64,000 nt of DNA from Ruania alkalisoli (GTDB lineage: Bacteria; Actinomycetota; Actinomycetes; Actinomycetales; Beutenbergiaceae), in the NCBI RefSeq assembly GCF_014960965.1, contig NZ_CP063169.1:3629581-3693580 (forward strand), in the 5' to 3' direction. This document shows, piece by piece, positions 1 to 64,000 of this stretch. The stretch's first letter is position 1. Each line of letters starts with the position of its first letter. The position numbers were made by a program, and so were the translations under genes. The notes under the pieces were generated by a model. That model searched no databases and was not told where the DNA came from. It was given only the letters and a program-made list of their open reading frames with translations.

Positions 1-220
1 CCTCGCCGAAGCCGGAGGCGTCGGTGAAGGAGAGCCGTAGCGCCGAGAGCGCCGGCAGGAACACGAACGCGAGGATCACCGCTACCGCCGGGGCGAGGAA
101 CGCCGCGGCGCGCAACGCCCGGCCGCGTTCGTGGCGCGCGATCTGACGCGATCGGTCCGGCGGCATTCTGCTGCCGCCGAGGCGCCTGGGGGCCCGGTAG
201 GCCGGTTGCACACTGGTCAT
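1..220 (-). CDS. Sugar ABC transporter permease, N-terminal part (truncated by window edge)
   Basis: Reading leftwards from an ATG at 220, the first 73 residues are an Arg-rich cytosolic tail followed by a hydrophobic segment (about residues 37-58) and the LRLSFTD type of sequence seen at the start of MalF/UgpA-like inner-membrane permeases. It lies 64 nt after the stop of the sugar-binding lipoprotein gene on the same strand, so it should be the first membrane subunit of that importer. The remaining transmembrane segments and the EAA loop lie outside the window, so the substrate cannot be read from this part. Confidence 0.8.
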   Translation of the reverse strand, partial: MTSVQPAYRAPRRLGGSRMPPDRSRQIARHERGRALRAAAFLAPAVAVILAFVFLPALSALRLSFTDASGFGE

Positions 221-237
221 GAGGTCTCCAAGGGCTC

Positions 238-268
238 CGGTGGTGCCGGGGAATCCCCGGCACCACCG
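238..268 (-). terminator. Intercistronic stem-loop between binding protein and permease
   Basis: A perfect 14-bp inverted repeat (238-251 and 255-268) with a 3-nt loop sits in the gap between the binding-protein stop and the permease start. No T-run follows. A hairpin here is a common way to give more binding protein than permease, by partial termination or 3'-end protection. That role is inferred from position. Confidence 0.6.
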
Positions 269-284
269 TCGATGTGGGAGTCGA

Positions 285-1598
285 TCACTCGAACCGGGAG
301 AGGATGTCGGCGATCGAGCCGGCAGTCTCGGTGGTTACAGCAGCGAGATCGCCGCCCTGGGTGACCGTGGTGTTCAGCGTCGACAGCTCGGCGTTGACGT
401 CGGTCAGCCCGCCCGGGATCCCGTACATCCGGATGTAGGAGTTCTCGGTGTGGTCGATCATGGTGCCCACGAACGGGGTGTCGCCGATCTGATCGGCCGT
501 GATGTCGGTGCGGTTCGGCGGGTAGTAGGACTGCTGCGCCCACAACACCTGCGAGTCATGAGCGTTGTAGTAGCGCAGGAACGCCTCGGCGCCGGCCGCT
601 GTCTGTTCGTCGGCCTGGGATGTCAGCCACCAGTAGTTGGCCGCGGCCTGGGTGACCACGCCCTCCGGGCCGGCCGGCATCTCGAAGACGTCGATGTCCA
701 GGCCCACGCTCTCGGCACCGGTGATGATCCATGGTCCGATCACGGTCATCGCGGCCTTACCTGCCTTGAACAGGTCCACCGCCTCCGGCAGCGTCACATT
801 CGTCGGGCCCCAGCCGCCCTCGTAGGCGTCCTGCCACCACTGCAGGGTCTCGACGTTCTGCGGGGTGTCCAGCGTGACTTCGCCGTCGGTGTACACGGAG
901 CCGCCGCCGGCCTGGATGAAGCTCGGAAGGAATGTGCCGTCGGCATCGGGCAACGCGAGGCCGTAGATCTCCGGCTCACCGTCACCGTTGTCGTCCACGG
1001 TGAGCTCTTCGGCGAGGGCGACCCATTCCTCCCAGGTGGCAGGGACGTCGCTCTCGGTGATGCCCGCCTCGGCGAACATCTCGGTGTTGTACCAGACCGA
1101 GAACGGGCCGTAGGCCATCGGGACGGCGTAGTGGGTGCCGTCGAATGTGGCGTAGTCGACCACGTGCGGGTAGTAACTGTCCGTCTCGTTCTCGGGGTTC
1201 TCGTAGAAGGAGTCCATCGGAACGAAGACACCCTGGTTGACATAGCCCTCACCGGCATCGGCAGGCTGAACCACGAGATCCGGACCGTTGCCGGCGGAGA
1301 CGGCGGGCAGGAGCTTGTCGGTGATGACATTCCAGGGGTTGACCTCCACGGAGATCTCGTACTCATCCTGGGAGGCGTTGAACTCGTCAGCAAGCTGGTT
1401 GACCACGTCACCATCGGCCTCGGTGAAACCGTGCCAGACGCTGACGGTGGTGGTACCGCCGTCGCCGCCACCGGAGTCACCGGTGTCGGTACCTGAGGAG
1501 CAGGCAGCAAGGGTCAGAGCAGCCGCAGTGCCCGCGGCGAGCAGCACGCCGCGTCGGCGACGTGCCGGCCGGCGCAGTAGGGGTGTTGAAGGGGACAT
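285..1598 (-). CDS. Extracellular sugar-binding lipoprotein of an ABC importer
   Basis: 437 residues, extracellular solute-binding protein family 1. The N-terminus has an Arg-rich stretch, a hydrophobic core and a lipobox (LAAC, lipid-modified Cys at residue 33), followed by a low-complexity Gly/Ser/Asp linker, so it is tethered outside the membrane. The VWHGFTEADGDVVNQLADEF start of the mature part is typical of MalE/UgpB-like carbohydrate binders. The ATG at 1598 is chosen because AAGGAG lies 7 nt upstream; the frame is open much further upstream, but that stretch overlaps the sulfatase gene. The gene sits between a sulfatase and a permease, with a LacI-type operator just ahead of it, so the ligand may be a sulfated sugar or glycan fragment (inference). 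Confidence 0.88.
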   Translation of the reverse strand: MSPSTPLLRRPARRRRGVLLAAGTAAALTLAACSSGTDTGDSGGGDGGTTTVSVWHGFTEADGDVVNQLADEFNASQDEYEISVEVNPWNVITDKLLPAVSAGNGPDLVVQPADAGEGYVNQGVFVPMDSFYENPENETDSYYPHVVDYATFDGTHYAVPMAYGPFSVWYNTEMFAEAGITESDVPATWEEWVALAEELTVDDNGDGEPEIYGLALPDADGTFLPSFIQAGGGSVYTDGEVTLDTPQNVETLQWWQDAYEGGWGPTNVTLPEAVDLFKAGKAAMTVIGPWIITGAESVGLDIDVFEMPAGPEGVVTQAAANYWWLTSQADEQTAAGAEAFLRYYNAHDSQVLWAQQSYYPPNRTDITADQIGDTPFVGTMIDHTENSYIRMYGIPGGLTDVNAELSTLNTTVTQGGDLAAVTTETAGSIADILSRFE

Positions 1599-1615
1599 CT
1601 TTGTTCTCCTTATCG

Positions 1616-1635
1616 GTAGTACATCGGTGTATGAG
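1616..1635. promoter_or_regulatory. LacI-type operator ahead of the sugar-binding protein gene
   Basis: GTAGTACATCGGTGTATGAG has a central CG and matches the operator at 3305-3324 at 15 of its first 16 bases; the right half-site is degenerate. It lies 17 nt upstream of the start codon. Two copies in front of two genes of the same locus, next to a lacI-family gene, suggest co-repression. Confidence 0.6.
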
Positions 1636-1668
1636 GGTGGCCGATGCGGGGGAAGGGGGCCATGAAGA

Positions 1669-3279
1669 TCAGGGGTTGATATACGGGATGCCGACAGCGT
1701 CAACCGCACCGTCGCCGGTGACTTGCTCGCGGGGAATGACGCCCACGCGCCTGGACCATTGCTCGTACGCGGCAGCGAGAGCTGCGACAAGTTCCGGACG
1801 ATCGGCCGCACGATCGCGAGTCTCGGTGCGATCGGCGAGCAGATCGTAGAGCTCCCACGGGCCGGGGTACTTACGCGCAAGCTTCCAACGGCCCAAGCGA
1901 ACGGCGGCGTTGCCCTCGTGTTCCCAGTACAGAGGCCGCACCGAACCGCCCGAGCGGTCGCCGCCCTGCAACACCGGAAGCAGGCTCGCTCCCTCCATCG
2001 ACGGCACGGCCGCGCCGTTGCGCTCGGCAGGATAGGCGGCGCCGGCGGCCTCGAGGATGGTCGGGAGCAGGTCCACGAGCTGGCCCGGGGTGCGGCACAG
2101 GTCACCCGGTTGACCAAGGCCGGCGGGCCAGTGCGCGATCAGTGGTGTGGCGATGCCGCCCTCGTGCACCCAATGCTTGTACTCGCGGAACGGGGTGTTG
2201 GAGACGTTGGCCCACTCGGGGCCATAACTGGCGTAGGTGTCCTCAGGGCCAGGGAAAATGTGCGGCTTGTTGCCGTAGCGCATCGGCTCTACAGCGCGGG
2301 TGGCGTGCGGGATCATCTGCAGGTCCCAGAATCCGTCATGACCACCGGGAGGGAGGTCCTCAGCGCAGCCGCCGTTATCGGAGAGGAAGAGGATGAGCGT
2401 GTTGTCCAGCCGGCCTGCCGCGTCGAGCGCATCCACGACGGCGCCGATCGCCCGGTCCATGGCGCTCACCTGGGCGGCGTAGACCTCCATCCGCCGGACC
2501 TGCCACTCCTTGTCCGCCACGTCATCCCAGGCCGGGACGTCGGGGTCGCGCTCGCTGAGCGACCACGACTCGTCCAGGATGCCCTCGGAGATCATTCGCT
2601 GGCGGCGCTGCTCGCGCAAGTCGTCCCAGCCGGCGTCGAAGCGGCCACGGTAGCGTGCGATCTCCTCCTCACGCGCATGGAGCGGCCAGTGGGGCGCAGT
2701 GAACGGCAGGTACAGGAACATCGGGTCCTCGGCCCGGTCACGGACGTGTTCGGCGACGAACTGAGCCCCTGCCGCACCGATCGCGTCGGTGTAGTAGAAG
2801 TCCTCAGCCTGCGCCTCGTCCACGGGAGATCCGTCCCGGTGCAGGCTCACTGGGTCGAAGAACGAGCCGGCGCCCTCGATGGTGCCGAAGGTGCGCTCGA
2901 ACCCGCGAGAGTTCGGCCAGGACGGCTTCGGGTCGACCATGTCGTCCGAGAGATGCCACTTGCCGGAGAGGTAGGTGCCGTATCCCGCGTCGCGGAGAAG
3001 TTCGGCGATCGTGTGGCACTCCTCGGCCAGGTCGCCGCGGTAGCCGCGGGGGCGCTCGTCACCGGTGAGGATTCCGATGCCGACCTGGTGCGGATGCAGT
3101 CCGGTGAGCAGGCTGGCGCGGGTGGGTGAGCAACGCGGGGAGTTGTAGAACTGAGTGAAGCGCGTGCCGCGGCGCGCGAGCCCGTCGAGCACGGGCGTCT
3201 CGATCTCGCCGCCGTAGCAGCCGATATCGGAGAAGCCCATGTCATCGGCGAGGATCACGAGCACATCTGGCCGCGTCAT
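1669..3279 (-). CDS. Sulfatase (arylsulfatase family, formylglycine-dependent)
   Basis: 536 residues from the ATG at 3279; an in-frame ATG at 3297 would add six residues, but the GAAGGGTGA element fits the second ATG better. The alkaline-phosphatase-fold metal site shows as ADD (Asp12, Asp13). The sulfatase signature SPRCSPTRAS carries the Cys (residue 50) that is converted to formylglycine, so the cell needs a formylglycine-generating enzyme encoded elsewhere. There is no signal peptide, so the enzyme should act in the cytosol on an imported substrate. It is first in a minus-strand set with a binding protein and a permease, behind a strong promoter with a LacI-type operator. Which sulfate ester is cleaved cannot be told. 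Confidence 0.9.
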   Translation of the reverse strand: MTRPDVLVILADDMGFSDIGCYGGEIETPVLDGLARRGTRFTQFYNSPRCSPTRASLLTGLHPHQVGIGILTGDERPRGYRGDLAEECHTIAELLRDAGYGTYLSGKWHLSDDMVDPKPSWPNSRGFERTFGTIEGAGSFFDPVSLHRDGSPVDEAQAEDFYYTDAIGAAGAQFVAEHVRDRAEDPMFLYLPFTAPHWPLHAREEEIARYRGRFDAGWDDLREQRRQRMISEGILDESWSLSERDPDVPAWDDVADKEWQVRRMEVYAAQVSAMDRAIGAVVDALDAAGRLDNTLILFLSDNGGCAEDLPPGGHDGFWDLQMIPHATRAVEPMRYGNKPHIFPGPEDTYASYGPEWANVSNTPFREYKHWVHEGGIATPLIAHWPAGLGQPGDLCRTPGQLVDLLPTILEAAGAAYPAERNGAAVPSMEGASLLPVLQGGDRSGGSVRPLYWEHEGNAAVRLGRWKLARKYPGPWELYDLLADRTETRDRAADRPELVAALAAAYEQWSRRVGVIPREQVTGDGAVDAVGIPYINP

Positions 3280-3304
3280 TGCGCGTTCACCCTTCATCAG
3301 GTCC

Positions 3305-3356
3305 GTAGTACAACGGTGTACTACAGAAGATTACGGACGTTTTCCAAGACAGTCAA
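3305..3356 (-). promoter_or_regulatory. Sulfatase promoter with palindromic LacI operator
   Basis: Reading leftwards: a -35 box TTGACT (3356-3351), a 17-bp spacer, a -10 box TAATCT (3333-3328), then the 20-bp palindrome GTAGTACAACGGTGTACTAC (3305-3324) over the expected start of transcription. The palindrome matches at all pairs except one either side of the central CG. This is a classic arrangement for repression by a LacI-family protein; the lacI gene at 3379-4440 is the natural candidate. Confidence 0.75.
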
Positions 3357-3378
3357 CCCTGGTCAGATCACCGATCGG

Positions 3379-4440
3379 TCACGATCGGGATTCCTGCCGT
3401 GTGGAGTCACGCAGCACCAGGCTGGCGGGCACCTCGATCGCCCATCGCTCCGGCGCCGCACCCTCAGCATCGTGCTCGGACCGGTTCTCCGCCTCGTAGA
3501 GGCTGCGCAACCGCCGCACGATCATGTCGACCGCCAGCTCGGCGAGCTGGGCCCGATCGACGGCCACCGTGCTCAACGCCGGCACGCTGTACTGGGCATC
3601 GTCGATGTTGTCGAAACCCATCACCTGCACGTCCTCCGGAACGCGCCTGCCACTGCGGAGCACCTCGGTGAGAGCACCAAGGGCGAGTGTGTCGTTGAAG
3701 CCGAACACGGCGTCGAACGACACCCCTCGTGTCGTCAGGTCGCGGATGGCCGCGACACCGACCGCCTTGCTCCAGCCATCGGTGGTGAGGATGAGCTGGT
3801 CGTCGACCTCGATGCCGTGCCGCTCAAGCGATTCCAGGTAACCGCGGGTGCGCTCCCCCTCCGCTCCCACCTCGGCTCCGAGGTCAGCGCCGAGCGCCAC
3901 GATGCGGCGGGCGCCCCTGGAGATGAGATGCTCCATCACGAGTTCCGCCCCTCGCGCGTTCGCCATGTACACCTGATCGACGTCGTCGGTGATGCGGTGG
4001 TCACCCAGCACCACCACCGGAAACCCGGGCGGTGCCGACTCCGAAACCACGTCTCCGTGTCCGACCGGAGCCACGATCGCACCATCCACCAGGTGGGTGT
4101 GGGAACCCACCAGAGTCTCCACCGCCACATGCTCGGAAGGTTCGACCTGCTCGATGATGACCTTCAGCCCAGCCTTCGCTGCCTCGCGGATCACATCGTC
4201 GGCGAGCTCGGCGAAGTACTGGTGCCGCAGTTCAGGAAGCGCCAAGCCAATCAGTCCGGTCCGGTTCGTCCGCAACTTGCGCGCCGTCACGTTCAGCCGG
4301 TACCCCAGCTCGGCCATGGCAGCCTCGACCTGCGCCCGGGTCTCGGGCCGTATGTAGGGGTAAGTGTTGTTGACGACGTTCGAGACGGTCTTGACCGAGA
4401 CCCCGGCCAGCTTCGCGACGTCACGCATGGTGGCGGGCAT
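3379..4440 (-). CDS. LacI-family transcriptional regulator, likely of the sulfatase/ABC locus
   Basis: 353 residues from the ATG at 4440 (GGGAG 5-6 nt upstream). Residues 5-24 form the LacI helix-turn-helix and hinge (RDVAKLAGVSVKTVSNV), followed by a periplasmic-binding-protein-like sensor domain. The frame is open upstream to 4518 but without a ribosome site. It is transcribed in the same direction as the sulfatase, binding-protein and permease genes, 100 nt upstream of the sulfatase start. The two similar palindromes at 1616 and 3305 are its probable targets. The inducer is unknown. Confidence 0.9.
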   Translation of the reverse strand: MPATMRDVAKLAGVSVKTVSNVVNNTYPYIRPETRAQVEAAMAELGYRLNVTARKLRTNRTGLIGLALPELRHQYFAELADDVIREAAKAGLKVIIEQVEPSEHVAVETLVGSHTHLVDGAIVAPVGHGDVVSESAPPGFPVVVLGDHRITDDVDQVYMANARGAELVMEHLISRGARRIVALGADLGAEVGAEGERTRGYLESLERHGIEVDDQLILTTDGWSKAVGVAAIRDLTTRGVSFDAVFGFNDTLALGALTEVLRSGRRVPEDVQVMGFDNIDDAQYSVPALSTVAVDRAQLAELAVDMIVRRLRSLYEAENRSEHDAEGAAPERWAIEVPASLVLRDSTRQESRS

Positions 4441-4515
4441 GGTGCTCCCTTCGCGCCTGAGTCGATCGTAGATCCTCTCAGGCCGTGCGCCCGCCACGCC
4501 CACCGCCACTACGAC

Positions 4516-4577
4516 CACCGGGGGTGAAGTTGACGTCGGTTATGGCCAGATAATCGACGTCAACTTCACCCCCGGTG
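4516..4577 (-). terminator. Long perfect hairpin after araA
   Basis: A 23-bp perfect inverted repeat (4516-4538 and 4555-4577) with a 16-nt loop that itself contains a TTAT/ATAA pairing. It lies between the araA stop and the lacI start and has no T-tract. It probably ends ara operon transcripts. Its stem sequence resembles that of the hairpin at 21126 (GGGTGA-GTTG and TCGTCG-like halves). Confidence 0.7.
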
Positions 4578-4592
4578 AACGGGCCGCCGGTC

Positions 4593-6101
4593 TCAGGCCC
4601 CCGCGGTCATGCGGTAGTACATCTGGTTCCACCGCAGCTCGCGCTGGAAGGCGCGCACCGTCGTCGAGGAATCGATCAGCGCCAGCTCGGTGCGGGAGAT
4701 CTCGGCGAAGTCCTCGAACACCTCGGTGCCCACCTGCGTGGTCAGCACAGTGTGGTGAGCTCCCCCGGCAGTCAGCCAGGCCCGCGCGGAGGTGGTGAAG
4801 TCCGGGCGCGGCACCCAGACCGCACGCGCCACCGGCAGGTTCGGCAGCTCGGCGTCCGGCCCGACGATGTCCACCTCGTTGGCCACCAGCCGGAACCGCT
4901 CCCGCATGTCGGACAGCGCCACAACGAGACCCTCGCCGGTGTCGGTGTCGAACACCAGCCGCACCGGGTCCTCCCGGTCGCCGATGCCGAGCGGGTGGAT
5001 CTCCAGGCGCGGCTTGCTCGTGGTCAGGCTCGGGCAGATCTCCAGCATGTGCGAGCCGAGGATCTTCTCTTTGCCCGGGGTGAGCTCGTAGGTGTAGTCC
5101 TCCATCAGCGAGGCGCCGCCGGGCAGGCCGTAGCCCATCACCTTCGCCAGGCGAACCAGGATGGCAGTCTTCCAGTCACCCTCGGCGCCGAAGCCGTAGC
5201 CGTCGGCCATCAGCCGCTGCACGGCCAGGCCCGGCAGCTGCCGGAGCCCGCCGAGATCCTCGAAGTTCGTGGTGAAGGCCGTGAAGCCCCCGGACTCCAG
5301 GAAGGACCGCATCCCCGCCTCCTGGCGGGCGCCATAGCGCAGCGATTCGTGCCGATCTCCCCCAGGCTGCAGCTCGGGAACCACCTCATAGGCGTCCAGA
5401 TACTCCTGGACCAGCCCATCGATGGCGGCCTCGTCCACCGCATCCACGGCCGCCACCAGATCGTTCACGCCCCAGGTGTTCACCGAGACGCCGAAGCGCA
5501 GCTCGGCCTCGGTCTTGTCACCCTCGGTCACGGCCACATTGCGCATGTTGTCGCCGAAGCGGGCGAGCTTCATCCCGCTCAGGCTGGCCCACCCGACGGC
5601 GGCCCTCGCCCAGGTGCCGACCTGCGCCTGCACATGGGGCGTGCTGGCATGCCCGACGACGATCTTGCGCGCCACCCCCAGGCGGGTGGCGATGTACCCG
5701 AACTCCCGGTCGCCGTGGGCGGCCTGGTTCAGGTTCATGAAGTCCATGTCGATGTCGGCCCACGGCAGCTCCATGCCGGCCTGCGTGTGCAGGTGCAGCA
5801 TCGGGGTGCGCAGCGCGTCCAGGCCGGTGATCCACATCTTCGCCGGAGAGAAGGTGTGCATCCAGGTGATCACGCCGACGCAGGCGTCGTCGGCGTTGGC
5901 CTCCAGCGCCGCGCGGCGGATAGAGGCGGTGTCCTTGAGCACGGGCTTCCAGACGATGCGCACCGGCACCTCGGCGGATTCCTCCAGGTGGCGGGCCACC
6001 TCCTGGGACTGCTCGGCCACCTGCTGCAAGGTCTCCTCGCCGTAGAGGTCCTGGCTGCCGGTGAGGAACCAGATCTCGCGGCCTGCGAAGGGGTTGTCCA
6101 T
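4593..6101 (-). CDS. araA: L-arabinose isomerase
   Basis: Converts L-arabinose to L-ribulose in the cytosol. 502 residues, the usual length, starting [18 protein letters not shown] as in other AraA proteins. The metal and active-site residues are visible: the Glu of EGDWKTA, the Glu of MEDYTYE, and the His residues of [10 protein letters not shown] and GAHHTVL. The ATG at 6101 is preceded by AAGGAC, and the araD stop is only 4 nt upstream, so it is the last gene of an araB-araD-araA operon. Confidence 0.97.
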
Positions 6102-6105
6102 GGTT

Positions 6106-6858
6106 TCAGTCCTTACCGTCCTCGGCGTGCTGGCCGTAGACATTCTGATAGCGGTCGAAGAGGGAGTCGATGTGCTCGGGGGCGATCGGGACGACACCGC
6201 CGAGCTGCTGGGCGATGTGTACCGTGCGGGCCACGTCCTCGCACATCACGGCCGCCTTGACGGCGTCCTTGGCGTCGGAGCCGATGGTGAACGGCCCGTG
6301 GTTGGCCATCAGCACCGCCCGGGAGCGACTTCCCCGCAGGGTCTCCACGATGCCCTGGCCGATGGAGTCGTCGCCGATCAGCGCGAACGGGCCGATCGGG
6401 ATCTCACCGCCGAACTCGTCGCCCATCATGGTGATCACGCACGGGATGGGTTCGTTCCGGGCGGCCCACGCGGTGGCGTAGGTGGAGTGGGTGTGCACCA
6501 CGCCGCCCACCTCGGCCATGTGCCGGTACACGTAGGCGTGCGCGGCGGTGTCGGAGCTCGGAGTCAACCGGTCCGGGGTGCCGTCGTCGATCTTGGTGCC
6601 GTCGAGGGTGCACACCACCATCGACTCCGGGGCCAGCTCGTCATAGGAGACACCGGAGGGCTTGATCACGAACAGCTCGGGGGCGTCGGTGCCGGACTCG
6701 ATCCGCACCCGCTCGGAGACATTGCCGGCGGTCCAGATCACCAGTTCGTAGCGGACGAGCTCGGCGTGCAGCCGGGCTACGCGTTCGCGGGTGGCGGCCA
6801 CCTCGGCTTGAACGGCCGCGGGCATCTGGGCAAGGACGGGTCTGCTGGTGCCGCTCAT
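6106..6858 (-). CDS. araD: L-ribulose-5-phosphate 4-epimerase
   Basis: 250 residues, class II aldolase/adducin fold. Converts L-ribulose-5-phosphate to D-xylulose-5-phosphate, which enters the pentose phosphate pathway. Zinc ligands show in [13 protein letters not shown] (two His) and [10 protein letters not shown] (His). Its ATG overlaps the araB stop by 4 nt (ATGA), so translation is coupled to araB. Confidence 0.96.
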
Positions 6859-8582
6859 GAGAGATCCTCGGGGACGGTCAGGGCGGGAGCGGCCTCGGCC
6901 TCGACGGCGTTGCTCGCCTCCCAGGCTTCGCGGCGGATGGTCTTGAGCCGCTTCATCACGTCGTTCTCCCCGCGGCCGAAGTAGTCGTGCAGCCGGGTGT
7001 ACTCGGCGAACAGCCGGTCGTAGGCCGCCGTCGCTGCAGCGTTCGGCTGGTACGCGCCCACCACACGGTGCCCCATGGCTGCTGCGGCGGCGCGCACGTC
7101 CGGGTACACCCCGGCGGCCACAGCGGCATGGATCGCCGACCCGACAGCCGGGCCCTGGGTCGAGGTGATCGTGCTCAAAGGCAACCCGGTCACATCGGCG
7201 TACATCTGCATCAGGAACGCGTTCTTCAGCAGGCCACCCGCCACCACCAGCTCGGTGATCGGTACCCCGGAGGAGGTGAACGCCTCGATGATGGTGCGAG
7301 TGCCGAAGGCCGTGGATTCCAGCAGCGCCCGGTAGATGTCCTCGGGTCGCGTGGCCAAGGTCTGCCCGAGGATCACCCCGGAGAGCTCGGTGTCCACGAG
7401 CACCGATCTGTTGCCGTTGTGCCAGTCCAGTGCGACCAATCCGTGGCCGCCGATCGGCTGCCTCTCGGCGAGCTCGGTGAGATAGGCATGCGTGGAGATG
7501 CCCCGGCGCTCGGCCTCGGCGGTGTATTCGGCGGGCACCCCGGTGGAGACGAACCACCCGAAAATGTCCCCGACGCCACTCTGCCCGGCCTCGTAACCGT
7601 AGGTACCGGCGATCACGCCACCATCGACCACACCGCACATGCCAGGAACCTCGTGCAGCTGGTCACTGGTGACCACGTGGCAGGTGGAGGTGCCCATGAT
7701 CAGGGTCATCTGCCCGTTCCCGACGGCGTTCGCGGCCGGCAGGGTGACGTGCGCGTCCACGTTTCCCGCGGCCACGGCAATGCCTTCCGGCAGGCCGGTC
7801 CAGGCGGCCGCCTCGGCCGTGAGATGTCCGACGGCGTCCCCCAGCTGAGCGATCGGAGCGTCCAGCTTGTCGCGGACGAACCCTCCGAAATCGGGGTTGA
7901 GGGCCGTGAGGAAGTCCTCATCCGGATGGGCGCCGTCCTGGTGGATGCCCTTGTAGCCAACGGTGCAGGCGTTGCGGGCGTAGGATCCGCCGAGCTGCCA
8001 GACGATCCAGTCGGCCGCCTCCACCCAGCGGTCCATCGCGTCGTAGATCTCGCGGTCCTCCTCAAAGAGCTGCAGCCCCTTGGCGAACTGCCACTCGGAG
8101 GAGATGAGTCCGCCGTAGCGCGGTAGCCACGCCTCGCCGCGCTCGCGGGCGATCTCGTTGATGCGGTCAGCGTGGGGCTGAGCGGCGTGGTGCTTCCACA
8201 GCTTGACGTAGGCGTGCGGACGGTCGGCGAACTGCTCCAGCTCACACAGCGGCGTCCCGTCGGTAGTCACCGGGATCATGGTGCAGGCGGTGAAGTCGGT
8301 GGCGATGCCGACCACCTGTGCCGGGTCGATACCGGCGGCCTCCACGGCGCGGGGCACGGCGGTGCGCAGTACCTCAACGTAGTCGCCCGGCACTTGCAGC
8401 GCCCACTCCGGGGGGAGCTCGGTGCGGGCGGGTGAGGCGGTGAGGTTCCGGTCCATCACAGCGTGGGCATAGGGATGCTCGGCGCTTCCGAGTTCGGCAC
8501 CGTCACGGGTCCGGACGACGACCGCCCGGCCGGAGAGGGTCCCGAAGTCCACACCGATGGTGTAGGTGTCCTGGTCAGTCAT
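6855..8582 (-). CDS. araB: L-ribulokinase
   Basis: 575 residues, FGGY carbohydrate kinase family; phosphorylates L-ribulose with ATP. The N-terminal phosphate loop GVDFGTLSGRAVVV and the C-terminal nucleotide-binding AGGLLKNAF segment are both present. The ATG at 8582 has AAGGAA 5 nt upstream; the open frame extends upstream through the operator region and is not expected to be translated. First gene of the ara operon. A LacI-type operator lies about 110 nt ahead of it and a LacI-family gene follows. Confidence 0.96.
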   Translation of the reverse strand: MTDQDTYTIGVDFGTLSGRAVVVRTRDGAELGSAEHPYAHAVMDRNLTASPARTELPPEWALQVPGDYVEVLRTAVPRAVEAAGIDPAQVVGIATDFTACTMIPVTTDGTPLCELEQFADRPHAYVKLWKHHAAQPHADRINEIARERGEAWLPRYGGLISSEWQFAKGLQLFEEDREIYDAMDRWVEAADWIVWQLGGSYARNACTVGYKGIHQDGAHPDEDFLTALNPDFGGFVRDKLDAPIAQLGDAVGHLTAEAAAWTGLPEGIAVAAGNVDAHVTLPAANAVGNGQMTLIMGTSTCHVVTSDQLHEVPGMCGVVDGGVIAGTYGYEAGQSGVGDIFGWFVSTGVPAEYTAEAERRGISTHAYLTELAERQPIGGHGLVALDWHNGNRSVLVDTELSGVILGQTLATRPEDIYRALLESTAFGTRTIIEAFTSSGVPITELVVAGGLLKNAFLMQMYADVTGLPLSTITSTQGPAVGSAIHAAVAAGVYPDVRAAAAAMGHRVVGAYQPNAAATAAYDRLFAEYTRLHDYFGRGENDVMKRLKTIRREAWEASNAVEAEAAPALTVPEDLS

Positions 8583-8692
8583 GGCATTCCTTGGGTCGGC
8601 GTCATTGCGCGGGTGCGTTCTGGGCAGCGTGCTGGTCCGGGCGATGCGGATGGGACTGGCGTGGACCTCGGGTCCAGGGTCCCACGTCGCAA

Positions 8693-8706
8693 TGTTAGCG
8701 TTCACA
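8693..8706. promoter_or_regulatory. Candidate LacI-family operator of the ara operon
   Basis: TGTTAGCGTTCACA is an imperfect 14-bp palindrome around a central CG, close to the TGTKARCGYTMACA-type sites bound by LacI-family arabinose regulators in actinobacteria. It lies between the regulator gene (stop at 8724) and araB. No second copy was noticed nearby. Confidence 0.5.
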
Positions 8707-8723
8707 ACACGACGGCGCCACCC

Positions 8724-9761
8724 TCATCGATGGGCGGGCCGCGCTCTCTCCGCGGGGGGCCCGGTGCTGGAACGCACGAGCAGCTCCGGCGGCACGGGTG
8801 CCGGACGGGCAGGCTCTCCCTGCACCGCGCTGATGAGTACCTCCATCGCCTGCCGGCCCAGCGCGCCGAAGTCCTGGCGCACGGTCGTCAGCGGCGGGAT
8901 GAAGTGGTCGGATCCCTCGACGTCGTCGTATCCGACCACCGAGACGTCCTCGGGTACCCGCACTCCGGCGTCGGCAAAGGCATGGAGGACGCCGAGAGCG
9001 GTCTGGTCGTTGGCGGCGAAGACGGCGTCGGGCAGGTTCCCGAGCAATCCCTGAGCTGCCTGATATCCGGTGGCAGCGGTCCAGTCACCCGGGATGTCCG
9101 CGCGAGGCACCACGGATGCGGCCGCGAGTTCAGCGTGCCAGGCATCGCGACGGGAGATGGCATCGAACCAGTCGGCAGGGCCGGTGATGTGAACAAGATC
9201 GCGATGCCCCAGCCCGATCAGGTGACGGGCCAGCAGGCGGGCACCGCCGGCCTGATCCACCGAGAGGATCGGCGGGTCTCCCGGTGCGCTGGTCATCGCG
9301 GCCAGCAACAGCACCGGCACGTGCGCCGAGGCAGCTCGGGCGGCCGCCGCCACGCGTTCGTCCGGGGCGATCACCACGATGCCTTCCACCGACTGATCCA
9401 TGAATGAGCCGAAGATGTCGGTCATGGCCTCCGGCGTCGGGTCAGTCGCCGTGGCAACACTGACGAAGTAGCCGGCCGAGCGGGCGGACTGCTCGAGCAC
9501 GGCGAGGGTGGTGGCCGGACCGAAGTGCAACGAGCCGCTCGTCACGATGCCGACGATCGCCGACCGCTGGGTGACCAAGGCGCGGGCGGCGCTGTTTCGG
9601 CGGTAGCCGAGCTCGGAGATCGCATCGAGCACTTTCTCCCGGGTCTCCGGGCGCACATGGGGATGATCGTTCAGCACCCGCGACACTGTCTGGTGCGAGA
9701 CCCCGGCCACCCGGGCGACATCGCTCATCCCCGGGCGCTGCGTCCGCGTACTACCCGCCAC
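8724..9761 (-). CDS. LacI-family regulator, probable repressor of araBDA
   Basis: 345 residues with a GTG start at 9761 behind a strong GAGGAGGA ribosome site. The helix-turn-helix reads MSDVARVAGVSHQTVSRVLN, and the C-terminal half is the type 1 periplasmic-binding-protein-like effector domain. It lies immediately upstream of araB in the same orientation, with a palindromic operator between them, so control by arabinose or a pathway intermediate is likely. A role in another sugar system cannot be excluded. Confidence 0.88.
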   Translation of the reverse strand: MAGSTRTQRPGMSDVARVAGVSHQTVSRVLNDHPHVRPETREKVLDAISELGYRRNSAARALVTQRSAIVGIVTSGSLHFGPATTLAVLEQSARSAGYFVSVATATDPTPEAMTDIFGSFMDQSVEGIVVIAPDERVAAAARAASAHVPVLLLAAMTSAPGDPPILSVDQAGGARLLARHLIGLGHRDLVHITGPADWFDAISRRDAWHAELAAASVVPRADIPGDWTAATGYQAAQGLLGNLPDAVFAANDQTALGVLHAFADAGVRVPEDVSVVGYDDVEGSDHFIPPLTTVRQDFGALGRQAMEVLISAVQGEPARPAPVPPELLVRSSTGPPAERARPAHR

Positions 9762-9902
9762 CTGTCCTCCTCGCTCGCCGTGTGGGGAGAGCCTAGTGGC
9801 GCATCGCCACCTGCCCGTCCTCCGGAGCGACGTCGCAGCACTCGAGCGCGACAGTGACGCAGTGACGCAGTGCTCGCCGCGCCCTGAGACCCAACTGTGC
9901 CC

Positions 9903-10340
9903 TCAGGCCGCGGACACCAGGTGACTACGGACCAGCCCAGCGTCCGGGTTGGTGTGCGCACGCCCCTCGATCACGACCGTGGGCACCGTCTCGTTGCCGT
10001 CGTTGACGCTGCGCACATAGGCCGCGGCCTCCGGGTCAGTCCAGATGTTGACCCACAGGGCATCGTCCCTGGCCGATCCAAGGCGGCGCCGCAACGCCGA
10101 GCAGTAGGTGCAACCGGGGCGCCAGTAGATGATCACCCGGCTGCGGGAGTCCGCCTCGGCGAGCTGGGTGGCCACGGCATGGGTGGTACCGCCACCACGG
10201 CCAGGAAAGCTCCACCAGCCGTACATGGCGACCAGCACGCCGACGGGGATCATCAACCACCACGAGATGTCGGCGACGATCAGAGCCGCCATCGTGGCGA
10301 TCAGGATGAGCAGGCCGAGCCACAGGAGTCGTGAGCGCAT
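9903..10340 (-). CDS. Membrane-anchored glutaredoxin/mycoredoxin-like protein
   Basis: 145 residues from the ATG at 10340 (GGGAGG 8 nt upstream); a longer start at 10376 or 10385 is possible. Two N-terminal membrane segments (about residues 4-43) are followed by a thioredoxin-fold domain with RPGCTYCSALRRRL, a CxxC active site like that of mycoredoxin-1, and the cis-Pro segment NETVPTVVI. Mycoredoxins reduce mixed disulfides with mycothiol, and this genome makes mycothiol (mshD at 50549). The orientation of the redox domain relative to the membrane is not certain. Confidence 0.8.
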   Translation of the reverse strand: MRSRLLWLGLLILIATMAALIVADISWWLMIPVGVLVAMYGWWSFPGRGGGTTHAVATQLAEADSRSRVIIYWRPGCTYCSALRRRLGSARDDALWVNIWTDPEAAAYVRSVNDGNETVPTVVIEGRAHTNPDAGLVRSHLVSAA

Positions 10341-10420
10341 CGCCCCAGCCTCCCTGCCGGCGGCACGGTTCGTCATCCCCCGCACGATGGATCCTCGGGT
10401 GCATTTGATCGCGCCAACGG

Positions 10421-10469
10421 CAGGGATGTGTCAGGTGGAGCACTCCGTGGCCCACCTGGCACATCCCTG
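10421..10469 (-). terminator. Inverted-repeat terminator or palindromic element
   Basis: 18-bp arms (10421-10438 and 10452-10469), one mismatch, 13-nt loop with a further CAC/GTG pair. It lies between the AHSA1 gene and the glutaredoxin-like gene. The arms contain TGTGTCAG/CTGGCACA, similar to the core of the elements at 37896, 58596 and 61551. Confidence 0.6.
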
Positions 10470-10493
10470 TCGAGTGCGGCGCCGATGCGGTGA

Positions 10494-10982
10494 TCAGGCC
10501 GCAGCGAGGAAGTCGTCGATCTGATTGATGGCAAGAGTGGCGCCTTCTTCCATCCCCATGTCAAGCACCTGCTGGAGCGCCTCAGCGGTGGCGTAGGTGC
10601 TGGTGTAGACCGCTCGCGTGCCGCCGTCGATGGATTCGAAGCGGTAGACGTTCTCCGAGACTGGAGCGGTGTCCACAGGGTTGAGGTCGGCGTCGGCGAA
10701 GCCGTCCCGGAAGCGGAGGGAGTGCGGCTCGTCGACCTCGGCAATCTCCCACCAGCCCCCGTGCTTCTCGCCCTCGGGGCTCGTCATGTAGTACGTGACG
10801 CGAGCTCCCGGGGCGAGTGAGTGCTCGACGAAGGTCGCCGGGTAGGTCGGCGGCCCCCAGACCTGCTCGAGCTTGCGCGGGTCGGCGTAGATCCCCCACA
10901 CCTGCTCCACAGGCGCGGCAAACTCGGCGGTGATGGTAAGGGTGCGGGTGTCGATGTCCTTCTGGACTCCGGTAACAGGCAT
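10494..10982 (-). CDS. SRPBCC (AHSA1-type) domain protein
   Basis: 162 residues, one START-like lipid/small-molecule-binding fold of the activator-of-Hsp90 family (ITAEFAAPVEQVWGIYADPRKL start, GGWWEIAEVDEPHSLRF core). The ATG at 10982 follows the arsR stop by 2 nt and has GGAG 8 nt upstream. Pairs of an ArsR-type repressor with an AHSA1 protein are common in actinobacteria; the ligand and role of the AHSA1 partner are generally unknown. Confidence 0.88.
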   Translation of the reverse strand: MPVTGVQKDIDTRTLTITAEFAAPVEQVWGIYADPRKLEQVWGPPTYPATFVEHSLAPGARVTYYMTSPEGEKHGGWWEIAEVDEPHSLRFRDGFADADLNPVDTAPVSENVYRFESIDGGTRAVYTSTYATAEALQQVLDMGMEEGATLAINQIDDFLAAA

Positions 10983-10984
10983 GA

Positions 10985-11365
10985 TCAATGCTCCTTCGTG
11001 GTCTTGATCGGGCTAGGTGAAGACGAGCCGGATTCGGATGGGGAAGCGAGGAGGTCGTCCATCCTCGCGATGCGTCCGCGCCAGACCTGCTCGATCTCGG
11101 TGAGCATGGAGCCGACGGAGCGGACGGCGTCGATATCGCCGGTCGCGAGCGCCTCGCGACCGACGCGGCGTTTGGTGATCAGACCGGCTCTCTCGAGCAC
11201 GGCGACGTGCTTCTGCACCGCGGCGAAGCTCATGTCGTAGTGCTGAGCCAGCGCCGAGACGGAGTGCTCCCCGGCCAGGACGCGGCGCATGATGTCACGC
11301 CGGGTCCGGTCGGCGAGCGCGTGGAACAGGGCGTCTGCCCGGTCCTCGCTCGTGCCCTCGGTCAT
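10985..11365 (-). CDS. ArsR-family transcriptional regulator
   Basis: 126 residues with a winged helix: RTRRDIMRRVLAGEHSVSAL, then the recognition helix MSFAAVQKHVAVLERAGLI. It has no Cys metal site, so it is probably not a metal sensor. It is the first gene of a two-gene operon with the AHSA1 protein. A perfect palindrome just upstream of its start (11371-11398) is the expected autoregulatory operator. Confidence 0.92.
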   Translation of the reverse strand: MTEGTSEDRADALFHALADRTRRDIMRRVLAGEHSVSALAQHYDMSFAAVQKHVAVLERAGLITKRRVGREALATGDIDAVRSVGSMLTEIEQVWRGRIARMDDLLASPSESGSSSPSPIKTTKEH

Positions 11366-11370
11366 GAGCC

Positions 11371-11398
11371 CAACCTACAACCATTCGGTTGTAGGTTG
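11371..11398. promoter_or_regulatory. Perfect palindromic operator of the arsR-AHSA1 operon
   Basis: 12-bp arms CAACCTACAACC and GGTTGTAGGTTG around a 4-nt centre ATTC. It begins 5 nt upstream of the arsR start codon, so bound repressor would block the transcription start. The inner ACAACC-N4-GGTTGT core resembles sites known for ArsR proteins of the AHSA1-linked type. Confidence 0.75.
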
Positions 11399-11422
11399 CA
11401 AGAGTCAGATCCAGAAAGCACA

Positions 11423-11473
11423 AAATCCGTCGTCGATCTGGTCGCTGTGAGCGACCAGATCGACGACGGATTT
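11423..11473 (-). terminator. 24-bp perfect hairpin after the DEAD-box helicase gene
   Basis: Arms at 11423-11446 and 11450-11473, 24 bp without mismatch, 3-nt loop. Flanking CCAGAAA/TTTCTGG can extend it with a bulge. It lies between the helicase stop (11507) and the arsR operator and should end helicase transcripts. Confidence 0.75.
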
Positions 11474-11506
11474 CTGGAGAAGGCTGGCGTGAGGAACGCC
11501 GGAGGG

Positions 11507-13084
11507 TCAGCGGGGCGTGCCGCCACTGGTGGCACGCCGGGGGGCACGACGTCGAGACGGCCGCCCTCCCCCGTCACGCCCCGCAGAGGTGTCACGAGCA
11601 GGGCGCGCCCCGCTCTCTGACACGTAGACGGCGCGACCGCCGCCTTCGGCCGTCCGCGCAAGGCGAGCTCCGCCGTCGGCAGTGGGCCTGGAACCACGGG
11701 CGCCATTCCTTGTGCGCGCACCGCCGTCGTCGCGACGCCGGGACTGCTGCCCACCATCCTGAGCCGAGGCTGACGCTCCTTGACCACTCCGCGGGCGGCG
11801 CCCCCGGCTGGAACGACCCTGACCCGACCCGGCGCGGCCAGATCCGCCCTGCCCCCGAGCGGGCTGCGCGGCAGGCTTGCGGGCCGCAGCTTCCGGCGCC
11901 TCGGTCGGTGCCACGCGCGGCGCCGTCTCCCCGACCAGGCCGGCGACGAGCGCCGCCTCCGGTGCGGTGGGCTGGGCCCCGATCTTGGCGGCCCGCAGCA
12001 GCTGGCGAACGTCCTTGCGCTGCTCGGGGAGCATGATCGTGACGACCGTTCCGCCCGAACCGGCGCGCGCGGTGCGGCCGGAGCGGTGCAGGTAGGCCTT
12101 GTGCTCGGCCGGCGGGTCGACGTGCGCGACGAGGTCGATGTCGTCGACGTGGATCCCGCGCGCCGCGATGTCCGTGGCCACGAGTACCTTCACCGCGCCC
12201 GTCGAGAACGCGTCGAGGTTCCGCTCGCGAGCATTCTGGGAGAGGTTGCCGTGCAGGTCGACGGCGGGGATTCCGCTGGCCGTGAGCTGCCGCGCCAGCT
12301 TGCGCGCCTGGTGCTTGGTCCGGGTGAAGAACAGCCGGCGGGTACGACCCGAGGCGAGCTGCTCGACCAGGTCGCGCTTCGCGCCCACGTCGGCCACCTC
12401 CAGGATGTGGTGAGTCATCGCGGCCACCGGCGAGGAGGAGGGATCCACAGAGTGAGTGAGGGGGTTCGTGAGGTATCGCTTGACGAGGATGTCCACACCG
12501 TTGTCGAGGGTGGCGGAGAACAGCATCCGCTGCCCACCGCGCGGCGTGGCGTCGAGGATGCGCTTGACGGCCGGCAGGAATCCCAGGTCCGCCATGTGGT
12601 CCGCCTCGTCGAGCACGGAGATCTCGACGGCGTCCAGGCGCAGGTGGCCCTGCCCCTTGAGGTCTTCGAGGCGTCCGGGGCAGGCAACGAGGATGTCCAC
12701 GCCGCGACGCAGCGCCTCGACCTGCTTGCCCTGGCCGACGCCACCGAAGATCACGGTGTGGGTCAGTCCCGCGGCGGCAGCCAGCGGGGCGATGGTCTCG
12801 GCGATCTGCGAGGCCAGCTCGCGTGTGGGGGCCAGCACGAGTCCGCGCGGGGCGCCGGACCTGCCCGGCCGGGAGTCGGACAGGCGCGCCACCAGCGGCA
12901 GCGAGAAGGCGAGAGTCTTACCGGAACCGGTACGACCACGGCCGAGCACGTCGCGGCCGGCGAGGGTGTCGCGCAGCGTGGCCGTCTGGATCGGGAAAGG
13001 CTCGGTGATGCCACGCCCTTCGAGGGAACGCACCAGCGCAGCGGGTACGCCGAGGGCGCGGAAGGACAGGGGGGAATCAGACAT
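11507..13084 (-). CDS. DEAD-box ATP-dependent RNA helicase
   Basis: 525 residues. All core motifs are present: the Q motif (FPIQ), GRTGSGKT, PTRELASQI, DEADHM, SAT, and HRSGRTAR in the second RecA domain. From about residue 385 the C-terminus is a disordered tail rich in Arg, Gly and Ser, as in RhlE/DeaD-type helicases that remodel rRNA or mRNA, often in the cold. A 250-nt leader precedes it. The exact paralogue (RhlE- or CsdA-like) cannot be fixed from sequence alone. Confidence 0.95.
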   Translation of the reverse strand: MSDSPLSFRALGVPAALVRSLEGRGITEPFPIQTATLRDTLAGRDVLGRGRTGSGKTLAFSLPLVARLSDSRPGRSGAPRGLVLAPTRELASQIAETIAPLAAAAGLTHTVIFGGVGQGKQVEALRRGVDILVACPGRLEDLKGQGHLRLDAVEISVLDEADHMADLGFLPAVKRILDATPRGGQRMLFSATLDNGVDILVKRYLTNPLTHSVDPSSSPVAAMTHHILEVADVGAKRDLVEQLASGRTRRLFFTRTKHQARKLARQLTASGIPAVDLHGNLSQNARERNLDAFSTGAVKVLVATDIAARGIHVDDIDLVAHVDPPAEHKAYLHRSGRTARAGSGGTVVTIMLPEQRKDVRQLLRAAKIGAQPTAPEAALVAGLVGETAPRVAPTEAPEAAARKPAAQPARGQGGSGRAGSGQGRSSRGRRPRSGQGASASAQDGGQQSRRRDDGGARTRNGARGSRPTADGGARLARTAEGGGRAVYVSESGARPARDTSAGRDGGGRPSRRRAPRRATSGGTPR

Positions 13085-13337
13085 GAAGAGAACAGCTCTC
13101 TGAGGTAGGGATTCACCGCAGAGACCGTCACTGGTGCTGCTCGGCGTCCAGGTGAGCGCACACGAAACCGCGATGCCGGGCGCGAGTCGACAACGCCCTG
13201 CCCTCAGTCTCCCCTATTGGGCCTCGAAACCACGACTTGCGTGGTGAGTGTCACATCGGCGGGTTGGCTCACTCACGAACACACTGCCTCCGACGGCGGA
13301 GCCTGCCGGGGAGGGTGGGCGCCGGTGTGTTCTCCGG
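13085..13337. other. Intergenic region with the long 5' leader of the helicase gene
   Basis: 253 nt between the helicase start and the end of the next lacI-family gene. It contains a 7-bp inverted repeat GTGAGTG/CACTCAC around 13230-13275 but no open frame that looks coding. A long structured leader would fit cold-responsive control of a DEAD-box gene (inference). Confidence 0.4.
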
Positions 13338-14399
13338 TCACCGAGGCGCTAGGGACGTAGATGCGATGCCCGCGCCCTCCTGGCCGATCGTGCTCGCCCG
13401 GACCACCAGCGCCGGTTCACAGGTGACCATCCGGTGCTGGTGCGACTCGGTCCCCGTCTCCAGTTCCTCGAGCAGTAGCCGCACCGCCTCGAGCCCGATC
13501 TCCTCGCCGGGCTGGCGGACGGTGGACAGCGGTACAGCCGAGTCCCAGGCGGCGCGGTTATCGTCATAGCCGATGAGAGCGAGATCCTCGGGCACGCGCA
13601 GGCTCGAGGAGAGCAGGACCGACTGCAGCACCCCCAGGGCCAGCAGATCGGCCGCAGCGATCACGCCGTCGGGGCGCTCGGCGGTGCGGCGCAGCGCGAC
13701 GTCGTCACCGACACGGCGCCCGTCCTCGACCTGCACATCGCGAGTCTGCTCGACCTCGAGCACCACCCCGGGGTTCTCCGCCACGGCTCGTTCAACGCCG
13801 GTGAGCCGGTCGCGCACGGGCACCAGCGCCGTCGCACCGGCGAAGAGGAGGTGACGGCGCCCGTGTTCGATGAGGTGCATCGCAGCGAGATAGCCGCCGT
13901 GGATGTTGTCGGGGACGACCGAACACACGTCGGTGTGGTCACCAGGTGCGTCGACCATGACCACCGGGACACCACGGGCGGACTTGTGCAACCGCTGGTC
14001 CGAACCGTGGTTGGCAGCGATGAGGATCCCCGCCACCCGCTCCTCCACGAACAAGTCGACGTAGGTGCGCTGCTTACTCTCGGACAGATCCGAGTTCGCC
14101 AGCAGCAGGTTCAAGCCTGTCTTCCCTGCTTCGCGTTCGGCTCCCCGGGCAATGTCGAGGAAGTACGAGTTCGACAGGTCGATGATCACGAAGCCGAGTG
14201 TGGAGCTGCGGCCCGCGGCGAGTGACCATGCCGAAGCGTTGCGCACGAATCCAAGCCGGCCGATCGCCATCTCCACCTTCGCGCGGGTGGCCTCGGTGAC
14301 GCGGGCGGTGCCGTTGAGCACGTTCGAGACCGTGCCGATCGAGACGCCGGCTTCCCGTGCCACATCGGAGATGCTGGGCGATCGTCGCCGGTGGGCCAT
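13338..14399 (-). CDS. LacI-family transcriptional regulator
   Basis: 353 residues from the ATG at 14399; the open frame continues upstream into shadow sequence over the MFS gene end. The helix-turn-helix and hinge ISDVAREAGVSIGTVSNVLN is followed by a sugar-sensor domain. A probable -10 box TACGCT lies about 40 nt upstream. No sugar gene is adjacent, so its regulon lies elsewhere or is unknown. Confidence 0.9.
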   Translation of the reverse strand: MAHRRRSPSISDVAREAGVSIGTVSNVLNGTARVTEATRAKVEMAIGRLGFVRNASAWSLAAGRSSTLGFVIIDLSNSYFLDIARGAEREAGKTGLNLLLANSDLSESKQRTYVDLFVEERVAGILIAANHGSDQRLHKSARGVPVVMVDAPGDHTDVCSVVPDNIHGGYLAAMHLIEHGRRHLLFAGATALVPVRDRLTGVERAVAENPGVVLEVEQTRDVQVEDGRRVGDDVALRRTAERPDGVIAAADLLALGVLQSVLLSSSLRVPEDLALIGYDDNRAAWDSAVPLSTVRQPGEEIGLEAVRLLLEELETGTESHQHRMVTCEPALVVRASTIGQEGAGIASTSLAPR

Positions 14400-14454
14400 C
14401 GCTGCCTCGTACTCCTCTGCGGTCCTAGCGACAGCGTACCCGGCAGATGTGCGG

Positions 14455-16020
14455 TCAGTCCGCCCGCTCGGTCGCCATGTGCACCGTCGTGCGCAGCACG
14501 GTCTCACGTACCAGCACGATCGCCAGCAAGGTGACGATCGAAGCGGCGCCGGCAATCTCGAACAGCAGCCCGAAGGAGTCCCCATAGGCGTGGTGGAAGA
14601 GATCCTGCAGCGCCGCTGGCAGGCTCGCCACGTCCAGGCTGCCCTGGCTCGCCCCCACCTGGGAGGCGTCCATGCCCAGGGCCTGGACGCCGTCGGTGAT
14701 GCGCGAGGTGACCTGGTTGGCCAGCACCGCCCCGAGGACGGAGACTCCGATCGTTCCCCCGACCGACCGGAAGAACGCGATGGTGGCCGAGGACGCACCG
14801 ACGTCCTTGACGTCCACGGTGTTCTGCACGGCGAGCACGATGTTCTGGATCAGTCCTCCGACGCCCATCCCGGAAACGGCCATGAACACCGCGACGATCC
14901 AGTAGGGCGTGGTGTGGTCGAGCACCAGCCCCAGTCCTCCGAGCCCGACGACGAGCAGCACCGCCGCCACCAACATCACCGGCCTCCACCGGCCGGTGCG
15001 GGTGACGATCTGACCGCTGGCGATACCGGCGACCATCTGGGAGACGATCAGCGGGATGGTCATCAGCCCGGCCGTGGTGGGCGAGTGCCCGCCGGCGAGC
15101 TGGAAGTACTGCGTGGCGAACACCCCGGTGCCGAACATCGCGACTCCGACGGCGATACTCGCGACGATCATCAGCCCGGTGGTGCGGTTGCGCAGCACGC
15201 GCAGCGGGATGATCGGCTGCGAGGCACGCAGTTCCACGCGCATCAGGATCACCGCAGCGAGCAGCGCACCGCCGAGGAAGGCTGCCGTCTGCCAGGAGAG
15301 CCAGGCGAAGTCGTTGCCGGCGAAGGTGACCCACAGCATCGGCAGGGCAGCGGCGATGGCGACCAGCACCGCCCCAGCGACGTCGATACGCAGCCTGGCA
15401 CGGGGCGCGGCGGGAAGGGTCAGGGTGGCCTGCAGCACTGCGATGGCGATCACGGCCAGCGGCACGCACACGAAGAAGCACCAGCGCCAGTGCAGGTGGT
15501 CGGTGATCACGCCACCCAGCAGCGGACCGGAGACCGTGGCGACGGCCATCACCGCCCCCATGTAGCCGAAGTACCGGCCGCGCTCCCGAGGCGGGATGAT
15601 CGTGCCGAGCACCGCTTGCACGAGCGCGGTCAGACCACCCATCGCCAGCCCCTGCACGGCACGGAAGGCCATCATCGCGGGGATCGCCTGCGCGGCTCCT
15701 GCCCCGACGGAACCGATCACGAACAGCACGATGGCCGTCTGGACGAGGATCTTCTTGTCGAACAGATCGGCGAGCTTTCCCCAGATGGGGGTGGTGATGG
15801 CCATCGCCAGCAGGGCCGCGGTGATCACCCAGGTGTACTGCCGCTGCGTGCCGCCCAGGTCGGCCATGATCGTCGGCAGGGCCGTGGAGACGATCGTGGT
15901 GGAGATCATCGCGGTGAACAGCGCCGCCAGCAGGCCGGTCAGGACCTTGAGGATCTCCCTATGGGTGTACTCGCGGGTCTCGATTTGCTCGGCAATGGTG
16001 TCGGTCACGACCTGGCTCAC
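14455..16020 (-). CDS. MFS drug exporter, DHA2 (EmrB/QacA) family
   Basis: 521 residues with about 14 membrane segments and the DHA2-type motif STTIVSTALPTIMADLGG in the first helix, then TPIWGKLADLFDKK. It probably exports a toxic compound by proton antiport. It has a GTG start at 16020; a second GTG at 16008 has a somewhat better GAGG spacing. It follows a marR-family gene by 88 nt with a palindromic site in between, so repression by that MarR protein and induction by a substrate drug are likely. Confidence 0.92.
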   Translation of the reverse strand: MSQVVTDTIAEQIETREYTHREILKVLTGLLAALFTAMISTTIVSTALPTIMADLGGTQRQYTWVITAALLAMAITTPIWGKLADLFDKKILVQTAIVLFVIGSVGAGAAQAIPAMMAFRAVQGLAMGGLTALVQAVLGTIIPPRERGRYFGYMGAVMAVATVSGPLLGGVITDHLHWRWCFFVCVPLAVIAIAVLQATLTLPAAPRARLRIDVAGAVLVAIAAALPMLWVTFAGNDFAWLSWQTAAFLGGALLAAVILMRVELRASQPIIPLRVLRNRTTGLMIVASIAVGVAMFGTGVFATQYFQLAGGHSPTTAGLMTIPLIVSQMVAGIASGQIVTRTGRWRPVMLVAAVLLVVGLGGLGLVLDHTTPYWIVAVFMAVSGMGVGGLIQNIVLAVQNTVDVKDVGASSATIAFFRSVGGTIGVSVLGAVLANQVTSRITDGVQALGMDASQVGASQGSLDVASLPAALQDLFHHAYGDSFGLLFEIAGAASIVTLLAIVLVRETVLRTTVHMATERAD

Positions 16021-16087
16021 CTCTCATTCGATGCCAGCAGGCACTCGGAGATGGGCAGCCATCGCCGCGACCTGCGGAGCCAGAGTA

Positions 16088-16111
16088 GCAACTAGTTGCG
16101 TAACACAACTA
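16088..16111. promoter_or_regulatory. Candidate MarR operator between marR and the exporter gene
   Basis: GCAACTAGTTGC (16088-16099) is a perfect 12-bp palindrome. It overlaps a second inverted repeat TAGTTG-N7-CAACTA (16093-16111). Such TTG/CAA palindromes are typical of MarR-family binding sites. It lies about 70-90 nt upstream of the exporter start. Confidence 0.6.
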
Positions 16112-16645
16112 TCGTGGAGGGGTGTGAGGCTCCTCACCAGCCGCCCCATCCGGGCGCAGGTCCTGGTTGAGGCGGCCCAGGAGGCGCGCCATGTCACTCA
16201 AGTCCTCCGGCGACCATTGCGCGAGCCTGGCCGAGAACACCGCCCGACGGCGCCGCCTCGCCTCCCGCAGCGATTCCGCCCCGTAGGGGGTCAGCTGCAA
16301 CAACCTGGCCCGGGCGTCGCCGGGGTCGACGGTGCGCTCCAGCAAGCCCAGCCCCTCCAGATCGGCGATCACCCGGGACAGAGTGGACTTGTGCAGGTCC
16401 AGGCGCTCGGCGAGCTCCTGGGCGCGCACCCCCGCCCCGACCCCCTCACCCGGGGGCTGTAGATCGTCGATGGCGGCAAGCACGGTGTAGCCGGAGGGTT
16501 CGAGCCGGGGATGCACCTGGGTCGCGAGATTGCGCGAGGTGTAGCGAGCACGGCGCCAGAAGGCGGTGATCTGCGCTTCAGCCGCGGCGAGCTCGGCGCC
16601 GCGGGCTCCCTGGTCAGCTGTGGGTTCACGCTCGGACGAGGACAT
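16109..16645 (-). CDS. MarR-family transcriptional regulator
   Basis: 178 residues from the ATG at 16645. A box TAGTGT ends 7 nt before this ATG and there is no ribosome site, which fits a leaderless transcript; a start at 16690 would be longer. The winged helix reads VRAQELAERLDLHKSTLSRV, then the wing with the conserved DPGDARARLLQLT. It lies directly ahead of a DHA2 exporter gene and probably represses it. Confidence 0.9.
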   Translation of the reverse strand: MSSSEREPTADQGARGAELAAAEAQITAFWRRARYTSRNLATQVHPRLEPSGYTVLAAIDDLQPPGEGVGAGVRAQELAERLDLHKSTLSRVIADLEGLGLLERTVDPGDARARLLQLTPYGAESLREARRRRRAVFSARLAQWSPEDLSDMARLLGRLNQDLRPDGAAGEEPHTPPR

Positions 16646-16728
16646 GCCAGGCACACTATCCGCCGCTCCACGCGGCATCGGTGGACGCACCGTTCATGTC
16701 CCGACTCCCATCGGTAGGCTCACCGTTC

Positions 16729-17316
16729 GTGACCATTCTTCTGACGGGTGACTCGATCACCGACTGCGGCCGTGACCGAACCGATCTGACCAGCCTCGGC
16801 GAGGGATACGCCTCGCTCGTGGCGGCTGATGTGCCGGAGAAGCGGGTGATCAATACCGGGATCGGCGGCCACCGCGTGGTGGACCTGCAAGCCCGGTGGG
16901 ACGCGGATGTCCTCGCCCACTCCCCCGAGGTGCTCTCGATCATGATTGGCATCAACGACACCTGGCGCCGCTACGACTCCGGCGACCCCACCTCGGCCGA
17001 GGCGTACGAATCCGGTTACCGCGACCTGCTCACCCGCTCCCGAGCTGCCGGGGTGAAGCGGATCATCCTGGTCGAGCCGTTCCTGCTGCCAGTCAACGCC
17101 GACCAGTGGGCCTGGCGGGAGGATCTCGACCCGAAGATCCAGGTGGTGCGCCGCCTGGCCGCTGAGTTCGACGCCGAGTATCTGGCCACCGACGGCCCCC
17201 TCACCCAGACGGCGTCACGCACGTCACCGGAATTCCTCGCCCACGACGGCGTGCACCCCACCCCGACCGGGCACCGCTTCATCGCCGACCTCTGGCTGGA
17301 CAACTACCGCCGCTGA
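16729..17316 (+). CDS. SGNH/GDSL-family hydrolase
   Basis: 195 residues. Block I is LLTGDSIT with the nucleophile Ser9, block II is NTGIGG, block III is GIND, and block V is DGVHPT with the catalytic Asp and His. It is an esterase or acylhydrolase, perhaps removing acetyl groups from carbohydrates, and acts in the cytosol because no signal peptide is present. The GTG at 16729 is preferred because TAGGCT lies 8 nt before it, the usual leaderless promoter here. Starts at 16696 (ATG) and 16681 (GTG) are also in frame. Confidence 0.85.
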   Translation: MTILLTGDSITDCGRDRTDLTSLGEGYASLVAADVPEKRVINTGIGGHRVVDLQARWDADVLAHSPEVLSIMIGINDTWRRYDSGDPTSAEAYESGYRDLLTRSRAAGVKRIILVEPFLLPVNADQWAWREDLDPKIQVVRRLAAEFDAEYLATDGPLTQTASRTSPEFLAHDGVHPTPTGHRFIADLWLDNYRR

Positions 17317-17361
17317 GTAGCCGGCCCGGGCGTTCCACTGATGATCTCCTACAGTGGGCCT

Positions 17362-17439
17362 ATGCTTCGCCACTGTCATCGCCTCGCCCCTGCGGCGATG
17401 CTCTGCTCCACCGACGCCACCGGCCGCCGGGCACCGTGA
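17362..17439 (+). CDS. Leaderless upstream ORF coupled to the RpiR regulator gene
   Basis: 25 codons starting at an ATG only 6 nt after a TACAGT -10 box (17350-17355), so the transcript should begin at or next to this ATG. It ends in TGA at 17437-17439, whose last base is the first base of the regulator's ATG (TGATG). The regulator has no clear ribosome site, so its translation probably depends on ribosomes finishing this ORF. The peptide contains two Cys and several His and Arg but matches no family I recognise; it may matter only as a coupling device. Confidence 0.5.
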   Translation: MLRHCHRLAPAAMLCSTDATGRRAP

Positions 17440-18314
17440 TGGACGTCCTTGTCCAGCTTGAGCAGCGGCTCGATGCGCTCGCCCCGGCCGAGCGGAAGCT
17501 CGCGCGGGCGGTCCTCGCCGACCCCGAGATCGTCCTCGCCTCCACGATCACCGAGCTCGCGCAGCGCTGCGCCACCTCGCAGGCCACGGTCGTCCGTTTC
17601 TGCCGCGCAGCAGGGTTCGAGGGGTACAAGGCCTTCCGTCTGGCCGTGGCATCCGCCCGTAGCCGCGAGGCTCAGGCGCTCAGCTACCTGCGCGTCTCCG
17701 ACGCCGAGATCGCAGCCGATGACGACGTCCCCTCCCTGGTCGCCAAGGTCGCCTATCAGCAGATGCGTGCGATTGAGGAGACAGCCCAGCAACTCGACGC
17801 AGCGGCGCTCGACCATGTCGCACACGCCCTGGGCGCCGCCGAACGGGTGGACATCTACGGCGGTGGATCCAGCGCCCTGGCTGCGGCGGACCTGCACCAG
17901 AAGCTCACCCGCCTCGACATCGCGTCCAGCTGCTTCATGGATCCGCACCTGGCACTGACAGCAGCGGGCCTGGCGAACAAGGCACGCGTCGCCGTGGCGT
18001 TCTCCCACAGTGGCAGAACGCAGGAGACTGTCGCGTTCCTCGCCGCGGCCCGTCAGCACGGCGGCATCACGGTGGCAGTGACCAACGCGCCTTCCTCTCC
18101 TGTCGCCCGGGCAGCACAGATCCTGCTGCCCACCCACGCCCGTGAGCCCGAGAGACGCTCTGGTGCGATCGCCAGCCGGATGGCTCAGCTCGCAATCGTC
18201 GACTACCTGGTGGTCAGGATGCTCCAGGCGGATGTCGAGCACCTGGCCGAGCCACTTCAGCGCACCCGCGAGGCGGTCCAGGCGCTTCGCCTCGATGAAG
18301 AGTTCCGCCAGTAG
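17439..18314 (+). CDS. RpiR/MurR-family regulator with SIS sugar-phosphate domain
   Basis: 291 residues. An N-terminal helix-turn-helix of the RpiR type (ITELAQRCATSQATVVRFCR, about residues 35-60) is followed by a SIS domain with IYGGGSSA and FSHSGRTQETV, which bind phosphosugars. Relatives sense N-acetylmuramic acid 6-phosphate or other sugar phosphates. The start is set by the overlap with the upstream ORF; a GTG three bases earlier is also possible. The next gene is a surface serine hydrolase of the PBP4B type, with palindromes in between, so it is the likely target. Confidence 0.9.
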   Translation: MDVLVQLEQRLDALAPAERKLARAVLADPEIVLASTITELAQRCATSQATVVRFCRAAGFEGYKAFRLAVASARSREAQALSYLRVSDAEIAADDDVPSLVAKVAYQQMRAIEETAQQLDAAALDHVAHALGAAERVDIYGGGSSALAAADLHQKLTRLDIASSCFMDPHLALTAAGLANKARVAVAFSHSGRTQETVAFLAAARQHGGITVAVTNAPSSPVARAAQILLPTHAREPERRSGAIASRMAQLAIVDYLVVRMLQADVEHLAEPLQRTREAVQALRLDEEFRQ

Positions 18315-18345
18315 GCCGATGACTCCAGCGCGGCCCACCTCCGGA

Positions 18346-18397
18346 TGATCAGAAACAAATCTTCCGTTTGTCTCGCTTGATTGGTACTTTCTGATCA
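18346..18397. promoter_or_regulatory. Nested palindromes upstream of the LPxTG serine hydrolase
   Basis: The perfect 10-bp repeat TGATCAGAAA (18346-18355) and TTTCTGATCA (18388-18397) encloses a second site, GAAACAAA-N7-TTTGTCTC (18352-18374, one mismatch). The region is AT-rich compared with its surroundings. An RpiR-family protein is the likely ligand. The DNA could also form a hairpin in the mRNA leader. Confidence 0.55.
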
Positions 18398-18465
18398 GGC
18401 CGGGTGCCGGTTCCGACTCGGTCGATCTCAGACATCGCTGTCATCTGTCGAGCCCGGGAGGCCCT

Positions 18466-21114
18466 ATGACCCGCCCAATCCGATCCGTCGCACTCACGCT
18501 GGTGGGAGCGCTCGGACTGGCCACACTCGGTGCAGGAGCCGCTTCCGCAGGTCCCCCGGCAACCCTGGTCGTGCACTACGCCGGGCCTGGTGAGCCAGCC
18601 ATCGAAGGCGTAGCGCTTGAGGGGAGCGCGTCTGTCACCGGCACCGGATCCGACGAGTTCGGGCAGTGGACGCAGCTCACCTTCCCGAGCGCTGCCGACG
18701 ACAGTGCACTCGGGTTCCGCGTGGCTGGGGACTCCGCTTTCGCCGAGGACGTCCGCTACGTCTGGGCCGACGGCGATCAGGCGGAGACCTGGGTCATCGA
18801 CGGGGATCCGCGGGCCTACGCCGAACCGCAGCGCGTCCCCGAGGAACAGCTACGCATCGAGAACCGGCGCGGCTATGTCGACGTCGATGTCCTCTCCGAC
18901 CTACTCGGCGTCGGCGTCAGCACCGGCCGCAACGGCTACCAGTTCGATGGATACGCCACCGGCAGCCTCGATATCCTCACCCTCACCCGTGGCCGTGACT
19001 ACCACGAGATCGCGATGGACATCGATCGGTTCGCATCGAACGCCACCGGCCGGATGCTCAGCAACTACACGAACCTGGTGTTCCAGGACATCGACGGCAT
19101 CCGCGTCGGCGAGGACTACTTCCTCTCCCTCGCCTCCGTCGAGCGGCTCCTCCAGATCGGCACCCACATCGACCACTCCGGCACCTACCTGCTGGACACC
19201 CTGCCCGTGGCGCACGACAGCCTCGGGACGGCCGATCCCGAGCAACTCGGATTCAGTGCGGACGGGCTCGCCGATCTTGAGCGTTTCGCGCAGCAGCAGG
19301 TCGATGCGGGCTGGCCGGGGCTGGCGGTCGTGGTGACCAAGGACGGCCAGACCGTCCTGGAACAGGCATGGGGTGACGCCCTGGTGTCCTCGACCGGTGT
19401 CGACTCAGACGGCACCATCACCGAGGCGGCTCCTCTCCCCGAGGCGGACCGGGTCCCGGCCACCACCGACACCGTCTGGGACCTGGCATCGAACACCAAG
19501 ATGTACGCCACGAACTACGCGATCCAGCGTCTGGTCAGCGAGGGACTGCTCGACCTAGACGCCACGATCGCCTCCTTCCCCGGCTGGGAGAACTTCACCG
19601 ACGCGAACTCCGAGTACACCGGCAAGTGGACCGTCGGCGGCGAGGGCGGCATCGAAGCCGTATACACCGGCAAGGAGACCATCCGCGTGCGTGATCTGCT
19701 CAACCACCGGGCCGGCCTCATCCCCGATCCCGAGTACCCGAACCTCACCTCCGCCGGGGATCTCTGGTACCAGACCGACGATCCGGACGACCGCACCGGG
19801 ATCATCGACGCCGTCAGCCGCACCCCGCTGATGTACGCCCCTCGCACCACGTTCGCCTACTCGGACGTCGACTACATGATCCTCGGACTGCTCGTGGAAC
19901 AGGTCAGCGGCCAGCGACTCGACGCCTACCTGGAGGAGAACTTCTACGGCCCGCTCGGCCTGACGGACACCATGTTCAACCCGCTGCAGCACGGCATCGA
20001 CGCTTCCCAGGTGGCGGCGACCGAGCTCAACGGCAACACCCGCGACGGGAACGTCTCCTTCGGTGAGTTCGAGGGCGGCGACCCGGTTCCGATGCGCGAG
20101 TACACCCTCCAGGGCGAGGTCCACGACGAGAAGGCCTGGTACTCCATGGCCGGTGTGGCCGGCCACGCAGGCCTGTTCTCCACCACCTCGGATATGGCCG
20201 TTCTCACCCAGCTGATGCTGAACCAGGGCCTGTACGGCGGGCAGGAGTACTTCAGCGCCGACGTCGTCGAGGAGTTCCTCGCACCGACACCCGGCAACGG
20301 CAGCTACGGCCTGGGATGGCGGCTGCACACCAACGGCGGTCAGGGCTACTACTACTTCAACTGGGGCCCGAGTCGGTACACCTACGGTCACCAAGGCTGG
20401 ACCGGCACTCTGACGGTGATCGATCCCGTGCACCAGATGACGATCACGATCCTGACGAACATGCGCCACGCACCCGTCGTCAGCCCACCCAACGGGTTCG
20501 AGGCCGGCAGCATGCCGCTGGCCAACCTCGTCCCTGTCTCGGCCTACGTCTACCGCGCATTGACAGGGATCGGCGACGACTACACCGTCGCGACCGCTCT
20601 CGAGGACGTGACCGGGATCGAGGTGCCCTTCGGCACCGCCGAGGCTGATGCGCTCGCGGGCCTTGCGCCGTCCACCACTCTCACAGACTCCGACGGCGGC
20701 ACGCACGAGGTGCCCGTGACGTGGACTCTCGAGGGATACAGCCCGCAGACTCCCGGCACGGTCGCCGCCTCCGGCATCGTCGAACTGCCGGCCACCGTAC
20801 TGCAGGACAGCGACGATCCGATCACGCTGGAGCTCACGAGCACCGTGACCGTACTCGCCGAGGAACCGGTCGATCCCGATCCGACTGACCCGGGCACCCC
20901 CACCAACCCGACCGAGCCGGGTGACCCGACCGGTCCGGCCACGGATGACACCGATCCGACCGATCCTGGTGAGCCCACCGGCGGACACTCCGCCGGCGGT
21001 GACCTTCCACAGACCGGCGCATCGGGCACCGGCGCGCTGATCGGTGCCGCCGCCGTGGCACTGCTCGCCGGAGCGGTTCTACTGATCCTGCGGAGGCTTC
21101 GCCACCAGCGCTGA
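18466..21114 (+). CDS. LPxTG-anchored beta-lactamase-family serine hydrolase (PBP4B-like)
   Basis: 882 residues with a GGGAGG ribosome site. Order of parts: signal peptide (1-28); a beta domain starting TLVVHYAGPGEPAIEG that resembles pullulanase-associated CBM41-like modules (about 30-125); a small copper-amine-oxidase-N-like region (about 130-250); and a class C beta-lactamase/DD-peptidase fold with S342-x-x-K345, Y465-S-D and H642-Q-G as the catalytic motifs. Then come an Ig-like domain (about 710-800), a Pro/Thr/Asp linker, the sortase signal LPQTG (847-851), a hydrophobic helix and an RRLRHQR tail. It should be covalently attached to the cell wall. An adjacent MurR-type regulator suggests a part in muropeptide turnover; esterase activity is an alternative. 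Confidence 0.85.
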   Translation: MTRPIRSVALTLVGALGLATLGAGAASAGPPATLVVHYAGPGEPAIEGVALEGSASVTGTGSDEFGQWTQLTFPSAADDSALGFRVAGDSAFAEDVRYVWADGDQAETWVIDGDPRAYAEPQRVPEEQLRIENRRGYVDVDVLSDLLGVGVSTGRNGYQFDGYATGSLDILTLTRGRDYHEIAMDIDRFASNATGRMLSNYTNLVFQDIDGIRVGEDYFLSLASVERLLQIGTHIDHSGTYLLDTLPVAHDSLGTADPEQLGFSADGLADLERFAQQQVDAGWPGLAVVVTKDGQTVLEQAWGDALVSSTGVDSDGTITEAAPLPEADRVPATTDTVWDLASNTKMYATNYAIQRLVSEGLLDLDATIASFPGWENFTDANSEYTGKWTVGGEGGIEAVYTGKETIRVRDLLNHRAGLIPDPEYPNLTSAGDLWYQTDDPDDRTGIIDAVSRTPLMYAPRTTFAYSDVDYMILGLLVEQVSGQRLDAYLEENFYGPLGLTDTMFNPLQHGIDASQVAATELNGNTRDGNVSFGEFEGGDPVPMREYTLQGEVHDEKAWYSMAGVAGHAGLFSTTSDMAVLTQLMLNQGLYGGQEYFSADVVEEFLAPTPGNGSYGLGWRLHTNGGQGYYYFNWGPSRYTYGHQGWTGTLTVIDPVHQMTITILTNMRHAPVVSPPNGFEAGSMPLANLVPVSAYVYRALTGIGDDYTVATALEDVTGIEVPFGTAEADALAGLAPSTTLTDSDGGTHEVPVTWTLEGYSPQTPGTVAASGIVELPATVLQDSDDPITLELTSTVTVLAEEPVDPDPTDPGTPTNPTEPGDPTGPATDDTDPTDPGEPTGGHSAGGDLPQTGASGTGALIGAAAVALLAGAVLLILRRLRHQR

Positions 21115-21125
21115 CGTGCGCGATT

Positions 21126-21175
21126 GGGTGAGGTTGTCGTCGATATCGCGCCCATCATCGACGACAACCTCACCC
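21126..21175 (+). terminator. 19-bp perfect hairpin after the LPxTG gene
   Basis: Arms at 21126-21144 and 21157-21175, no mismatch, 12-nt loop, starting 11 nt after the stop codon. No T-tract. Stem halves GGGTGAGGTTG and GACGACAACC resemble those of the hairpin at 4516. Confidence 0.7.
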
Positions 21176-21262
21176 CCGGCGAGCCGAACGTCGGTGGCTC
21201 GGCAAGCGGAGCGTCGGTGCGGGGCAGGCGAGCAGGGCTCGTCGCGCCACCCTCACCCATGA

Positions 21263-21340
21263 CGAAGGCCGGCCACCCGCTCGGGTGACCGGCCTTCGGA
21301 TGGTGGATTCCGCCGTCGGGAATCAGATCCCGACGGCGGA
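21263..21340 (-). terminator. Two tandem hairpins after clpC
   Basis: The first, nearest the clpC stop, is a perfect 13-bp stem (21309-21321 and 21328-21340). The second has 16-bp arms with one mismatch (21263-21278 and 21283-21298). Two GC-rich stems in a row downstream of a highly expressed chaperone gene suggest strong termination. Confidence 0.75.
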
Positions 21341-21351
21341 GCCCAGCGTGA

Positions 21352-23877
21352 CTATTCTCCGCTGGCTGCCGCCGGGAGCTCGGGTGAGGCACCCGCTCCC
21401 ACGGCCAGCGGCTCCTTCTCGGTCTCCCTGTCCACCCCGGTGAAGGTGAACTCCCCGAGGAGACCTTCGCCGGTGGCGTCGACGACAACCTTCTGGCCAG
21501 CGTGCAACTCGCCGTAGAGGATCCGCTCGGAGAGCTGGTCCTCGATCTCGCGCTGGATCGCGCGGCGCAACGGCCGTGCGCCGAGCACCGGGTCGTAGCC
21601 GCGCTCGGAGAGGAGGTCCTTGGCAGCCATGGTGAGCTCGAGATCCATGTCCTTGTCGGCCAGGCGACTCGCGAGCTGGGCCACCATGAGATCGACGATC
21701 TGGTAGATCTCCTCCTGGGAGAGCTGCGGGAACACGATGGTGTCGTCCACGCGGTTGAGGAACTCGGGGCGGAAGTGCTGCTTGAGCTCCTCGTTCACCT
21801 TGGTCTTCATCCGGTCGTAGCTCGTCGAGAGGTCGCCGCCGGCCTGGAAACCGGTGATCAGCCCCTTGGCGATGTCCCGCGTACCGAGGTTGGTGGTCAT
21901 GATGATGACGGTGTTCTTGAAGTCGACCACCCGGCCCTGCGAGTCGGTCAGGCGACCGTCCTCGAGGATCTGCAGCAGCGAGTTGAAGATGTCCGCGTGG
22001 GCCTTCTCCACCTCGTCGAAAAGCACCACGGAGAACGGACGGCGACGCACCTTCTCGGTGAGCTGGCCACCCTCTTCGTAGCCCACGTAGCCGGGAGGCG
22101 AACCGAACATCCGGGAGACGGTGTGCTTCTCCGAGAACTCACTCATGTCCAGCTGGATGAGCGCGTCCTCGTCACCGAACAGGAACTCCGCGAGCGCCTT
22201 GGCAAGCTCGGTCTTCCCGACGCCGGTGGGTCCGGCGAAGATGAACGACCCACCCGGGCGCTTGGGGTCCTTCAGACCGGCGCGGGTGCGGCGGATCGCC
22301 TGGGAGAGCGCCTTGACGGCCGCGTCCTGGCCGACGATCCGCTTGTGCAGCTCGTCCTCCATGCGCAGCAGCCGCGAGGACTCCTCCTCGGTGAGCTTGA
22401 ACACCGGGATCCCGGTGGAGGCGGCCAGCACCTCCGCGATCAGCTCCTCATCCACCTCGGCGACGTTGTCCATGTCGCCGGCCTTCCAGGCCTTCTCCTT
22501 GTCCAGTCGCGTGCTGGAGAGGTGCTTCTCCTCGTCCCGCAGGCGCGCTGCCTTCTCGAAGTCCTGGTCATCGATCGCGGATTCCTTGGCGCGGCGGGTC
22601 TCGGCGATCTGCTCGTCGAGTTCACGCAGCTCCGGCGGCGCGGTCATGCGGCGGATGCGCAGGCGGGCACCGGCCTCATCGATCAGGTCGATCGCCTTGT
22701 CCGGCAGGAACCTGTCGTTGACGTACCGGTCGGCCAAGTTCGCAGCCGCCACCAGTGCGGCGTCGGTGATGGTCACCCGGTGGTGAGCCTCGTACCGGTC
22801 GCGCAGGCCCTTGAGGATCTCGATCGCGTGAGCCAGTGTCGGCTCGGCCACCTGAATCGGCTGGAAACGACGCTCGAGCGCCGCATCCTTCTCGATGTGC
22901 TTGCGGTACTCATCCAGCGTGGTGGCACCGATGGTCTGCAGCTCACCGCGCGCGAGCATCGGCTTGAGGATGCTCGCAGCGTCGATCGCGCCCTCGGCAG
23001 CACCCGCACCGACGAGCGTGTGGATCTCGTCGATGAACAGGATGATGTCACCGCGAGTGCGGATCTCCTTGAGCACCTTCTTCAGCCGCTCCTCGAAGTC
23101 ACCGCGGTAGCGGGAACCGGCCACGAGGGCGCCGAGGTCGAGGGTGTAGAGCTGCTTGTCCTTGAGGGTCTCGGGCACGTCACCGCGCACGATGTCCTGT
23201 GCGAGGCCCTCCACCACAGCCGTCTTACCGACGCCGGGCTCACCGATCAGCACCGGGTTGTTCTTGGTACGCCGGGAGAGCACCTGCATCACGCGCTCGA
23301 CCTCGAGCTTGCGCCCGATCACCGGGTCGAGCTTGGACTCGCGTGCCGCCTGGGTGAGGTTGCGCCCGAACTGGTCCAGCACGGCAGAGCCGGAGGGCGT
23401 GCCCTCGGCCGGACCGCCGGCGGACACGGTCTCCTTGCCCTGGTAACCGTTGAGGAGCTGAATCACCTGCTGGCGCACCCGGTTCAGGTCGGCGCCGAGC
23501 TTGGTGAGCACCTGGGCGGCCACACCCTCACCCTCGCGGATGAGACCGAGCAGGATGTGCTCGGTGCCGATGTAGTTGTGGCCGAGCTGGAGCGCCTCCC
23601 GCAGGGAGAGCTCGAGCACCTTCTTGGCGCGCGGCGTGAACGGGATGTGCCCGCTCGGCGCCTGCTGGCCTTCCCCGATGATCTCCTGCACCTGTTGGCG
23701 CACGGCCTCCAGGGAGATGTCCAGGGATTCGAGGGCCTTGGCAGCGACCCCCTCGCCCTCGTGAATGAGACCGAGCAGAATGTGCTCGGTGCCGATGTAG
23801 TTGTGGTTGAGCATCCGTGCCTCTTCTTGGGCAAGGACGACAACCCGACGGGCTCGGTCGGTAAATCTCTCGAACAT
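21352..23877 (-). CDS. clpC: ATP-dependent Clp protease ATP-binding subunit ClpC
   Basis: 841 residues: a double Clp-N repeat (about 1-145, each with a [14 protein letters not shown] segment), AAA+ domain 1 ([15 protein letters not shown]), a coiled-coil M domain with a UVR motif (about 420-455), AAA+ domain 2 ([15 protein letters not shown]), and a C-terminal D2-small domain. The hexamer unfolds proteins and feeds them to ClpP, and is essential in many actinobacteria. The ATG at 23877 has GAGGAG at the right distance; five upstream in-frame codons are not needed. Confidence 0.97.
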
Positions 23878-23968
23878 CTCGGTGCTCCTCACTGGCCTCG
23901 GACCGCAGGTGGCAGTCGTGGCGGTGTGTCATCCAGGCTAACCGGGGCAGGTGCGCCCCTATGCCCCT

Positions 23969-23986
23969 GTTCGCCAGCGGCAGAGA
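23969..23986. promoter_or_regulatory. Weak ClgR-like site upstream of clpC
   Basis: TGTTCGCCAGCGGCAGAG partly resembles the ClgR box that controls clp genes in corynebacteria and streptomycetes, with three deviations from the consensus I recall. It lies about 95 nt upstream of the clpC start in the divergent clpC/IMPACT promoter region. Confidence 0.2.
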
Positions 23987-24037
23987 GCACGGTTGGGTCA
24001 CGAACCTCCGACGCCCCACCCGCGTCACAATGGAGCG

Positions 24038-24700
24038 ATGTCCCCTCTCACCCTGCGCGGCGGCCCGGGCACCCACGTGGAGGCCGAGATCGAGGAGAAG
24101 CGATCGCGCTTCCTGTGCCGTCTCGTGCGGGTGACGCAGGAGGACGAGGCGAGGGCCGCCGTCGAGAGCGCTCGCAAGGAGCACCACAGTGCCCGCCACC
24201 ACTGCTCGGCGTTCGTGCTGGGGGCCGGGCAGGACCAGATCCGCCGTTCCCACGACGACGGTGAGCCCTCCGGGACTGCCGGCGCTCCGATGCTCGAGGT
24301 GCTCACCGGGCACGGACTGGTCGACTGCGTCGCCGTCGTCACCCGGTACTTCGGGGGCGTTCTCCTCGGCGCGGGCGGGCTGGTGCGCGCCTATTCCGGT
24401 GCCGTCACGGCGGCCGTAGACCAGGCGAGCGGCCGGGGCGGGCTCGTGCAGCGGATCCGTCGCGAGCTGGCATCGGTGGACCTCCCCCACGCCGACGCCG
24501 GCCGGGTCGAAGCCGACCTGCGCGGCCACGGGGTTCTCGTGCTGGGCACCGAATACGGCACGCTGGCACGGCTGCAGCTGGCGTGCGCCCCCGACGGCGT
24601 AGGTCACCTACGCGACCGTCTCGCCACTGCCACGGGAGGCAGCGCCGAGCTGATCCTGCATGGGCAGGAGTGGGTGGACGCCGAACTCGGGGCCGGGTGA
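24038..24700 (+). CDS. YigZ/IMPACT-family protein
   Basis: 220 residues. The N-terminal IMPACT domain (UPF0029) has the family segments EEKRSRFLC, SDDGEPSGTAG-like (HDDGEPSGTAGAP) and VVTRYFGGVLLGAGGLVRAY; the C-terminal domain resembles the YigZ alpha/beta domain. Bacterial members may bind nucleic acid or ribosomes; no enzymatic role is settled. The ATG is 6 nt after a CACAAT -10 box with no ribosome site, so the mRNA is probably leaderless. Confidence 0.92.
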   Translation: MSPLTLRGGPGTHVEAEIEEKRSRFLCRLVRVTQEDEARAAVESARKEHHSARHHCSAFVLGAGQDQIRRSHDDGEPSGTAGAPMLEVLTGHGLVDCVAVVTRYFGGVLLGAGGLVRAYSGAVTAAVDQASGRGGLVQRIRRELASVDLPHADAGRVEADLRGHGVLVLGTEYGTLARLQLACAPDGVGHLRDRLATATGGSAELILHGQEWVDAELGAG

Positions 24701-24795
24701 GCGGCGGCACGGGTGAGGCGCTGGATACGCCGTAGACTGAGATCGCCCGCGGCTCCCAATGTCGGTAGCACTCCCCTTCTCCGCTGGAGCCCCCG

Positions 24796-26106
24796 ATGAC
24801 CACCCCGTGTGCCGCTTCCCCACGTCCTCCCACCGACGGCGCACCCTCCGGGCCATCACCGGAATCCTCCCGTAGCCGGCCGGGCCGGACTGTGGCGAAC
24901 TCACCTGCGCTCACCGGGCGCCGCCTCACCCTCGCACTCGGCGCGATGGCGTTGGGCGGGTTCACGATCGGGACCACCGAGTTCGCGAGTATGGGCCTGC
25001 TGCCGCAGATCGCCACCGGGCTGAGTGTCACGGTGCCGGAGGCCGGCCGGCTGATCTCCGCCTATGCGCTCGGGGTCGTCATCGGTGCACCGCTGATCGT
25101 GGTAGCCGCAGCCCGGATGGAACGCACGAGGCTGCTGGTGCTGCTGGCTGCGAGCATCGCTGTCACGAACGCGCTGTCGGCGGTGGCACCGACCTATCCG
25201 GCGATGCTCGCGGCACGGTTCCTCGCCGGAGTGCCGCACGGGGCGTACTTCGGGGTGGCGGCCTTGATCGCCGCTGCACTGGCGGGTCCGGCGCGCCGGG
25301 CCCGCGCCGTCTCCATGGTGATGCTGGGACTGACCATCGCCACGATGGTCGGAGTCCCGCTCGCCACTGCGCTGGGCCAGGCGGTGGGCTGGCGCTCGAC
25401 CTACGGGCTGGTGGTCCTGACCGCGCTGGCCACGGTCGTGGCCGTCTGGCGGTTCGTGCCACCGCTCCCCCGCCCGGCAGCGCCGGCATCTGCGCGCAGC
25501 GAGTTGCGCGCGTTCCGCTACCCGCAGGTGTGGTTCGCGCTCGGTATCGGGGCGATCGGCTTCGGCGGCATGTTCGCCGTCTACAGCTATATCGGCGAGA
25601 TCGTCCCGGAGGTGTTCTCGCTGACCTCGGCGGCGGTGCCGGTCGCACTGCTGGTGTTCGGGATCGGGATGGCCCTGGGGAATCTGGTGGCCGGAAGGCT
25701 GGCGGACCGCTCGGTGATGGGCACGGTGGTGGCCGGACTGGTCGGGATGGCGGTGCTGTTGGTGGGGTTCGCGCTCACGGGGCCGGTGCTGACCGCGGGC
25801 CTGCCGATCCTCGGGATGACCGGCTTGTTCCTGATCGCCACGATCTCCCAGTTCCTCGGCCCGTCCCTACAGACGCGCCTCCTGGACGCCTCCCCGGACG
25901 CACCCTCCCTGGCAGCGGCGCTGCACCACTCCGCCCTGAACATCGGGAACGCGACCGGTGCCTGGATCGGCGGTGCTGTGATCGCGGCCGGTCTGGGGTA
26001 TCTGGCACCGGCGTGGGCTGGAGCGATCCTCGCGGTCGCCGGGCTCGCCGTGGCGGGAGCCTCGATCCTGGTGGAGCAGCGCGATACCGAGCGCGCCCTG
26101 ATCTGA
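24796..26106 (+). CDS. MFS transporter, DHA1 (AraJ/CmlA-like) family
   Basis: 436 residues: a 40-residue Pro/Ser-rich cytosolic head, then 12 hydrophobic segments. GFTIGTTEFASMGLLPQIA in helix 1 and ARFLAGVPHGAYFGVA in helix 4 are characteristic of AraJ/YdhP-type sugar-efflux or drug-efflux proteins. GGAG precedes the ATG by 7 nt. Substrate unknown. Confidence 0.9.
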   Translation: MTTPCAASPRPPTDGAPSGPSPESSRSRPGRTVANSPALTGRRLTLALGAMALGGFTIGTTEFASMGLLPQIATGLSVTVPEAGRLISAYALGVVIGAPLIVVAAARMERTRLLVLLAASIAVTNALSAVAPTYPAMLAARFLAGVPHGAYFGVAALIAAALAGPARRARAVSMVMLGLTIATMVGVPLATALGQAVGWRSTYGLVVLTALATVVAVWRFVPPLPRPAAPASARSELRAFRYPQVWFALGIGAIGFGGMFAVYSYIGEIVPEVFSLTSAAVPVALLVFGIGMALGNLVAGRLADRSVMGTVVAGLVGMAVLLVGFALTGPVLTAGLPILGMTGLFLIATISQFLGPSLQTRLLDASPDAPSLAAALHHSALNIGNATGAWIGGAVIAAGLGYLAPAWAGAILAVAGLAVAGASILVEQRDTERALI

Positions 26107-26146
26107 GCGGCGATCCATCCGCACCAGCAGGCAGATGGATCGCCGC
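26107..26146. terminator. Bidirectional terminator between convergent genes
   Basis: Perfect 13-bp inverted repeat (26107-26119 and 26134-26146) with a 14-nt loop. It lies in the 46-nt gap between the MFS gene (plus) and the large phosphoesterase gene (minus), so it can serve both. Confidence 0.7.
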
Positions 26147-26152
26147 GAGAAC

Positions 26153-29100
26153 TCAGTCGGCGTCCAGTCGAGCGACGTAGGGGGTGGACCCCGTGGACGT
26201 GCCTGCCACGATCCAGAAGCCACTCCCGCGGCCAGGGGACGGTAGGGCGATCTGCACCGTGGCGTCTCCTGAGTCATCCGCCGTGACCTCGTTGAGGAAG
26301 ACGATGTCCTGAGCTGAGGGTCGGCGCGCGTCCGCAGGGCTCGCGACGATGAAGAGGCCAACCTGCTCGCCGGCGGCGTCGGCGCCCGCGTGCAGGGTCA
26401 CCGTCGTCACTCCGTCCTGCCCGCTGACAGCCTCGTGGTCAATGTATCGCCCGGGCCCGCCCGGGCGATCCCGGTCAGTGACGACTGGTCCCACGGACCG
26501 GGCGCTCGTGACCGGCGGTCCAGCGATCGGAGCGGTGTCGACCGGCACACCGACGACCTGGGCCGTTTCCGGCGCGGCACCGCCGAGCACCGGGCGCTGG
26601 ACGCTCTCGTCCCAGGCCCAGACTGTCTCGAGGTCCCACCCCAGTGCGGTGGACCAGGTCGATGCGGATTCCACCTCTGCCGCCGTCAGGGTCTGCCCGT
26701 TCAGCGTCGTCGGCCCTTCGTCCGGGTTGCTCTGGGTCGCGGCGACCAGGGATTCCACGGCGTGGTTGCCGTCGAGCGTTGCGGACTGACCCGACGCGGA
26801 ACGGGCGACGACGCGCTGTGCGTACGCTTCCGCCGTCACCGTGGGGTTCAACGCGACGCTCGAGCGTACGACGGTCTCGCTGTCCCGCGCATACCCGGTG
26901 ATGCCCCCGGCTGTCGTGCCGACCGCTTCGACCGCCCCGGTCGCGAGCACCCGTTCGGTCAGACTCGGGCTGTCCGCGACGCCGATGATCCCGCCCGCGT
27001 AGTTGGTCACCGTCGCGGTCACGTCTGCCGTCGAGTACGAGTCTCGGATCGTCCCGAACGATGTTCCGACGATCCCGCCCACCCGGGACGGGCCTGCCAC
27101 GGATCCGTCGGTGTGCACCCGCTCGAGCGTCCCTCGGTGGACGTTCACCAGGATGCCGGCGTCAGTGGACGCGCTCGTGACGGTCCCGGTGATGCCGATG
27201 TCGTGGATGATTCCCTCGGCGCCGATCGACCGGAACAGGCCCCCGGAGTCCGAGGTGAAGCCCGTCAGCACGTACCCCGCACCGTCTAGCTCACCGGTGA
27301 ACGGTGCGATCACGCCCAACTGTGGGACGTCGATGCCGGTCACGTCGAGGTCCGCGGTCAGCCGGTAGCGCTCCGTCGGCCAGTCCGCGACTTCCTCGAG
27401 GTCCGCGGCGTCACCGAGCAGGTAGAACCCGCCGGAGTCCTGTTCCAGCGCCGGACCCTCGGGTTCGGTCGGGTCAGAGGTGACATCCTCCACTGCCGAA
27501 CGCAGGATGGGCCGCTGCCCGACCGTGCTCCACTGCCACACAGCGTCGAAGTCCCAGCCGAGACCGTCGTCCCAGGTGGCCTGGCTCTGGGCATCCTCAA
27601 CCGTCCGTGTCTCGCCGTTCAGCGTCGCCGGTCCGGTCGCCGGGTTGCTCTGTACCGCCGGGACCAGGGTCTCCACTGCGTAGTTGTTCACCAGCGTGGG
27701 CGTCTCGCCCGAGCGGGTGCGAGCAACCACGCGCTGCGCATAGGCAGACGCCGAGACCGACGTATTGAGGGCGAAGCTCTCCCGTACCACCGTGCCGGCG
27801 TAGGAGTAGCCGGTGATACCGCCGGCGGACTGGTCACCGACCGTGTGGACAGCCCCCATCGCATAGGTGCGCTCGATGCTGCTGCCGGCGCGCGGGACGG
27901 CCGCGATGCCGCCGGAGTATCGGCCACCGGACGCCGTGACGTCGGCGAGGGAGTAACTGTCGGCGATCAGCCCACTGTGACTGCCGACCATCCCGGCCAC
28001 ATAACTCGCCCCCTGCACAGAACCGGAGGTGAAGACGCGTTCGATCCGGCTCTCCGCCGTCGACTCGTTGGCGACGATGCCGACCATCCGCTCCTCGCTC
28101 ACGATGGCGGCATCGACGATCGCGAGATCATGCACGGAACCGGCCAGGACACCGAAGAGTCCACCGGTGGAGGAACTCAGCCCGCTGATCGTGTGCCCGG
28201 CGCCATCAAAAGTCCCGGTGAAGGCAGCCGTCCCCGCGCTCGGGGGTGTGGAGCCGGTGAGGTCGAGATCGGCAGCGAGCACGTAGTCGTACTCCGGGAA
28301 AGGTCCGATCTGATCCAGGTCCGCCACTTCGTCGACGATGTACGCGCCGTCGGCGTCCTGCGGCAGGTCCGGGAGCGGAACGGGTGGCACATCCTCCGGG
28401 GATGCACGCAGGATCGGCCGTTGACCATCGGCGCTCCAGCCCCACACGGTGGCGAAGTCCCAACCGAGGCCCTCGAAGAACGCCTGGGTGCGAACCCGAG
28501 GAACACTCACGACGGCGCCCTTCCAGTTGTCCGCGGCAGGTGGCTCGCTCAGACTCTCCCCGCTCACCGGGACGGCTGCGCTCACGTGGTTGTCCGCCAG
28601 CAGGGCCATATGCCCGCTGCCGACCCTGCCGATCACTGCGTGCGCATAGCTCGGCGCGGACACCAGCGAGTTCAGCGAGACGACATGCTGGACTGCTGTC
28701 TCCTCGTAGCCGTAGCTCACCACCCCTCCCGCGTTTCGGGTGTCGGCAACCACGGCGCCAGTAGCCAACACGTTCGCCGTGACCGACCCGCTTCGGGCGA
28801 TGCCGACGGTGCCGCCCGCATACAGGCCGGTGGCCCGGACGTCTGCCGTGGAGTAGCTGTCCACGAGGGTGCCGTGATGGTCACCGACGATCCCGCCGAC
28901 GCGCGAGGAAGCGGTCAAGGTCCCCGCCGTACGGACCTGTTCGATCGTGCCGTGGTTGACATCGGCGAGGAGACCGGCATTCGTCACCTCGGCGGTCACC
29001 TCACCGTGGACGACCAGGCGGCGGATCGTGCCGTGATTGTCGGCGAACAGGCCCACGCCCTCCCCCGGTGGCGCGGTGTAGCCACTGATCGTGTGCCCCC

Positions 29101-32100
29101 CACCGTCGAACACCCCGGTGAACGTCACCAGGCGACCGAGCTGGGACATGGCCACGTCGGTGAGGTCGATGTCGGTGACGAGGAGGTACTCGCCGGCGGG
29201 GTCGTGGGCGATCTTCGGCAGATCGGCGGCGCTCTGGAGGAGGTACGGGTCCTCTGCCGTCCCACCGCCGTCCAAGCCTTCACGCACGGTCATCGCCGGG
29301 ACCAACGGCGCTGCGGAGGCAAGACTGTCCCAGACGAACAGGCGTACCGTCTCGCTGGGTTCGACCGGGAGCGGGCTGTCGAAGGTGACGAACTGCTCGC
29401 GGCCCCGGTGGTCCAGGGCGACGTCGACCGTGCGCAGATCCACCATCTGCTCTTGATCGCGGTCATAGGTCGCAGCGGCGACAGTGAGATCGTCCGGGCT
29501 GCCGGCGTAGCTGAGGAGCCCCACCCCCTCCATCTGGCGATCGACGATGTCGGTCGAGGTGACCTGCCAGTGGTCCGTCGGCTTGGTCACGGTGAAGGTG
29601 TCCACGGTGCGGCCGTCGAGGGTGTAGGCGGTCATCTGCAGGCCCTCGTCAGTGACCTCGAGAACGCTGCCCATCTGCGTGTCCTCGTCGAACACCACGT
29701 CGTCCCACCACTGCTCCACGTTGTCGCGGAACTTGGGACCGGCCGACCCCATGGTCACCACCGTGGTCCCGAGGGCTTCCTCCTCGGGCGTCTCGGCGAG
29801 TCGGTCGTCGAAGATGGTGGACCGCTTGTAGACGTGGTCGTGCGCCCCGATGTAGAGGTCGACCCCCAGCGTCTCGAGCGCAGCGGTGATCTTGGGGCGG
29901 TCCGCTGCGAGCGCTGCGTCCTCGGCGTGGTACCCGCCGTAGTAGGAGTAGTGGCCGACGACCACGTTCCAGTCCCGCGTGGACGAACGGATGTCCTCGG
30001 TCAGCCACGCCAGCTGGGCATCGATACCGGCGGTCGAGTTGAGCACGGCGAAGTGGATGTCTCCGCGGTCGAACGAGTAGTTGCTCTCCCCGATCGCCCC
30101 ACCCTCCGGTAGGTCGTACATGTTCGAGAAGATCGCCGTCCGCTCGGCGGTCTGGGAGTTGTAGTCGAGGTCGCCGTAGGTCTCATGGTTGCCGGCGACG
30201 GGCGCCACCTGGAGATCGAGCCCGTCATAGACGTGCTCGAAGACCTCGTCCCAGTACTGTCCACGACCGCCGTTGTCCACCAGGTCGCCGGTCTGCAGCA
30301 CGGTGCCGCCGCCGGGCGCCTCGGTCTGCAGGCGGTCGAGCACATCACGCAGCAGTCCGAGCTCGTCGGTGTCATGAGAATTGACCTGCAGGTCGCCGAC
30401 GACGTAGACGGGTTCGTTCTGACCGCCCGCGGCGACGAACTCTCCTTGAACCTCGGTCCAGGCGGACTCGTGGCTCGCCTCGGGAGCGGCGCCGTCCACT
30501 GCGACACCGAACCGGTAGACATAACGCTCGCCGTGCTCCAGCCCGGTCACGCCGAACTCGTGGCTGCGCAGCGTCTGCCCGGTGATGGAGTGCTGGTACA
30601 CCGGCTCCTCGTTGCCGATCGTGTTCACCTCGTACGGGCGGTCGTTCGTCGAGGTCAGCACCTCGGCGCCGCTCCAGTCGTCCTGACCCGCGGGCCGGAC
30701 CTGGGCATAGACCGTCTCGATACTCCGGTCGGTCGAGACCGCGATCCCCGTTCCACCTGGCTGGTCGGAGACTGCTGCGGTGCTCCCGAAGTACTGGAAC
30801 ACCCCGTCCGGATCGAGCACGTGCGTATCGATCGTGATCCGCAGCAGCTCGGCGTTGATGTTCCCGGTCGCGTCTTCCGCCTTCACCACCACGAAGTGGT
30901 CGTCGTAGCTGCGCACCTGGAACGAGCCGTCGGTCACAGGGACCTCACCGGCTGCGTCGTACACCTCGAAGCTGACCGTGGGTGTCTCACCCGAGTCGTC
31001 GGTCGCGGTGACAGCAGGCAGCGCGATCTCCTGGCCGTACACGGCATGGTCCGCGACGTCCCCGGCGATGGTGATCACTGGGGCGTAGTTGGCCCCGCGG
31101 GTTGTCTCGCCCACCCAGATCGGTGCCGAGACCACGAAGTCGCCGTCAGCCTGGTCGGCACGGACATAGTAGAAGTCACCATCGGCGAGCGCGAGGTCGA
31201 CGGACAACTCGAGGGTGTTCCCGCTGACGTCGTCGAAACTATGGGCGACCTCGCCCCCGTTGGTGAGCAGCTGGACCGAGGTGAAGGCCTCACCGGTGTC
31301 GGGCTCCGTGAGCCGGACGTCGAAAGTCGTCGAAGTCGTCCCCGCCGGGAGGACGGAGCCCATGATGGCGTCTCCGGCCCCGAAAGCGAGGACGGTGTTG
31401 ACGTCCTGCGTGGAGTAGACGCTGCGGTCCTGCATGGCGGCGTACAGCCCGTCCAGAGAATGTTCCCTCGCCCAGATGCCGGTGATCGACTCGCTCGAGG
31501 TCACCCAGTTGGCGGAGTGCTCGTCCCCGTTCCACACCGGTCCGAGGTGCCAGCCGACGTCCAGCGCGTTCTGGAACTCGGCGAACTGCGCCTCGTCCCG
31601 GACCTCGATGAGCTCGATGCGTTCATCGACGACAGGGTCCAGGCCGTTGAAGTCGAAAAAGTTCCCCTTGCCCGTGGACCGGGGGTGGTTGAACTGCGCG
31701 ATCGCATCCGGGTCCAGCTTGAGGCGGGCGAAGAAGGTGTACATGTCGTACTTCAGGTCACCGGTACCGAAGCTGTTGGCGAAGCCGTCGCTGTTACCCT
31801 GCTGCGTCGCACGAGCCGTGGCGTGCCAGTCGGTGTTGAACACGTTGATGTGCCCGGTGCCGTCGTACCAGGTGTTCTCGATCGACGGTACGGCGACCAG
31901 GTCGTCCTGGCTGGCGTTGTACGCCTCGGCCTGCTCGTGCACCCACCGCCATTCCTCGGAGTCAGCGTCCCGCCAGTCGTCGATGAAGTCGTCGCCGTTG
32001 CGGATGTCCCACATCACGTCGTGCTCGCTCACGGCAAAGAAGTCCGCCTCGGTTTCCGCGGCGACATGGTCGAATGCATCCGGGGGCAGGTGCACACCGT

Positions 32101-32263
32101 CGCTCACCGACGTGTGGGAGTGGAACTCGCCGGTGAAGAGCTCGCGTTCCAGGTAGGCAGGACGGTCGGGCTCCTCCGCCGCAGCGGGTTGAGCGAGCGG
32201 CTGGAGACCAGCCATCCCGATCAGGCACCCAAGTGCAATCGCGGACGTCATTCGTCGACCCAT
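26153..32263 (-). CDS. Giant secreted protein: PHP domain, purple-acid-phosphatase-like domain, three GLUG-repeat modules
   Basis: 2036 residues with a signal peptide (about 1-29), ATG at 32263 behind AGGAGG. Parts in order: a PHP-type domain (about 38-290) with metal-ligand candidates in FHSHTSVSDG, VSEHDV, FNHPRS and GDEHSANW; two beta domains (about 300-485); an Fn3-like N-domain of purple acid phosphatases (about 490-615); and a calcineurin-like phosphoesterase (about 618-880) with GDLQ, GDLVD, GNHE, GHYSYY and GAHDH. Three copies of a roughly 300-residue module rich in GLUG motifs (about 998-1905) and a C-terminal beta-sandwich (about 1915-2036) follow. No LPxTG or membrane anchor is seen. 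It may release phosphate from extracellular organic phosphates, with the GLUG part binding surfaces or glycans (inference). Confidence 0.85.
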   Translation of the reverse strand: MGRRMTSAIALGCLIGMAGLQPLAQPAAAEEPDRPAYLERELFTGEFHSHTSVSDGVHLPPDAFDHVAAETEADFFAVSEHDVMWDIRNGDDFIDDWRDADSEEWRWVHEQAEAYNASQDDLVAVPSIENTWYDGTGHINVFNTDWHATARATQQGNSDGFANSFGTGDLKYDMYTFFARLKLDPDAIAQFNHPRSTGKGNFFDFNGLDPVVDERIELIEVRDEAQFAEFQNALDVGWHLGPVWNGDEHSANWVTSSESITGIWAREHSLDGLYAAMQDRSVYSTQDVNTVLAFGAGDAIMGSVLPAGTTSTTFDVRLTEPDTGEAFTSVQLLTNGGEVAHSFDDVSGNTLELSVDLALADGDFYYVRADQADGDFVVSAPIWVGETTRGANYAPVITIAGDVADHAVYGQEIALPAVTATDDSGETPTVSFEVYDAAGEVPVTDGSFQVRSYDDHFVVVKAEDATGNINAELLRITIDTHVLDPDGVFQYFGSTAAVSDQPGGTGIAVSTDRSIETVYAQVRPAGQDDWSGAEVLTSTNDRPYEVNTIGNEEPVYQHSITGQTLRSHEFGVTGLEHGERYVYRFGVAVDGAAPEASHESAWTEVQGEFVAAGGQNEPVYVVGDLQVNSHDTDELGLLRDVLDRLQTEAPGGGTVLQTGDLVDNGGRGQYWDEVFEHVYDGLDLQVAPVAGNHETYGDLDYNSQTAERTAIFSNMYDLPEGGAIGESNYSFDRGDIHFAVLNSTAGIDAQLAWLTEDIRSSTRDWNVVVGHYSYYGGYHAEDAALAADRPKITAALETLGVDLYIGAHDHVYKRSTIFDDRLAETPEEEALGTTVVTMGSAGPKFRDNVEQWWDDVVFDEDTQMGSVLEVTDEGLQMTAYTLDGRTVDTFTVTKPTDHWQVTSTDIVDRQMEGVGLLSYAGSPDDLTVAAATYDRDQEQMVDLRTVDVALDHRGREQFVTFDSPLPVEPSETVRLFVWDSLASAAPLVPAMTVREGLDGGGTAEDPYLLQSAADLPKIAHDPAGEYLLVTDIDLTDVAMSQLGRLVTFTGVFDGGGHTISGYTAPPGEGVGLFADNHGTIRRLVVHGEVTAEVTNAGLLADVNHGTIEQVRTAGTLTASSRVGGIVGDHHGTLVDSYSTADVRATGLYAGGTVGIARSGSVTANVLATGAVVADTRNAGGVVSYGYEETAVQHVVSLNSLVSAPSYAHAVIGRVGSGHMALLADNHVSAAVPVSGESLSEPPAADNWKGAVVSVPRVRTQAFFEGLGWDFATVWGWSADGQRPILRASPEDVPPVPLPDLPQDADGAYIVDEVADLDQIGPFPEYDYVLAADLDLTGSTPPSAGTAAFTGTFDGAGHTISGLSSSTGGLFGVLAGSVHDLAIVDAAIVSEERMVGIVANESTAESRIERVFTSGSVQGASYVAGMVGSHSGLIADSYSLADVTASGGRYSGGIAAVPRAGSSIERTYAMGAVHTVGDQSAGGITGYSYAGTVVRESFALNTSVSASAYAQRVVARTRSGETPTLVNNYAVETLVPAVQSNPATGPATLNGETRTVEDAQSQATWDDGLGWDFDAVWQWSTVGQRPILRSAVEDVTSDPTEPEGPALEQDSGGFYLLGDAADLEEVADWPTERYRLTADLDVTGIDVPQLGVIAPFTGELDGAGYVLTGFTSDSGGLFRSIGAEGIIHDIGITGTVTSASTDAGILVNVHRGTLERVHTDGSVAGPSRVGGIVGTSFGTIRDSYSTADVTATVTNYAGGIIGVADSPSLTERVLATGAVEAVGTTAGGITGYARDSETVVRSSVALNPTVTAEAYAQRVVARSASGQSATLDGNHAVESLVAATQSNPDEGPTTLNGQTLTAAEVESASTWSTALGWDLETVWAWDESVQRPVLGGAAPETAQVVGVPVDTAPIAGPPVTSARSVGPVVTDRDRPGGPGRYIDHEAVSGQDGVTTVTLHAGADAAGEQVGLFIVASPADARRPSAQDIVFLNEVTADDSGDATVQIALPSPGRGSGFWIVAGTSTGSTPYVARLDAD
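26570..29260 (-). repeat. Three coding GLUG-type modules of about 300 residues
   Basis: Each module starts with a YxLxxxADLxxI-type strand and a DLDLT-like segment (near 29230, 28340 and 27430) and continues through several GGIVG-x-SYSTADV-type GLUG motifs. Each ends with a GLGWDFxxVWxWS-x-QRPIL segment. The modules are similar in protein and order but clearly diverged in DNA. GLUG motifs occur in surface proteins and IgA peptidases; their role is unclear. Confidence 0.8.
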
Positions 32264-32317
32264 CGGGACCTCCTGGAGGCCCGGCTTTGGGCCATGGAAC
32301 TTATTTACCTTCGCCCG

Positions 32318-32346
32318 ACCCTATTGGTTCTTTCTTTACGAGACAA
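32318..32346 (-). promoter_or_regulatory. Promoter of the giant phosphoesterase gene
   Basis: -35 TTGTCT (32346-32341), 17-bp spacer, -10 TAGGGT (32323-32318). The expected 5' leader is about 45 nt, AT-rich, and ends in the AGGAGG ribosome site. The -35 box lies in the tail of the decayed macrodomain gene. Confidence 0.5.
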
Positions 32347-32705
32347 GGGGTCCGGGCAAGGGCGCCCGTCCTTTCATCCAGCGTTCAACCGGCAATACCT
32401 CATCCGTTAACCCGCTGTCCACGTGTCGATCGACAACCGCCTTCGCGTCGCTGCTGAACAGGACGAACCGCACCAATTCCACCGACCCAGCCTGGAATCC
32501 GGACACGGCCTGGACGGTTATCCGGGCGACATCGCTCATCGCCTACCCGTAGACCCCGCCGCTCACCGCCGGGAACGCCACCGATGCCGCGCTGAGTTCC
32601 TCAGCCACCCGCAGACTCTCGATGAAGCAGGCTGGAGTTCGCCGCATTCACGACGGCGTCCACCGCTTGGGTGGTGATGTCACCGACGATGGCCTCGAGT
32701 CGCAC
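32336..32705 (-). pseudogene. Decayed macrodomain (ADP-ribose-binding) gene
   Basis: Reading leftwards from a GTG at 32705, a frame gives LEAIVGDITTQAVDAVVNAA followed by NSSLL, the start of a macrodomain such as O-acetyl-ADP-ribose deacetylase. The frame then jumps directly to SLRVAEELSAASVAFPAVSG and VYG, the last third of the fold, with a frame change at the junction. So about 80 residues, including the GGGVDGAI-type loop and the central strands, are missing. A TAG replaces the codon after VYG, and the same frame then continues with SDVARITVQAV and VELVRFVLFS, the usual C-terminal helix and strand. An internal deletion, a frameshift and a stop codon make this non-functional. The boundary of the original stop is uncertain. 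Confidence 0.75.
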
Positions 32706-32787
32706 GGTGCCACTGTGGCAGAGCCGTCTCGCCGTGGCCACCGGCGCGTCACTCCTATGCAGTTCCACCAGCCGAAGGAGGAATTAC

Positions 32788-32841
32788 ATGGCAAGCAATC
32801 TGATCATGCCTCCACCACCAGCGTCACCGGCCCGTCATTGA
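32788..32841 (+). other. Very short ORF with a strong ribosome site, possible gene remnant
   Basis: AAGGAGGAATTAC precedes an ATG, giving [17 protein letters not shown] and then a stop inside the antisense 3' end of dtd. The ribosome site is as good as any in the window but the product is only 17 residues. It may be the 5' stub of a gene lost by the same rearrangement that damaged the neighbouring macrodomain gene. It could also be chance. Confidence 0.25.
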
Positions 32842-33226
32842 CCATCTCCACGGCCATATCGGCACCGAACACCCCCGTCGCCACCGTGACGCCTCGCTCC
32901 CGCAAGGCGTCCACCACCGCCCCCACCAACGGTTCGGCCACCGGACCGGGGGCGGCCGCTGTCCACGAGGGGCGACGCCCCTTCTTCGTGGATCCGTACA
33001 GCGTGAACTGACTGACCACGAGCACCTCGGCGCCAGAATCTGCCACCGACTGCTCATCCCGCAGGATCCGCAGCTCGGCGATCTTGCGGGCCACCGTGTT
33101 CGCCTGGGCGGCAGTGTCCTCGTGCGTCACACCCACCAGCGCACAGATACCCGGGCCGATCTGCCCGACCATCTCCCCGTCCACCGTCACCGACGCGCGG
33201 GTGACGCGTTGCAGTACCGCCCTCAC
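32804..33226 (-). CDS. dtd: D-aminoacyl-tRNA deacylase
   Basis: 140 residues, full length for DTD. It hydrolyses D-amino acids (and glycine from tRNA-Ala) off tRNA. The two family motifs are SQFTLYG and NDGPVTL, the latter with the Gly-cisPro. The GTG start at 33226 overlaps the asparaginase stop by 4 nt (GTGA), so it is the last gene of a coupled operon. The open frame upstream is a shadow of the asparaginase gene. Confidence 0.96.
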
Positions 33227-34209
33227 GCCACACCACCGAACGCCAGGGCGCCCGCACCGAACCCCGGAGAGACCCGGCCCACCGGTTCCCCGTGACCGAG
33301 CACCGGCACCCGCTCCCAGGCCCAGTCCTCCACGGGCTCGACCCCCAGCTCCCGCAGCACCGCCCCCAGCACCACCGGCCGGGGGCGGGCAGCACCGTCC
33401 GAGACCTTGAAGGCCAGCGCGCGCCCGTCCGGCAAGGCCCCGGCGTGCACCCCGTCGGCCCCACCCTTGAGGATCAGCCCCGGCACTGCGCGCATCGCCT
33501 CGGTGTCCTCCCGCCCGGTACCGGCCACCAGGAACGGGTGGGCTCGGATCGCCTCCGCCACCCGGTGCTCGGCCGTCCCCTCCTCGGCGGCAGCGATGCG
33601 CGCGAAGGCGCCGGCCAGGCCACGCACCGTCGTCGACGGTTGCGGCGCCCCGCACCCGTCCACGGCCACATGGGCCTGCTCCACCTGGGTCAGCTCGGCG
33701 ATCACCGCCAGCAGATGCCGCTGCAGCGGATGCTCCGGATCCAGATACCCGGCCACCGGCCATCCCGCCGCCACGCAGGTGGCCACCATCGCCGCATGCT
33801 TGCCGGAACAGTTCTGCGTGATCGGCTCAGGTCCGCGACCTCCTCGCTGCCACGCCCACGCGGCGGCGTGGTCGAGCGGCAGGTCAGGTGTGTTCGCGAG
33901 CGCCGTCGCGTCCAGCCCCACCGACTCCAGGATGCCGAGCGCGACCTCCCGGTGCCGGTCCTCACCATTGTGGGAGGCACATGCCAGCGCCAGCTGCTCG
34001 ACCGTGAGGGACACCCCGGCGCGGAGCATCCCCACCGCCTGCAGCGGCTTCAGGCACGAGCGGGGGTAGATCTGCTGCTCCGGCTCCCCCAGCCGCAGCG
34101 CATCCCGCCCCGACGCGTCCAGAGCCACCAGGTGCCCGGTATGCACCGACTCGACCATCCGCCCGCGCACCACCCACGCCAGCACCTGCCCGGGTGCGGG
34201 AAGGCTCAC
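33223..34209 (-). CDS. Asparaginase II family protein (Rhizobium etli type)
   Basis: 328 residues, unrelated to E. coli-type asparaginases. It is a serine-lysine amidohydrolase family; the expected elements are visible as RSCLKPLQ (SxxK), [15 protein letters not shown] and LILKGGADG (Lys). It converts L-asparagine to aspartate and ammonia in the cytosol. Two adjacent GTG codons (34212, 34209) can start it; 34209 gives a 4-nt GTGA overlap with the DUF2516 stop, like the dtd junction. Confidence 0.9.
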
Positions 34210-34514
34210 CACGGACTGGAACCGCCACGCGATCCGTAGTCACGGACCGCCGGGCGCACGTCGGCAAGGTACACCCCGGCCATCACACCGGCGATCAGGC
34301 TGAACAGCAGTCCGGAGAAGGCCCCGACCACCGCCAGCCACGCGAGCAGCGCCGCACCCCCGGACATCGCCAGCCAGAACACCTTCGTCCGCTTGTCCGC
34401 ACTGACGAATGCCTGAGACGGCCGGATCGCGGCGTCGATGAGCGCCCACAGCGCGAGCGCCATCGCCGAGAAGCCGAGGAGCTGGAAGACGTAGAACTGG
34501 ATGAGCGCGATCAC
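34206..34514 (-). CDS. DUF2516 family membrane protein
   Basis: 102 residues with three hydrophobic segments and the family start ALIQFYVFQLLGFSAMALAL, then FVSADKRTKVFWLA. Function unknown; found only in actinobacteria. The GTG at 34514 is chosen because TAGGCT lies 7 nt upstream (leaderless pattern) and because DUF2516 proteins are about 100 residues long. The frame is open to 34559. Confidence 0.85.
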   Translation of the reverse strand: MIALIQFYVFQLLGFSAMALALWALIDAAIRPSQAFVSADKRTKVFWLAMSGGAALLAWLAVVGAFSGLLFSLIAGVMAGVYLADVRPAVRDYGSRGGSSPW

Positions 34515-34524
34515 GGATCTGAGC

Positions 34525-35562
34525 CTACGCGAGCGCAGCCAGTCGCCGCGTGAACGCATCCACGTCCTCGCGAGGGGTGTCCCAGGAGCACATCCACCGC
34601 ACCTCCACCCGCTCCGGATCCTCGCCGGGCCCCCAGTCGTAGAAGGTGAACTCCTCCCGGAGTGCGGCCGCCAGCGTGCGCGGCACGGTCGCGAACACCA
34701 CGTTCGCCTCCGTCGGCTGGGTCACGAGCACTCCGGCGACGGCGGAGCTCGCCTCCCGCAGCCGTCTCGCCATCGCGTTGGCGTGGGTGGCGTTACGTCG
34801 CCACAGCGGGTCGGGTCCACTCAGCAGGGCGAGCAGCTGGGCGGCCACGTAGCGCTGCTTCGAGGCCAGCTGCATACTCGCCTTGCGCACCATCTCCACC
34901 CCGGAGACCGCGTCCGGATTCAGCACGAGGACCGCCTCGGCGAGTGCGGCGCCGTTCTTGGTACCGCCGAAGGAGACCACGTCCACACCGCAGTCGGCGG
35001 TGATCTCCCGCAGGCTCAGCCCGAGCGAGGCGGCCGCGTTCGCGAGCCGGGAACCGTCCATGTGCACCGCCATCCCGACGGCGTGAGCCGCCTCGGCGAC
35101 GGCACGCACCTCCTCCGGGGTGTAGACGGTCCCCAGCTCGGTGACTTGCGTGAGGGAGACGGCCAATGGCTGGGCGCGGTGCACGTCCCCCAAGTCGGCG
35201 GCGTAGCGTTCGATGGCCGCCGGTGTGAGCCGGGCATCGGCTGCGGGGACCGGGAGCACCTTGATGCCACCGACCCGTTCGGGTGCACCGTTCTCATCGG
35301 TGTGCAGGTGAGCGTGCTCGGTGGCGATCACCGCGCCCCATCGGGGGAGCATCGAGGTCAGGGCGACGACGTTCGCGCCGGTGCCGGTGAGCACCGGATA
35401 CACCTGGGCACGCTCGCCGAAGGTGAGGCGGACGACGTCGGCGAGGGACGCCGTCAGCGGGTCCGCCCCGTACGCCGGGGCCGGCTCGCTACCCACGGCT
35501 GCGAGCGCCTCGAGCACCTCCGGGTGCAGGGGTGCGTAGTTGTCGGAAGCGAGCTGGATCAT
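34525..35562 (-). CDS. Low-specificity L-threonine aldolase
   Basis: 345 residues, PLP fold type I beta-eliminating lyase family. Cleaves L-threonine or L-allo-threonine to glycine and acetaldehyde. The PLP Lys lies in SFGGTKNGA and the Asp that holds the pyridine ring in HMDGSRLANAA. The ATG overlaps the stop of the upstream FUSC gene (ATGA), but a TAGGCT box 6 nt before it suggests an additional internal leaderless promoter. Confidence 0.92.
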   Translation of the reverse strand: MIQLASDNYAPLHPEVLEALAAVGSEPAPAYGADPLTASLADVVRLTFGERAQVYPVLTGTGANVVALTSMLPRWGAVIATEHAHLHTDENGAPERVGGIKVLPVPAADARLTPAAIERYAADLGDVHRAQPLAVSLTQVTELGTVYTPEEVRAVAEAAHAVGMAVHMDGSRLANAAASLGLSLREITADCGVDVVSFGGTKNGAALAEAVLVLNPDAVSGVEMVRKASMQLASKQRYVAAQLLALLSGPDPLWRRNATHANAMARRLREASSAVAGVLVTQPTEANVVFATVPRTLAAALREEFTFYDWGPGEDPERVEVRWMCSWDTPREDVDAFTRRLAALA

Positions 35563-36746
35563 CCGGTCAGCCTAGGAGGCCGATCGTCCTCGACGTCCGG
35601 GCCGATCTCGGCGAGCGCGCGGCGGGCCTGCTCGGCGGACATCCCGGTCATCTCCAGCAGGTCCACCACGAGGGAGCGCATCAGCACCACCAAGGTCTGG
35701 GCGCGCCAGCCGGTGAACGTCGGCGGGTCGAGCTCGGCCGCGACGGCGAGCAGCTGGTGCCGCAGTCCGGAGGGCTCGGACCCGGAGCCGAGCGCGAACG
35801 CCAGGTCGGCGGCGGACTGGGAGAGGGTGGCGAGCAGGCGTGCGAGCCGCTCCTGCTCGGTCATCTCCTGCGCGGCGGTCCAGGCGCGGCGGGTGATGAC
35901 GCGGGTGTTGCGCATGGCCCGGTCGCAGAGGGTGGCGGCGCGCTGCAGCCGCAGCAGGTCGGCATCGTGCCGCAGCCGGCTGGGGGTGAACCGGGTGGCG
36001 GCGAGGGCATCGCGCACGAGGGTGCTCCACTCGTCGATCACGCCTTGGGAGCCGCGGGCGCGGGTGAGGGCGTCGTCGACCCTCTCCTCGTCACCGGTGC
36101 GGATACCTCGGGCGACGTCGGCAAGGGTGAGGGAGACCTCGGTGAGGCCGGAAGAGGCGAGGTTGCGGGCACGGCGGCGGACGTCGATCGGCAGCAGCGA
36201 GGCGACCAGCAAGGCGAGCGCGCCACCGATGAGCGCGTCCAGCCAGCGGCCGATGCCGTCCCCGCCGAGGGTGGGCGGCAGCGCGATGACCACGACGGAC
36301 TGCACCCCAGCCTGCATGGCCAGCATCGCCGCACCGTCGATGAGGCGAGCGACGGCGACCGCGGCGGCGAGGACCACGAAGATCTGCACCGGGCCGGAGC
36401 CGATGACTGCGCCGACGACCTCCCCGGCGGCCACGCCGACGGTGACGCCTAGAGCTAGCTCGGCCACCTTGCGGGGACGGCGATCGGCGCTGAAGCCGAG
36501 CGAGACCCAGGCGGCAATGGCCGCGAAGATGGGGATCTCGTGACCGACCACCCAGTGGGCGATGCCGTAGGCGGCCCCGGCCGCGAGTGCCCCGGTGACG
36601 ATCGGCCAGGCGTCACCGCGCAAACGTCGCCACCCGCGCCGCAACCGGCCCGAGAGCGCTGCGCGTGCGGCCCTGAGCCGCCCACGTGACCGGACCGGTG
36701 GCCTGGGGCCGTTGTGGCTGTCGGGGCTCGACGGGCCGGCCGGCAT
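35559..36746 (-). CDS. FUSC-family (aromatic acid exporter-like) membrane protein
   Basis: 395 residues. Basic cytosolic head, then about six hydrophobic segments in the first half (to about residue 190), then a long soluble helical region (about 200-385). This is half the size of E. coli AaeB and like the FUSC proteins common in actinobacteria, which may export aromatic acids or similar compounds. The ATG is 4 nt after the ygfZ stop. Substrate unknown. Confidence 0.82.
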   Translation of the reverse strand: MPAGPSSPDSHNGPRPPVRSRGRLRAARAALSGRLRRGWRRLRGDAWPIVTGALAAGAAYGIAHWVVGHEIPIFAAIAAWVSLGFSADRRPRKVAELALGVTVGVAAGEVVGAVIGSGPVQIFVVLAAAVAVARLIDGAAMLAMQAGVQSVVVIALPPTLGGDGIGRWLDALIGGALALLVASLLPIDVRRRARNLASSGLTEVSLTLADVARGIRTGDEERVDDALTRARGSQGVIDEWSTLVRDALAATRFTPSRLRHDADLLRLQRAATLCDRAMRNTRVITRRAWTAAQEMTEQERLARLLATLSQSAADLAFALGSGSEPSGLRHQLLAVAAELDPPTFTGWRAQTLVVLMRSLVVDLLEMTGMSAEQARRALAEIGPDVEDDRPPRLTG

Positions 36747-36750
36747 CGGC

Positions 36751-37860
36751 TCAGAGGGTCCGGCGGCGCAGACCCGTGGCGGGAGCCTGTTCAGGCCTGC
36801 CGGTGCCCTGACCCTCAGGACTGACGATGACCTCCTGGGCGGCGGCGATCGGTCCTGCGGTCAGCTCGACGGTGGGGTCGACAGAGCGCTTGATCACCGC
36901 GAGCGCGACCGGCCCGAGCTCGTGGTGGCGCACCACGGAAGTCACCCTGCCCACGGCACGCTCCCCCAGGCTGACAGCGTCACCCACCTCGGGCAGGACG
37001 TGCTCGCTGCCGTCGAGGTGCAGCATCACCAGGCGCCGGGGTGGACGCCCCAGGTTGAACACACGGGCGATCGTCTCCTGCCCGCGGTAGCAGCCCTTGT
37101 TCAGGTGGACGGCGGTGCGCAGCCAGTCGAGCTCGTGCGGGATCGTGCGCTCGTCGACCTCGCGCGCTAGGCGAGGGCGCCATGCGGCCACACGCAGCGC
37201 CTCCCACGCCCAGGCTCCGGCCAGGCGGGCACCGGCGCCCTCGGCCGAGGCGACGATCTGCTCGACCTGGTCGCGGCCGACCAGGTGCAGGCGAGGGTGC
37301 CACTGGCTACCGGGGTGCTCCTCCTCGGCCGGTCCGTACCGGGTGGAGCCGGGGGACGTGGCAGGCCACGGGTCGCTCCAGGTCAGCGCAGACCCGTCGT
37401 GGGTCAGGGGCGTCTCGGCGAGGGAGCTGAGGTCGGGTCCGTCCGTGGTGGTGCCGAGTACCGCGGCATCCTCCCGGACTGCGACCTCGACCCGGAGCAT
37501 GAACCGCATCGAGTCCAGGAAGTCCGCCAGAGCCTGGGCGTGCCCGGTCTCGGTGACCAGCCAGGCCGTCTGACCGTCGTCGGTGACAGCGGCTGCGTGC
37601 TGGATGCGGCCGTTCGGGTCGAGCAGCAGCAGTTCGGTCCCGGCACCGGGAGCGAGGTCGATCACCTGCGAGGAGAGCGTGTTCAGCCAGGTGAGCCGGT
37701 CCGGGCCGGTCACGGTGACCACGCCCAGGTGGGAGAGGTCGACCACCCCGATCCCGCGTTCGAGGGCGCGCTGCTCGGTCACGGGGTTGCCGTAGTGCGC
37801 GGCCACGCCGGTGTCGGGACCGGCGGCGGCGACCGCTCCAGGTCGGTTCAGCAGGCTCAT
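36751..37860 (-). CDS. ygfZ: Folate-binding protein YgfZ
   Basis: 369 residues, GcvT-like fold. The family signature KGCYRGQETIAR is intact (about residues 255-266). YgfZ proteins use tetrahydrofolate to help assemble or repair certain Fe-S enzymes. The ATG at 37860 has GAGGAG 4-5 nt upstream. First gene of the ygfZ-FUSC-ltaE-DUF2516-asparaginase-dtd series. Confidence 0.94.
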   Translation of the reverse strand: MSLLNRPGAVAAAGPDTGVAAHYGNPVTEQRALERGIGVVDLSHLGVVTVTGPDRLTWLNTLSSQVIDLAPGAGTELLLLDPNGRIQHAAAVTDDGQTAWLVTETGHAQALADFLDSMRFMLRVEVAVREDAAVLGTTTDGPDLSSLAETPLTHDGSALTWSDPWPATSPGSTRYGPAEEEHPGSQWHPRLHLVGRDQVEQIVASAEGAGARLAGAWAWEALRVAAWRPRLAREVDERTIPHELDWLRTAVHLNKGCYRGQETIARVFNLGRPPRRLVMLHLDGSEHVLPEVGDAVSLGERAVGRVTSVVRHHELGPVALAVIKRSVDPTVELTAGPIAAAQEVIVSPEGQGTGRPEQAPATGLRRRTL

Positions 37861-37895
37861 GTTCTCCTCAATGCAGGTGGCGGAGTCGGCATTCC

Positions 37896-37971
37896 CGGAC
37901 ACAACTGACGGCTGTGGGGAACTCTGTGCCAGATGTGGCACGCACATGCCCTGGACCGTCAGTTCTGTCCG
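37896..37971. repeat. Nested palindromic intergenic element, copy 1
   Basis: Outer 16-bp arms (37896-37911 and 37956-37971, one mismatch) enclose a 16-bp hairpin GTGCCA-GATG-TGGCAC (37926-37941). The same nested core occurs at 58596-58668, and both have ACAACTGACGG in the left outer arm. It lies between the nitrobindin stop and the ygfZ start, where it may act as a terminator; the conserved core suggests a dispersed element. Confidence 0.7.
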
Positions 37972-37975
37972 CCCC

Positions 37976-38542
37976 TCATCCCTGCCGCTGCAGGCGCCCG
38001 GAGGAGTAGGACTGCATCTCGTGGCCGAATGCGGCGAGATCGGTGGCCCACATCAGCTCGGAGTTGACCAGTCCGTACATCCGGCGTGCGGCCGTGATCT
38101 CGGCGGCGGAGGCGGTGCGGGCGATCAGGTCGGTGGCCAGCGAGACCCGCGGCCCCTGGGCCACGCCGAGGTAGACGCTGGCGTGACCGGTGGGCTCGGT
38201 GAGCAGGACCTCCAGGTCGATGCGCGGCGGGTCACCGTCGGCAGCGGAGCTCTCCTGCGGGGGAACGCGCCAGTGACCCGACTCGGTGGCCCACACCTGG
38301 CCCGCCTGCATCGCTGGGACGTCGATCTCGCCCTCCAGGGAGGCGGGCGGGTTCTCCAGCAACCAGGTGGTGGCGGTGTACGCGAGGTAAGGGCCGCCGT
38401 CGGAGGAGAAGGTGGCCTCCACCAGGATCGGCCGCTCGTCGATGCCCGGGTAGGCGAGGAAACCGGGGCCGCGCCAGGTGCCGACCAGCCAGGCGATCGG
38501 GTAGGTCTCCGGGGCGAGGCCTTCGGGGATGGCGAAACTCAT
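37976..38542 (-). CDS. Nitrobindin-like beta-barrel protein (FABP/DUF1794 family)
   Basis: 188 residues. WLVGTWRGPG is the GxWxGxG signature of nitrobindins, small cytosolic beta-barrels that bind ferric heme and isomerise peroxynitrite. The C-terminal segment where relatives have the heme-binding His reads MQSYSSGRL, with Tyr in the expected place, so heme binding is doubtful. TAGCAT lies 7 nt before the ATG and there is no ribosome site: probably leaderless. Confidence 0.85.
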   Translation of the reverse strand: MSFAIPEGLAPETYPIAWLVGTWRGPGFLAYPGIDERPILVEATFSSDGGPYLAYTATTWLLENPPASLEGEIDVPAMQAGQVWATESGHWRVPPQESSAADGDPPRIDLEVLLTEPTGHASVYLGVAQGPRVSLATDLIARTASAAEITAARRMYGLVNSELMWATDLAAFGHEMQSYSSGRLQRQG

Positions 38543-38585
38543 GCAAGCGATGCTACTCGCGCAGGCTGACCCGCCGGCTCACCGC

Positions 38586-39314
38586 TCAGCCCAGCAGCAC
38601 CCGCCCGAGCACGTAGACCGGAACCCCAGCCACGGCCACCGGCAGCATCGCGGCGGCGAGCGCGGCCGTCGGACGCCCCGACGCCGGGAACTGGCCGAAG
38701 AGTGCGTGCACCGCAGCGATGAGCACTCCCGACGACAGGCCGATCAGCCCGCCCGCCAGCAGGCCGAGATCGGACAGCAGGGATCCCACGAGCAGGCCCG
38801 CGGCGGCGGCGATGACGATCGTGGTGGCCGATCCGAGCCAGCCGGGGATGGGCAACGCCGTACAGGCCGAGCCCGCGGTGATCGTCACCGCGCCCACCAG
38901 CAGTAGCGCGGTGGCCACCTCTCCCGTGCCCACGGCCAGCCATCCGGCTGCCGAGGAGACCACGACGGCGCCCGTCACCACACCTGAGACAGATTCCACC
39001 AGCCGAGGGCGTCCGTCCCGGCGGGTCAGCTCGTGCAGGAACGCGCCGACGACGCCCAGCCCGGTCGCAACGGCGACGTAGAGCAAGTCCTCCCAGATGA
39101 GGAGTGCGGTGAAGGCGGCTGCCGCGGTGGCCAGCAGCACCACGGTCGCGCCGCGGGGGGCGGGGAGGCCGAGCAGCCGGGGCCATCCGATCGCGAACAC
39201 GGCCACGATCCCGGCGACGGTGCCCACGAAGAGGCCGCGCTCGCCGAAGGCGGTGATGCCGATGCCTGCTGCCGCCGTGGCCGTGACGACCGCACGGAAC
39301 GTCCCGCTGATCAT
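38586..39314 (-). CDS. Integral membrane protein, unknown function
   Basis: 242 residues, mostly hydrophobic, with about eight predicted helices and few charged residues apart from a short loop (ELTRRDGRPRLVES). I do not recognise the family; similar proteins occur beside glnR-like genes in Micrococcales in my recollection, but this is not certain. The ATG at 39314 has GAGG 9 nt upstream; a GTG at 39326 is also in frame. Divergent from the GlnR-like gene. Confidence 0.65.
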   Translation of the reverse strand: MISGTFRAVVTATAAAGIGITAFGERGLFVGTVAGIVAVFAIGWPRLLGLPAPRGATVVLLATAAAAFTALLIWEDLLYVAVATGLGVVGAFLHELTRRDGRPRLVESVSGVVTGAVVVSSAAGWLAVGTGEVATALLLVGAVTITAGSACTALPIPGWLGSATTIVIAAAAGLLVGSLLSDLGLLAGGLIGLSSGVLIAAVHALFGQFPASGRPTAALAAAMLPVAVAGVPVYVLGRVLLG

Positions 39315-39444
39315 GCCTGGATCCACCTCACGGATGTGATCGTGTCACATCCTGCCGAGCGTCGTTGCCGGCCGTGGGGAGCGCGGCACAGCTCGGGGCC
39401 GTACCTGCAATAGAGTGAGCCGGAGTGATTCGGGAGGAGGAGCA

Positions 39445-40158
39445 GTGGTCGACCTTCTTCTGCTGACCCAGGAAGCCGGAGGGTCCGCGCGGGTGCTGCC
39501 GGCGCTGACGCTGCTGAGCCACCGGGTGCGGGTGGTGCCGAACGAGCCAGCGGCTCTGCTGGAGGCACCCGAGTCCGAAGTGGTACTGATCGACGCCAGG
39601 CACGATCTGGCTCGGGCCCGCGCGACCTGCCAGCTGATGCGCTCGACCGGGATGGAGGTCCCGGTGGTCCTCGTGCTCGGCGAGGGCGGGTTGTCGGTGG
39701 TACGGCCAGACTGGGGGGCGCACGACATCGTGCTCGCCGCCGCTGGTCCGGCCGAGGTGGACGCCCGCCTGCGACTGGTGGTGGGGCGCAGCCAGCTCGC
39801 TGCCGGCGACGACGACCCCGAGCAGATCGAGGCCGGCGACCTGACGATCGACGCGAGTGGGTACACCGCGCGGCTGCGCGGGGATGCTCTGGACCTGACG
39901 TTCAAGGAGTTCGAGCTGCTGAAGTACCTCAGCCAGCATCCGGGCCGGGTGTTCACCCGCGCTCAGCTGCTGCAGGAGGTGTGGGGCTACGACTACTACG
40001 GCGGCACCCGCACCGTGGACGTCCACGTGCGCCGTCTGCGCGCCAAGTTGGGTCCCGAGCACGATCAGATGATCGGAACCGTGCGCAACGTGGGATACCG
40101 GTTCGATCTGCCCCGCCATGCCCCCGGTGCCGAGGTTCCATCGGCTGATGAGGCCTGA
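39445..40158 (+). CDS. glnR: GlnR-like OmpR-family response regulator
   Basis: 237 residues. The receiver-like domain lacks a normal phosphorylation pocket, and the C-terminal winged helix ([20 protein letters not shown], then [16 protein letters not shown]) closely follows actinobacterial GlnR, the orphan regulator of nitrogen assimilation. The GTG at 39445 has GGGAGGAGGA upstream, with a TAGAGT -10 box at 39411-39416. It precedes the Pit phosphate genes but is separated from them by 300 nt. Confidence 0.85.
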
Positions 40159-40459
40159 CGTCCACGTCCCGTTCACGCAGGCACCCCGCGCAGGCATCGG
40201 TGTGTGCGCCCTGTCCGGAGCATGTGTGCGAAACTGGATAGCGACGCCGGGTCGCACTAGCCCCGGGCTCCAACATCTGCCGCTACGAGCGGCCTTCGCG
40301 CCGTCAGGCGCTGGGCGGCCCGGCGTCCTCGAACAACTGGAGCACCGTTCCCTCCGGTGAACCTGGTGCGCCGCCCGATCTGGCGACCGGTGCGCATGCT
40401 CTAACCTGTGTCGCGTTGTCCGTCCCGATTCACACGTGGTTCTACCCCTGGGAGCCGTG
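40159..40459. other. Intergenic region between glnR and the Pit operon
   Basis: 301 nt without a convincing gene. Two short hairpins, GCCGCT-ACG-AGCGGC (40279-40293) and GCGCC-GTCA-GGCGC (40298-40311), may end glnR transcripts. A probable -10 box TAACCT (40402-40407) lies about 50 nt before the next start codon. Confidence 0.4.
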
Positions 40460-41101
40460 GTGCGCTTTCGCCTGACCCCACGCGACGATGCGTTCTTCGA
40501 CCTGCTAGCCGTGCTGGCCGGACATCTCGCACCCGGGGCGGACCTGCTCGCCCAGCTCATCGGCGATGACGGCCCCGACCGGGAGCGTTTCGGCCGGCGT
40601 CTGCGCGAGGCCGAGCACGAGGCCGACGACGCCGCCCATGAGGTGCTACGCCGGCTGAACCAGACCTTCGTCACCCCGTTCGACCGGGACGACATCTACC
40701 AGCTCACCTCCGCGCTGGACGACTGCATGGACGCGATGGAGGCCGCCGGAGATCTGGTGGTGCTCTACCAGCTCCACGACCTACCCCCCGGGGTCTCGAC
40801 CCAGGTCACGGTGCTCCACCGGGCCGCGGAGCTGACGGCCGCCGTCATGCCGAAGCTGCGCACCATGGGTGAGGATGTGCGCTCGTACTGGATCGAGATC
40901 AACCGGCTCGAGAACGAGGCCGACCGCGCCTACCGGGAGCTGCTGGCACTGCTGTTCCAGAGCCCGCGGTACCAAGAGAGCCCGGCGGCGGTGATCGAGC
41001 TCATCAAGCTCAAGGGCGTGATCGATACCCTCGAACAGGCCGCGGATGCCTTCGAGCGGGTCGCCCATCTGGTCGAGGCGCTGTACCTGAAGGAATCCTG
41101 A
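40460..41101 (+). CDS. Pit accessory protein (DUF47/PhoU-like)
   Basis: 213 residues, all-helical PhoU-like fold with several Glu/Asp-rich helices that bind metals in relatives (RRLREAEHEADDAAHEVLRR and YWIEINRLENEADRAYRELL). Such proteins accompany Pit permeases and tune phosphate uptake. The GTG at 40460 has GGGAG 5 nt upstream. Its stop codon abuts the permease start. Confidence 0.9.
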   Translation: MRFRLTPRDDAFFDLLAVLAGHLAPGADLLAQLIGDDGPDRERFGRRLREAEHEADDAAHEVLRRLNQTFVTPFDRDDIYQLTSALDDCMDAMEAAGDLVVLYQLHDLPPGVSTQVTVLHRAAELTAAVMPKLRTMGEDVRSYWIEINRLENEADRAYRELLALLFQSPRYQESPAAVIELIKLKGVIDTLEQAADAFERVAHLVEALYLKES

Positions 41102-42094
41102 GTGGAGCTCGCTCTCGTCCTGCTTGTGGTGGTGATCGCCCTCACCTTCGACTACACCAACGGGTTCCACGACGCGGCCAACGCGATCGCCACCTCCGTC
41201 TCCACCCGCGCCCTGACGCCACGGGTAGCCGTGGTGCTGGCCGCCGTCATGAACTTCGTCGGGGCGCTCCTGGGCACCGGGGTCGCCGAGACGATCGGCA
41301 GCGGGATCATCGACACCCCGCTCGGCAACTACGGGCTGGTGGTGGTGCTCTCGGCCCTCGTGGGCGCGATCGCGTGGAACCTGCTGACCTGGTGGCTGGG
41401 GCTGCCCTCCTCGTCCTCGCACGCGCTGATCGGCGGCCTGACCGGGGCCGGGGTGGCCTCGGCTGCCACCGTGCACTGGAACGTCATCTGGGAGCGCGTG
41501 GTGCTGCCGATGTTTGCTTCCCCGCTGGTGGGTTTCGTACTCGCCTATTTCCTCGTGGTGGCCGTGCTGTGGGTGGTGCGCAACGCCGCACCGGGGCGCA
41601 CCACGCGCCGGTTCCGGCTGCTGCAGACCATCTCGGCGGCGGCGATGGCACTCGGTCACGGGTTGCAAGACGCGCAGAAGACGATGGGGGTGATCGTGCT
41701 CGCACTCGTGGCCGGTGGACTGCAGACGGGTTCGGAGATCCCCCTCTGGGTCAAGCTCGCGGCAGCGGCAGCCATCTCGCTCGGGACCTACGCCGGTGGG
41801 TGGCGGATCATGAAGACGCTCGGCCGCCGGGTGATCGAGCTCGACCCGGCCCGCGGGTTCGTCGCTGAGTCGGTCGCGGCGAGTGTGCTCTACACCACGG
41901 CGTTCGTGCTGCACGCACCCATCTCCACCACGCACACCATCACGGCTGCCATCACCGGCGTGGGGGCGACACGACGGCTCTCGGCGGTGCGGTGGGGCGT
42001 GGCCCGGCGGATCGTGACGGCCTGGGTACTGACGATCCCCGGGGCGGCCCTGGTGGCCGCCGGGATGTACCTGGTGCTGTCGCTGTTCATCTGA
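41102..42094 (+). CDS. pit: Low-affinity inorganic phosphate transporter, PiT family
   Basis: 330 residues with about ten membrane helices. Both halves carry the PHO4 motif: DYTNGFHDAANAIATSVSTR near the N-terminus and GHGLQDAQKTMG in the middle. Imports metal-phosphate by proton symport. GTG start directly after the stop of the DUF47 gene, so the two are translated together. Confidence 0.95.
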   Translation: MELALVLLVVVIALTFDYTNGFHDAANAIATSVSTRALTPRVAVVLAAVMNFVGALLGTGVAETIGSGIIDTPLGNYGLVVVLSALVGAIAWNLLTWWLGLPSSSSHALIGGLTGAGVASAATVHWNVIWERVVLPMFASPLVGFVLAYFLVVAVLWVVRNAAPGRTTRRFRLLQTISAAAMALGHGLQDAQKTMGVIVLALVAGGLQTGSEIPLWVKLAAAAAISLGTYAGGWRIMKTLGRRVIELDPARGFVAESVAASVLYTTAFVLHAPISTTHTITAAITGVGATRRLSAVRWGVARRIVTAWVLTIPGAALVAAGMYLVLSLFI

Positions 42095-42218
42095 GCCACG
42101 GCCCGGCGTGCATGGGGAGTTCGACCCGTCACGAGGTCAGCACGCGACCTTCCGGATCCCATAAGGTAAGTCCGAGACCACGGGGCCACCCCCGATCTGT
42201 CACGACTTGGGAGAGTCT

Positions 42219-42674
42219 ATGAACACCCGTACCCTGACCCGCTCCGCGCTCGCCGTCGTCGGCGTGGCCGGTCTGACCGCCTCGATGAGCGCCTGCAGCC
42301 TGCTGGGTGGGTCAGTCGCCTCGGCCGAGGTGGGCGCATGCGTCGACACCACGAGCATGGGCACGGAAGAGATCACTGAGATCCCGACCGTGGACTGCTC
42401 CGAGGAGCACGACGCGCAGGTCTTCCACAAGTTCGACATGCCGGACGGTGATTACCCCGGCACGGAAGGCATCCAGACCGCGGCTCAGGAAGGCTGCATC
42501 GCCGAGTTCGACGCCTTCGTCGGCGCCGCCTACGAAGACTCTGCGCTGGACATCAACTACATCGGTCCGAGCGCGGAAAGCTGGGACCAGGCTGACGACC
42601 GCGAGATCCTGTGCTTCCTCTACGCCATGGACGGCTCCACCGCCACCGAGTCCTGGGAGGGCTCGGGCATCTGA
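42219..42674 (+). CDS. Lipoprotein with a septum-formation-like domain
   Basis: 151 residues. Signal peptide with lipobox (MSAC, Cys26), then a domain with four further Cys and the pattern DCSEEHDAQVF and DMPDGDYPG seen in the actinobacterial Septum_form domain (PF13845-like). Its role is not settled; the name comes from a weak link to septation. GGGAGAG precedes the ATG at 42219 and a TAAGGT box lies at 42172-42177. Single gene, ended by a strong hairpin. Confidence 0.8.
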   Translation: MNTRTLTRSALAVVGVAGLTASMSACSLLGGSVASAEVGACVDTTSMGTEEITEIPTVDCSEEHDAQVFHKFDMPDGDYPGTEGIQTAAQEGCIAEFDAFVGAAYEDSALDINYIGPSAESWDQADDREILCFLYAMDGSTATESWEGSGI

Positions 42675-42684
42675 GCCACCCACC

Positions 42685-42720
42685 ACGAAGGGCCGCACGC
42701 GATCGCGTGCGGCCCTTCGT
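42685..42720. terminator. 36-bp perfect palindrome, terminator
   Basis: Perfectly self-complementary from 42685 to 42720, centre GCGATCGC. It starts 11 nt after the lipoprotein stop. pstB converges on it from the other side (its stop is 120 nt away), so it can end both transcripts. Confidence 0.8.
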
Positions 42721-42841
42721 CATTCCCGTCCCCGGTGAACTCCTCATCCCACCGCCGAAGCCCCCTCCAGGATCCGGCGATGGGAGGAGCAGTCCACCCA
42801 GGGCACTGCGTCAGCCCGGGCAGCCCGGGCAGCTCGGCGGC

Positions 42842-43621
42842 TCAGCCGAACCGGCCGGAGATGTAGTCCTCGGTGGCCTTCTGCGAGGGCGAGGAGAACA
42901 TCGTGGTGGTGTCATCCATCTCGATGAGGTGCCCCGGTTTGCCGGTGCCTTCGATGTTGAAGAAGCCGGTGCGGTCCGAGACTCGCGCCGCCTGCTGCAT
43001 GTTGTGGGTGACGATCACGATCGTGTAGTCGTTCTTCAGCTCGTGGATGAGGTCCTCGATCGCGAGCGTGGAGATCGGGTCCAGCGCCGAGCACGGCTCG
43101 TCCATGAGCAGCACCTCCGGCTGCACGGCGATCGCGCGGGCGATGCACAGGCGCTGCTGCTGGCCACCGGAGAGGGAGGATCCGGGCTTGTCGAGCCGGT
43201 CCTTGACCTCGTTCCACAGGTTCGCTCCGGTGAGCGACCGCTCCACCAGATCGGCGGCGTCGGAGCGGGAGATACGGCGGTTGTTGAGCTTGACGCCGGC
43301 GAGCACATTGTCTGCGATTGACATCGTCGGGAACGGGTTCGGCCGTTGGAACACCATGCCGATCTGGCGCCGCACCTCCACCGGGTCCACGTGCGGGGCG
43401 TAGAGGTCCTTGCCGTCCATGACGGCCTTGCCCTTGACGTAGGCCCCGGGGATCACCTCGTGCATCCGGTTCAGGGTGCGCAGGAAGGTGGATTTGCCAC
43501 AGCCGGAGGGCCCGATCAGCGCTGTGACGGAGCGGGCTTCGATGGTCATGTTGACGCCCTCGACGGCGAGGAAGTCGCCGTAGTAGACGTTCAGGTCGCT
43601 GACGTCGATTCGCTTAGACAC
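42842..43621 (-). CDS. pstB: Phosphate ABC transporter ATP-binding protein
   Basis: 259 residues, GTG start behind GGAAGGA. Walker [11 protein letters not shown]-loop VFQRPNPFP, signature [14 protein letters not shown], Walker [14 protein letters not shown] and the His switch THNMQQA are all intact. Powers the high-affinity phosphate importer PstSCAB. Last gene of the operon, 102 nt after pstA. Confidence 0.98.
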
Positions 43622-43723
43622 GGGCAGTCCTTCCGGGGGTCGCCGCGGAGGTCACGCGGCGGGAGCAGCAGGGCGAGGGGGCAGGGCAGGCAACGTGGTC
43701 AGATCGGCCAGGGTTCATCGTGT

Positions 43724-44773
43724 TCATCGTCCACCCTTGGGGGAGAAGAACTTGCTCACCAGGCGACCGATGAGGTTGAGCAGCATGACGATCAGCAGCA
43801 GCGTGAGTGCAGCCGCCCAGGCGCGGTCGGCGGCCGGTCCACCCTGGGCATACTGACGGAATACGTACACCGGCAGGGTCTCGATGCGCCCGTCGAAGGG
43901 GTTCCAGTTCATGGCCTGGATGGTGCCGACCGTGACCAGCAGCGGCGCCGTCTCACCGATCACACGGGCGGTGGCGATCATGACACCGGAGGTGATGCCG
44001 GCGACGGCGGTGCGCAGCACCACCTTGACGATGGTCAGCCATTTCGGCACCCCGAGGGCGAAGGAAGCCTCCCGCAACTCGTTGGGCACCAGCTTCAGCA
44101 TCTCCTCCACGCTGCGAATCACGTAGGGAGTCATCAGCACCGCCAGCGCGATACCACCGATGAGAGCCGACTTGTACGCCGGCCCGAAGATCACCAGGAA
44201 CATCGTGTAGGCGAACAGACCTGCCACGATCGAGGGGATACCGGTCATCACGTCGACCAGCAGTGTGATGCCCCGCTTGACCGGGCCGCTGCCGTACTCC
44301 ACGAGGTAGATGGCAGTGAAGATGCCCAGTGGTACAGAAATGAGACCCGCGATCCCGGTGACGTAGACGGTGCCGACGATCGCATGTGCCACACCGCCTT
44401 CGACCATGGAGCCGAAGATGCCCACCATGTCGGTCGTCAGGAATGTCGGACCGAACCGTTCGACGCCGTCACCGATCACGATCCACAACAGGGAGATGAG
44501 CGGGATGACGGCGAGCAGGAAGGCGAAGGTCACCAAGGTGGTGGCGAGCCGGTCGGTGGCCCAGCGGCGCCCCTCGACCACGGTCGAGGTCACGGTGATG
44601 GCGACGGCATAGACGATCGCGCTCACGAAGAACATCGAGGCGATCGTGAGCGCACCGAGGGAGGTGAGCACGCCGGCGGTGACCGCCAGCGATACCACCA
44701 GGACGGCGTAGGGAGCCCAGGCGGGCAGCCGCCGGTAGGTGCGGGTGGGCACGGGAGGAGCAGCGACGGACAT
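43724..44773 (-). CDS. pstA: Phosphate ABC transporter permease PstA
   Basis: 349 residues: two extra N-terminal helices (about 18-62) before the normal six-helix BPD permease domain, with the family segments VDVMTGIPSIVAGLFAY and ELREASFALGVPKW (EAA loop). The ATG shares one base with the pstC stop (TGATG). Confidence 0.96.
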   Translation of the reverse strand: MSVAAPPVPTRTYRRLPAWAPYAVLVVSLAVTAGVLTSLGALTIASMFFVSAIVYAVAITVTSTVVEGRRWATDRLATTLVTFAFLLAVIPLISLLWIVIGDGVERFGPTFLTTDMVGIFGSMVEGGVAHAIVGTVYVTGIAGLISVPLGIFTAIYLVEYGSGPVKRGITLLVDVMTGIPSIVAGLFAYTMFLVIFGPAYKSALIGGIALAVLMTPYVIRSVEEMLKLVPNELREASFALGVPKWLTIVKVVLRTAVAGITSGVMIATARVIGETAPLLVTVGTIQAMNWNPFDGRIETLPVYVFRQYAQGGPAADRAWAAALTLLLIVMLLNLIGRLVSKFFSPKGGR

Positions 44774-45744
44774 CAGTTGGCTCCCGAGAACTCGGCGCGA
44801 CGGTTGATGATCCAGCGGGCGATCATGTTCACGCCGAAGGTCACCGCGAACAGAATGAGCCCGGAAGCGATCAGGGCATCGACGGCGATACCGCTGGACT
44901 CCGGGAAATGCAGGGCGATGTTCGCCGCGATCGTGTTGTGCTGACCCGCCTGGAGCAGATTGAAGTTGATCGAGTACCCCGGCGAGAGGATGAGCAGGAT
45001 CGCCATGGTCTCACCGAGCGCCCGGCCGAGGCCGAGCATGGCGGCCGAGATCATCCCGGACCGGCCGAACGGCAGGACGGCCTGGCGGATCATCTCCCAG
45101 CGGGTGGATCCGAGCGCGAGCGAGGCCTCTTCGTGCAGCCGCGGGGTCTGCAGGAAGACCTCACGGATCGTGGCGGTGATGATCGGCACGATCATGATCG
45201 CCAGCACCAGCCCACCGGTGGTGATGTTCCGGGCCGGTGGCGTGTAGTCGGCGAACAGCGGGATGAAGCCGAGGTTCGAGCTCAGCCAGGCGAAGAGCGG
45301 ATCCACCAGCGGCATCAGCCAGCTGGCTCCCCAGAGGCCGACGATCACCGAGGGGATCGCGGCAAGCAGATCGATGATGTAGCCGAGCAGTTGCGCGAGC
45401 CTTCGGGGGGCATAGTGCGAGATGAAGAGCGCGATCCCGATGCTCAGCGGCATCGCCACCGCGAGGGCGATGATCGAGGCGAGCACGGTACCGAAGAGCA
45501 ACGGAGCCACCCAGACCCACAGGTTGCCCTCGATGAAGTTGACGTCGGCGAACTCCTCGGCATTGGCCACCAGCGCCGGCCAGGCACGGTAGAGCAGGAA
45601 GATCGCCACGGCGGCCAGCGTCACCAGGATCATCACACCACTCGTGGTGGAGATGCCCTTGAAGATGACGTTCCCGAGCCGCCCCGGTGCGCGGTCACCT
45701 GTGCCGCGTCGGCTCTGATCCTGCGGGGGCGTGGTGGTTGCCAC
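44773..45744 (-). CDS. pstC: Phosphate ABC transporter permease PstC
   Basis: 323 residues, six core helices with IDLLAAIPSVIVGLWGASWL and the EAA loop EEASLALGSTRWEMI. The GTG start has GGAGGAACT directly upstream. Separated from pstS by 95 nt that contain a strong hairpin. Confidence 0.96.
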   Translation of the reverse strand: MATTTPPQDQSRRGTGDRAPGRLGNVIFKGISTTSGVMILVTLAAVAIFLLYRAWPALVANAEEFADVNFIEGNLWVWVAPLLFGTVLASIIALAVAMPLSIGIALFISHYAPRRLAQLLGYIIDLLAAIPSVIVGLWGASWLMPLVDPLFAWLSSNLGFIPLFADYTPPARNITTGGLVLAIMIVPIITATIREVFLQTPRLHEEASLALGSTRWEMIRQAVLPFGRSGMISAAMLGLGRALGETMAILLILSPGYSINFNLLQAGQHNTIAANIALHFPESSGIAVDALIASGLILFAVTFGVNMIARWIINRRAEFSGAN

Positions 45745-45777
45745 AGTTCCTCCGTCGTCTACGTAGGGGAGCGTGCC

Positions 45778-45822
45778 TCAGGCGGATCGGCGGTCACGAT
45801 CTCGGACCGCCGACCCGCCTGA
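45778..45822 (-). terminator. Intercistronic hairpin between pstS and pstC
   Basis: 18-bp arms (45778-45795 and 45805-45822, one mismatch) with a 9-nt loop. It lies 18 nt after the pstS stop and probably acts as a partial terminator or 3' stabiliser, giving more PstS than permease. Same layout as the hairpin at 238-268. Confidence 0.7.
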
Positions 45823-45839
45823 TGCAGGGTACTGCTGGA

Positions 45840-46988
45840 TCAGCCGGCGGAGATGGTCTCGAGCGCGGCGTTCACGCGCTCACGCATTCCGTCGGAGATC
45901 GGGGCGGAACCGGCGACGTCCGGCTGGGCGGCGCGGTTCTGACCCTCTTCGCTGGCCACGTAGGTCAGGTAGCCCTGAACGAGGGAGGCGTGCTCCTCGT
46001 TGTCGTAGCTGCCGCAGGCGAGGGAGTAGGAGATCAGCACGATCGGGTACGCGCCCGACTCCTGCGTGTCGCGGGCCAGGTCGATCGTCAGGATCGTGTC
46101 GGTCGCGTCCGCACCCGGCTCCGAGACGTCCACCACGTGGGCGGCAGCCTCCGGGGAGAACGGCACGAACTCCTCGCCCACACCGACGGCCACACTGCCC
46201 AGCTCACCGACACGGGAGGCGTCGACGTAGGCGATGGTGCCCTCGGCTGCTTCGACCACACCGAGCACACCGGAGGTCTGCGCACCGGACTGGGTACCCT
46301 CGATCGGCCAGAGGCCGGACGGCTCGTGGGTCCAGACCTCGGGCGCGGCAGCAGCGAGGTACTCGGTGAAGTTCTCGGTGGTGCCGGAGTCGTCCGAGCG
46401 GTTGACCGGCACGATCTCCAGGTCGGGCAGCTCGATGTCGGGGTTGGCCTCGACGATCGCCGGGTCGTTCCAGTTGGTGATCTCGCCTGCGAAGATGTTG
46501 GCGATGGTGTCCGGGCCGAGGTTGATGTTGGTGTCGTTGAGGTCCGGGATGTTGTACACCACGGCAATCGGGCTGATGTACAGCGGGGCCTCGATCACGG
46601 TGCCACCGCAACGCTCCTGCGCGGCGGCGAGCTCCTCACCGTCCAGGGCGGCGTCGGAACCGGCGAACTGCACGGTGCCGTTGATGAACTGCTCCCGGCC
46701 GGTACCCGAACCGGTGGGGTCGTAGGTGACCGTGGCACCCGGGTTGGCCTCCATGAAGCCGGCCAGCCAGCCCTGCACCGCGTTCTCCTGGGAGCTGGCG
46801 CCCGAGCCGGCGATGGTGCCGGACAGCTCGGCACCCATGTCCTCGCCGCCGGTCTCTTCGCTGCTGCCGGTGTCGCCGCTGTCGGTGGTGTCGTCAGCGG
46901 AAGAGTCGCTGCCGCAGGCAGCGAGCGTGAGCGCGAGTGCGCTGATCGCGGTGATGCCGGCCATCCGGCGGCCAGTTGCAAGCTTCAC
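45840..46988 (-). CDS. pstS: Phosphate-binding lipoprotein PstS
   Basis: 382 residues from the GTG at 46988; the frame is open to 47081 but that stretch covers the promoter. Signal peptide with lipobox LAAC, an acidic Ser/Asp linker, then the PstS fold with AGSGASSQENAVQGWL, TGSGTGREQFINGTVQFAGS and NRSDDSGTTENFTEYL, all phosphate-contact regions. First gene of pstSCAB, behind a PHO-box-like repeat. Confidence 0.96.
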   Translation of the reverse strand: MKLATGRRMAGITAISALALTLAACGSDSSADDTTDSGDTGSSEETGGEDMGAELSGTIAGSGASSQENAVQGWLAGFMEANPGATVTYDPTGSGTGREQFINGTVQFAGSDAALDGEELAAAQERCGGTVIEAPLYISPIAVVYNIPDLNDTNINLGPDTIANIFAGEITNWNDPAIVEANPDIELPDLEIVPVNRSDDSGTTENFTEYLAAAAPEVWTHEPSGLWPIEGTQSGAQTSGVLGVVEAAEGTIAYVDASRVGELGSVAVGVGEEFVPFSPEAAAHVVDVSEPGADATDTILTIDLARDTQESGAYPIVLISYSLACGSYDNEEHASLVQGYLTYVASEEGQNRAAQPDVAGSAPISDGMRERVNAALETISAG

Positions 46989-47088
46989 GTTGAATCCCGT
47001 TCTAGTCGAGGTCTGAGGGATGCGGCCGGAACACAGACCGGCGCAACCAGACCCGACGCTAGGGACACCGAGTGACGGCACGTTCGGG

Positions 47089-47110
47089 ATCAGGTGAACA
47101 TCAGGTGAAC
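47089..47110 (-). promoter_or_regulatory. PHO-box-like direct repeat upstream of pstS
   Basis: Two exact 11-nt direct repeats; on the pstS strand each reads GTTCACCTGAT. This is the pattern bound by PhoP in actinobacteria (GTTCACC repeats with an 11-nt period). A candidate -10 box TAGCGT lies downstream at 47061-47056, and pstS starts at 46988. Induction by phosphate starvation is expected. Confidence 0.75.
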
Positions 47111-47151
47111 GACCGCCGACAGTGTCGTAATCCCGGCCACAGTGCGGTCGG

Positions 47152-48129
47152 TCAGCTGGGCGGGCGGTACGTCTCGACGGCCACGACCCGGGCGCGGCGC
47201 TGCTCCCGGCGGGCCATGTGCACCACCAGCATCTCGCCGGTGCGCAGGTACGGGTTCACCTGCGGCAGCCGCTTGCTCACCCGGTGCGGACTGCGCGCCC
47301 GGACGGCTTCCAGCACGAACGGCAGCACCGGGCGGTGGGTGCACACCACCGTGGCCTCCCGCGGGCTGCCGAGCAGGTCGCTGACGAGGGACCGCGCACC
47401 GGCGGGCCGGTCCTTGACGGCCGCCTCGGTCAGCTGCGGAGCGGACATCACGGCCGTGTCGCAGGCGTCGGAGTAGGGGGTCATGGTGGCCCGGCACCGC
47501 AGCCACGGTGAGGAGATCACCTCGTGCACCCCGTACGCGGCCAGCACCGGCACGAGCGCCCTCGCCTGCACCTGCCCCACCGGAGTCAGCGGGCGGGTCT
47601 CCTCGCCGCCCGGCCAGGCCGAGCGCTTCCGGGCGCGTCCGTGGCGCACCACGATCAGGGTCCAGGTGCGCAGCAGCCCGTCGTCCCACAGGTCGATCAG
47701 CGCACCGAGCGGCTCGACGTCGTCGGCCCGGGTGAGCATCTTGCGCGCCTTGCGGGCCTCCACCCATCGAGCCTCGTCCACCTCATGTTTGGGCGCGGGC
47801 TTGATCTTCTCGCGAGCATTGAGCGCCGGCACGTCCACGCCGTCGACATCGGCCGGGGTCGCGGCCCAGTAGTGGCACACCTTCTGCTGACCGCTCGCGA
47901 GCCGGTAGTTGACGGTCGGCAGCGGTAGACCCAGTACCACCGGGATCCCGGTCTCCTCCTGCACCTCCCGTACGGCGCACATCGGAAGGCTCTCCATCGC
48001 GGAGTCGAGCTTGCCCTTCGGCCAGGACCAGTCGTCGTAGCGGGGGCGGTGGATCAGCAGCACTTCGAGACGCCGGCCCACCACCCGCCAGACCAGCGCC
48101 CCGGCCGCGTGCACGCGGTCAGAACCCAC
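47152..48129 (-). CDS. mutT1: MutT1-like NUDIX hydrolase fused to a histidine phosphatase domain
   Basis: 325 residues. The N-terminal NUDIX domain (to about 150) has WPKGKLDSAMESLP then CAVREVQEETGI. The C-terminal RHG domain has VVRHGRARKRSAWPG and CTHRPVLPF. In mycobacteria this fusion removes 8-oxo-dGTP and diadenosine phosphates. The NUDIX box here has one residue more than usual between the Gly and first Glu. GTG start 3 nt after the ppk stop, the same ppk-mutT1 order as in mycobacteria. Confidence 0.9.
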   Translation of the reverse strand: MGSDRVHAAGALVWRVVGRRLEVLLIHRPRYDDWSWPKGKLDSAMESLPMCAVREVQEETGIPVVLGLPLPTVNYRLASGQQKVCHYWAATPADVDGVDVPALNAREKIKPAPKHEVDEARWVEARKARKMLTRADDVEPLGALIDLWDDGLLRTWTLIVVRHGRARKRSAWPGGEETRPLTPVGQVQARALVPVLAAYGVHEVISSPWLRCRATMTPYSDACDTAVMSAPQLTEAAVKDRPAGARSLVSDLLGSPREATVVCTHRPVLPFVLEAVRARSPHRVSKRLPQVNPYLRTGEMLVVHMARREQRRARVVAVETYRPPS

Positions 48130-48132
48130 GAG

Positions 48133-50481
48133 TCAGCTGTCCGCGCTGCGCCGGCGATGGACGGACATGAGGTGTTCCTGCAGGTCCGTCAGGGGGCGGC
48201 CGTCCTCACCGAGGTGGTGCCTGGTCCAGATCGGTTCACCGTCCTCGGCCGTGCTCAGGTGCCAGGAGGTCGTCGTATCGGCCACCGAGGTGTCGATCAG
48301 GCCGACCAGGTCGGCGATCTGATCGTGGTCGGTCACCCGCACGAGCACCTCCACCCGGCGGTCGAGGTTGCGGTGCATCAGGTCGGCCGATCCGAAGAAC
48401 ACCTCCGGCTCACCGCCGTTCGCGAAGGCGTACACGCGGGAATGCTCGAGGAACCGGCCGAGGATGGAACGAACCCGGATGTTCTCGCTCAAACCCGGCA
48501 CGCCCGCCTTGATCGCGCAGATCCCACGCACCACCACATCGACCGGCACTCCGGCCTGGGAGGCCCGGTACAGGGCGTCGATGGTCTGCTCGTCGACCAC
48601 CGAGTTGACCTTGAACTTCACCCAGGCGGGCTTACCCGCCCGCGCGTTCGCGATCTCCTTCTCCACCCGCTCGACCAGGCCGCGCCGGATCCCCCGCGGT
48701 GCCACCAGCAACCGGTGGAACCGGCTCTTCGGCGCATAGCCGGAGAGCTGGTTGAACAACCGCGTCAAGTCCTGGCCCACTTCCGGGTTGCAGGTGAGCA
48801 ACCCGTGGTCCTCGTACAGGCGCGCGGTCTTGGGGTGGTAGTTGCCGGTACCGACGTGGCAGTAGCGACGCAGGCCATCGGCCTCCTGACGCACGACGAG
48901 GGAGAGCTTGCAGTGGGTCTTCAGCCCGACGATCCCGTAGACCACGTGGACACCCGCCTGCTCCAGCTTGCGGGCCCAGGAGATGTTCGCCTCCTCGTCG
49001 AAGCGAGCCTTGATCTCCACGATCGCGAGCACCTGCTTGCCCGCCTCCGCGGCATCGATGAGGGAGTCCACGATCGGGGAGTCGCCGGAGGTGCGGTAGA
49101 GGGTCTGCTTGATCGCCAGCACCTTCGGGTCGGCCGCAGCCTGGGCGACGAACTGCTGCACACTCGTGGAGAACGAGTCGTAGGGGTGGTGGAGCAGGAT
49201 GTCCCGGCCCCGGATCGCCTGGAAGATGTCGGTGGGTGTGGCGCTCTCCACCTCGGCCAGCCCGCGTGGGGTGATGGCCACGTGCTTGGGATAGTGCAGC
49301 TCGGGTCGGTCCAGGTCGGCCACCAGGTTGAGCCCGGTGAGATCCAGCGGCATCGGCAGCTCGTACACGTCCGGCTCGGAGATATCGAGCTCGCGGATCA
49401 GCATCTCGCGCAGCCGCGGGGTGAACCCGGTCGCCAGCTCGAGCCGCACGGGCGGACCGAACCGCCGCCGCAGCAGCTCCTTCTCCAGAGCCTGCAGGAG
49501 ATTCTCGGCGTCGTCCTCCTCCACCTCCAGGTCCTCGTTGCGGGTCACCCGGAACACATGGTGCTCGACCACCTCCATCCCCGGGAACAGGTAGTAGAGG
49601 AAGGAGGAGATGATGTCCTCGATCGGGACGAACGACCGGTACCCGTCGTCGTCGGGAGCATCCTCGGGGCGGTGCGGACGGCCACGAGCGTCGACGGCGA
49701 TGAACCGCGGCAACAGCGGCGGCACCTTCACCCGAGCGAAGTTCTCCTTACCGGTGGTGGGATTGCGCACCACGACGGCGAGGTTGAGCGAGAGGCCGGA
49801 GATGTAGGGGAACGGGTGCGCCGGGTCCACCGCGAGCGGGGTGAGCACCGGGAAGATCATCTTCCGGAAGTACTTGTGCAGCCGGTCCCGCTCGCTCTCG
49901 TGCAGGTGGTCGAAGTGCACGAGCGTGATGCCCTCGGCCGCGAGGGCCGGTTGCACCTTCTCGGAGAACACGGCCGCGTGCCGGGCGGTGAGCTCGTGCG
50001 TCTTTGCCGAGATCAGGTCCAGCACCTGCCGGGGCAGCAGCCCGGATGCGGCCTGGACGGCCATCCCGGTGGCGATACGACGCTTGAGGCCGGCCACCCG
50101 CACCATGAAGAACTCGTCCAGATTGGAGGCGAAGATCGCCAGGAACCGCACGCGCTCGAGCAGCGGGAGGCGAGTGTCCTCGGCGAGCTCGAGCACTCGC
50201 TCGTTGAACTGCAGCCAGCTCAGCTCCCGGTCGGCGAAGCGGTCAGCCGGCAGCTCCACGGGTTCGTCCTCGCGCTGCTCGACGGGCTCGTTGACCGGTG
50301 CTTGCACCACCGTGTTTCCCTCCTGCCGCGGCGCGGTCGCGCCATCGACCGCACGCGCGATCACCGACGGCGATAGCGAGGACATCCGGTGAGCGTTCAC
50401 GCCCTGGGGCGACCTGAAGAAGGACTGCCCCGCGGGCCGAGTCCCACTCGCTCCGTCCACCGATCCGGCATGCTCGCTCAT
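48133..50481 (-). CDS. ppk: Polyphosphate kinase 1
   Basis: 782 residues from the ATG at 50481 (the frame is open further upstream, but conserved sequence begins near [20 protein letters not shown]). Reversibly makes polyphosphate from ATP. The phosphorylated His lies in [18 protein letters not shown]; the second phospholipase-D-like half has the [19 protein letters not shown] segment. A long N-terminal extension (about 75 residues, Pro/Glu-rich) is typical of actinobacteria. No clear ribosome site; the start is uncertain. Confidence 0.94.
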
Positions 50482-50548
50482 GGGCCATATCGTGTCACCT
50501 GGAGCGCCTGGCTGGAAACTCCCGCCATCGGCGCACACACGGACGCAG

Positions 50549-51442
50549 TCACGGCCGCGCGTACTGCACGTCGGCGCGAGCGCGGGTGAATCCCGCTCGG
50601 CGATAGGTCCGGATCGCAGGCGTGTTCTCACCCTCGACGTACAGCTCGATCCGCGCGAGATCCCGCGCTGCGAAGGCAGCCATCGCGTGCGCAGTCAACA
50701 GGGTCCCGACGCCGCGGCCCTGCGCCTGGGGGTGCACGCCGAGGGCGTAGATTTCCCCGACGGCGTGCCCGGAATTTCCCTCGATCTTCACCCACAGGCT
50801 GCCGAGAAGTTCCCCAGTGTTCACGTCCTCAGCGAGGAAGAAGACTTCCGGGTCGAACCACGGTTGTCCCTCGCGCTGCTCCAGATCGGCACGGGTGAGG
50901 CGGCCCTGCTCGGGGTGGTGGGCGAACGCCAGGGCATTGAGCTCGACCCAGGCATCCTCGTCCCGGCCCACGGTGAACGTCCGCACGCGCAGCCCCTCGC
51001 TCGCCGCGGGTTCGTCCGGGTCGGTGGGCGGCTCGGCTGTCATCACCCACAGGTCACGCACCCGGCGCAGTTCGCGCGAGCGGGCCAGCGCCTGCGCGGC
51101 CGGGAGGTCACCGTGGGCCCACACCTGCCTGCCCTCGGTGAGAGCCGCGTCCAGCAGCGCCCCGCCGATGCCGCGCTGGCGCCGCTGCGGCGCGACCACC
51201 AGCTCGACCGAGCCCCCGTCCACCTGGGCGTAGGCATCCATCCCCGACGGCGACTCCACCAGCAGGTGCTTCACTCCCCTGCCGCCGGGCTGCTCGGGCA
51301 GGTCGAGGTTGAGCAGTGTCTGCTCCGAGAGCGCCTCGATCCCGTCGGCCTGCTCGGCCGCCTGGGCGAGCACGCGGACAGCCTGCTGCTGCGCGGGGGT
51401 GAGGGACGCCGTCGTGATCGGCTGGATCGGTTGATGTGGCAC
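50549..51442 (-). CDS. mshD: Mycothiol synthase
   Basis: 297 residues, two GNAT domains in tandem. The active C-terminal half has [20 protein letters not shown] (acetyl-CoA loop) and ends [19 protein letters not shown]; the N-terminal half has [14 protein letters not shown]. Acetylates Cys-GlcN-inositol in the last step of mycothiol synthesis, the main thiol of actinobacteria. GTG start. Next to ppk and the pst operon. Confidence 0.95.
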
Positions 51443-51446
51443 GGCG

Positions 51447-52100
51447 TCAGTCCAACTTCCCGGCGCGCCACAGCGACGCAGCCTGCTCGAGGTCTTCGGC
51501 CGTCTCCAGCAGGGAGCCAGCGCGGCGTGTCAGCTCGGTGGCGCGTGCGTCGTCGGAGAGCTCAACCCAGTCCGCATCCATCGCCGATCCGGCGGCGAGC
51601 ACCCGCAGGAAGGCCCCGGCGCGGTCGAGAGCGACGGCCAGGTCACCGCGGAATACCCCGTGCAGCACTGCATCGGCGACCGACTGGATCTCCTCCGGCC
51701 CCGTGGGTCCGGCGACCCCGGCGACCACGCCGGCGACCTCTGCCTGGTGCAGTCCCAGGTGGTACCGGTCGGCGATGGTGCGCGGATCGCGCCTGGTCCA
51801 CTCCCGCAGCAGGTACAGCCGCCACAACGCCCCGGGCAACGTGTCGGCCGGGCTGCGCGACCACAGCTGCACCAGCAGGTCCAGCCCCTCGGTGTCGACC
51901 AGCTCCACGAGCCGGCGCACCATGGCCGCGTCCGCTTCCGGACTCGCGGCCGGCTCGGTGGCGCGGGCCCCATGCACCAGGGCCAGGGCCGTGGTGTGCG
52001 CCAATTCGTTGCGTTCGGCCGGGTCCGGTTCACCGAGGATGGTCTCGGCCGCCTCCGGCGAGAGCATCGCGGGACGGCGGAAGGTGGGTCTGGTCAACAC
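51447..52100 (-). CDS. Conserved protein of unknown function
   Basis: About 217 residues, mostly helical and rich in Ala, Leu and Glu, with no signal peptide or membrane segment. I recognise no catalytic motif. The frame is open to 52184, but AAGGAG immediately upstream of a GTG (52100) and TTG (52097) marks the likely start. The stop is 4 nt from the mshD start, so the two are probably cotranscribed. Confidence 0.7.
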   Translation of the reverse strand: MLTRPTFRRPAMLSPEAAETILGEPDPAERNELAHTTALALVHGARATEPAASPEADAAMVRRLVELVDTEGLDLLVQLWSRSPADTLPGALWRLYLLREWTRRDPRTIADRYHLGLHQAEVAGVVAGVAGPTGPEEIQSVADAVLHGVFRGDLAVALDRAGAFLRVLAAGSAMDADWVELSDDARATELTRRAGSLLETAEDLEQAASLWRAGKLD

Positions 52101-52137
52101 CTCTCCTTGGTCTGGGGTCGGCTCTCGGCGCCTCTCG

Positions 52138-53424
52138 TCAGCCGAAGTTCTGACCCTCACCACGATACGTCGGCACCGTCTCAATCACACGGTCGGCCCG
52201 CACCAGGTGGATGTGGTCGAACCGCTCCATCAGCTCGCCGGCCTTCGCGTGACGCATCCACACGCGGGCCCCGACCGCCGGGCCGGTGCGCCGCGGCGGG
52301 TAGCGAAGCGGGGTCTGCACCTCCCCCGCTCCTTCGGAGGCGAGCAGGCGCGAACCGTCCACCGGCCGTGGGAGCCGGTCAGTGCCGGGAGGGCCGGAGG
52401 CGATGTATCCGCCGCCGAAGACGGTGGCCAGGCGCGGGGTGGGGCGGCGCACCACATCCAGGCCGAAGAAGGCGGCCGGGCGGGAGGTGAAGGCGTCGTA
52501 GCGGTCGAACAGCGTCGGGCACAGCAGCCCTGACCCCGCGGTCAACTCGGTGATGGTGGGGTCCGTGGCAGTCTGCTGCAGCGATCCTGTGCCGCCGCCG
52601 TTGACGAGGACATCCCGCCCGAGGTGCTCTTCGAGTGCGGCCACCACGGCTGGCCGGCGGCGGGAGAGATCACGCAGCGACAGGCCCTTCATCAGCTGCA
52701 CCAGTGGGCTGCGTGCCCCGCGCGGGCCCGCGTCGGGGACCCCGGCGACCTGTGCCTCGTAGAACATCACGCCCCGCACCCGCAGCCGCCCGGTGCGTTC
52801 GGTGGCACGTGCGAGCCGCACCACCTCCTCCGGGTGCCGAAGGCCAGAGCGGCGTACGCCCAGGTGCGCACTGAGCGCTCCCACGCCCAGACGCAGGGAG
52901 GCGTCGACGTCGATGCACACCTGGATCGGTGGGCCTCCCGCCACGCCGGAGCGCATGAAGGCCCGTTCGAGCAGCGCCACGTGCGAGACGTCATCGATCA
53001 TCACCGTGATGGCCCGGCGCGCGTCGGGATCGGCGGCCAGGCGGGCCAGAGCGGGCCGATCCACCGTGGGGTAGCCGACCAGGACGTCTTCGACGCCGTG
53101 CTCGGCCAGCCACAGCGCCTCCGCCAGCGAGTAGGCCATGACGGAACGGAAGCCCGCCACGAGTGCGCGATCGAGGAGCGCGCGCACACGCACCGACTTC
53201 GAGGCGAGCCGCAGCGGCAGGCCACCGGCCCGTGCGAGCAGGTCGGCGGCATTGGCCTCGAACGCGTCCAGATCGACCACGGCCAGCGGTCCGGCCAGTC
53301 CCCGCACGGCGCGTCCCCACGGCGCCGACCGCCTACCGGCGCGCCCCTGCGCGACCGGTGACACCCTCTGGTACCCCGCCTCGGGCACCCCCTGCGACGT
53401 TCTCACCTGGCCATTGTCGCTCAT
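52138..53424 (-). CDS. PLP-dependent D-threonine aldolase/alanine racemase-like enzyme
   Basis: 428 residues, fold type III PLP enzyme. PLRLASKSVRV holds the PLP Lys; the N-terminal barrel continues to about residue 280 and the C-terminal domain has GGGYIASGPPG and VWMRHAKAGELMERFDHIHL, the likely metal site of D-threonine-aldolase-type proteins. Substrate not certain (D-threonine, other D-beta-hydroxy amino acids or deamination). The ATG at 53424 sits right after GGAGGAGG; an N-terminal Gln/Arg-rich stretch of about 35 residues is not conserved. Confidence 0.85.
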   Translation of the reverse strand: MSDNGQVRTSQGVPEAGYQRVSPVAQGRAGRRSAPWGRAVRGLAGPLAVVDLDAFEANAADLLARAGGLPLRLASKSVRVRALLDRALVAGFRSVMAYSLAEALWLAEHGVEDVLVGYPTVDRPALARLAADPDARRAITVMIDDVSHVALLERAFMRSGVAGGPPIQVCIDVDASLRLGVGALSAHLGVRRSGLRHPEEVVRLARATERTGRLRVRGVMFYEAQVAGVPDAGPRGARSPLVQLMKGLSLRDLSRRRPAVVAALEEHLGRDVLVNGGGTGSLQQTATDPTITELTAGSGLLCPTLFDRYDAFTSRPAAFFGLDVVRRPTPRLATVFGGGYIASGPPGTDRLPRPVDGSRLLASEGAGEVQTPLRYPPRRTGPAVGARVWMRHAKAGELMERFDHIHLVRADRVIETVPTYRGEGQNFG

Positions 53425-53487
53425 CCTCCTCCGGGTCCACGATGCGGACGTTCCGGGGTCGCTCTCCTGAGAGCAAGCACGCCGAAC

Positions 53488-53493
53488 TACCGT
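53488..53493 (+). promoter_or_regulatory. -10 box of the leaderless sulfate-assimilation transcript
   Basis: TACCGT with exactly 7 nt to the ATG of the Cys-rich leader ORF, the same geometry as at the other leaderless genes in this window. The transcript should start at or next to 53501. Confidence 0.6.
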
Positions 53494-53500
53494 CGACACC

Positions 53501-53584
53501 ATGTTCCGGCACCTGGCGTCCCCGCACTCCACCGTCGTGGTGAGCGGGTCACGAATGCCCGGCTGCCGGTGTCGGTGCCACTGA
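53501..53584 (+). CDS. Leaderless Cys-rich leader peptide, probable cysteine attenuator of the sir-cys operon
   Basis: 27 codons from the ATG at 53501 to TGA at 53584, ending GCRCRCH. All three Cys codons lie in the last six codons. Leaderless short ORFs ending in several Cys codons occur upstream of sulfur genes in mycobacteria and were shown there to attenuate the operon when Cys-tRNA is plentiful; ribosome stalling at the Cys codons relieves this. The same arrangement, with a -10 box 7 nt upstream and an assimilatory sulfate operon starting 88 nt downstream, is seen here. A small GCCG/CGGC hairpin lies between ORF and sir. I see no T-rich terminator. Confidence 0.65.
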   Translation: MFRHLASPHSTVVVSGSRMPGCRCRCH

Positions 53585-53671
53585 CGCCCCGCACCTGCCG
53601 CCTATCGGCGCTGCACCGCCCCAGACCGAACCAGACCGGCCCGATTCACACCGGCCCGCCGAGGAGCACTC

Positions 53672-55450
53672 ATGACCGGCCAGACCACCGAAGCCGCCCC
53701 GGCCGACCCCGCGACCAGCACGACCAGCACGGGTTCCGCCGCGAGCACGCGCACCGCCCGTCCAGCCCGGCCGAAGCGACCCAACGGCCAGTGGAAAGTC
53801 GACGGCACCGAGCCGCTCAACCACAACGAGGCGTTCAAGCAGGAGGACAACGGCCTCAATGTCCGCGAGCGCATTGAGCAGGTGTACGCCAAGGAGGGAT
53901 TCGACTCGATCCCCGGCGATGACCTGCACGGACGGTTCCGCTGGTGGGGGCTGTATACCCAGCGCAAGCCCGGTATCGACGGCGGCCGCACCGCCACCCT
54001 CGAACCGCACGAGCTCGAGGACAAGTACTTCATGCTGCGGGTGCGCATCGACGGTGGCGCCCTCACCACCGAGCAGCTGCGCGTGATCGCCGGGATCTCC
54101 ACCGAGCTGGCACGCGACTCCGCCGACATCACCGATCGGCAGAACATCCAGTTGCACTGGGTGCAGGTGGAGGACGTGCCGGAGATCTGGCGCCGTCTGG
54201 AAGCCGTGGGGCTGGGTACGACCGAGGCGTGCGGCGACGTGCCGCGCGTGGTTCTCGGCAGCCCGGTCGCAGGCATCGCGGCGGACGAGATCCTCGACCC
54301 GAGTCCCGCGATCGAGGAGATCAACCGGCGCTATCTCGGAGTGCCCGAGCTGGCCAACCTCCCCCGCAAGTTCAAGACGGCCGTCACCGGTCACCCCGGT
54401 CAGGACGTGGTGCACGAGATCAATGACGTCGCCTTCGTCGGCCTCGAGCACCCCGAGCTGGGCGCCGGCTTCGACGTCTGGGTCGGCGGCGGCTTGTCCG
54501 CCAACCCGCGCCTGGGAGAGCGGCTCGGTGCCTTCGCCACCGAGGAGCAGGTGCCGGACGTGTGGCACGGGGTGGCGCAGATCTTCCGCGACTACGGCTA
54601 CCGGCGGCTGCGCAACAAAGCCCGCCTGAAGTTCCTGCTTGCCGACTGGGGCCCGGAGAAGTTCCGCCAGGTGCTGCAGGAGGAGTACCTGGGCTACGAG
54701 CTGCCCGACGGTCCGCCCGCTCCGCAACCACGTGTACCCGGCGACCACGTCGGGGTGCACGCGCAGAAGGACGGCAGGTACTACGTCGGGGCCGCTCCGT
54801 ACGTGGGCCGGGTCAGCGGTCAGGTGCTGAACGCCGTCGCCGAACTCGCCGAGTCGGTGGGCTCGCAGCGGATCCGGCTGACCCCGCACCAGAAGCTCTT
54901 GGTGCTGGACGTGCCCGAGGCCGCCGTCGAGCAGGTGACCGAGGGCCTGCGGGCGCTGGGCCTGGAGGCCGACCCGAGCCCGTTCCGGCGCAGCACCATC
55001 GCCTGCACCGGCATCGAGTACTGCAAGCTCGCGATCGTCGAGACCAAGCAGACTGCCACCGACACGATCGACGAGCTGGAGCGGCGGCTCGCCGACGTCC
55101 CGGATCTGCGGCCGCTGACGCTGCACCTGAACGGATGCCCGAACTCCTGCGCCCGGATCCAGACCGCCGATATCGGCCTCAAGGGCCAGCTGGTGATGAA
55201 CGACGACGGCGAACAGGTGCCGGGTTTCCAGGTGCACCTGGGCGGGGGGCTGGCCTCCGAGACCCGGGATGAGGCAGGGCTGGGACGCACGGTCCGCGGG
55301 CTGAAGGTCACCGCCGACGATCTGCCCGAGTATGTGGAACGGGTCACCCGGCGCTATCTGGACGAGACCGATGGAGCCGACAAGGCGGGCCCTGCGCGTG
55401 AGTCGTTCGCGTCCTGGGCGCACCGGGCCGATGAGGAGGCGCTGAAGTGA
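53672..55450 (+). CDS. sir: Ferredoxin-dependent sulfite reductase
   Basis: 592 residues, siroheme/[4Fe-4S] protein of the nitrite/sulfite reductase family. Two NiR/SiR halves; the cluster ligands lie in IACTGIEYC and NGCPNSC. Reduces sulfite to sulfide with six electrons from ferredoxin. The N-terminal 40 residues are disordered (Thr/Ala/Pro-rich). GAGGAG precedes the ATG. A nitrite reductase role is possible from sequence alone, but cysH-cysD-cysN directly downstream settle it as sulfite reductase. Confidence 0.93.
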   Translation: MTGQTTEAAPADPATSTTSTGSAASTRTARPARPKRPNGQWKVDGTEPLNHNEAFKQEDNGLNVRERIEQVYAKEGFDSIPGDDLHGRFRWWGLYTQRKPGIDGGRTATLEPHELEDKYFMLRVRIDGGALTTEQLRVIAGISTELARDSADITDRQNIQLHWVQVEDVPEIWRRLEAVGLGTTEACGDVPRVVLGSPVAGIAADEILDPSPAIEEINRRYLGVPELANLPRKFKTAVTGHPGQDVVHEINDVAFVGLEHPELGAGFDVWVGGGLSANPRLGERLGAFATEEQVPDVWHGVAQIFRDYGYRRLRNKARLKFLLADWGPEKFRQVLQEEYLGYELPDGPPAPQPRVPGDHVGVHAQKDGRYYVGAAPYVGRVSGQVLNAVAELAESVGSQRIRLTPHQKLLVLDVPEAAVEQVTEGLRALGLEADPSPFRRSTIACTGIEYCKLAIVETKQTATDTIDELERRLADVPDLRPLTLHLNGCPNSCARIQTADIGLKGQLVMNDDGEQVPGFQVHLGGGLASETRDEAGLGRTVRGLKVTADDLPEYVERVTRRYLDETDGADKAGPARESFASWAHRADEEALK

Positions 55451-56280
55451 GTATCGGCGAAGCGAGCCCCCTGGCCACGCTGCGGCGTGCTGCCCAGGAG
55501 CGTCAGCAGGTGCGCGCCACGGCGCGTGCCGCCCATCAGGAACGACGAGCTGCCGCCCGGCCGAAGCGGTCGGCGGCCGAGTTGCAGGAGGTGGCTGCCC
55601 GTGGTCAGGCACTACTGGGTGGTAGCGGGATCGGTGCCGCCGACGAGGCGAGCCCAGCGCAGGTGGCAGCCTGGGCTGCGCAGGAGTTCGGCGTGCACCT
55701 GGCGGTGGCATGCTCGATGGCCGACGCGGCGCTGCCACATCTGATCTCCCAGCACGCCCCCTGGGTGGATGTGCTCTTCCTCGACACCGGGTACCACTTC
55801 GCCGAGACCCTCGGCACCCGGAACCGGGTGGAGCTGGAGATGGACGTGACCGTGGTGGACGTCCGGCCCGAACTGACCGTGGCCGAGCAGGACGCGGCCC
55901 ACGGCAAGGACCTGTTCGCCCGCGACGCCGCCGCATGCTGCGCGATGCGCAAAGTCGAGCCGCTGCACCGCACGCTCGGCACCTACGAGGCGTGGGTGAC
56001 CGGGGTGCGCCGCGAGGAGGCACCGACCCGCGCGAACACCCCGTTGGTGACCTGGGACGAGAAGAACGGCCTGGTGAAGATCAACCCGGTGGCCGCCTGG
56101 ACCGACGCCGACCTCACGGGCTACGCCGAGGAGCACGGCGTGATCGTCAATCCCCTGCTGAATGACGGGTATCCCTCGATCGGGTGCGCCCCGTGCACAG
56201 CACGCGTCGCTCCCGGAGCCGACCCCCGATCCGGCCGTTGGGCCGGGCTGGACAAGACCGAATGCGGACTGCACACATGA
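55447..56280 (+). CDS. cysH: Adenylylsulfate (APS) reductase, assimilatory
   Basis: 277 residues. The PAPS-reductase fold carries FLDTGYHFAETL and the paired cysteines ACCAMRK and GCAPCTARV that bind a [4Fe-4S] cluster, which indicates use of APS rather than PAPS; the C-terminal catalytic motif is KTECGLH. A 50-residue basic helical head precedes the domain. GTG start overlapping the sir stop by 4 nt. No cysC is in the operon, which agrees with APS reduction. Confidence 0.95.
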   Translation: MSIGEASPLATLRRAAQERQQVRATARAAHQERRAAARPKRSAAELQEVAARGQALLGGSGIGAADEASPAQVAAWAAQEFGVHLAVACSMADAALPHLISQHAPWVDVLFLDTGYHFAETLGTRNRVELEMDVTVVDVRPELTVAEQDAAHGKDLFARDAAACCAMRKVEPLHRTLGTYEAWVTGVRREEAPTRANTPLVTWDEKNGLVKINPVAAWTDADLTGYAEEHGVIVNPLLNDGYPSIGCAPCTARVAPGADPRSGRWAGLDKTECGLHT

Positions 56281-57251
56281 GCATTGACGTGACGACTCCC
56301 CCGACCACCGATACGACCCCGGCTGGCCTCACCGACGCCCCGCACCAGTACCGGCTCACCCGCGCCGAGGCGCTGGAGAGCGAGAGCATCCACCTGATCC
56401 GGGAGGTCGTGGCCGAGTTCGAGCGCCCGGTGCTGCTGTTCTCCGGCGGCAAGGACTCGGTGGTGATGCTGCACCTGGCGGCCAAGGCGTTCTGGCCCGC
56501 GAAGGTGCCCTTCGGCGTGCTGCACGTGGACACCGGGCACAACTTCCCGGAGGTGCTGAACTATCGGGACCGAACCGTCGAACAACTAGGTGTGCACCTG
56601 CACGTGGCACGCGTGCAGGACTACATCGACGACGGCCGCCTCCGCGAACGCCCGGACGGCACCCGCAACCCGCTGCAGACCCTCCCGCTGCTGGATGCGA
56701 TCACCGGGAACAAGTTCGACGCCGTCTTCGGGGGCGGACGCCGGGACGAGGAGAAGGCACGCGCCAAGGAGCGGGTGATCTCGCTGCGGGACGAGTTCGG
56801 GCAGTGGGATCCACGCAACCAGCGGCCCGAGCTGTGGAATCTGTACAACGGCCGGCACCGCCCGGGCGAGCACGTGCGTGCCTTCCCCCTGTCCAATTGG
56901 ACCGAGTTGGACGTGTGGAGCTACATCGCGGCTGAGGGCATCGAACTGCCGCACCTGTACTACGCGCACGAGCGGGAGGTCTTCGACCGGGACGGGATGC
57001 TGCTCGCCGTCGGTGAGCACGCTCGCCCCCGCACCGACGCCGAGCTGGCGAGTGTGCGGACCGAGCAGGTGCGCTATCGCACCATCGGCGACATGAGTTG
57101 CACCGGGGCTGTGCTCTCCGATGCGAGCGATCCGGCCGCCGTCGTGGACGAAGTGGCCGCCACGCGCATCACCGAACGAGGCGCCACTCGCGCCGACGAC
57201 AGGCTCTCCGAGGCCGCCATGGAGGACCGCAAGAAGGAGGGCTACTTCTGA
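56277..57251 (+). CDS. cysD: Sulfate adenylyltransferase subunit 2
   Basis: 324 residues, PP-loop ATP pyrophosphatase fold with LLFSGGKDSVVMLHLA and FGGGRRDEEKARAKER. Makes APS from sulfate and ATP together with CysN. ATG overlaps the cysH stop by 4 nt (ATGA). The C-terminal RKKEGYF tail is the usual one. Confidence 0.97.
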   Translation: MSIDVTTPPTTDTTPAGLTDAPHQYRLTRAEALESESIHLIREVVAEFERPVLLFSGGKDSVVMLHLAAKAFWPAKVPFGVLHVDTGHNFPEVLNYRDRTVEQLGVHLHVARVQDYIDDGRLRERPDGTRNPLQTLPLLDAITGNKFDAVFGGGRRDEEKARAKERVISLRDEFGQWDPRNQRPELWNLYNGRHRPGEHVRAFPLSNWTELDVWSYIAAEGIELPHLYYAHEREVFDRDGMLLAVGEHARPRTDAELASVRTEQVRYRTIGDMSCTGAVLSDASDPAAVVDEVAATRITERGATRADDRLSEAAMEDRKKEGYF

Positions 57252-58597
57252 TGGGCACGCTCACTCACGCCACGGCCGATCCCACGGCGGTCGACCCGAC
57301 GATCGCCGACCCCAGCGCCGTCGACCCGACGGCACCGGGCACGCTGCTGCGGCTTGCCACGGCAGGCTCCGTCGACGACGGCAAGTCCACGCTCGTGGGC
57401 CGGCTGCTGTACGACTCCAAATCGGTCCTGGCCGACCAGTGGGACGCGATCGAGCGCGTCTCCGCCGGTCGCGGGCAAGAGTCGGCGGACCTGGCGCTGC
57501 TCACCGACGGCCTGCGCGCCGAGCGGGAGCAGGGCATCACCATCGATGTGGCCTACCGCTATTTCGCCACTCAGACCCGCTCGTTCATCCTGGCCGACTG
57601 CCCCGGGCACGTGCAGTACACCCGCAACACCGTCACCGGCGCCTCCACCGCGGACGCGGTGGTGCTGCTGGTGGACGCCCGCAAGGGGCTGCTGGAACAG
57701 ACCAGGCGGCACCTCGCCGTCGTGGGCCTGCTGCGGGTGCCGCATGTGGTGGTCGCGGTGAACAAGATCGACCTCGTGGACTACTCGCGCGACCGCTTCA
57801 CCGAGCTCGCCGAGGAGATCCGCGCCGCGGCCGTCTCGCTCGGAGTGCCGCACGTGCACCCGATCCCGGTCTCGGCGCTGGTGGGCGACAACGTCGTCAC
57901 CCGGGCCGAGCAGACGATGCCCTGGTATGAGGGGCCGAGCCTGCTGGAGCTGCTGGAGTCTCTCCCGGTGGCCGACGATCCGGCCGGCGAGGCGTTCCGG
58001 ATGCCGGTGCAGTCGGTGCTGCGCCCGCAGGGTGCGGCAGTGTCAGCCGAGTACGCCGAGTACCGCGGCTACGCCGGGCAGGTCGCGGCCGGGGTGGTGC
58101 GCGTCGGGGATCCGGTGGTCATCCTCCCCAGCGGCCTGCGCACCACCGTCGAGGGCATCGACACCCCCGACGGGGAGCTGGTGGAGGCATTCGCCCCGCA
58201 GTCGGTGGTCGTGCGCCTCAGCGATGACATCGACGTGGCCCGCGGGGACTTGATCGCCGCGGCGACCGACGCCCCGGTGCCGGTGAAGGACCTCACCGGC
58301 ACCGTCAGCTGGCTCAGCGACCAGCCACTGCGCCCCGGCGCCCGGGTGCTGCTCAAGCACACCACCCGCACGGTGCGGGCGATCGTGGCCGAGGTGACTG
58401 GGCGGCTCGATCTGGACAGCGGCCAGACCAGCCCGGCCGACCTGCTCGAGCTCAACGACATCGGCACGGTCCGGGTGCGCCTGGCCGAGCCGATCGTGGC
58501 CGAGGACTACGCCACCTCCCGCCGCACCGGCGCGTTCCTGCTGATCGACGCCCACGACGGCAACACCCTCGCGGCGGGGATGACCGGCACTCCCTGA
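57251..58597 (+). CDS. cysN: Sulfate adenylyltransferase subunit 1 (GTPase)
   Basis: 448 residues, EF-Tu-like GTPase: AGSVDDGKSTL (P-loop), DCPGH, NKID and three beta-barrel segments. Couples GTP hydrolysis to APS synthesis by CysD. There is no C-terminal APS kinase (CysC), unlike the mycobacterial CysNC fusion. The ATG shares one base with the cysD stop (TGATG). Last gene of the sir-cysHDN operon. A short Asp/Pro/Thr repeat region precedes the GTPase domain. Confidence 0.96.
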   Translation: MGTLTHATADPTAVDPTIADPSAVDPTAPGTLLRLATAGSVDDGKSTLVGRLLYDSKSVLADQWDAIERVSAGRGQESADLALLTDGLRAEREQGITIDVAYRYFATQTRSFILADCPGHVQYTRNTVTGASTADAVVLLVDARKGLLEQTRRHLAVVGLLRVPHVVVAVNKIDLVDYSRDRFTELAEEIRAAAVSLGVPHVHPIPVSALVGDNVVTRAEQTMPWYEGPSLLELLESLPVADDPAGEAFRMPVQSVLRPQGAAVSAEYAEYRGYAGQVAAGVVRVGDPVVILPSGLRTTVEGIDTPDGELVEAFAPQSVVVRLSDDIDVARGDLIAAATDAPVPVKDLTGTVSWLSDQPLRPGARVLLKHTTRTVRAIVAEVTGRLDLDSGQTSPADLLELNDIGTVRVRLAEPIVAEDYATSRRTGAFLLIDAHDGNTLAAGMTGTP

Positions 58598-58668
58598 ACA
58601 CAACTGACGGCCCTCAGCGCACCTGTGCCAGATATGGCACGGATCCGCTGAGGGCCGTCGTCTGTTCG
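58596..58668. repeat. Nested palindromic intergenic element, copy 2
   Basis: A perfect 14-bp stem (58606-58619 and 58646-58659), extended outward by GAACA/TGTTC, encloses GTGCCA-GATA-TGGCAC (58625-58640). It begins at the cysN stop and ends just before the promoter of the next gene. It shares the left-arm ACAACTGACGG and the nested core with copy 1 at 37896. It may end the sir-cys transcript. Confidence 0.7.
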
Positions 58669-58683
58669 CGGCACAATGAGCCG

Positions 58684-60024
58684 ATGACGGCGCACACCTG
58701 GCGGAACTGGTCCGGCACGGCCACCGCCCACCCCAGCCGCATCGCCCGGCCTCGCGACGAGGGCGAGGTGGTGGACCTGGTGCGGGCCGCTGTCGCGGCT
58801 GGCAGCACGATCCGGGCGGTCGGTGCCGGGCACTCCTTCACCCCGGCCGCCGCGACCGAGGGCACGCTGGTCCACCTCGACGCGCTCGACCGCCTCGAGC
58901 ACGTCGGGCCACCGGCGGCGGACGGTTCCCGCCTGGTGACGGTCGGCGCCGGAATCCGGCTGCACGCCCTCTGCCGGGTACTCGCCGACCATGGCCTCGC
59001 GCTGGAGAACATGGGCGATATCGACCGCCAGTCCCTTGCCGGCGCCATCTCCACCGGAACCCACGGCACCGGCGCGCGGCTGGGCGGGCTGGCCACCCAG
59101 GTGCACGGGATGCGGGTGGTCACCGCCGACGCCCGCGTCCATGACGTCGGACCAGATTCCCCCGACGGCGGAGCCGACCTGTTCGAGCTGGCCCGCCTCA
59201 GTTTGGGCACGGCCGGAATCCTGACCGCGATCACCCTGCGCTGCGTGCCCGCGTTCACGCTCACCGCCGCCGAGGCGCCCCTACCCCTGCCCCACGTCCT
59301 GGAATCGCTCGTCGATCTGGCTGTCGCCGACCACTTCGAGTTCTACTGGTTCCCGGGCACCGATGTGGCGCTGACGAAGACGAACACCCGCGACGGCGCC
59401 GCTCCCCCACTTCCTCCGCTGCGCCGCTTCCTGCACGACGAGGCCCTGGCCAACGGTGTCTTCGAGGTGACCAACCGGATCGCCACCGCCGTGCCCGGCC
59501 TGACCCCGCACCTGAACCGCCTCGCCGCCCGCGCGCTCGGCGCCCGCACCTACACCGCCGCCTCCCACGAAGTGTTCACCTCCCCGCGCCGGGTGCGTTT
59601 CGCCGAGATGGAGTACGCCCTGCCCGCCGAGGCGCTCGTCGACGCACTCGGCGAAGTCGACACCTGGTTGCGCCGCAGCCGGGAGAACGTCCCGTTCCCG
59701 ATCGAGGTGCGCTTCGCCGCAGCCGACCGCGTGTGGCTCTCGACGGCGTACGGCCGGCCCACCGCGTACGTGGCCGTGCACCAGTACCACCGCCTGCCCT
59801 ACGCCCGGTATTTCCGTGCGGTGGAGGCCATCATGCGCGGCTACGACGGGCGACCGCACTGGGGAAAGTTGCACCGCCGTCGGGCTGCTGACCTGGCACC
59901 CGCCTACCCACGATTCGCCGATGCTGCCGCGGCGCGGGGCAGGGTCGACCCGAGCGGTGTGTTCGCGAACTCCTACGTCGACCAGGTGCTGGGCGCCCAC
60001 ACCGAGCCGACGCCGGCCAGGTAA
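58684..60024 (+). CDS. FAD-linked sugar-lactone oxidase (D-arabinono-1,4-lactone oxidase type)
   Basis: 446 residues. The N-terminal FAD-binding domain (VAO/PCMH type) has RAVGAGHSFTP and ALENMGDIDRQSLAGAISTG followed by THGTG. The C-terminal ALO domain ends with the HWGK motif (GRPHWGKLH). Relatives oxidise aldonolactones or alditols. No Cys or His clearly marks covalent FAD; the His in GAGHSF is the usual candidate. A CACAAT box lies 6 nt before the ATG: leaderless. Confidence 0.9.
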   Translation: MTAHTWRNWSGTATAHPSRIARPRDEGEVVDLVRAAVAAGSTIRAVGAGHSFTPAAATEGTLVHLDALDRLEHVGPPAADGSRLVTVGAGIRLHALCRVLADHGLALENMGDIDRQSLAGAISTGTHGTGARLGGLATQVHGMRVVTADARVHDVGPDSPDGGADLFELARLSLGTAGILTAITLRCVPAFTLTAAEAPLPLPHVLESLVDLAVADHFEFYWFPGTDVALTKTNTRDGAAPPLPPLRRFLHDEALANGVFEVTNRIATAVPGLTPHLNRLAARALGARTYTAASHEVFTSPRRVRFAEMEYALPAEALVDALGEVDTWLRRSRENVPFPIEVRFAAADRVWLSTAYGRPTAYVAVHQYHRLPYARYFRAVEAIMRGYDGRPHWGKLHRRRAADLAPAYPRFADAAAARGRVDPSGVFANSYVDQVLGAHTEPTPAR

Positions 60025-60064
60025 CATCGCGGCGTCGGACGACACCACGTCGATGGGAGCCCGG

Positions 60065-60895
60065 ATGCGACGCACCGTGTCCGCGGAGCTGCACGTCACC
60101 GCCGGGATCGGCACCACCGAGGTCGCCCTGCAGGTGGCGCTGGCGCGTGTGCCCGGGCTGCGGGTGAGCGAGTCGCTGGAGATCCGCCAGGACGGACGGC
60201 TCCTCGAGCCGGCCGAGGAACCCACCGCACACGGCGGCCGGATGCACCTGGTCACACTCGACCGGGCCGCCGAGCAGCCAGGCGAGGTGAGCGTGCGCTA
60301 CGACGCGAGTGTGGAGGATGAGGCGGCCGGCGCCGTCGCGGAGGTACCGACCACCACAGCGGACCTGATGGCCTACCGGCGCCCCAGCCGCTATGCCCAG
60401 TCGGATGAGCTGTTCGTGACGGCGCGGCGTGAGCTCGGCGGGCGGCAGGGTTTGGCACTGGTGCACGCGGTCGGGGACTGGGTGGCCTCCCGGGTTCGGT
60501 ACGTTCCCGGGTCGAGTCGCGTGACCGACGGGGCGGTGGCGACCCTGCTTCAGGGGCAGGGCGTGTGCCGCGACTACGCGCACCTGGTGGTGGCGCTGCT
60601 GCGGGCGCTCGACGTGCCCGCGCGACTGGCCGCGGTCTACGCGCCAGGGCTGCGTCCGATGGATTTCCACGCCGTCGCCGAGGCGTGGGTGCAGGGTCAG
60701 TGGTATGCGGTCGACGCCACCCGGATGGCGCCGCGCAGCGCCATGGCGCGGATCAGCACCGGCCGTGATGCGGCCGATACTGCGTTCCTTTCTGCCTATG
60801 GTGCCGGGATCCAGATGGGGCCGCAGACGGTGACTGCGACGGTCGACGGCAATCTCCCGGTGGAGAGTGCCGACACGGCGGTGCAGATGCCGTGA
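60065..60895 (+). CDS. Transglutaminase-like protein
   Basis: 276 residues. An N-terminal beta domain (about 1-95, transglutaminase N-like) is followed by the papain-like core with Cys in GQGVCRDYAHLVVALLR, His in PMDFHAVAEAW and Asp in YAVDATR, an intact triad. Probably a cytosolic protease or amidase rather than a cross-linking enzyme. GGGAG 5 nt before the ATG at 60065 sets the start; an ATG at 60053 is also in frame. Confidence 0.88.
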   Translation: MRRTVSAELHVTAGIGTTEVALQVALARVPGLRVSESLEIRQDGRLLEPAEEPTAHGGRMHLVTLDRAAEQPGEVSVRYDASVEDEAAGAVAEVPTTTADLMAYRRPSRYAQSDELFVTARRELGGRQGLALVHAVGDWVASRVRYVPGSSRVTDGAVATLLQGQGVCRDYAHLVVALLRALDVPARLAAVYAPGLRPMDFHAVAEAWVQGQWYAVDATRMAPRSAMARISTGRDAADTAFLSAYGAGIQMGPQTVTATVDGNLPVESADTAVQMP

Positions 60896-61554
60896 CCGAC
60901 CCGGCTCTCCCGGAGACGTCGCAGGAGAAGTGGGCCCGCCGCTTCACCGTGCCCGTGCTGGTCGCGGCGCTGGCCGCCGTTCCTGCGTTGTTCCTGACAT
61001 TGCTTCCGGACCCGTGGCTCACGGCCGGGCTGGTGGTGAACGTGCTCTCAGGGGCTGTGCTCACCGCCGAGACGCTGGTGCTGTTCGCCGTATCGGCGGA
61101 CAAACGGGCCTGGCTACGACGGCAGTGGTGGCTGGTGCTGCTCACCGTACTCATCCTGATCAGCGTGGTGCTGGCGCTGGGGCCGGTGCAGATCCTGCGG
61201 CTGGTGCGGGTGGTGGCGGCGCTGCGCGTGCTGGGGGTGCGGCGGATCCTGCGCTCGGGTCAGGTGCTGGTGAACCGGGTGGATCGGATCCGTCCGATCC
61301 TGCCGCGCGGGATCGCAGCGGGACTGGTGCTCGTGTTCTCGACCGTGGTGCTCGTCGATCCGAACTCCCCCAGCCGGCAGTTGCTGGCCGACCTGCTCCC
61401 CGCTGGCTCCGGGGCGACGATCGCGGTGATCGGCGGGCTGGGCCTCGCGGTGGCCACGTGGATCGTGCTGCGAGGGAGCCGCGGGGACGGGGAGCCGGGG
61501 GTAGACGAGACGAGCGAGGACGCACCCGGCGCCGAGGATCGCGCGGGCAGCTGA
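60892..61554 (+). CDS. Voltage-sensor-like membrane protein without a recognisable pore
   Basis: 220 residues, about six hydrophobic segments. Helix 4 has Arg at regular intervals (ILRLVRVVAALRVLGVRRIL), as in the S4 helix of voltage-gated channels. After it come two more helices, but the loop between them has no TVGYG-like filter. The C-terminus is acidic. GTG start overlapping the transglutaminase stop by 4 nt. It may be a degenerate potassium channel or a different membrane protein; I am not sure which. Confidence 0.65.
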   Translation: MTDPALPETSQEKWARRFTVPVLVAALAAVPALFLTLLPDPWLTAGLVVNVLSGAVLTAETLVLFAVSADKRAWLRRQWWLVLLTVLILISVVLALGPVQILRLVRVVAALRVLGVRRILRSGQVLVNRVDRIRPILPRGIAAGLVLVFSTVVLVDPNSPSRQLLADLLPAGSGATIAVIGGLGLAVATWIVLRGSRGDGEPGVDETSEDAPGAEDRAGS

Positions 61555-61624
61555 CACACCTCCCGCAGTCTGACCTACGTTCTGCGGGGGCGCACGGTAT
61601 GTCGGACTGCCGAACCTGTGTCAG
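61551..61624. repeat. Complex inverted repeat with three pairings
   Basis: CTGACACA (61551-61558) pairs with TGTGTCAG (61617-61624). GCAGTCTGAC (61565-61574) pairs with GTCGGACTGC (61601-61610, one mismatch). CCCGCAG (61562-61568) can alternatively pair with CTGCGGG (61582-61588). It starts within the stop codon of the upstream gene. The TGTGTCAG arm recalls the TGTGCCAG core of copies 1 and 2 and the hairpin at 10421. Confidence 0.55.
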
Positions 61625-61721
61625 ACGGACCGGCAGGCCAGGGCGCCGGAGCGCCGCGGCGCCCCATGCTCGGCAGCGCACCATGCTGGCGTAGGCTAGA
61701 CGCCGCCGCTCCTCGCGGCAT

Positions 61722-61794
61722 GGGCCTCTAGCTCAATTGGCAGAGCTGCGGACTTTTAATCCGTAGGTTCCGGGTTCGAGCCCCGGGGGGCCCA
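61722..61794 (+). tRNA. tRNA-Lys (anticodon UUU)
   Basis: 73 nt. The acceptor stem GGGCCTC pairs with GGGGCCC (one G-U), with discriminator A. The D arm is GCTC/GAGC, the anticodon arm GCGGA-CTTTTAA-TCCGT (anticodon at 61755-61757), and the T arm CCGGG-TTCGAGC-CCCGG. CCA is not encoded. A TAGGCT box at 61692-61697 is a likely -10 element. Confidence 0.97.
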
Positions 61795-61801
61795 CTGCCC
61801 A

Positions 61802-62221
61802 TCACTGGCCGGTCAGCGCGCGCCGCCTCCGGCGTGCCACCCGCAGCCCGACGATCGAGCCCAGCACCGCAACCGCTTCGGCGACCGCACTGAGCGTCTT
61901 CTCCGGGTACCAGAACGGGTCGTACATCGAGGGCACCGGGCCGATCGCCGGCACGTTCACCAGGCTGTACAGCAGCACCGCGCCGAACGCCGAGAGCGCC
62001 ACCAGCCCGGCGAGCACATAGGCGAGACGGGAGCCCCTGACCAGCAGGAACAGCCCGGCGAGCACGGCCGCCGTGGCCTGTACCCGGAAAAGGGTGTCGC
62101 CGCCGATCCCACCCGGGGCTGCGATCCCCATCTGCTCCGCCAGCCGGTAGTGCACGACGGCGTCCACCGTGAGACCGGCCACGACCAGCACCCGGACCAC
62201 CAGCTCCGGCGCCCGGGACAT
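61802..62221 (-). CDS. Small membrane protein, four helices, unknown function
   Basis: 139 residues with four hydrophobic helices and the conserved-looking loop MYDPFWYPEKTLSAVAE between helices 3 and 4. I do not recognise a family. It shares one base with the stop of the cupredoxin gene (TGATG), so the two are coupled and may work together, for example in copper or redox functions at the membrane (inference). Confidence 0.7.
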   Translation of the reverse strand: MSRAPELVVRVLVVAGLTVDAVVHYRLAEQMGIAAPGGIGGDTLFRVQATAAVLAGLFLLVRGSRLAYVLAGLVALSAFGAVLLYSLVNVPAIGPVPSMYDPFWYPEKTLSAVAEAVAVLGSIVGLRVARRRRRALTGQ

Positions 62222-62592
62222 CAGGGCTCCACCGTCAGTGTGGCCGTCATGTTCGGGTGCGGGGTGCAGTGGAACGGGTACTCCCCCGCGTCGGGCATGG
62301 TGAAGGAGACCTCGTCACCCGGACCGACGGACACGTCGAAGATGCCCTCCTCGTCGGAGGTGACCGTGTGCCCGACCGAATCCTCGTTGCGGACCGTGAT
62401 CGTCTCACCGGCGCTGAGGCCTTCCGGTACCTGGAAGGTGAAATCGGAGATCACCAGGGTGGTGCCGTCCGGCTCGGGCTCAGGGTCCGCAGCTGACTCG
62501 CCCGGGTCCGCACCGGAGCTGCATCCGACGAGCAGGAGCAGCACTCCCACTACGAGCGCCAGGGCACGAGGGCGATCCACGGTGATGTCCAT
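62221..62592 (-). CDS. Cupredoxin-domain lipoprotein
   Basis: 123 residues. Signal peptide with lipobox (LVGC), an acidic Pro linker, then a plastocyanin-like beta-sandwich with the type 1 copper ligands His (SVGHTVTS) and Cys, His and Met (YPFHCTPHPNM). Likely a membrane-tethered electron carrier or copper binder. The start at 62592 leaves a short signal peptide; the frame is open to 62679. Part of a minus-strand cluster with a sigma/anti-sigma pair. Confidence 0.88.
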   Translation of the reverse strand: MDITVDRPRALALVVGVLLLLVGCSSGADPGESAADPEPEPDGTTLVISDFTFQVPEGLSAGETITVRNEDSVGHTVTSDEEGIFDVSVGPGDEVSFTMPDAGEYPFHCTPHPNMTATLTVEP

Positions 62593-62657
62593 ACCTGGTG
62601 GTACGCACGAGAGGCGCGCTGGGATTGCCTCGATCCGTACGAATCTCACCCGGCCGC

Positions 62658-63518
62658 TCAGAAGTGGGCACTGGACCACACGTACCCGGACTCACCCACC
62701 AGCTCGACCGCCATGACGCCGTCATCGGCCACGATCCACCGATTCGGTCCGTCGGCCTGCACCGACCACTGCCCTATCTCAGCGGTGCTGCCGTCGGCAT
62801 ACTCGACCATGCACGTGTAGACCATCCCCGGCGGGCCCTGCGCCACCTCGATCACCAGCATCGGGCCCTCAGAGCTGTCGCTACGCGCGACCTGCCCGAT
62901 CCGGTCGCCGTCGGAGGTCATCAGCGGAGCGCTCGCGGCAGCCACAGCCGGCGACGCCTCCTGGTCCAGGAGCTGCACCACGGCGCCCCCGAGCACCAGA
63001 CCCAGCAACCATGCCGCTGCCACGGCCAGCAGCGCCCGACGGCGTCCCCACCCTCGAGCGATGCGGTCACCATCAGCAGTGGTCACCTCCCCTGGCTCCG
63101 GCTCGGTCACTGCCGGCTCGTCGCGCAACCGTGCCAGGACGCGCGCCTCGAAGTCCGGGGAGGCCGAGTGCCGGGGCACGGCGGGCAGGAGCTGTTCGAT
63201 CACGTCCGCATGTTCGTCGTACTCGCGACGACACACGCCACAGTGCGGCAGGTGAGCGCTGACCCGGGCACGGAGGTCGGAGTCGGCGTGGTCGAGCGCC
63301 ACCTCGAGCAGCTGGTCCTCGTCGGGGTGCCAGTCGCCGGGCGCGTGGCTATCGGAGGGTCCGCCGCCGGAGGATCCGCCAGCCGAAGGCCGGTTCCCGG
63401 ACGGGTGGCCACCCGTGTGCCCAGGGCGCCCGGGGAGCTCACGGTCACCAGGGCCGTCCGAGGCCCCCGGGTCTGGGTGACGATCGTCCTCAGGGCGAGG
63501 GCCGCCGTCGGGGTTCAT
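62658..63518 (-). CDS. Zinc-binding anti-sigma factor (RskA-like)
   Basis: 286 residues. A long Gly/Pro/Asp-rich head (about 1-68) precedes the anti-sigma zinc motif HLPHCGVC (His-x3-Cys-x2-Cys), then a single membrane helix (about 165-187) and an outer RskA-type domain. It holds the ECF sigma factor at the membrane until regulated proteolysis. ATG behind AAGGAGG, overlapping the sigma stop by 4 nt. Confidence 0.9.
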   Translation of the reverse strand: MNPDGGPRPEDDRHPDPGASDGPGDRELPGRPGHTGGHPSGNRPSAGGSSGGGPSDSHAPGDWHPDEDQLLEVALDHADSDLRARVSAHLPHCGVCRREYDEHADVIEQLLPAVPRHSASPDFEARVLARLRDEPAVTEPEPGEVTTADGDRIARGWGRRRALLAVAAAWLLGLVLGGAVVQLLDQEASPAVAAASAPLMTSDGDRIGQVARSDSSEGPMLVIEVAQGPPGMVYTCMVEYADGSTAEIGQWSVQADGPNRWIVADDGVMAVELVGESGYVWSSAHF

Positions 63519-64000
63519 GCTCGACCTCCTTCCTGGACCTCGCGACGCAGTCGGCGCAAACCGTCGCGGATGCGCGTCTTGGCGGTGCCGAGCGGGATGT
63601 TCTCGACCTGGCTGACCTCGGCCGCCGTGCAACCGGCAAGCACGGCCAGCACGACCGCGCGCGCCTGCTCCGGAGAGAGATGGTGCAATCGGCGCACCGC
63701 ACGATCGGCCTCGATCCGGTGCATCGCGGTCTCCTCCAGGTCGGGTGCGGTGCTGGTGGTCTCGTGCAGCAACTGGTGCAGGATGCCGTCGTCGGTGGGG
63801 GTGCTGCGGCGGGCGCGAACCGCATCGATGGCCGCATTGCGGGCGATCGTGAGGATCCAGGTGAGCACCGAGGCGCGTCGTGGGTCGTAGCCGCCGGCCG
63901 CGCCCCAGGCACGCAGGAAGACCTCCTGGCTCACGTCCTCCGCGAGCGCAGGATCCCTGGTGATGCTCACCGCCATGCCGTACACCGCCCGCTGGAACCG
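63515..64000 (-). CDS. ECF RNA polymerase sigma factor (SigK/SigL-like), C-terminal part
   Basis: The frame continues through the window edge, so the N-terminus is missing. Region 2 shows as ALAEDVSQEVFLRAW and VLTWILTIARNAAID; region 4 as LPLGTAKTRIRDGLRRL with HHLSPEQARAVVLAVLAGCT before it. Overlaps the RskA-like gene by 4 nt. The downstream cupredoxin and membrane genes may be targets or partners, as SigK-type systems often control secreted redox proteins (inference). Confidence 0.92.
   Translation of the reverse strand, partial: RFQRAVYGMAVSITRDPALAEDVSQEVFLRAWGAAGGYDPRRASVLTWILTIARNAAIDAVRARRSTPTDDGILHQLLHETTSTAPDLEETAMHRIEADRAVRRLHHLSPEQARAVVLAVLAGCTAAEVSQVENIPLGTAKTRIRDGLRRLRREVQEGGRA

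Follow-up and report, generated by a model that had tools for sequence, protein, structure and literature searches.

A 27-codon reading frame lying just upstream of sir in the window (the whole 64 kb stretch of DNA analysed here) probably encodes a leaderless leader peptide through which charged tRNA-Cys is sensed and the sir-cysHDN operon attenuated, a reading to which we assign a probability of roughly 80%. The first-pass annotation had proposed a cysteine-sensing attenuator at this position, and at the level of sequence the proposal is supported by conservation of the leader within the genus and by its recurrence in other families. The sequence evidence comprises the frame itself, the spacing of its −10 hexamer, its conservation, its codon bias and a putative regulator box upstream.

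In the proposed mechanism, the promoter would start the transcript at the leader AUG, so that ribosomes would begin on the leader. With ample cysteine, ribosomes would pass the three Cys codons and exit at the stop codon, and sir would be poorly expressed. When Cys-tRNA is short, a ribosome would halt at the UGC/UGU codons 22–26, the downstream RNA would change, and sir would be expressed. We infer the leaderless start, the stalling and the direction of the response. The features of the locus are as follows.

53435–53449, plus strand: putative NdgR-like (IclR-type) palindrome GTCCACGATGCGGAC, with 51 nt between it and the leader ATG
53488–53493, plus strand: −10 hexamer TACCGT (TAnnnT), assigned from the sequence and congener comparison
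53501–53584, plus strand: leader-peptide ORF, 27 codons, TGA at 53582–53584, probable leaderless start
53564–53578, plus strand: putative sensor codons TGC CGG TGT CGG TGC (Cys-Arg-Cys-Arg-Cys), assigned from the sequence and the UGU enrichment in such leaders
53585–53671, plus strand: leader-to-sir gap, 87 nt, 49% C, 25% G, no terminator, ordinary stability
53661–53666, plus strand: sir Shine-Dalgarno sequence GAGGAG, assigned from the sequence
53672–55450, plus strand: sir, NirA/SirA-type sulfite/nitrite reductase, start ATG 53672, NCBIfam equivalog scores below the cut-offs
55447–56280, plus strand: cysH, PAPS-reductase domain
56277–57251, plus strand: cysD, PAPS-reductase-type domain, named by position, probable start
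57251–58597, plus strand: cysN, EF-Tu-type GTPase, named by position, probable start

The leader frame and its operon

The leader frame (53501–53584, plus strand) consists of 27 codons and a stop, and encodes MFRHLASPHSTVVVSGSRMPGCRCRCH. The hexamer TACCGT at 53488–53493 is followed by 7 nt and then the ATG at 53501, the spacing given in the first-pass annotation. Its reading of the peptide was likewise borne out: the three Cys codons are codons 22, 24 and 26 (53564 TGC, 53570 TGT and 53576 TGC), all within the final six codons and close to the stop. The domain order downstream fits sir-cysH-cysD-cysN, as expected; the sulfate operon is as had been described, with the distance to it corrected from 88 to 87 nt.

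Between 53300 and 53800 we found no intrinsic terminator (a G+C hairpin with a U-tract), consistent with the absence of a T-rich terminator remarked on earlier, and no sigma-70-consensus promoter. Rfam covariance models gave no match at E ≤ 1 across 53200–53900, and no Pfam or NCBIfam model matched the leader peptide.

We searched both strands of the window for leaders of this design, requiring TAnnnT 6–8 nt upstream of ATG or GTG, a frame of 15–50 codons and at least three Cys within six residues, and the leader was the sole match. First-order Markov sequence gave one match in 1.92 Mb of one strand, or 0.00013 per 250 nt. These criteria were modelled on the window leader itself, and the independent test is therefore conservation among relatives.

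Conservation within the genus

Five of the eight genomes of the genus carry sir (the window's own included), and in four of these five the leader is kept: the window, L003, L005 and L006. The peptide is identical in the window and L003, and reads MFARLVHPQPTDVGGPGRMPGCCCRCC in L005 and MFARPVPPQPAPMARSRRMPGCRCR in L006, with respective Cys tails of CRCRCH, CRCRCH, CCCRCC and CRCR. The hexamer TACCGT is present in all four, 7 nt from the ATG in three of them and 6 nt in L003. Across the genus the middle of the peptide drifts, and the RMPGC...C end is conserved. This is the pattern that the first-pass annotation had put forward as a check of its proposal by alignment, namely retention of the ATG, the −10 hexamer and the terminal Cys codons over a drifting middle. 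L006 is missing the last two codons; across the four CRCR codons that it has in common with the window, we count four synonymous differences and no non-synonymous difference.

The fifth sir-bearing congener, L004, keeps the ATG and a TAGCGT hexamer but has lost the Cys tail along with most of the gap, at a site 64 nt before the sir start; the leader frame now runs into sir and overlaps its start. At the level of sequence, L004 is thus a naturally occurring loss in which promoter, box and leader ATG are retained.

Antisense coding as the cause of leader conservation was considered and is not supported by comparison of the divergent frame across the congeners. In L005 and L006 the upstream extension of the divergent gene terminates short of the leader; in L003 an indel shifts its frame over the leader, and in L004, the congener without the Cys tail, it stays open.

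Poly-Cys leaders beyond the genus

To place the leader in a wider context, 267 loci upstream of sir were oriented (26, 80 named records, 24, 17 and 120 stretches); these are not independent, as named and unnamed records may share species. Taking a poly-Cys leader to have a leaderless-type start and two Cys inside a stretch of five residues, we counted 39 among the 267 loci. At least four of the 267 (L007, L045, L064 and L243) had upstream sequence too short for scoring, and L063, probably a false positive, is included in the 39 and in the totals of 94 and 88 below. Six of the 39 belong to the RHVDL type described in the next section. Carriers include Oerskovia, Sanguibacter, Cellulosimicrobium, Luteimicrobium, Cellulomonas and Promicromonospora. 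By the same criteria the Agromyces, Microbacterium and Arthrobacter loci have no poly-Cys leader.

In family f9, 65 of 85 loci have the leader before sir (10 of 18, and 55 of 67 further loci drawn from 115 sir-bearing genomes). The f9 leaders match those of the carrier genera named above, which we take to belong in or near Cellulomonadaceae, and family f9 resembles Cellulomonadaceae. In a search that allowed a −10 spacing of 5–8 nt, 78 of 94 leaders had 7 nt. Among 65 unique poly-Cys peptides the number of Cys ranges from 2 to 8 and their arrangement varies (CRCR, CCCRCC, SCCR and CCCC), and ten different poly-Cys peptides other than that of the window, when scanned, gave no match to the NCBIfam leader models. 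Neither leader type was detected by these criteria in 175 of the 267 loci, which together with the lost Cys tail of L004 indicates that the device is dispensable.

Other short frames were seen upstream of sir. Three Microbacterium loci (L049, L072 and L098) have short, leaderless-looking frames with the common sequence MDxxxSxxGTPGxxRRPx and at most one Cys, located upstream of or overlapping the sir match. Four Cryobacterium loci (L043, L050, L055 and L090) share a 14-residue frame, MRRRGTxGCVxPCP, before sir, with an ATG or GTG start and no TAnnnT box at the usual spacing.

RHVDL-type leaders

A second kind of peptide, marked by the motif RRHVDLxRVxS, occurs before sir at 59 of the 267 loci and spans 18 families (L013, L242 and L244 among these loci). 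These peptides mostly contain one or two Cys, with up to six in family f22, and a mean of 1.5 from the motif onward (84 Cys codons in 56 unique tails). Of seven that were scanned, two pass the NCBIfam model NF042934, one passes NF042936 and four score below. An LVxxRH stretch common to many f9 leaders suggests, from sequence, descent from the RHVDL type, and the strong retention of the RHVDL core suggests that nascent-chain effects may act beside codon sensing.

Codon usage in the leaders

The Cys codons of the leaders favour TGT, which is rare elsewhere. In 67 unique poly-Cys leaders, Cys is encoded by TGT 177 times and by TGC 114 times (177/291 TGT), compared with 6 TGT and 199 TGC in the sir genes of the 39 loci (6/205 TGT). 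Other NNY codons inside the same poly-Cys leaders end in T in 128 of 985 cases, and the contrast holds after similar sequences are collapsed (TGT 84/130 vs other NNY 71/473). The RHVDL type behaves in the same way (TGT 62/84 vs 95/696 T-ending among other NNY codons). For the genus of the window, TGT accounts for 4 of 10 leader Cys codons vs 1 of 25 in sir, and nine genes of the window use TGT for none of their 25 Cys codons. The bias probably reflects selection for slow or starvation-sensitive decoding, with a constraint on RNA structure as an alternative. We found no report of a UGU bias in actinobacterial Cys leaders in the passages of running text covered by our literature search, the 2020 paper on mycobacterial leaders (below) not among them.

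These observations bear on whether the peptide could instead be a functional Cys-rich micro-protein, for example one that binds a metal or a thiol, and the first gene of the operon by chance. Its CxCxC spacing resembles metal-binding motifs, and a peptide core is conserved among the RHVDL-type leaders; both would fit such a function. Against it, the number and spacing of the Cys vary, the middle of the peptide drifts in the genus, and the rare UGU codon is favoured; we consider a micro-protein very unlikely, and favour a leader whose Cys codons are sensed.

An NdgR-like box at a near-constant distance

Upstream of the −10 hexamer, GTCCACGATGCGGAC fits 14 of the 15 positions of the NdgR motif of Streptomyces coelicolor. 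The motif derives from S. coelicolor ChIP-seq, in which the targets include cysI, cysH, cysC, cysD and cysN (PMC4340878). The same 15-mer is present in all five sir-bearing genomes of the genus, L004 included. We scanned for the box at distances of up to 150 nt from the leader ATG, in both orientations and with up to two mismatches, and found it in 66 of 88 poly-Cys loci vs 2.8 in mononucleotide shuffles. Its start lies 54–66 nt before the ATG in 62 of the 66, at −54 to −58 in 58 and at exactly −57 in 38; in the four leaders of the window's genus it is at −65 or −66. Within a lineage the distance from box to ATG is near-constant even where the leader-to-sir gaps vary. This supports transcription starting at the leader ATG, with the promoter placed for a leaderless start.

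We found 33 matches to the IclR-type HTH in the genome; leuC strings, sought as a sign of NdgR itself, were absent from the neighbourhoods of the eight that were inspected. The box is situated between the leader and a divergent alanine-racemase-like gene (52138–53424, minus strand), and this candidate site may serve both directions. Among the papers listed by a literature search on NdgR and leader peptides, none joined the two: the listed text of the NdgR paper (PMC4340878) lacks the term 'leader peptide', and NdgR is named in none of the others.

The box raises the question of whether an NdgR-like transcription factor alone controls the operon, with the short frame a by-product of the leaderless start. 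Its presence in all five sir-bearing congeners, including the one without the Cys tail, speaks for this explanation; it leaves unaccounted for the Cys codons, which persist in the genus despite synonymous change and are found again in other families. Control by the factor alone is, in our judgement, highly improbable compared with a cysteine-sensing leader.

The gap and its readout in the genus of the window

The leader-to-sir gaps of the genus are 87, 88, 89 and 85 nt (window, L003, L005 and L006), so that the length is held at 85–89 nt while the sequence drifts. Their composition is 42–51% C and 25–29% G in the four congeners, with 32–35% C and 31–33% G in sir. The window gap has no excess stability relative to shuffles (z = +1.5), nor does the stretch from the Cys tail to sir (z = −0.9).

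With a ribosome placed at the Cys codons of the window leader, the computed energy needed to open the sir start fell from 10.8 kcal/mol to 8.4 kcal/mol on average, and 7 of 120 shuffles showed a drop at least as large. Stalling-dependent opening of the sir start is suggestive in the window leader. A ribosome at the Cys codons leaves the opening unchanged in L005 and L006 (drops of 0.1 and 0.0), where the sir start is also less occluded than in most shuffles (114 of 120 at least as closed for L005, and 105 of 120 for L006), which speaks against start masking in these two. The computed stalling profiles of 19 further leaders are mixed.

The same sensor could be read out by Rho-dependent termination in a C-rich, unstructured gap after ribosomes leave the leader. 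The C content of the genus gaps relative to sir, their retained length and drifting sequence, and the lack of a terminator are all compatible with this, and Rho was put forward for mycobacteria by Seliverstov et al. as a weak prediction, with the mode of regulation left unknown (PMC1262725). However, a ribosome at codons 22–26 would presumably cover little or none of the gap, and it is unclear how stalling would then block Rho. Moreover, f9-type and named leaders have gaps that are equally C-rich (mean 47% C and 28% G at 71 loci), yet many of these hold conserved hairpins. We regard Rho termination as unlikely and rank above it RNA-conformation control of the sir translation start, which the modelling supports tentatively, at somewhat less than even odds for the window.

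Competing hairpins in f9-type relatives

Structure was assessed in an alignment of 40 of the 57 unique f9-type and named leaders. The 40 were picked by judgement, a choice that favours finding shared structure; the 17 left out had unusual gaps, were divergent (some with an ordinary gap length) or, in a few cases, were near-duplicates. Two helices in the 40 aligned leaders, 1:2 and 2:3, compete for segment 2, with segment 1 directly after the leader stop and segment 3 shortly upstream of the sir Shine-Dalgarno sequence.

Pairing 1:2 has a mean energy of −19.3 kcal/mol vs −12.7 for mononucleotide shuffles (z = −12.5) and is better than all 2000 of 2000 partner swaps (35 distinct sets). Pairing 2:3 is also stronger than shuffles (−23.9 vs −19.0, z = −8.8), with partner swaps equally good (fraction 0.36), and 1:3 is modestly better than shuffles (z = −3.4) and not better than swaps. 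Pairings 2:4 (z = +2.6) and 1:4 (z = +6.0) are no better than shuffles. A pairing between segment 3 and the sir start (3:4), suggested by eye, was rejected for the same reason (z = +1.0).

RNAalifold independently draws an outer 2:3 helix of eight pairs, one of them changed on both sides, together with six inner pairs, two of them so changed; the covariation term is small (−0.67 of −9.83 kcal/mol). Helix 1:2 is absent from its drawing, and there the alignment is off register by one base between groups. No U-tract follows the f9-type hairpins. In these leaders, a ribosome stalled on the final Cys codons should cover segment 1 and favour 2:3. This two-hairpin gap is not shared by the genus of the window.

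Relation to known leader peptides

We take nirA, the gene behind one of the mycobacterial leaders considered here, to be the sulfite reductase gene. Cys leader peptides lacking conserved terminators were predicted in 2005 in Mycobacterium, P. acnes and B. longum (PMC1262725). Those leaders resemble that of the window in the run of Cys codons near the stop and the lack of a conserved terminator hairpin, and they differ in lineage; no conserved hairpins are reported for them in the passages covered, in contrast to the two of the f9-type leaders. Leaderless Cys-rich leaders before cysA2, Rv0485 and nirA were described in 2015 by Shell and colleagues, one of them preceding nirA/Msmeg_4527 (PMC4633059). 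The mycobacterial leaders of Canestrari 2020 are known to us through citing papers (PMC9094748, PMC9031893 and PMC13236596), of which PMC13236596 names the mode translation attenuation.

The window leader resembles the mycobacterial Ms5788A and Ms4527A/nirA leaders as a short ORF with C-terminal Cys codons before sulfur genes, its own start being leaderless by inference. Its peptide is unlike theirs in giving no match to NF042933 or NF042936 (E ≤ 10) or to NF042934, and in having no RHVDL core. NF042934, a cis_reg_atten model named 'putative leader peptide' (curated cut-off 27 bits), likewise represents a short leader upstream of sir; the RHVDL-type leaders have the conserved RRHVDLxRVxS core, whereas the window peptide lacks such a core and has three Cys spaced apart, and none of the eight genomes of the genus exceeds the cut-off. 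The window leader looks like the mycobacterial leaders and probably works alike, although the peptide fails their sequence models.

Further afield, the uORFC-8-2 attenuator of cysS in Rhodobacterales also has tandem Cys codons in a leader ORF, and differs in its intrinsic terminator with a U run, its target and the dominance of UGC (PMC8632094). In the available part of an RNA-seq reannotation of S. lividans, eight leaders are given, none before sir (PMC8079986). The first-pass annotation had suggested a widespread actinobacterial switch; the design does recur in other families, but the breadth is not new, given the 2005 predictions and the NCBI leader models. Within the literature searched, to which the text of the 2020 paper did not belong, we did not find this poly-Cys form of the leader in these families, its UGU bias, an NdgR-like box at near-fixed distance or the competing hairpins of the f9 type.

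Implications for sulfur control

Taken across the families, the loci may represent a two-layer sulfur gate, in which a near-fixed NdgR-like box is combined with a leaderless, UGU-tuned leader that has been remodelled between RHVDL-core and poly-Cys forms, with a two-hairpin readout lacking a U-tract in the f9 type. We offer this model as a possibility at a little under even odds; if true, the f9-type readout would be one not yet described for cysteine. The f9-type relatives give a concrete, mutable two-hairpin model where the 2005 prediction left the mode unknown, and the UGU bias means that codon sensing can be separated from peptide or redox sensing by one synonymous recoding. The window itself extends the poly-Cys form to another family, and its genus holds a natural loss of the putative sensor in which the promoter and the box are kept.
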